From a virus: DNA of 20,983 nt. The stretch spans positions 1 to 20,983 of IMG/VR virus record IMGVR_UViG_3300023084_001235; one strand, written 5' to 3'. The notes below the pieces were generated by a model that was not told where the DNA came from, made no database searches, and was given only the letters and a program-made list of their open reading frames with translations. Below are positions 1 to 20,983 of the stretch, piece after piece. Within the stretch, counting starts at the first letter, position 1. Each line of letters opens with the position of its first letter. The translations under genes were made by a program, and so were the position numbers.

Positions 1-485
1 GTAAATTCTGTTTGATCAATACGTTCAATATGGAATCCTTGGCATCTACTGTGTAGTGCTGGAATAATTCTGTTAGGATAGTTACAAGTAAGAATAAAGC
101 GAGAAGTAGTATGATACTCTTCCATGACACCACGAAGTGCCGCTTGTGCGTTTGGTGATAGATAATCTGCCTCGTCTAGTAGTACAACCTTAAAGTCACC
201 AAATGGAATCATTTGTACAAAGTTAACAATCTTATCACGAACATCCTCTACTGAGTTTGTACGTGATGCGTTAATCTCTAATACATCTAGATCGTTGATT
301 TCTAACTCGTTGAATAACAATTTTGCCAGCGTTGTTTTTCCGATTCCAGCATTGCCTGAAAAAAGCAAGTGCGGAATTGTTCCTTCTTTTATCCATTGCT
401 GTACCTGTTTCTTTTGATGTTCGTCTCGGAACACATAACCGTCTACTGTTTTAGGACGATATTTTTCTACCCAAAGTTCTCTCAT
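1..485 (-). CDS. 44: Sliding-clamp loader ATPase subunit, T4 gp44-like (N-terminal 161 aa, cut by window edge)
   Basis: AAA+ ATPase that, with gp62 in T4, loads the gp45 clamp onto primer-template DNA. Reading from the ATG at 485-483 gives 161 residues before the window ends. These contain an N-terminal WVEKYRP motif typical of clamp-loader and RFC small subunits, a Walker A loop (SGNAGIGKTT, about residues 48-57), Walker B (VVLLDEAD), sensor 1 (LTCN) and the SRC arginine-finger motif (HSRC). T4 gp44 is 319 aa, so roughly half is present and nothing looks broken. The start overlaps the stop of the upstream cytidylyltransferase gene by 4 nt (ATGA), and AAAGGA lies about 10 nt before the ATG, so the two are probably translationally coupled and share the sigma-70-type promoter at about 900. 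Identification rests on motifs read directly plus family knowledge. Confidence 0.93.
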   Translation of the reverse strand, partial: MRELWVEKYRPKTVDGYVFRDEHQKKQVQQWIKEGTIPHLLFSGNAGIGKTTLAKLLFNELEINDLDVLEINASRTNSVEDVRDKIVNFVQMIPFGDFKVVLLDEADYLSPNAQAALRGVMEEYHTTSRFILTCNYPNRIIPALHSRCQGFHIERIDQTEF

Positions 486-889
486 GCCTGTTCTATCCTT
501 TTACGTAACCCGCTCGTACTGAACGAATGTTGTCTTTTATTATAGTATAATTCAATGCCTTTGTCAACACATAATTGCTTACCAGTAAAGTCTTTTGTTT
601 TATATTCTTCACCAATAAATCTAGTATCAATTTTATATGTAAGCAAAATATCAATTAAATCTTGTTCTGTAGCATAAGGAATAATTTCATCAATATACTT
701 ACAGCCTTCTAGTTGAACATAACGTTCAAATACACTTTGAATTGGTTTGTTCTTTTCTGGACGATCTAGTGTGGGATCAGTTTGTAATCCAACCATTAAA
801 TAATCGCATTTTGATCGTGCTTCTTTGAGCATAGCAACGTGTCCGCTATGGAACAGATCAAATGAAGAAAAGGTAATTCCAACTTTCAT
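482..889 (-). CDS. Cytidylyltransferase-like nucleotidyltransferase (TagD/GCT fold)
   Basis: A 135-aa protein of the HxGH nucleotidyltransferase superfamily, most like glycerol-3-phosphate cytidylyltransferase, which makes a CDP-activated alcohol from CTP. Seen directly: the N-terminal strand followed by FDLFHSGH (HxGH at 14-17), the helix after it, and near the C-terminus a KRQHSFSTS segment (STS at 124-126) corresponding to the family's RTxGISTT nucleotide-binding motif. Length matches TagD (about 130 aa). The first Met fits the family start because the first strand follows at once. It overlaps the clamp-loader start by 4 nt and lies just downstream of a terminator and a strong sigma-70-type promoter, which suggests early expression. 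The acceptor substrate cannot be read from sequence: a sugar-phosphate, lipid head group or surface-polymer precursor are all possible. No Shine-Dalgarno is visible before the ATG. Confidence 0.85.
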   Translation of the reverse strand: MKVGITFSSFDLFHSGHVAMLKEARSKCDYLMVGLQTDPTLDRPEKNKPIQSVFERYVQLEGCKYIDEIIPYATEQDLIDILLTYKIDTRFIGEEYKTKDFTGKQLCVDKGIELYYNKRQHSFSTSGLRKRIEQA

Positions 890-924
890 ATATGTATTAT
901 ACAGAAAAAAATAGGGTCTGTCAA
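889..924 (-). promoter_or_regulatory. Consensus sigma-70 promoter (TTGACA-17-TATAAT), apparently leaderless
   Basis: On the minus strand, TTGACA occupies 924-919 and TATAAT 901-896, separated by exactly 17 nt (918-902): a perfect match to the bacterial housekeeping promoter. The expected start point, 6-8 nt after the -10 box, falls at about 888-890, on or next to the ATG (889-887) of the cytidylyltransferase gene, and no ribosome-binding site is visible. The -35 hexamer lies in the loop of the terminator hairpin at 911-932. T4-like early promoters are strong host-sigma-type promoters, so this is probably an early promoter for the cytidylyltransferase and clamp-loader genes. Confidence 0.8.
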
Positions 925-932
925 GACCCTAT
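905..932 (-). terminator. Intrinsic terminator downstream of the MazG-like gene
   Basis: On the minus strand ATAGGGTC (932-925) pairs perfectly with GACCCTAT (918-911) around the 6-nt loop TTGACA, followed at once by a run of seven T (911-905; the last base of the stem shares the run). An 8-bp stem with three adjacent G-C pairs plus a T tract is a standard Rho-independent terminator. It begins 8 nt after the stop codon of the pyrophosphatase gene (940), so it would end leftward transcripts of the co-chaperonin region before the early genes at 889. Confidence 0.85.
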
Positions 933-939
933 ATAGATA

Positions 940-1296
940 TTAGTTAATAAATTGTTCCAATTCAGGTGCCTTCCAACCTTCCGGTTTTAACACCTTACCA
1001 TCTTCACGTTTTCGTACTTTGCCTGTAGTTGGATCAATTTTAGCAAAGTTTGTTTTCATTACTTCTTCCCAAGCACTTTCGCCGTCAAAGCCACCTGCTC
1101 TAACAGCACCTAGCGTAACAACAAGAATGTCAATAAGAGCATCTAGTTGTTCTACACGATCATTTGCTTCTACTGCTTCTTGTAGTTCTTCAAATTCTTC
1201 TTTGATGAGTCCTAGGTACATATCGTAGTTTTCTTTACTCATTACCTGATCACAAGCCGTATGAAACTTGTCGATATCTTTAAATGGATTTGTCAT
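940..1296 (-). CDS. MazG/HisE-like NTP pyrophosphohydrolase (phage all-alpha type)
   Basis: A 118-aa helical protein of the all-alpha NTP pyrophosphatase superfamily, whose members hydrolyse (d)NTPs or related nucleotides to monophosphates. The metal-binding signature is present: EEFEE at 33-37, then after an 11-residue gap EQLD at 49-52 with a further Asp at 56, matching EExxE...ExxD. The C-terminal KTNFAKI...GK...DGKVLKPEGW pattern is typical of small phage members often named phosphoribosyl-ATP pyrophosphohydrolase-like. The length is that of a single domain, not of the double-domain E. coli MazG. The start overlaps the stop of the co-chaperonin gene by one base (TAATG), so translation is probably coupled, and a terminator follows the stop. 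In T4-like marine phages such enzymes are thought to adjust nucleotide or alarmone pools; the true substrate here is unknown. Confidence 0.85.
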   Translation of the reverse strand: MTNPFKDIDKFHTACDQVMSKENYDMYLGLIKEEFEELQEAVEANDRVEQLDALIDILVVTLGAVRAGGFDGESAWEEVMKTNFAKIDPTTGKVRKREDGKVLKPEGWKAPELEQFIN

Positions 1297-1736
1297 TACC
1301 TTGCTCCGAAGTCTTCTGGTTTAGGTCCGTCTATTGGACCAACACCATCTTTGTCACCAAACAACACATCACTTGGTTGTTCGTCTGACCACATAAGAAC
1401 GCTTTCTGCTTCTACAGTTCTCATTGTAGTGTATTCGCCGTTACCTTCTCGGTCAACATCAAATCCTCGTGTCCAACGACCATGCTCAATAAGAATCCAA
1501 TCGCCTACTTCATATGGATCGTTGTTTTCTGGTCCTTTTGAAACTACTTTACCCCAACGAGGTTTAATACCGCGATCTTTACCGTCATCAGAACTAATAA
1601 TAATACCGCCTGTTGTAATTCGTTCTCCGAATTCCATTCCTTCTACAATAACACGATTATGGATAGGCCTAATCGACCTAGCATTTACTTTATGTCTTAG
1701 GCCAGGCTTAGAATTAACTAGTGCATCGTAGTCCAT
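1296..1736 (-). CDS. 31: GroES-like co-chaperonin, T4 gp31-type
   Basis: A 146-aa protein with a GroES fold signature. IRPIHNRVIVEG (about 22-33) matches the IRPLHDRV start of GroES, FGERITTGGIII (36-47) corresponds to the mobile loop that docks on GroEL, WGKVVSKGP (61-69) to the GxVxAVGxG strand, and VGDWILIEHG (77-86) to VGDxVLF. T4 gp31 (111 aa) replaces GroES on host GroEL so that the major capsid protein can fold, and the same role is inferred here. It is longer than GroES (97 aa) because of about 20 extra N-terminal residues and an acidic, Gly/Pro-rich tail of about 35 residues. It starts 3 nt after the stop of the upstream gene and overlaps the pyrophosphatase start by 1 nt. A late promoter-like motif at 2167-2174 could supply its message through the upstream gene. 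Confidence 0.85.
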   Translation of the reverse strand: MDYDALVNSKPGLRHKVNARSIRPIHNRVIVEGMEFGERITTGGIIISSDDGKDRGIKPRWGKVVSKGPENNDPYEVGDWILIEHGRWTRGFDVDREGNGEYTTMRTVEAESVLMWSDEQPSDVLFGDKDGVGPIDGPKPEDFGAR

Positions 1737-1739
1737 TTA

Positions 1740-2144
1740 TTATTCGCCTTTCTTAACAAAATTGCCGTCTGAATCTTCTGTCCACTCGTCACTTGAAGCA
1801 GTTGGTTCAACCCAATCATCGGCTAAATCTTTTTCAACTTTTTTAGTTGATGCTTTCTTAGTAACAGGTGCTTCTTCAGCGACAGGTGCATCTACAGATT
1901 GTTTTTTTGCTGATACAGCAATTTCATCTTGCACTTTTGCAGGATTATCTCTGTAGAAGTCTGCTAAGACATCTTCACGTTTGCGAATAATCTTACCACC
2001 AGGTCCTAGTTCGTCGCCACGTGCATTTACACGAGCGTTACCAACTGCTGGAGTAAGTTCGTTTTTTTGACGAAGAAGATCCATGTCAATTTGCGTACCT
2101 TGCATAGACTTATAAATCTTTCTTCCTGTTTGTCTTACTGCCAT
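1740..2144 (-). CDS. Conserved hypothetical protein, charged with Lys/Ala/Glu-rich tail
   Basis: A 134-aa protein with two visible parts. The first 65 residues look ordered and conserved in style (QGTQIDMDLLRQKNEL, then a GNARVNARGDELGPGGKI segment and a KREDVLADFY helix). I recall similar proteins near gp31 in T4-like cyanophages, with no assigned function. The second half is low-complexity (Lys, Ala, Val, Glu; KKASTKK at about 95-101) and ends in an acidic stretch with a short Gly-Asn-Phe-Val tail, probably disordered. No enzyme motif, signal peptide or membrane segment is seen. The start is backed by TAGGAGA about 7 nt upstream and by a GATAAATA late-promoter motif 22 nt upstream. The late promoter and closeness to the co-chaperonin suggest a structural or assembly role, but that is inference only. 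Confidence 0.75.
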   Translation of the reverse strand: MAVRQTGRKIYKSMQGTQIDMDLLRQKNELTPAVGNARVNARGDELGPGGKIIRKREDVLADFYRDNPAKVQDEIAVSAKKQSVDAPVAEEAPVTKKASTKKVEKDLADDWVEPTASSDEWTEDSDGNFVKKGE

Positions 2145-2166
2145 AATTTTTCTCCTATTATGTACG

Positions 2167-2174
2167 TATTTATC
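2167..2174 (-). promoter_or_regulatory. T4-type late promoter motif GATAAATA
   Basis: On the minus strand GATAAATAC reads 2174-2166, ending 22 nt before the ATG at 2144 and overlapping the stop codon (2170-2172) of the DnaE-like gene. It matches NATAAATA, the late promoter core of T4-like cyanophages (T4: TATAAATA). A start point a few nt downstream would leave a leader of about 15 nt carrying the TAGGAGA ribosome-binding site. Confidence 0.65.
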
Positions 2175-2700
2175 TTAAGAACTCACGCCAATCCAGGCCA
2201 TATTGGATTGAGTCAATCCTGTGTACTCCTATAATATATAGCACATAACTAGCCACAGAACTGCCTCTTCCGACACCCCAAACAATACCATTTTCACGCA
2301 TAAAGTCTACAAGATAAATCATGTAACGTAATAAGTTGTGCATATCACGTTCTTTGAAAGCATCTAATTCTTCCCATATGCGATCTTGTACGTGTTGCGG
2401 ACAAGGTGTTTTTGCTTTGCCTAGGACATAGTCATATACATTAATGTCTTTGTATTCATCAGGCATAAACCATTCACTTTGACATACACCGTCAAAAGTT
2501 TTTTGATCTGTATCAATTGGAATATAGTTTTGAACTTGTTTGTAACCGTTTTCTTTTGCATATTGATTAAACTTGTCAATATCATCGTTTGGGTTACACA
2601 GTACCACATGACACTTATCAATATGACCAGAATAAATCATATCAATTAAGTTACGATTAGAAAAGATTGGAATTCCGTTGGTATCTGTTTTTAAAAGCAT
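2170..2700 (-). CDS. DnaE-like stub: fragment of bacterial DNA polymerase III alpha subunit
   Basis: A 176-aa protein whose last 70 residues match the start of the catalytic palm region of bacterial DNA polymerase III alpha (DnaE/PolC, family C). It has a helix with EELDAFKERDMHNLLRYM, then VDFMRENGIVWGVGRGSS (132-148; DnaE has VGPGRGSAAGS), then SYVLYIIGVHRIDSIQYGLD and REFL (DnaE: YxLGIxxxDPxxYGLxFERFL). It stops exactly where DnaE continues to the PDIDxDF metal-binding aspartates, so the polymerase active site is absent. The first 110 residues match nothing I recognise. No Shine-Dalgarno is seen; the ATG sits at the foot of a perfect 10-bp hairpin, in the same frame as the preceding gene and 9 nt after its stop. 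Polymerase activity is unlikely. A DNA- or replisome-binding role, or interference with host polymerase, is speculation. Confidence 0.7.
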   Translation of the reverse strand: MLLKTDTNGIPIFSNRNLIDMIYSGHIDKCHVVLCNPNDDIDKFNQYAKENGYKQVQNYIPIDTDQKTFDGVCQSEWFMPDEYKDINVYDYVLGKAKTPCPQHVQDRIWEELDAFKERDMHNLLRYMIYLVDFMRENGIVWGVGRGSSVASYVLYIIGVHRIDSIQYGLDWREFLR

Positions 2701-2724
2701 AAATGTATTTTACGATACATTTAT
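2699..2724 (-). promoter_or_regulatory. Hairpin spanning the stop/start junction of the 74-aa and DnaE-like genes
   Basis: On the minus strand ATAAATGTAT (2724-2715) pairs perfectly with ATACATTTAT (2708-2699) around the loop CGTAAA (2714-2709). The loop contains the TAA stop (2712-2710) of the upstream gene, and the far arm includes the first two bases of the downstream ATG. The stem is all A-T except one G-C pair, so it is only moderately stable. A ribosome terminating at the loop stop would melt it and free the start, which suggests translational coupling. An alternative reading is that AATAAATG at 2725-2718 is a degenerate late-promoter motif. Confidence 0.5.
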
Positions 2725-2934
2725 TAAATTGTCAAGATCTTTATCTTGATTTTTTGCCATTTCCTGTGCGTAACGGCTACGTAACTCTAATCTATACATT
2801 TCAATTAGTGTTGCCATTTGATTTTTAACTTCAGGGTTTCTAGTCATGAAGAACTTTTTGGATAAATCCTGCATTCTATTTTCTAGTTGCGGAGTTGTAT
2901 AATTGTTTAAGTTTTCTTCAATTGGGTGAAACAT
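2710..2934 (-). CDS. Small helical hypothetical protein (74 aa)
   Basis: A 74-residue, highly charged protein starting MFHPIEENLNNYTTPQLE, predicted by eye to be mostly helical with an amphipathic, coiled-coil-like middle (MATLIEMYRLELRSRYAQEM). No catalytic motif, cysteine pair, signal peptide or membrane segment. The ATG at 2934-2932 is preferred over one 19 codons upstream because it overlaps the stop of the fibre gene by one base (TAATG), a junction seen at two other gene pairs here, and because the upstream extension is antisense-like sequence inside the neighbour. It ends in a TAA that lies in the loop of a hairpin, and the next gene continues in the same frame after three codons. Small helical proteins of this kind occur beside structural genes of marine T4-like phages; the function is unknown. 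Confidence 0.7.
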   Translation of the reverse strand: MFHPIEENLNNYTTPQLENRMQDLSKKFFMTRNPEVKNQMATLIEMYRLELRSRYAQEMAKNQDKDLDNLINVS

Positions 2935-3518
2935 TACGCAAATTGTCCAACATATTGTACGAAAATTGATGAACCAGCATTGTAAGTCCACATATCAATA
3001 ACTTTTGGATTTTCGTCGCTGTCAATTGTAAGTGTGTTTACAAAGTTCTGATTTCCGTCTACTGTTGGCCAATCATTGTGAAATTTAAGGGTACTACCTG
3101 CTTCAGTTCCTAATGTTAATGTTCTTGATGTACCATCGTTTACAATCATTAATCTTAGTTTACCTACTTTACCTGATTCTGGCCAGTTAGTAGTAGTTAA
3201 AGTAACATCACCACCCATAGTAAATGTTTGAAGTGGACCGTTAGCAAAATCAACGTTTTGAGAGGATGTAACTGTTCCGCCAGCGTTTAGTTCTTCTGAA
3301 ATATTTACTAGGTTAGCATTTAGGATATTATTTCCTAAAAAGTTGTTTGCTTCGTTTTTCTTTGCAGTATTATCTTGCAGTAATTCAATTTCTGCTTTTG
3401 CCGCCACAAAGTTGTTTTTGATAACTCCAAAGTTATCTCTAAATCCTTGTGAATCGTTGTCCTGTCCTGCAACAGGATATTGCGAGTTAATACTTACGTC
3501 ATCAATGTTACTTGCCAT
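2934..3518 (-). CDS. Virion fibre-type structural protein, 194 aa
   Basis: The N-terminus (SINSQYPVAGQDNDSQGFRDNF, then IKNNF to residue 37, followed by a short helix ending ELLQ) is a divergent copy of the docking module found at the start of three other fibre genes here (G(T)GD..R.AF.K.N.NF.EL). The rest is a Thr/Asn/Gly-rich beta domain with the segments TVTSSQNVDFANGPLQTFTM, TTTNWPESGKVGKLRLMIVN and a C-terminal DMWTYNAGSSIFVQYVGQF. A WP.SGK...L.L strand followed by a WT.(G)GS..F..Y.G.F ending recurs in marine T4-like phage fibres and presumably is a small receptor-facing or capping domain. AGAGGA lies about 8 nt before the start and a GATAAATA late promoter 21 nt upstream. No homologue with proven function is recognised. 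Confidence 0.75.
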   Translation of the reverse strand: MASNIDDVSINSQYPVAGQDNDSQGFRDNFGVIKNNFVAAKAEIELLQDNTAKKNEANNFLGNNILNANLVNISEELNAGGTVTSSQNVDFANGPLQTFTMGGDVTLTTTNWPESGKVGKLRLMIVNDGTSRTLTLGTEAGSTLKFHNDWPTVDGNQNFVNTLTIDSDENPKVIDMWTYNAGSSIFVQYVGQFA

Positions 3519-3539
3519 TTTATGTCCTCTCTATGTTAT

Positions 3540-3547
3540 TATTTATC
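3540..3547 (-). promoter_or_regulatory. T4-type late promoter motif GATAAATA
   Basis: Minus-strand GATAAATAAT reads 3547-3538 in the 33-nt gap between the 848-aa gene (stop 3552) and the ATG at 3518, followed by an AGAGGA ribosome-binding site. Motif and spacing match those before the genes at 2144 and 6098. Confidence 0.7.
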
Positions 3548-3551
3548 TGCA

Positions 3552-6098
3552 TTATATATTGTAATCGTAGTTTGCGAACAGTATATACTGATCTTCACTT
3601 TTTCCTGTTGTACTATCTATAATGTATCTATCAATATCAAAATCTATTGTTTTAAAGTCGAAATCCTGGTTTTTGATATTGAGTAAAATTTCGTCTGCCG
3701 CTCCAGTTTTACAGTAAGCAATAGGAACTGCTGTAACGTACCCTAATTCTTGGACGCTGTCCTCCTGTGCAGTACGCATCCAAAGTGGTAAAAAGTCACG
3801 TTCTGTAACACCAGTTTCTGCTATACGATCACGCATATTTTTAATATTAGAAATATACTTAATGTTAGAGTTATTTTGGCTGACCTTAACAGCATCACTA
3901 TCAATTTTGATTGTATTTGAAATAGGTCTAAATCTGTATGGTTCTGCTTTTTTAATTTCAAATTGTTGTACTGATGTGACTGTTCCGCCTGCTCTTAGGG
4001 TTACAATAATGTTACCAACTGTTGGATAAACAACTCTACCATTTCTTGTAATAATTTCTAAATCATTACCAATACTAGTTACACTAATTATTGGGTTGGC
4101 AACCCCACGTGTTTCTAAATCGAAACTACTAGTTCCACTTCCAAGTGCAGTATTATCATCTAACGATTCGAACTGTACACTATCAACAGTTATTTTCTTT
4201 TCTGTTGTTGATGTTTTCAATGTTTTTGCAAGATTACCTTTAGTTGGCATATACGGATCAATTACTTCAATGTAAATTACTTCGTAAATGACCTCGTTCG
4301 AACCGGCATTTTTTGCAACTGCTTTTTTAATATCGCCTAGGCGATATTTTCTACGTTTATGATTTTTCGCCGAAGCCGCTACATAGGTCCTAATGTCTTG
4401 TGTTAAAATACCAGCATATGCTAACATCTTAATATCTTTTTGTACACCAAATTCTGTATCACCACTTCTATAAATTAAGTCAGGTGGAAAAATATTCGGA
4501 TCTGAGACAAACGCCGAATATGCATCTCTTACTGTTTGTTTTAAGAAAGGTCTCATGTATAGGTTACTGTATAAGTTATCGTCTGGATCTAATACATTAA
4601 TTGAAAATTCTTGTTCAACTGCACTAAACCCGAAACGATCTTCTGCTTTAACTGTAAATTTAAATTCTCTATCAATGATAGTTTTAGCACCGTCAAATGT
4701 CATAGCACCACTATCAAATGTTGTAAGTCCTGGTTTGCCAGCACTACCAAACTGATTTACTTTGCCGATTATTTCACCGCTTATATCTAGTTCTAATCCA
4801 GAAGGTAATCTACCACTTACAATGCTATACAATAATCTTGAATCCGGAACAGATGTTTCTGCTTTTATAAATAGGGTTGAAATAAAGTTTGCACTAATAC
4901 TACCTAAGTTTGAAGGTGTTAGGAATTTAATAGTAGAGTCTACTTCGCCCAGTATTTTTACAGTAAATGTTTTTGTTTTACTTGCTAGAATAGTTTCAGG
5001 CACACCTCCTAGTCTAGTAGCCTTAACAGTAAATTTATATTCTCTAGTTACTGCTGGTTGATAAGGAACCCTACCTAAAATTTCTCCGTTGATTGTATCG
5101 AGTTCCATTCCTGGAGGGAGTGTACTTGCACTGCCATCGTCATTTAAATCTTCAAGTTGATAAACTAGTCTACCTGAAATAGTTTCAGTATCTAAAACAT
5201 CTAAAAAGAATGTTAGGTAGTTATTGGCTCTTCTGTATCCTAGGTTGGAAGGAGTAAGCCACAACGGTGTTCTTAAGTATGTATTATCAGCAGTAAACAA
5301 TCCATTAGCAAGTTGCATCTTAGTATTGTCTGCTCTTAAGAAATCATCACCAACTAGATAGATTTGGAATTTACGTTTTGTAATAGTGTCACCGTCTGTA
5401 ACACTAACAATAAATTCATAAAAACGATTTAGTTTTCTAGGCTGTTTAGTTGGAATTCTATCGTCATAAATTCTTGTATCATAAAAGAAACTGTCATAAC
5501 CGTTTGCACTTCTTTCACCAAAGTCAAACGGGAATGTTCCATAAATGTTTGTATCGTATGCACCATTGCCTGCTCTAGTATCTAATGCTAATACAGGTTC
5601 AACTACACCTACAATTCTACCATCACTTGTTAAACGTGTGCCTGGAGGAAGTTCTCCGTCATCGTCTGCAATAAAATATTCTAAACTATCACCTGCAGGT
5701 AAATCTGCGTCAATTGCTTTAAGTTGGAAGTCTAATAGTGTATTGTCTAATACAAAATATTTTTCTCCTGGGTCAACTGGTATTAATCCTTCTGGAGTAA
5801 CCCAAATAGGTTCGTCAGCACCGTTTATTTGAATATTGAATGTTCTATCTTCAATAGTATTATTAGCATCAGTTGCTCTAAGAACAAATCTAAATTCTGT
5901 AAGACGTTCAACTTCAAAAGGAGCACCTACAATGAACAACCCTTCAAGACGTAAACCGCCAGGAAGTTTACCACTAATTACTTCTACAGTATCAATAGTG
6001 TTTGATATAGTATTAAGTGGGAGTGCAATTCTAACAGCGGCATTTTCAGCAAAAATACCTAGTGTAGTGTTAGTTTGTTGTGTCCAGATTGTAGCCAT
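3552..6098 (-). CDS. Virion structural protein with four He_PIG/cadherin-like beta-sandwich modules (848 aa)
   Basis: The first 503 residues hold four He_PIG-type Ig/cadherin-like modules: about 1-92 (GKLPGGLRLEG...FRFVLRATDANN), 97-250 (ELPPGTRLTSDGRIVG...FEFIVSVTDGDT-like end), 279-383 (LPPGMELDTINGEILG...YKFTVKAT) and 390-503 (RLPSGLELDISGEIIG...FKFTVKAEDRFG). Each has the LP.G(L/M).LD...G.I.G turn and the closing F.V.A.D strand, and modules 2-4 open with a (W/F)(V/L)TP.(G/N)L segment. Residues 504-848 differ: a basic patch (KNHKRRKYR), then a conserved-looking C-terminus with LPLWMRT, a Cys (AYCKTG) and DFDIDRYIID, which I recall from cyanophage structural proteins. Probably a long flexible appendage or adhesin-like fibre; the role is inferred. 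No signal peptide. Its ribosome-binding site is AAGGAA, with a late promoter 21 nt upstream. Confidence 0.8.
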   Translation of the reverse strand: MATIWTQQTNTTLGIFAENAAVRIALPLNTISNTIDTVEVISGKLPGGLRLEGLFIVGAPFEVERLTEFRFVLRATDANNTIEDRTFNIQINGADEPIWVTPEGLIPVDPGEKYFVLDNTLLDFQLKAIDADLPAGDSLEYFIADDDGELPPGTRLTSDGRIVGVVEPVLALDTRAGNGAYDTNIYGTFPFDFGERSANGYDSFFYDTRIYDDRIPTKQPRKLNRFYEFIVSVTDGDTITKRKFQIYLVGDDFLRADNTKMQLANGLFTADNTYLRTPLWLTPSNLGYRRANNYLTFFLDVLDTETISGRLVYQLEDLNDDGSASTLPPGMELDTINGEILGRVPYQPAVTREYKFTVKATRLGGVPETILASKTKTFTVKILGEVDSTIKFLTPSNLGSISANFISTLFIKAETSVPDSRLLYSIVSGRLPSGLELDISGEIIGKVNQFGSAGKPGLTTFDSGAMTFDGAKTIIDREFKFTVKAEDRFGFSAVEQEFSINVLDPDDNLYSNLYMRPFLKQTVRDAYSAFVSDPNIFPPDLIYRSGDTEFGVQKDIKMLAYAGILTQDIRTYVAASAKNHKRRKYRLGDIKKAVAKNAGSNEVIYEVIYIEVIDPYMPTKGNLAKTLKTSTTEKKITVDSVQFESLDDNTALGSGTSSFDLETRGVANPIISVTSIGNDLEIITRNGRVVYPTVGNIIVTLRAGGTVTSVQQFEIKKAEPYRFRPISNTIKIDSDAVKVSQNNSNIKYISNIKNMRDRIAETGVTERDFLPLWMRTAQEDSVQELGYVTAVPIAYCKTGAADEILLNIKNQDFDFKTIDFDIDRYIIDSTTGKSEDQYILFANYDYNI

Positions 6099-6119
6099 TT
6101 ATTATTCCTTATCCAATAG

Positions 6120-6127
6120 TATTTATC
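6120..6127 (-). promoter_or_regulatory. T4-type late promoter with extended match (GATAAATACTATT)
   Basis: Minus-strand GATAAATACTATTGG begins at 6127. The T4 late consensus extends as TATAAATACTATT, so 12 of 13 bases agree, the best extended match in the window. It lies 21 nt before the ATG at 6098 with AAGGAA between them, and sits in the short gap after the 221-aa gene (stop 6145). Confidence 0.8.
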
Positions 6128-6144
6128 GGATATTGCTACTTGGA

Positions 6145-6810
6145 TTAAAGTGGGTTTGTAATAGTTCCTACATCAATATCAACGTCTGTAGGTGTAACAA
6201 CAGTGCCTAAATCAACATCTATTGTTGTACCTAAAAACTCAATAATACTTGACGCAGATTTTGTAATAGTACCAAAGTTGAATCCGTATACATCACGAAC
6301 ATCAACATCATATACTAAACTTTCAATATTTCTTACATTGAGAATTTTGTTGCCTTGACCATCTAATGTGCCTCCTAGTTGAGGTGTAGCATCACTGGAT
6401 AGTTCTGTAAGAGAATTAATTACAATACCATCAGGCCCTTGTGTAGCAGTGTTTACATTTGTACCGCCAGCAATAGTAAATGTATCACCTTCTGCAAGTG
6501 TAATATTTCCTGCATCTGTACTAACTACTAGTGCTTGTAGTCCTCCAACACTTGAAATAATAACACCATTTGCGTCAGATGTTACAGTAACATTTCCGCC
6601 AGCAACAATTTTCTTAAACTGTAAATCAAATCCGCTTTTTTGTGCAAAGACGCCTTCACCTACTGTACCTAGGTTAGATGCAGTAGTTTGCTCAGGATTA
6701 CGGTTATCTAGTTCTGTAAAGTTATTGTTAACCTTTACAAACGCTTCGCGTAGATCGTCACCTGTTCCGTCATTTGCTACGCCGCCGATGTTTACTAAAT
6801 TAATTGCCAT
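6145..6810 (-). CDS. Fibre-type virion protein with shared N-terminal docking module (221 aa)
   Basis: It opens with the shared module (INLVNIGG, then NDGTGDDLREAFVKVNNNF to residue 31, TEL), near identical in pattern to the starts of the 323- and 2526-aa proteins. Next come short beta-rich segments: VGEGVFAQKSGFDLQFKKI, a Gly/Val/Thr-rich stretch (GGNVTVTSD) and TPQLGGTLDGQGNKILNV, a motif typical of phage tail fibre stalks (LGG.LD..G..I). The last 60 residues are repetitive (GTITKSASSIIEFLGTTIDV, then VTPTDVDIDVGTITNPL), perhaps a beta-helical tip. No enzyme motif. The start is fixed by the module alignment, although the only ribosome-binding candidate (AGGA) is 11 nt away and a GATAAATA motif ends just 5 nt before the ATG. 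It lies between the protease and the He_PIG protein, supporting a fibre or adaptor role. Confidence 0.75.
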   Translation of the reverse strand: MAINLVNIGGVANDGTGDDLREAFVKVNNNFTELDNRNPEQTTASNLGTVGEGVFAQKSGFDLQFKKIVAGGNVTVTSDANGVIISSVGGLQALVVSTDAGNITLAEGDTFTIAGGTNVNTATQGPDGIVINSLTELSSDATPQLGGTLDGQGNKILNVRNIESLVYDVDVRDVYGFNFGTITKSASSIIEFLGTTIDVDLGTVVTPTDVDIDVGTITNPL

Positions 6811-6815
6811 ACTAA

Positions 6816-6823
6816 TATTTATC
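6816..6823 (-). promoter_or_regulatory. Late-promoter motif GATAAATA unusually close to the start codon
   Basis: Minus-strand GATAAATA occupies 6823-6816, directly after the TAG stop of the protease gene, and only 5 nt separate it from the ATG at 6810. If used as a promoter, the transcript would begin at or next to the ATG and be leaderless. The motif overlaps an AGGA that could be a weak ribosome-binding site for messages read from upstream. The same ATAAATATTnGTATG layout occurs before the plus-strand gene at 19762. Confidence 0.5.
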
Positions 6824-9511
6824 CTATTCTGGTGGTTGCTTTCTTATTGAACGTTTTGGACGAGGATATAACGCTCCTACAGACGGTCTGCTTTGTCTTT
6901 TCTGTGGAGGATATAACGCACCGGTTAGTTGCCGTTCAAAATAATATCTAGCGTGTAGGTTTGGCGATCCTTGTAAGTCATCTGAGTCTGTTGGAATATC
7001 AGTAGCAGTAGCATCGTATAATTGACCTTCTACTGCCCAATTACTTTGTAGATACGCTTTTACATCTTCTTGTTTGAAGTGAGGATATGTCTCCATCAAA
7101 CAAGCAACTAGGCCAGCAACTTGAGGACTAGCCATTGATGTACCTGAAATTTTTCCAACCCTATAATTCGAATCTCTAGGATCTAAATAAGTTGTGGACG
7201 GAAATGAAGTATTCAAAGGACTCATAATATAATGTCCAGGTGCGTATATGTCAACACCAGGACCGCAGTCGCTAAAATAAACTTTTCTATCTAAACCGTT
7301 TGTTAGTGCAGTATCAGTGGCTCCTACGCAAATATTAGGAAGATCATAATCACCATTTACAAGATCATCGTTTGCTGTGGGAGATGTACCTCGCATATAA
7401 TAATATGTATTACCATTCATTTCAAAAGTGTTATCCCAGTCAGGACCACCCGGAACATCGTGTTTCCAACTACCATTACCTGCGGCTCCTATTGTAATAA
7501 CTCCAGCATCAATTGCATCTTCAATGTCTGCATCAAGTGCCGCAACTCTTAAAGGAATTCTCGCTCCACTTATAAAACCCCAACCATTAAGTTGTGCTGT
7601 TGTAAAAGTTCCTGTAGAACTCTTAGCATTATTTGATTCAATAATTAAATCTATTTGTGTTGGGGTTGCTTCGTAAAATTTATATTCATATTTAATTGTA
7701 GGCGAACCTAGCACACCACCAGTATATGTAGTATGCCCTTCATAAATAACACTAAAGATTCTACTACCTACACTGCCACTTGCTCCGTAATAAATCCTTT
7801 GGGCACTTCTGTCTCCACCTGCAACCATAATCTTTGGAAGGGCTGGAGTATTTTCATCAATGCCCGAATATTGGTTAGAACCAGCACCAAATGTTAGGTA
7901 ACTGTTAGTACCTAGATAAACTGTGTTATAACTTTGGCTTAGGTAAGTCATGTTAAATGGTAAACTAATTTGCCAGTAACCGTCGTCATTATTTCCTGAT
8001 GTCGGAGTAACACTAGCAGTCATAGTAGCAGTGCTTGAAATAGTTTGTGTACCTAAAGATGTAATAGATGCCGCTGGATTCGCCGCTTGATAGTTTACAA
8101 TAGTACAATTTATTTCAGTTGAAGTTGTAGGACTAGATGCTTCTGTTACTGTACTTTCGTAGGTGATACTATATTGTTCGTTATTAGGCAAGTTAATGTT
8201 ACCACTGATCAAATCAACTTCAGCAAGACCACCTTCGATTGATGTGTCACTGTTACTGTTAGTATGAATAATATTAGATCCTGAGTCTTGAATAGTTACA
8301 GTTAGGTCTACACTTGAAATACCTGTTAAACCTTGGGTAGCAACATTGTGTTTGTAGGTAATTGTAGTTGGTCCTTGAATTAGAGCAGTATAACTAGCAT
8401 TAGGAACAGTACTTGTAACTAAACTAATTTGTCCACCAATCCTTGTCCAACCAGTTGGTGTGCTATTAAAGTCACCATTGATTGCACCTTCGCTACCACT
8501 TGTAGTAATACGTTGTCCAAGTCCGTTATCTGGATCTGCTGTAAATGTTGCTAGTGATGCCGTAGAACTATAAACTCCGTTAGCACCTTCATAAACAATA
8601 CTACCGCTTGGAACAAATCTAGTTCCTCTATATGTAACAGCATCAATTGAACTAAAACTCCATTCCTGAGGGAAAATACTCATACCCCAACTACTATTAA
8701 CTACTGTAGGATTTTTAATTCCAGTTGCTGGATTAACACTTTTGTTTTCATGAAATGCTCGAATGTAGTCATACACGTAAGGAAAGTTGTTGTTGCCAAC
8801 AGCGCCTGCATAGTAGTATAGGTTATACAAGTTTGCGTTTCTTGCCCAACCGTGTCTGTTACCGCCTGCTGTACCCATAACGTGATTAGCATGATAACTT
8901 CCAGGATTACTATATGAGTATGTTCCTGCACTTCCGCCTGTTACTGTTGGATTATGCTGATACCAGTTATATTGTACAATTCTTGATGCGGAGCCGTCAT
9001 CTGTGTCTTGTCCTGAAAGTTGAGTATACTCTGGATGACCAGTGTTTAATCCATCTCCGTCACAAATAACTAGATCAACATTCCTACCTGTAGCATTAAA
9101 TTCAATTGTTGTGTTTACTGATGTAAATGAACTACCCCAATTAGTTCTATTTTCACCATCAAGAAGTCGTAATAGACCCCAATTTAAATCTGTATTAGTT
9201 GTTCCAGAATCACGATCAAAATTACCTGTTTGTGAAACAGAAAATTCATCAACCTTAATGCCACTATCTTTAGGGTTAAGTTCAACTGCTTTTACACGAG
9301 GATCATTTCTTACTAGTTCTGCTTCTGCACCGCTTAACCAATATTCTGTTGTACGTGAATTAGGACGTTGATTGTTTGGAACTATTGCTCTATCGGGAAT
9401 ATAAAGAGAACCGCCCTCGGTCTGCATATCGTCATAAAAATCATTTAGATCGTCTTTGCTTTTTAGTGTAACCATGTACACTTGTTTTAAGACTTTCTTA
9501 GCCAAAGACAT
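6824..9511 (-). CDS. Subtilisin-like serine protease (S8) with large insertion, in the virion fibre block
   Basis: An 895-aa subtilase with all catalytic elements. Residues 12-80 resemble an I9 propeptide (VYMVTLKSKDDLNDF ... ELVRNDPRVKAVELNP). The Asp motif is VDLVICDGDGLNTGHPEY (145-162; catalytic Asp 151 or 153), the His motif HANHVMGTAGG (His207), substrate strand VNSSWG (271-276), oxyanion-hole Asn in GAAGNG (Asn679) and Ser motif GTSMASP (Ser792). His and Asn lie about 470 residues apart versus 91 in subtilisin, because about 375 residues (roughly 280-655) of Ser/Thr/Gly-rich beta domains are inserted before the DIEDAIDAGVITI helix. The C-terminus has two GALYPxxKR repeats. No signal peptide is seen. 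The ribosome-binding site GGAGG lies in the end of the 522-aa gene. Likely a virion enzyme for fibre maturation or host-surface cleavage; target unknown. Confidence 0.9.
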   Translation of the reverse strand: MSLAKKVLKQVYMVTLKSKDDLNDFYDDMQTEGGSLYIPDRAIVPNNQRPNSRTTEYWLSGAEAELVRNDPRVKAVELNPKDSGIKVDEFSVSQTGNFDRDSGTTNTDLNWGLLRLLDGENRTNWGSSFTSVNTTIEFNATGRNVDLVICDGDGLNTGHPEYTQLSGQDTDDGSASRIVQYNWYQHNPTVTGGSAGTYSYSNPGSYHANHVMGTAGGNRHGWARNANLYNLYYYAGAVGNNNFPYVYDYIRAFHENKSVNPATGIKNPTVVNSSWGMSIFPQEWSFSSIDAVTYRGTRFVPSGSIVYEGANGVYSSTASLATFTADPDNGLGQRITTSGSEGAINGDFNSTPTGWTRIGGQISLVTSTVPNASYTALIQGPTTITYKHNVATQGLTGISSVDLTVTIQDSGSNIIHTNSNSDTSIEGGLAEVDLISGNINLPNNEQYSITYESTVTEASSPTTSTEINCTIVNYQAANPAASITSLGTQTISSTATMTASVTPTSGNNDDGYWQISLPFNMTYLSQSYNTVYLGTNSYLTFGAGSNQYSGIDENTPALPKIMVAGGDRSAQRIYYGASGSVGSRIFSVIYEGHTTYTGGVLGSPTIKYEYKFYEATPTQIDLIIESNNAKSSTGTFTTAQLNGWGFISGARIPLRVAALDADIEDAIDAGVITIGAAGNGSWKHDVPGGPDWDNTFEMNGNTYYYMRGTSPTANDDLVNGDYDLPNICVGATDTALTNGLDRKVYFSDCGPGVDIYAPGHYIMSPLNTSFPSTTYLDPRDSNYRVGKISGTSMASPQVAGLVACLMETYPHFKQEDVKAYLQSNWAVEGQLYDATATDIPTDSDDLQGSPNLHARYYFERQLTGALYPPQKRQSRPSVGALYPRPKRSIRKQPPE
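6851..6922 (-). repeat. Two tandem GALYPxxKR repeats at the protease C-terminus
   Basis: Residues 864-872 (GALYPPQKR; 6922-6896) and 879-887 (GALYPRPKR; 6877-6851) repeat with a 15-residue (45-nt) period. The tail is basic and proline-rich, unlike the acidic-to-neutral catalytic domain, so it may be a sorting, docking or cleavage signal. The copies also resemble each other at DNA level (both contain GGATATAACGC on the plus strand). Confidence 0.7.
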
Positions 9512-9514
9512 ATG

Positions 9515-11083
9515 TTAAGCCTCCAGTTTGAGTATCGTCAATGTTGTAGTAATTGCTGAAGTAGATCCGCTTTTGTTTTTTACTGCCGCATAAATTGCTG
9601 TGTCGTTTGCACTGTTCCAACCCATTACCATTGGACCAAAAGGAATTGTAAGACTGGTAGGTGATGTTAGAACTTCAGCAACTACGCCTGCATCTGGATC
9701 AGGATCTACACCTTCTGCTCTACTAGCATCTGCTGTTCTTGCCGCTGAACTAATATATAATCTTACCCAAGCCGGAGCAGATGTTTGTATTTGCATTAGT
9801 CCGTATGCTTTATATCCTGTAAATGTAACGTTCTCTGAAACATTGTTTGCAATACTATTTGTTACTGTTGCCGAAGTACTTCTTGAATCAAGTCCTACTG
9901 CTTGTCCGCCTACAGCATTATCAACATATGCTTTAACTGCTGATTCTGTAGGTACTGCTGTATTACTATCACCTGCTAGTGTGCCATCAGCACTAAATTC
10001 ATTAATAGTAACTCCGGCACTAAATCCAATTGATCCTGCGTTAGCAATTGAAGTACCACTTAATGTTGATGTAAAACTAAATCCGCCTGCGCCGTCTGTT
10101 TTTAAAATTTGATTAGCAGTTCCATCTACAATGTTTAAATCTGTAAGAACTGATGGTGAGTCAGTAATGCCGTAACCTGCAAGTGTAGTTGGTTTATTAG
10201 TAACATCATCAAAGTCTGGAGCATTAGTAACATTAACCCAACTTAATCCGTCCCAAGATAAAATTTCATTACCTTGCAAGTTTGTAATACTAGTGTCATC
10301 TAAATCACTAACTGTGTAAACAGGCTTGTTAGTAATGTTGTTCCAGTCTAGGAAGTATGTGCTATCAAAGCCGTCAAGTGTGTCAGCATTAAGACCGCCG
10401 CCACCTGATGTAATATCATCTGCTGGTACCCACTTGTTGTTTAACCACTTAAGAACTTGTCCGTTTGTAGGCGGAGTTGTTGAAGTGTCAACATCAAGTA
10501 AGTCGTTAATATCGTTTGGAATAATTGGCTTGTTACTTAAATCGTTGTAACTGCCTGATGTTGCGACAGTTGCTAGTGTAGGTTTGCCAGTAATTTCTGA
10601 ATATGCTATTGATGTATTAACAAACTCAGTACCGTTGTATTTTAAAATTTGATTTGTTGTAGGAGCAGTTAAAGTAACATCTGTTAGACCAGCAAGTGTA
10701 GTAGAACCGCCGCCAGATCCAGATCCAATACCTGTTGCTTCAATAGTAATAGTATTAGCAGTGTCGTTATAAGTTAAATTAATGCCAAGGCCTGCAACTA
10801 GTAAATTTGATACACGATCATCAACACGCTCGTCTGTAAAATATTTTTTAGTACCTTCAACAATATCATCTGTATCCGATGGAATAGTTGGCTTACCAGT
10901 TAAGTCAGCATATGCACCACTAAATGGATTATATGGAACTCCGGCAATCGTTAAACTTGTTGCGGCAATATTGCCAGCACCAACAATACCCGACCCTGTT
11001 AAATTAAGGTTATCACCGATGGGTAATTCTTTTAACTTATTACCGTCATCTACGTCTACAATTAGTGGTATTCTATCTGCCAT
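9515..11083 (-). CDS. Tail-fibre-type protein with repeated L(T/S)xKPT segments (522 aa)
   Basis: A fibre-stalk type sequence built of short repeats: YADLTGKPTIPSD, YSEITGKPTLAT, YNDLSNKPIIPND, WNNITNKPVYTVSD and FDDVTNKPTTLAGYGITD, spaced along residues 60-310. This (D/E)(L/I/V)(T/S).KPT pattern is common in phage tail fibres. Interspersed are GTKKYFTDERVDDRV, a fibre motif, and (L/V)TLTAPTTNQILKYNGTEF-type strands. Near residues 350-400 is FSAGVTINEFSADG...PTESAVKAYVDN, a module also present in the giant protein (RGVVITEFSSDD...PTESAVRGYF). The C-terminal 120 residues form a beta domain (NVSENVTFTGYKAYGLMQI ... RLYISSAARTADASRAEG) that may be the receptor-binding or trimerising tip. Ribosome-binding site AGGA; late promoter 18 nt upstream. 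It lacks the N-terminal docking module of its neighbours, so it may attach through another fibre. Confidence 0.8.
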   Translation of the reverse strand: MADRIPLIVDVDDGNKLKELPIGDNLNLTGSGIVGAGNIAATSLTIAGVPYNPFSGAYADLTGKPTIPSDTDDIVEGTKKYFTDERVDDRVSNLLVAGLGINLTYNDTANTITIEATGIGSGSGGGSTTLAGLTDVTLTAPTTNQILKYNGTEFVNTSIAYSEITGKPTLATVATSGSYNDLSNKPIIPNDINDLLDVDTSTTPPTNGQVLKWLNNKWVPADDITSGGGGLNADTLDGFDSTYFLDWNNITNKPVYTVSDLDDTSITNLQGNEILSWDGLSWVNVTNAPDFDDVTNKPTTLAGYGITDSPSVLTDLNIVDGTANQILKTDGAGGFSFTSTLSGTSIANAGSIGFSAGVTINEFSADGTLAGDSNTAVPTESAVKAYVDNAVGGQAVGLDSRSTSATVTNSIANNVSENVTFTGYKAYGLMQIQTSAPAWVRLYISSAARTADASRAEGVDPDPDAGVVAEVLTSPTSLTIPFGPMVMGWNSANDTAIYAAVKNKSGSTSAITTTLTILKLEA

Positions 11084-11101
11084 TTTGTTTTCCTATAATC
11101 A

Positions 11102-11109
11102 TATTTATT
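11102..11109 (-). promoter_or_regulatory. T4-type late promoter motif AATAAATA
   Basis: Minus-strand AATAAATATG lies immediately after the TAA stop (11110-11112) of the 323-aa gene and 18 nt before the ATG at 11083, with AGGA between. It fits NATAAATA with A in the first position. Confidence 0.6.
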
Positions 11110-12081
11110 TTATACTGCATCTGCAATTAATCTCCAACTACCATTTAAATAAACCACCATGGATTGAACACCAATTCCATACGGATCCCAACTACTGCCG
11201 TCTGCTATCGCTACCATGCCATCTGCTGGTGAAGTTGGAGCCGACGTTAACACTGGTAATTTAATTACACCGTTTAAAAATTCTGTTCCATAATTTTGTG
11301 TTTGAATACGTGGAGATGAGTTAGTATGTCTAATATCAGTACCGGTAATAGCATCAATTCTAAAAGCGTTTTCACTTGACCACTGACTTTGCTTAATGTT
11401 AATATCAAAAGCACCATAAGTTAGAATTTCAAAGTCATTACTGCCAGCGGCATTTATACCATTATCAATTTTGTTTATGTCTAATGCATAATAACCACTA
11501 ACTGAACTTTGTGTTAGTGTTAAGTAATCTGTTCCTGCTACTGCCGCTGAAATGTTTCCAGCACCGTCGGCTTTTACAATACCTGTAATTGCACCTACAA
11601 CTGGATCTGTTTCTGTGTAACTTACTAAGTAGTCTGTTCCTGCAACCGCTTGTGAAATATTACCAGCACCGTCTGCTTTTACTAATCCGTTAATAGCACC
11701 TACAACTGGATCTGTTTCTGGAGCAAGGTTTGTTAGTGCTGATCCATCTATTGCAGGTAAAGCGCCTGTAAGTGCAGTTGCATTAATTGTGCCTGCCGGA
11801 CCGTCGATTAATACAGTTGAATCATCTGCGGCAATAGTACCTTTTAAATCACCAACAAACTTTCCGTAGAATGTTCCAGTTGCTGAATCGTATGCTTTAG
11901 AACTGTCGCCACCAAACAAGTCCCCTTGAACATCTTGGGTAATAACGATCTGATTTTCTATTACAGCAACTTTACCATATAGTTCGGTAAAGTTATCATT
12001 TACTTTAGTAAACGCTGTGCGGATCGGATCACCATCACCTTTGTTAGCACTTGATCCTACATTAATAACTCTTTGTGCCAT
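11110..12081 (-). CDS. Tail-fibre-type protein with docking module and 35-residue tandem repeat (323 aa)
   Basis: Residues 1-35 are the shared docking module (RVINVGSSANKGDGDPIRTA, then FTKVNDNFTELY). A beta region follows with DLFGGDSSKAYDSATGTFYG and DSTVLIDGPAGTI, then two copies of a 35-residue repeat starting ETDPVVGAI and containing VKADGAGNIS and AVAGTDYL. The C-terminal third ends in LPVLTSAPTSPADGMVAIAD, then GSSWDPYGIG and VVYLNGSWRLIAD, a capping domain often seen at the tips of marine phage fibres (small sandwich with a W.P.G..Q..V.YLNG.W pattern). No enzymatic motif. The stop of this gene follows its neighbour's pattern: the start overlaps the giant gene's stop by one base (TAATG), so production is probably coupled to the giant protein. 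Role inferred: a short fibre or fibre tip. Confidence 0.8.
   Translation of the reverse strand: MAQRVINVGSSANKGDGDPIRTAFTKVNDNFTELYGKVAVIENQIVITQDVQGDLFGGDSSKAYDSATGTFYGKFVGDLKGTIAADDSTVLIDGPAGTINATALTGALPAIDGSALTNLAPETDPVVGAINGLVKADGAGNISQAVAGTDYLVSYTETDPVVGAITGIVKADGAGNISAAVAGTDYLTLTQSSVSGYYALDINKIDNGINAAGSNDFEILTYGAFDINIKQSQWSSENAFRIDAITGTDIRHTNSSPRIQTQNYGTEFLNGVIKLPVLTSAPTSPADGMVAIADGSSWDPYGIGVQSMVVYLNGSWRLIADAV
11509..11718 (-). repeat. Two 105-nt tandem coding repeats in the 323-aa fibre gene
   Basis: Copies at 11718-11614 and 11613-11509 each encode 35 residues starting ETDPVVGAI; they differ at only a handful of residues near the end. The conserved frame and exact 105-nt period point to recent duplication and make the copy number likely to vary between relatives. 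Confidence 0.85.
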
Positions 12082-15000
12082 TATACTCTCCCTACTACTG
12101 CTTCAACTGTTCCGCGTCCAGGGTCGTCTTTGGCTTGTAGTGCTTTACCAATTACAGTTCCTACTTTAGGATCCGAACTTGCTACTGCATAACCTGCTAT
12201 ACTTGCTGTTACAAGCATATCGCCTTTGCGTACTACACCAACTACGTTTACAGGAACTCTACCCTGTAATGCAATCGCTGTAACATGATCGCCTTCTGCA
12301 CCTGCGTTCATTAAGTAACCTGGTTTCTCTGAAACAACACCTGCTACTCTTGTATCGCCTTTAAGTGTAGTAGTTGTAATTTCTTGTTCACCACCGAATA
12401 TTAATACACTTCCAACTTCGTATTCTGCATCAGCCAAATAGTTCTCAGCCAAGTCAGCGTACAATGCTGTGTTTGCTTGAGCACTTGTTGTAATTGCCCA
12501 AACTTCATTAAATTTCTTAGTAGCACTACCAATGTTGTAAATGTCTGTTGTACCTGGAAGTATAGCACCGTTTGTAATTACAAGCGTTTGATCACCTGCT
12601 GTCATAAAGCCAATTTGGTCAGCATTTGAAAAACCTGTGCCTGCGCCAATTGCAATACCAGTTGAGTTGTTGTCTGCTTCGTTTGGTGCTTCAATAAAGT
12701 GTGAATACATCCAATCAGCGGCAACATAGGCTTCTCCAGCATATGTACTATTAGCCTGTGTATTACTTTCTGTAGGTCTAGCATTGCCAACATTCAAGTT
12801 ACCTATCATGTTGTTGTTAGTAGTACCAGTACCAGTAGTTTGTGATGTTAAGAAGTTAGTGCTTCCTGGATTTGTAAATGTTACTGTTGTACCTGATGTG
12901 TCAATAGTTTTATTACTATCTACAAACAATGCTTGTACGTTAATAGCACCATTGGCATCTGTTTTAACAATAGCATCTGGAAAACCTGTTGTAGTAAATG
13001 TACCACCCGAGTTAACAATAGTTGAGAACGGAATAGCACTTACATCGCCGTCAGCACTGTCACCACTTGCTCTACCAATTACAGTTTCATCTGGAATGTT
13101 AGCAAGTTTAGTGATTGGTAACTGTCCTTCGTCAATGCTAATAAAGCCGTTGTTGCTACTAAACACAACACTGTCAAATACAGCAAGACCTAAATTTGCT
13201 TGTGTTACACCAACTGCTGTTGAACGTGTAGTTGCCGACTGCATATTCAACTTGCTTTGTGCAATTTGTGCCGCGGCATTTACATCTGCGTTTACAATAC
13301 TACCGTCTGCAATTCCTGTTGCAACAGTTTTATCAACAGCATTATAAGTAAACTCAAAATATCCTGTTGGTGTAGCAGTATCCCATTCTGTGCCAGTCCA
13401 TACAATAATGTCGTTTGCATTTCTGCCACCATTGGCACCAGTACCATACATTAGTGAGTTACCAAATGGAGTTCTACCATCTACATAACGTTTGTTTGTA
13501 GCATCAAACTCTGCACCTGGATCACCTAGTGATGTAATTTGGTTAGTTGCCATGTTCAAGTTATCAGTCATTGATGTTGAACCGTCTCTAGCAATAAAGC
13601 CTGGACCGATTGGATTATCAACTAACTGTGAAGTTTCATCAATGTGGGTACGTCTATTAAAGTAACCTCGTACTGCTGATTCAGTCGGTGCTGAGTCAAC
13701 AGCATTATCTGTCATAGCATCATCACTTGAGAATTCAGTAATAACAACACCACGTTTGAAACCAATACCATCTAGGTTACTCAATGCAATTGAAGCCGCA
13801 AATGTAACTCGACCTGTACCTTGGTCAACTGTAAAGAATCTACCTACACGGAAGAAACCATCTTGGTCGGTTGATACGTAGAACACCCGCCCTTTATCAC
13901 GTTCTTGTACTTCGTGTGCTTGTACTGGCTCTTGTGGAGCACCATAAATTTTACCTGGATAGTTTGAACTATTGAAACCACCCGAACCAATATCATTAAA
14001 GTCATGTCCAGTTGCTCTACATACTGAAATATTAACAGTTAAGCCTGCATTCTCGCCTGAGTTCAAACCTGCTCTTATGTTAATAGCGTTTGTAGCATTT
14101 TGCATTGTGGATTGAATACCACTTGCAACAACAGCATCACCTAGTGCCGCATCGTTAATGCTATTGACATCTTCAATGTTAATAATACCGAAACCTGATT
14201 TTTGTGAGTAACTTAAAATTCTATGTACTTTGCCTTCCCAAGCAAAAATCATATCTCCATTGTTTAGTCGATTAATTTCTGTTTGTTCTGAAAGAGACTC
14301 AATAGCAATATTAACGTCACCAGCAGTAGCACCTTGTGTAGTACCTGTTCCTGCATAAGTTGTACCTGCAACATTGGCTTGGTCAATAACCATTCTAACA
14401 TAATCATAGTTAGAATCAAATGTAATTAAACTTTGTGAACTAGGAGTTGGTAATGCATCACCAACAGCGTTTGCACTACCAAATGCGATTGTTCTATATG
14501 TGTAATCATCTTGTTCGTCAAACACAATAGCAGTTGAAGGCCTAATAACAGCAGTTTGTTTTAGATCACTAAAGATAAAGTTTTGTAATGATCTAATTTG
14601 TACCTTTTGATTATTAGAAAGTGCCGCAGTTAACCCGTCATTACCTGTAATGTTTAATTTAAATATTTCTCCATCACGTGAAGCACCTACTACATCTGCC
14701 GCATCGGTTCTTTGAATACTTGCTACTTCATAACGAACAAGACCTGTTGTACCGCCGTGATCAACTTCTAGTTCTGAAATGTTAGTAGGAATAAAATCTA
14801 AATCATAAACGTAAACAGTATTCTTACCTTCTTCGTTTAGGTATAAAACTCCGTCATCGTAAACACGAGCAACCTGCACCATTGGTTGGAATAATGTAAT
14901 CTGATCAATAACTTCGTTTGGATCCGATCCTGCCGCAACCAAACCATAGTTACCATTTGAGTTAGAACCGTTTAGTGATCTAATCTGCGAACCATTGTTT

Positions 15001-18000
15001 GCCATATATGCCGCATGACAGTAGTATGTAAATGTTGATACTTGCTCTGTTAGTGCGCCGTTGTTAACAACAATACCATAGCCTAAATCGTTAACCTGTG
15101 TATAGTCGTTTGCCAACATTGAAGTGTTACCAGCAGTTTGTAATACAATATCTGTAAAGTCTGCAAAAGTAAATCCTGCACCGTCACCTGATGTTGGATT
15201 TAGGAATAGTGTTGCAGTACCTGCCGCTTGGTCATAGTTTGTAACAGCATCAACTTGATAACGCACACCTTGAATATAAAACGGACATGGTGTTTCTGGT
15301 CTACGTTTTCTTAAACCACTGCCTACACCACTTGATACGTTAAGTGTAAATGGATCGTCTTTTGAAGTAACAGTCATTGTAGTGTTAGCGGTAAATGCAT
15401 CAATGTACATACCGCCTCTAAATGCTTGTTTGTTTACACTCTTACTAAATGTACCACAAACCTGTACATATGGAGATTTAATTAAGATTTGTCCATCTGG
15501 GTCAAGTACCTGAGCAAAGCCACCGTGACCTTGCATTGTTACGTTCATAATTCTGTTTGAATCGTTCATCATGAACACATCAATATCTTGGTTGTTCTTA
15601 GGTGGATTGTAGTTTGCGTCAAAAGCAAATTTAACACAGTCAACTAAGTTTTCCATGTGTATTTGTGCAAACGTTTCTGCTGTACTGCTTGTTGTAGTAT
15701 TTTGTGGAACTGCAGATTGTCTACTATCTGCAAATGGTGTTTTGCTTAAAACAGCCGCACCAATTGTTTTAATGTAATTAATAGCATCTGCTGTTTGACT
15801 TTCTTGTCCGCTTACAGCACCTGTGTAGTAAGCAGTTTGGTTTGCTAGAGTTTCAACTCTACCACCATTTACTAAGTCAGCAACTAAACCATCAATGATA
15901 AGTCTAGTATCTCTGGCACATTTTGCTTCATTGTAACTGAACACTTGACTGTCAACATAAGCAATAGTACTTGTAATAATGTCTGCTCTACGTCCGATAA
16001 TATTTGAACGAGCATCTTGTAATGCTTGTGTTGCCCAAGTAACACTAGGAAGTACTTCTGCCGCTAAACTGTTTAAGTTGCCAATAGTGATAACATCTTC
16101 TACAATCTGTACAAGAGTATTAATAGCATTTGATTCCGGAGCACCTGCCGCAGGATTTGAAGTGTCTTGTGTTTCTGTATTACCTGCTGTCGGAGTAACT
16201 GTTAGACCTGTTACAATAATGCCCATTACGTTTGCTAAGTGATTGTAAGTAGAAACAGTAATTGCGCCTTCGCCTGCACCTAGTTGACTTGCCGCACCAA
16301 CAAAATATGATTCAGCAACCTTGCGGGTAGCATAGTTGCCACCGTATAAAACGTCATGTGTTAATGCGTCTACTAAGTATCCAACATCACGTGAACATTT
16401 AGCAGAGTCATAACTGTGTGCTGGGAAGTTTACTGAAATATAAGCAAGTGCTTCTTGTCTAATAAAATCTCTGTTTGCTTGTAAGTGTAGTGCCGCATCG
16501 TCTGCGTCTGTAGTTGGTAACACACTTGGTACAGGATATGTAATTGGATCTGCATTTCCAAGTCCGTTTTGTAAAATGTCAACAACTTCATTCATACCTA
16601 CAGTAACACGAGTAACTGCTGTTGGATCAGAAGCCACATCAGTTAGAGCAAGTACTTCATCTCTAGCATCTTGAATAGCACCAACAGTATATGTTAACTG
16701 ATTGCTTTGCAAGTATGCTGTGTTGGCACGTTGATATGCTTTACCTGCTGTAACAGTGTTATAGTTAGTTCCTAATGCTACGTCTAAACTTACAGCATCA
16801 AGTATTAAACCTGTATCACGCTCACACTTATTTTGATCGTATGTAAATGTAGAATACGTTTCGTTGATGTATTCAATTAATTCTTGTGTAATAAACTCTT
16901 TGTTAAGTTTAAGTAGATCTGCCGCCCCTGGGAATTCTCCAGGATTGTCAATACCGTTGACACCTAAGTTAACCGGTTTAGTAGGATCTTCAGTGTAGTG
17001 ATATCCATAACGTGGATCAAGTAAGTCTGGAAGATTAGCCAAACCGTTAGTAATAACATCAATAAGGCTGTCCATCAAACTTGTAATACGAGTAGTTGTT
17101 CCGCTTTCAGCAATGTAATTTGCATCTGTAACTTGTGTTGTAATTGACTGGAACGGAGTATAAGACGCTTGAGGTAAAATTGTGTCTACAATTAAATCTC
17201 TTGTAAATGTATTTGCCAAAGCAGTTTGTGCTTCTTGACCATTAATTAAACTTTGTGTACCCACATAGTATTTCGCCGCCGCTTCGTAGGTTTTAGCATT
17301 ACCTTTGTATTTCAAGTCGTGGCTAACAGCATCAATAATAAGACCTGTATCACGCTCACACTTTGCTTCGTTATATGTAAAGTTCTCCCAAATACTACCC
17401 GGAGTAGCATTTGCAATTTGATTTGTGATATAACCAATAGTTTCGTCTTTAATAAATTCTCTGTTTGCTTGAATCAAATAATAAGCATCTGGATTGTATG
17501 TTGGAATTAGATCCAATCCATCAAAGTTTGCGTCACGATAAAAATATGTGTTAATCCATTTAGACTGCGAACCTCTGTTCTTTGGACGCATAATACAACG
17601 TCTAAAGTCTGTACCTTTAATAGATACGTTTGCAGGAAGTTTGATTGGATAATCTTCGTAGAATGTTCCAGACTCTACGTGAATACAAATCTGTTGTGTT
17701 CTAGTAAAGTTACCAAACTCTAATTTTTCTTGTAATGCAAACTGTTTAGGTTCAATTAAGAAAACTCTTAGTGTATCTTCGTTAGCACCTCTAGTATATT
17801 TTACAATACGACCTAATGCACCTGTTGTTTTACCTCTAATAATTTTACCTGGTAAAATATCAACATTGTTTGGAGCGCCTTGATCAACATAACCTTGACC
17901 GCCGTTAGAAATAACTAGGGTTACAGTTGAACCTTCAACTAGTGCTGTTGTATCTAATACTCCTAACCCATTTTCGATAATGTTAGTTGATACGTCAATT

Positions 18001-19661
18001 TTAGCAAGTACAGCATTTCTTACAGTTGATGTTACAATTTCTGCAACGTCAATTGTTTGTGAAATACCTGATGTATTTCTTACAGGAGTAACAGTTCCGT
18101 TTTGTAGGATAATGTTAATAAGTGCCTTACCGTAGTTAATACCTGCAAGTGTTTCAGTTAATTGTGTTGTTCTAGCAATTTGCGCCGAAACGTTTTGGAA
18201 ATATCTCTTACCAACTTGAATTGATTGGAAGTTAGCATTAAGTCCGTTTTCAATATCAATAGCAAGTGCTTCAACAATGTAACCCATGTCACGTTCACAC
18301 GTTGCTTGGTTGTATTGGAAGTTTGGATATGTTGCATTAATGTATGCAACGATTTCTTTTTGAATGAATACTTTGTTTGCTAATAATAAATTTTTAGCAG
18401 GAATACCATCTGTGTGTGCCGAAGTAACGTTCTGACTATTAAGTACAGATTCGCCTTCTCCATCATTGTAGGTAACAGTCTGAATATATGCACCTGGCTC
18501 TAATGGTGAACATTCAATAATTTCTTCTGCTTTTTCACAAGCCTTACCAATTGTCTTATAAGCAAATTGTAATGAACGACCTTCTTTGCCTACCGGTGAA
18601 AATGCTTGTGTGTCGTCACCGTTTGTTCTAACATATAAATCAACAACAGATGTAAAACTTGAGTTGTCAACATAAAACTTTGTAGCCGCTTGTAAATCAT
18701 CTACATCATTTGGTGTACCACTGCCTGCCAAGTTACCTGGGTGATCATGTAGATATAAAGGACCTTCCATGTCATCGCCTTGTCTACGTACTGTAGCACT
18801 TCTTGGCATTGCCTCTGTGCTTAGATAAGTTCCGTAAAGAGCGTTATCATAGTCACCGTCTGTAATAGTATGTGTGCCGCCTGGATTACCTGAAACCCCA
18901 CCGTTCGCTGAAATCTTATTAGTATTTGAAATAGCATCACCTGCTGACGGATGAATACTTAACTGGCTAGCACTTACGTATCTTACGTAGTAAGTGTCGC
19001 CACTGTTCATATTAATAGGATCTGTGCCATCGTTTGTGTACTTCCAAGGAGTACCGTTGACATTATGATCAAAACCGTGATTAGCAACAATAAGATTGCC
19101 ATTAGTAAAACTACCAACTGTGAAAGTATAACCTGAAGCATCTACAGGTTCTGCTCTCATTCTATTTGCTACACCTTTCTTCTGATAAGACATATCGTTG
19201 TATTTCTTATCTGCAACAAGATCGTGTACTGTAATTGCTGTACTATGTGTAGTGTTAAAATCAACTGCCGCTTGATCTGAAATAGGACCAATATTACCTA
19301 GTGTGTAGTTGCCAGAGCCGTCTAAGAATCCACCAATTTGGGGTTGTAAATCTTGGTTAATTCTACCGCCACTGTTTGTAATAACTAGTTCGTCTGGATC
19401 AGTGTTATCAATTAAAATACCAGGACCGCCTACTACATTTTTCATTAGTAGTTCTGCTCCAGTATCGTTTGATACTACAATTTTGTTTGAACCTAGATCG
19501 TCTGGCGTATCAGAAAGTGCTGTAAAACGAATGGTTCCGCCTTGTCCAAATACAGCATAAAGTTCTGAAAAGTTTTCATTAGTTTTGCCGAACGCATCGC
19601 GGATACTATCACCAGTTCCGTCGTTACCTTCAACACCAATATTAATCGTTTGCTTTGGCAT
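12081..19661 (-). CDS. Giant fibre/appendage protein with helical CERD repeats and chaperone-like C-terminus (2526 aa)
   Basis: The largest gene here. Residues 1-35 form the shared docking module (QTINIGVEGNDGTGDSIRDA, then FGKTNENFSELY). Fibre-stalk sequence follows, including METGPLYL-type DMEGPLYLHDHPGN and DLQAATKFYVDN (about 300-340). Residues about 425-1310 carry five helical repeats centred on C(E/S/A)RD(M/T/V)G. The first is separated from the rest by a beta-helix-like piece (HVESGTFYEDYPIKLPANVS near 660-680), and a further beta-helix-like piece follows (MQGHGGFAQVLDPDGQILIK near 1370). Later come YYCHAAYMANNGSQIRSLNG (about 1540), FSSDD...PTESAVRGYF (about 1990) and a C-terminal 125 residues, DLAENYLADAEYEVGSVL...RVAGVVSEKPGYLMNAG, resembling fibre C-terminal folding or self-cleaving domains. 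Ribosome-binding site AGGGG; TATAAATA lies 52 nt upstream. Likely a host-contact fibre; location in the virion is unproven. Confidence 0.85.
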   Translation of the reverse strand: MPKQTINIGVEGNDGTGDSIRDAFGKTNENFSELYAVFGQGGTIRFTALSDTPDDLGSNKIVVSNDTGAELLMKNVVGGPGILIDNTDPDELVITNSGGRINQDLQPQIGGFLDGSGNYTLGNIGPISDQAAVDFNTTHSTAITVHDLVADKKYNDMSYQKKGVANRMRAEPVDASGYTFTVGSFTNGNLIVANHGFDHNVNGTPWKYTNDGTDPINMNSGDTYYVRYVSASQLSIHPSAGDAISNTNKISANGGVSGNPGGTHTITDGDYDNALYGTYLSTEAMPRSATVRRQGDDMEGPLYLHDHPGNLAGSGTPNDVDDLQAATKFYVDNSSFTSVVDLYVRTNGDDTQAFSPVGKEGRSLQFAYKTIGKACEKAEEIIECSPLEPGAYIQTVTYNDGEGESVLNSQNVTSAHTDGIPAKNLLLANKVFIQKEIVAYINATYPNFQYNQATCERDMGYIVEALAIDIENGLNANFQSIQVGKRYFQNVSAQIARTTQLTETLAGINYGKALINIILQNGTVTPVRNTSGISQTIDVAEIVTSTVRNAVLAKIDVSTNIIENGLGVLDTTALVEGSTVTLVISNGGQGYVDQGAPNNVDILPGKIIRGKTTGALGRIVKYTRGANEDTLRVFLIEPKQFALQEKLEFGNFTRTQQICIHVESGTFYEDYPIKLPANVSIKGTDFRRCIMRPKNRGSQSKWINTYFYRDANFDGLDLIPTYNPDAYYLIQANREFIKDETIGYITNQIANATPGSIWENFTYNEAKCERDTGLIIDAVSHDLKYKGNAKTYEAAAKYYVGTQSLINGQEAQTALANTFTRDLIVDTILPQASYTPFQSITTQVTDANYIAESGTTTRITSLMDSLIDVITNGLANLPDLLDPRYGYHYTEDPTKPVNLGVNGIDNPGEFPGAADLLKLNKEFITQELIEYINETYSTFTYDQNKCERDTGLILDAVSLDVALGTNYNTVTAGKAYQRANTAYLQSNQLTYTVGAIQDARDEVLALTDVASDPTAVTRVTVGMNEVVDILQNGLGNADPITYPVPSVLPTTDADDAALHLQANRDFIRQEALAYISVNFPAHSYDSAKCSRDVGYLVDALTHDVLYGGNYATRKVAESYFVGAASQLGAGEGAITVSTYNHLANVMGIIVTGLTVTPTAGNTETQDTSNPAAGAPESNAINTLVQIVEDVITIGNLNSLAAEVLPSVTWATQALQDARSNIIGRRADIITSTIAYVDSQVFSYNEAKCARDTRLIIDGLVADLVNGGRVETLANQTAYYTGAVSGQESQTADAINYIKTIGAAVLSKTPFADSRQSAVPQNTTTSSTAETFAQIHMENLVDCVKFAFDANYNPPKNNQDIDVFMMNDSNRIMNVTMQGHGGFAQVLDPDGQILIKSPYVQVCGTFSKSVNKQAFRGGMYIDAFTANTTMTVTSKDDPFTLNVSSGVGSGLRKRRPETPCPFYIQGVRYQVDAVTNYDQAAGTATLFLNPTSGDGAGFTFADFTDIVLQTAGNTSMLANDYTQVNDLGYGIVVNNGALTEQVSTFTYYCHAAYMANNGSQIRSLNGSNSNGNYGLVAAGSDPNEVIDQITLFQPMVQVARVYDDGVLYLNEEGKNTVYVYDLDFIPTNISELEVDHGGTTGLVRYEVASIQRTDAADVVGASRDGEIFKLNITGNDGLTAALSNNQKVQIRSLQNFIFSDLKQTAVIRPSTAIVFDEQDDYTYRTIAFGSANAVGDALPTPSSQSLITFDSNYDYVRMVIDQANVAGTTYAGTGTTQGATAGDVNIAIESLSEQTEINRLNNGDMIFAWEGKVHRILSYSQKSGFGIINIEDVNSINDAALGDAVVASGIQSTMQNATNAINIRAGLNSGENAGLTVNISVCRATGHDFNDIGSGGFNSSNYPGKIYGAPQEPVQAHEVQERDKGRVFYVSTDQDGFFRVGRFFTVDQGTGRVTFAASIALSNLDGIGFKRGVVITEFSSDDAMTDNAVDSAPTESAVRGYFNRRTHIDETSQLVDNPIGPGFIARDGSTSMTDNLNMATNQITSLGDPGAEFDATNKRYVDGRTPFGNSLMYGTGANGGRNANDIIVWTGTEWDTATPTGYFEFTYNAVDKTVATGIADGSIVNADVNAAAQIAQSKLNMQSATTRSTAVGVTQANLGLAVFDSVVFSSNNGFISIDEGQLPITKLANIPDETVIGRASGDSADGDVSAIPFSTIVNSGGTFTTTGFPDAIVKTDANGAINVQALFVDSNKTIDTSGTTVTFTNPGSTNFLTSQTTGTGTTNNNMIGNLNVGNARPTESNTQANSTYAGEAYVAADWMYSHFIEAPNEADNNSTGIAIGAGTGFSNADQIGFMTAGDQTLVITNGAILPGTTDIYNIGSATKKFNEVWAITTSAQANTALYADLAENYLADAEYEVGSVLIFGGEQEITTTTLKGDTRVAGVVSEKPGYLMNAGAEGDHVTAIALQGRVPVNVVGVVRKGDMLVTASIAGYAVASSDPKVGTVIGKALQAKDDPGRGTVEAVVGRV
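15731..18390 (-). repeat. Five CxRD helical repeats within the giant protein (bounds approximate)
   Basis: Five copies of a segment of about 140-180 residues, with the conserved Cys near residues 455, 768, 946, 1089 and 1248. Each has a helix like (L/H)LQANR(D/E)FI(R/K)QE..AYI, an aromatic (F/S)YN/D pair, then C.RD.G.(I/L)(I/V)DA...D...G.N and a later Tyr (KYYVG, AYQRA, SYFVG, AYYTG). The first and second copies are 313 residues apart because a beta-rich stretch lies between. Degenerate at DNA level, so old rather than recent duplication. Confidence 0.8.
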
Positions 19662-19706
19662 AATAACCCCTAATCCAAATAATTTAACCTTTAAGGTTTT
19701 GTTCTT

Positions 19707-19726
19707 CTATAGTATTTATACTATAG
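19707..19726. repeat. 20-bp inverted repeat around the late promoter
   Basis: CTATAGTAT (19707-19715) faces its complement ATACTATAG (19718-19726) across a 2-base centre. The minus-strand TATAAATA (19720-19713) lies inside it, and the repeat is in the divergent gap between the giant fibre gene and the plus-strand zinc-protein gene. It could be an operator, a hairpin at the 5' end of the late transcript, or a result of the extended late consensus (TATAAATACTAT) mirrored by chance. Confidence 0.6.
19713..19720 (-). promoter_or_regulatory. T4 late promoter, exact TATAAATA
   Basis: Minus-strand TATAAATACTATAG matches the T4 late core exactly and most of the extension. It lies 52 nt before the ATG at 19661, leaving a leader of about 44 nt, the longest in this window, which contains a small dyad (AACC...GGTT at 19686-19698) and the AGGGG ribosome-binding site. 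It is the likely main promoter for the 17-kb fibre block. Confidence 0.85.
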
Positions 19727-19748
19727 TTTATAATCCGAATGTAATTAG

Positions 19749-19756
19749 CATAAATA
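19749..19756 (+). promoter_or_regulatory. Late-promoter motif CATAAATA immediately before the plus-strand gene
   Basis: CATAAATATTTGTATG: the motif ends 5 nt before the ATG at 19762, and no Shine-Dalgarno is visible upstream. If it is a promoter, the message is leaderless. The arrangement copies that at 6816-6823 on the other strand. Confidence 0.55.
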
Positions 19757-19761
19757 TTTGT

Positions 19762-20064
19762 ATGTTTAAGAGAACTGAACACGAAGTTAAATGGTACGTA
19801 AGACGTTCCAAGAAGGGAAAAGCACACCCGTACAAACGAGTTAAAACAGTTGTTATATTTGAATGTGATGAGTGTCACGAAGAATTCAAACGTGACAAAG
19901 GACAAGTAGATCCTAAAAGACTAGATAATTCTTATAATCACGTATGTCCAGCCTGCGATCCTAAACGCTTCGCACAAAGAAAAGGCGTAGAGCAAAGACG
20001 CAGACTGAACACTACCGTGGATAGTTTATTAACTATTGATGAAATTACTCAGACTTCCAGATAG
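19762..20064 (+). CDS. Small zinc-binding protein with two CxxC pairs (100 aa)
   Basis: The only plus-strand gene. It encodes 100 residues, very basic, with FECDECHEEF (Cys35, Cys38) and NHVCPACDPKRF (His60, Cys62, Cys65), forming a likely four-Cys zinc ribbon, flanked by Lys/Arg-rich ends (RRSKKGKAHPYKR; AQRKGVEQRRR). Such zinc ribbons occur in nucleic-acid-binding proteins and at the core of some HNH-type endonucleases, but I see no full HNH catalytic motif. The ATG at 19762 is chosen because the frame upstream runs antisense through the giant gene start and because a CATAAATA motif ends 5 nt before it. It ends 20 nt inside the tail of the minus-strand membrane-protein gene. A DNA- or RNA-binding regulatory role is plausible, not shown. 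Confidence 0.7.
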   Translation: MFKRTEHEVKWYVRRSKKGKAHPYKRVKTVVIFECDECHEEFKRDKGQVDPKRLDNSYNHVCPACDPKRFAQRKGVEQRRRLNTTVDSLLTIDEITQTSR

Positions 20065-20209
20065 TCCAAGCGCCATAGGCAATAGCACCGTATGCGAATA
20101 ATGCCGCAATAGGTTTAAAAATTAGAAATGTAACACCTGCGGCAACTAATACTGCACCATCTAGTGTTGTACGCTCTTTTAAACGAGCGTTAATCCATTT
20201 TTGTAACAT
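20045..20209 (-). CDS. Small membrane protein (54 aa)
   Basis: A 54-residue protein starting MLQKWINARLKERTTLDG, followed by a hydrophobic stretch from about 19 to 51 (AVLVAAGVTFLIFKPIAALF, then AYGAIAYGAWTIW), long enough for one or two short membrane helices around the central Lys-Pro, ending in KSE. The start has a strong AAGGAG 6 nt upstream and follows the SAP-like gene by 11 nt. Size and layout recall holin-like or membrane-anchoring small phage proteins, but no family signature supports a lysis role. The last 20 nt overlap the end of the plus-strand zinc-protein gene. Confidence 0.75.
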   Translation of the reverse strand: MLQKWINARLKERTTLDGAVLVAAGVTFLIFKPIAALFAYGAIAYGAWTIWKSE

Positions 20210-20220
20210 ACTACTCTCCT

Positions 20221-20457
20221 TTATAATGATTTAATATGCTTGAATAATTGGTCAACTAACTTGTCCTTAGTAAGTCTTTTGTCCAATTCAAGACCGTAGT
20301 CGCGACCTTTTGCTTCTAAAGCAGATTTAGTTAACTTCTTAAGTTCTGCTTTTGTAGGTGCTTTTACGGTTGGTTTTTTCTTTTCGGGTACATGATCAGA
20401 AAGTTTTGTAGGTTTCTGTTCTTGTGCTCCGAAGAGATTCTTAATCCAATTAAACAC
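20221..20457 (-). CDS. SAP/Rho-N-like small protein with GTG start (78 aa)
   Basis: A 78-residue basic protein. The first nine residues (MFNWIKNLF) form a short amphipathic helix; residues 14-38 are a Lys/Pro-rich linker (EKKKPTVKAPTK); residues 38-78 (AELKKLTKSALEAKGRDYGL, then ELDKRLTKDKLVDQLFKHIK) have the helix-turn-helix spacing of SAP, HeH or Rho-N type small DNA- or RNA-binding domains (L...L...A...GL.L....TK..L...L). The start codon is GTG (20457-20455), supported by AAGGAG 8 nt upstream; no ATG or other start near it is better. It sits 11 nt upstream of the membrane-protein gene, so the pair is probably co-transcribed from the endonuclease operon. Function inferred only from the domain-like pattern. 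Confidence 0.7.
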   Translation of the reverse strand: MFNWIKNLFGAQEQKPTKLSDHVPEKKKPTVKAPTKAELKKLTKSALEAKGRDYGLELDKRLTKDKLVDQLFKHIKSL

Positions 20458-20484
20458 TGTTATTCTCCTTATGTGTTAAAATAG

Positions 20485-20983
20485 TTATGCTGGTAGTAGT
20501 TCTTTCGATGTTAAATCCGGCTGATTTACACCGTTTTTATTTACTTGATGCTTGTACAATGCAATACTAGCCAAATTCTTAGCCTTGCTCTCTACCATAA
20601 TGTCTGCATGATCACGGAATGATAATGCCCAATCATTAACTGCTGAATTCCACATATAATCACTGTGGGCACGAAGTTTTGCTTTTTTGTAGCCTTGTTC
20701 TAGTAATAAATCTCTATTAGGTAATACTGTAGGGTCAAAGTCTACAAGGTAATCCTCTCTTGAAACTGAGTAATGAATAACGGGACGCACACCACGCCAA
20801 CTGTCTACTATGCGTAGAAATCTATCGTCGGTGGGTAGTATGTATTCTCCACTATTGACCCAGTGGTGGTGTATGTCAAGAACGAGTGCGACGTGTTCGG
20901 CAAGTTCCAAACTGGCGTCGATGCCCCAGGACATTTCGTCATTTTCAATTGTAATACAGTTTCGTGCTTCTGGAGACAGTCTT
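20485..20983 (-). CDS. UV-damage endonuclease, UvdE/UvsE family (C-terminal 165 aa, cut by window edge)
   Basis: UvdE enzymes nick DNA 5' of UV photoproducts. Reading past the first internal ATG, the frame stays open to the window edge, giving RLSPEARNCITIENDEMSWG: the ATG at 20934 lies inside the conserved ENDE-M-SW segment and is not the true start. Metal-ligand positions can be placed: Glu of ENDE, Asp and His in VLDIHHH, His in PVIHYS, His in AHSDYMW and Glu in DIMVESKAK. Spacing from the AHSD His to the last Glu is 25, as in Thermus UVDE by my recollection, while the stretch between the two preceding His residues is about 20 residues longer. The Lys two residues before the PVIH His that some family members carry appears to be Val here. 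UV repair fits a phage of sunlit water. The rest of the protein lies outside the window. Confidence 0.9.
   Translation of the reverse strand, partial: RLSPEARNCITIENDEMSWGIDASLELAEHVALVLDIHHHWVNSGEYILPTDDRFLRIVDSWRGVRPVIHYSVSREDYLVDFDPTVLPNRDLLLEQGYKKAKLRAHSDYMWNSAVNDWALSFRDHADIMVESKAKNLASIALYKHQVNKNGVNQPDLTSKELLPA

Follow-up and report, generated by a model that had tools for sequence, protein, structure and literature searches.

Phycobiliprotein-like globin-fold repeats are predicted to interrupt the beta-helix of a giant phage tail fibre protein

Results

Organization of the locus

The window, by which the whole analysed stretch of 20,983 nucleotides is meant, is a fragment of an uncultured T4-like phage, with a gp44-type clamp loader and proteins carrying gp9/10-like N-termini. 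No tRNA was found in it. The following features were assigned to one giant fibre protein, with the boundaries of repeats R1 to R5 set by a hidden Markov model (HMM):

12081..19661, minus strand: open reading frame of the giant tail-fibre/baseplate-type protein P0001, 2526 aa; PHROG tail fibre families phrog_4527, 9851 and 5342
19542..19661, minus strand: anchor-like N-terminal module, residues 1-40, resembling the T4 gp9/gp10 N-terminus (Pfam T4_gp9_10_N)
18432..18659, minus strand: segment A, predicted beta-helix, residues 335-410; precedes segment B in the order conserved among relatives, with strands in the model
17979..18434, minus strand: repeat R1, residues 410-561, CxRD at 455 (18288-18299); iE 4.8e-45 with the HMM from other phages, helical in the model with pLDDT about 90
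17496..17744, minus strand: segment B, predicted beta-helix, residues 640-722 (ICIHVESGTFYEDYPIKLPANVSIKGTDFRRCIMRP); order in relatives, strands at 580-693 with pLDDT about 83-94
17043..17513, minus strand: repeat R2, residues 717-873, CxRD at 768 (17349-17360); HMM iE 7.4e-44
16563..16979, minus strand: repeat R3, residues 895-1033, CxRD at 946 (16815-16826); HMM iE 5.1e-35
16080..16529, minus strand: repeat R4, residues 1045-1194, CxRD at 1089 (16386-16397); HMM iE 7.5e-46, AlphaFold2 model, fold matches in the PDB
15624..16049, minus strand: repeat R5, residues 1205-1346, CxRD at 1248 (15909-15920); HMM iE 1.1e-30
15372..15608, minus strand: segment C, predicted beta-helix, residues 1352-1430; order in relatives, strands with pLDDT about 80-90
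15147..15371, minus strand: non-helical insertion of 75 aa between segments C and D, residues 1431-1505; from comparison with relatives
14826..15146, minus strand: segment D, predicted beta-helix, residues 1506-1612; order in relatives
12105..12593, minus strand: C-terminal domain, residues 2357-2519, common to non-cyanophage fibres (phrog_22593; phage matches)

The Pfam match of residues 1-40 (E 1.1e-4, 22.8 bits) was just under the curated cut-off of 25. The gp9/gp10-like N-terminal motif INIG..DGTGD.IR.AF.K.N.NF.ELY was found in three ORFs of the window (12081-19661, 11110-12081 and 6145-6810, all on the minus strand; Pfam match weak), and a fourth, 2934-3518, possibly has a similar N-terminus, judged by eye. 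This shared N-terminus may be a common docking module of several fibre proteins. At the opposite end, Campylobacter and Sinorhizobium phage proteins match P0001 at residues ~2331-2524.

The fibre cluster also holds an 895-aa ORF with a subtilase (Peptidase_S8) domain (6824-9511, minus strand, E 3.5e-16). A partial gene for the UV-endonuclease UvdE lies at the window edge (20485-20982, minus strand, E 5e-11). A 176-aa ORF (2170-2700, minus strand) has GRGSSVASYVLYIIGVHRID near its end, which we take to resemble a motif of the catalytic region of DNA polymerase III alpha (DnaE).

Detection and conservation of the repeats

The giant ORF holds five CxRD motifs in all, one per helical repeat of about 150 aa, while only 0.034 such motifs would be expected from composition alone. 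An HMM built solely from other phage loci recovered all five (iE 1e-30 to 8e-46) and gave no match on the reversed window protein. The motif positions and this HMM confirm the preliminary description of the region, which had placed five helical CxRD repeats at 15731-18390 (residues 424-1311). A phmmer search of the whole window protein against the PDB gave no match.

An alignment of 423 repeats yielded a consensus beginning nA..LL.ANk.FIQaEviAYIn.typgF.YD.aKC.RDvGyIvDAia.DLlyGGN.QSi.AG..Yyng. Within CxRD the Cys is conserved in 95% of the repeats, the Arg in 95% and the Asp in 98%. It is usually the sole Cys, and 5% of the repeats lack it. A function of this conserved residue is probable. As exactly one Cys is present in 79% of the repeats, the sequences make a disulphide within one repeat unlikely.

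The PHROG families phrog_4527 and phrog_5342, both from cyanophages, were each matched by 17 of the 17 repeats of alignment A1. They contain the same repeats, yet are named only short tail fibre and tail fibre, and no link to the fold or to a bilin motif was found in their annotation or in the papers searched.

Beta-helix context and insertion sites

The two beta-helix-like stretches described earlier are present at about residues 658-692 and 1363-1407, and exactly R2 to R5 lie between them, as had been claimed for four of the five repeats. R1, whose position had been left out of that description, is inserted separately, after the N-terminal beta-helix segment A (335-410) and ahead of the first stretch.

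Segments A to D of the window protein were converted into HMMs and searched against ORFs from 204 viral loci. The order A-B-C-D was constant among relatives, with rare exceptions, while the number of repeats between the segments varied: 0, 1, 3, 5 or 6 between A and B, 0 to 4 between B and C, and 0, 2, 3 or 4 between C and D. The window has the layout A-r-B-rrrr-C-D; A-r-B-rr-C-D occurred in 13 ORFs and A-r-B-r-C-D in 30. In two loci (L208 and L211) segments B, C and D are contiguous, with gaps of -11 and 11-12 residues, and form an unbroken beta-helix-like sequence. The insertion between C and D is absent from these two loci, in which 11-12 aa separate C from D, and is 75-77 aa long in the orthologues of the window protein.

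An AlphaFold2 model of residues 340-1539, with anchored rows in its alignment, predicted the repeats as helical and placed strands at 580-693 and 1363-1523, so that further strands extend upstream of segment B to residue 580. R3 and R4 were mostly of low confidence in this model, where the alignment was thin. Beta strands flanked the repeats, and the outcome that would have spoken against the preliminary description, a lack of beta-helix on both flanks, was not seen. Foldseek matched this model to beta-helix enzymes (GH110, K1 capsule lyase), to globins and to many phycobiliproteins; segments A to D would thus share the fold of right-handed beta-helix proteins such as GH110 galactosidases and the K1 capsule lyase. 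We know of no interruption of these matched proteins by tandem globin-fold domains, unlike the phage fibre. With the segment order, the contiguous B-C-D of the two loci and the strands on both sides in the model, it is well supported that helical repeats interrupt a right-handed beta-helix, as first proposed from the sequence.

Copy number variation

The number of repeats in relatives, which it had been suggested to compare, does vary: the HMM detected from 1 to 32 per ORF among related phage fibres, with a median motif-to-motif spacing of 162 aa. The closest orthologues of the window protein (best segments 65-76% identical) have three CxRD repeats, compared with five in the window. They lack exactly 302 residues, 952-1253, and 302 aa is also the spacing between C946 of R3 and C1248 of R5. 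The difference therefore amounts to two whole units, in register.

The largest HMM copy number, 32, was seen in an ORF of 5331 aa (locus L171, from 8657), and a 6682-aa ORF on contig G048 has about as many repeat matches or more. In phage P-HM2 (GU075905) the region 46318-59682, annotated as gp7 baseplate wedge initiator of about 4454 aa, holds two repeats.

Predicted fold of the repeat

R4, extended at both ends (1011-1198), was modelled with AlphaFold2 without templates from an alignment of 90 phage sequences. The model was mainly helical, with a mean pLDDT of 89.7 and 96-98 in the core. When it was compared by Foldseek with 350,542 PDB chains, 29 of the 30 top matches were named phycobiliproteins; the only other name among them, 'bacterial fluorescent protein', stood at rank 14. 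These 30 matches had prob 0.97-1.00 and TM scores of about 0.4-0.6 by query and up to 0.73 by target. The first ordinary globin appeared at rank 31, and from there globins were mixed with more phycobiliproteins. The E-values were modest (best 0.009), and the TM of 0.54-0.60 is a fold-level result and no proof of homology. In the viral library, the named matches up to E 0.1 were Synechococcus phage or uncultured phage proteins only.

The fold result is convincing because the comparison of sequence profiles agrees with it. HHalign aligned the repeats with 163 phycobiliproteins over 96 colinear columns with a probability of 94.4, and CxRD fell on the CxRD of bilin attachment. The corresponding P of 8.8e-8 applies to one comparison and has to be discounted by search size, as the phycobiliproteins were picked after database searches. 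With reversed profiles the probability was 0.2. In a blind sample of 20 cyanobacterial families, only two scored, with 93.9 and 92.8, and their position places both at the cpcBA locus; none of the others exceeded 1.0. A broader set gave the same register with 92.8, and the probability was 72.6 when only the five repeats of the window were used. When PDB sequences were searched with a profile, phycocyanin came up at E 0.018, then at 0.0022 with a deeper alignment; about half of the 17 matches were phycobiliproteins. Pfam Phycobilisome (PF00502) was the commonest Pfam match among 90 repeats (8 of 90, best E 0.0026), all under threshold, and its curated cut-off was never reached (best E 3.9e-4). 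The protein CroV588 was dropped as a relative of the repeat profile, as its match consisted of numerous weak stretches scattered through a repetitive protein.

From sequence profiles and model, the repeat is likely a phycobiliprotein-like globin-fold domain. This identity, and the position of the Cys on a bilin-attachment motif, had been missed in the preliminary description. The predicted fold is that of the light-harvesting phycocyanin, phycoerythrin and allophycocyanin (PF00502), with the motif K-C-x-R-D...GG in register at the bilin site and helices B to G colinear. The first 37 residues of phycobiliproteins are unmatched by the repeat: the profile alignment starts at residue 38 of CpcA and does not take in the N-terminal helices before it, which make dimer contacts in phycobiliproteins. 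The B-E loop is about 11 residues shorter in the phage repeat, and position +9 after the Cys is Asp in 86% of the repeats but Arg in 163 of 163 phycobiliproteins. Moreover, unlike the light-harvesting proteins, the phage domain occurs in tandem inside virion fibres. The repeat is thus phycobiliprotein-like, but is not classed as a light-harvesting member.

Alternatively, the resemblance of the fold and CxRD to phycobiliproteins might be a chance convergence, with the motif serving only as a helix-packing and salt-bridge element. The TM scores of fold level only and the sub-threshold Pfam matches would fit such an origin, as would phage-specific invariant residues such as the Asp at +14, present in 100% of the phage repeats and missing in phycobiliproteins. 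HHalign also gave a probability of only 4.0, in the same register, with ten cyanobacterial candidates for bilin biosynthesis-associated globins (BBAGs), a weak match to a small set. We nevertheless regard convergence as unlikely: it would have to account for a 96-column colinear profile match with controls at or below 1%, for the dominance of phycobiliproteins in two fold searches from different alignments, and for their prominence in the PDB sequence-profile search. Shared ancestry with phycobiliproteins is inferred instead, with less certainty than the fold itself.

An inter-chain disulphide, by which the Cys residues would lock the fibre trimer, appears highly improbable. A single conserved Cys per repeat would leave an unpaired thiol free for another chain, but the R4 model puts this Cys at the fourth position of a long helix, the alignment places it at the phycobiliprotein bilin site, and 5% of the repeats lack it.

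Discussion

A modular insertion in the fibre

The computations on sequence and model demonstrate a predicted fold, the alignment of CxRD with the motif for bilin attachment, the insertion sites and a variable copy number. We hold it to be quite probable that the five CxRD repeats are tandem phycobiliprotein-like globin-fold domains, inserted at two beta-helix loops of the tail fibre and acting as a modular arm or spacer. R1 would be inserted between segments A and B, and R2 to R5 between B and C. The units may decorate or extend the fibre and expose a repeated surface, and recombination between units may add or remove copies in register. The repeat number may set the length of the fibre, as suggested in the preliminary description, but an insertion between adjacent coils of the beta-helix could equally well project sideways as a side arm.

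In the open-licence literature no report of phycobiliprotein-like or bilin/globin domains in phage tail fibres was found. The nearest concept there is that of the BBAGs, which are phycobiliprotein paralogues outside light harvesting (PMC10151467). BBAG-1 and BBAG-3, which share CXRD with the phage repeats, bind bilins without lyases (PMC10151467). BBAGs are, however, encoded by cellular genomes, within heme oxygenase/reductase gene clusters, while the phage repeats lie in fibre ORFs, and no heme oxygenase or bilin reductase gene was recognised beside them among the window ORFs examined.

Host range of the repeats

Among deposited phages, three repeat queries had 326, 198 and 188 matching records, almost exclusively from cyanophages; one was named Marine. 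Alignment A1 gave no match in ten cyanobacterial genomes, and psbA/psbD and CpeT gave none in 16 metagenomic repeat contigs of 44-332 kb. The clamp loader of the window is nearest to that of PA5oct-like Pseudomonas phages (60%). A cyanophage-only origin was dropped as a general rule, given the metagenomic contigs and this clamp loader, and the host of the window phage may not be a cyanobacterium.

Could the repeats carry bilins?

The repeats could be virion-borne biliproteins, with a bilin, synthesized by host or phage (heme oxygenase plus bilin reductase), bound covalently to the CxRD Cys, so that the fibres are pigmented and possibly light-sensing. The high conservation of CxRD with a Cys that is usually the sole one, and the lyase-free bilin binding of CxRD globins mentioned above, are consistent with this. 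A ferredoxin-dependent bilin reductase was present in 5 of 17 repeat-bearing contigs, with a heme oxygenase close to it in both contigs inspected (L296, 905-2079, and L297, 163-2067; no psbA), and repeats occurred in each of the five contigs of 200 kb or more that had been selected by their reductase. However, among relatives matched by the capsid protein gp23, repeats occurred in 6 of 9 contigs and the reductase in none. As repeats are common without the reductase in this control, the co-occurrence follows the clade. The repeats are missing from the cultured SAR11 phage Mosig, although it encodes heme oxygenase, a reductase and a related beta-helix fibre, and coupling of the repeats to the reductase was dropped after this phage and the gp23-matched control. 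P-SSM2, for which bilin genes have been reported (PMC2984593), is also without repeats, and the absence of CpeT from the 16 repeat contigs likewise argues against bilin attachment. Neither bilin genes nor repeats predict the presence of the other, and most repeat phages tested lack bilin genes.

Adsorption in the light gives a further hint. S-PM2 has ten repeat matches. By its title, a 2010 paper by Jia et al. deals with light-dependent adsorption to WH7803, the host of S-PM2, and S-PM2 itself was reportedly tested there. P-HM2 has four repeat matches and P-SSP7 none; adsorption in the dark was reduced or absent in P-HM2, with no such dependence in P-SSP7 (PMC7112961). The link to light nevertheless comes from three phages only and is confounded with virion type. 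Taken together, a bilin on the repeats is considered improbable, and we prefer the reading of a modular arm or spacer.

Significance

Phage tail fibres would be built in part from tandem copies of a fold linked to light harvesting, with the pigment-attachment motif kept, and a viral branch would be added to the history of phycobiliprotein-like globins. Very large fibre proteins, some with tens of copies, would gain a structural identity in place of their present annotation as mere tail fibre or hypothetical. Two questions become testable: why some cyanophages adsorb only in light, and what purpose phage bilin genes have in hosts without phycobilisomes, where they are 'still enigmatic' (PMC11480375). 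If the repeats were biliproteins, these phages would have pigmented or light-responsive attachment organelles, which would give a purpose to the puzzling bilin genes in some lineages and could bear on light-dependent adsorption.
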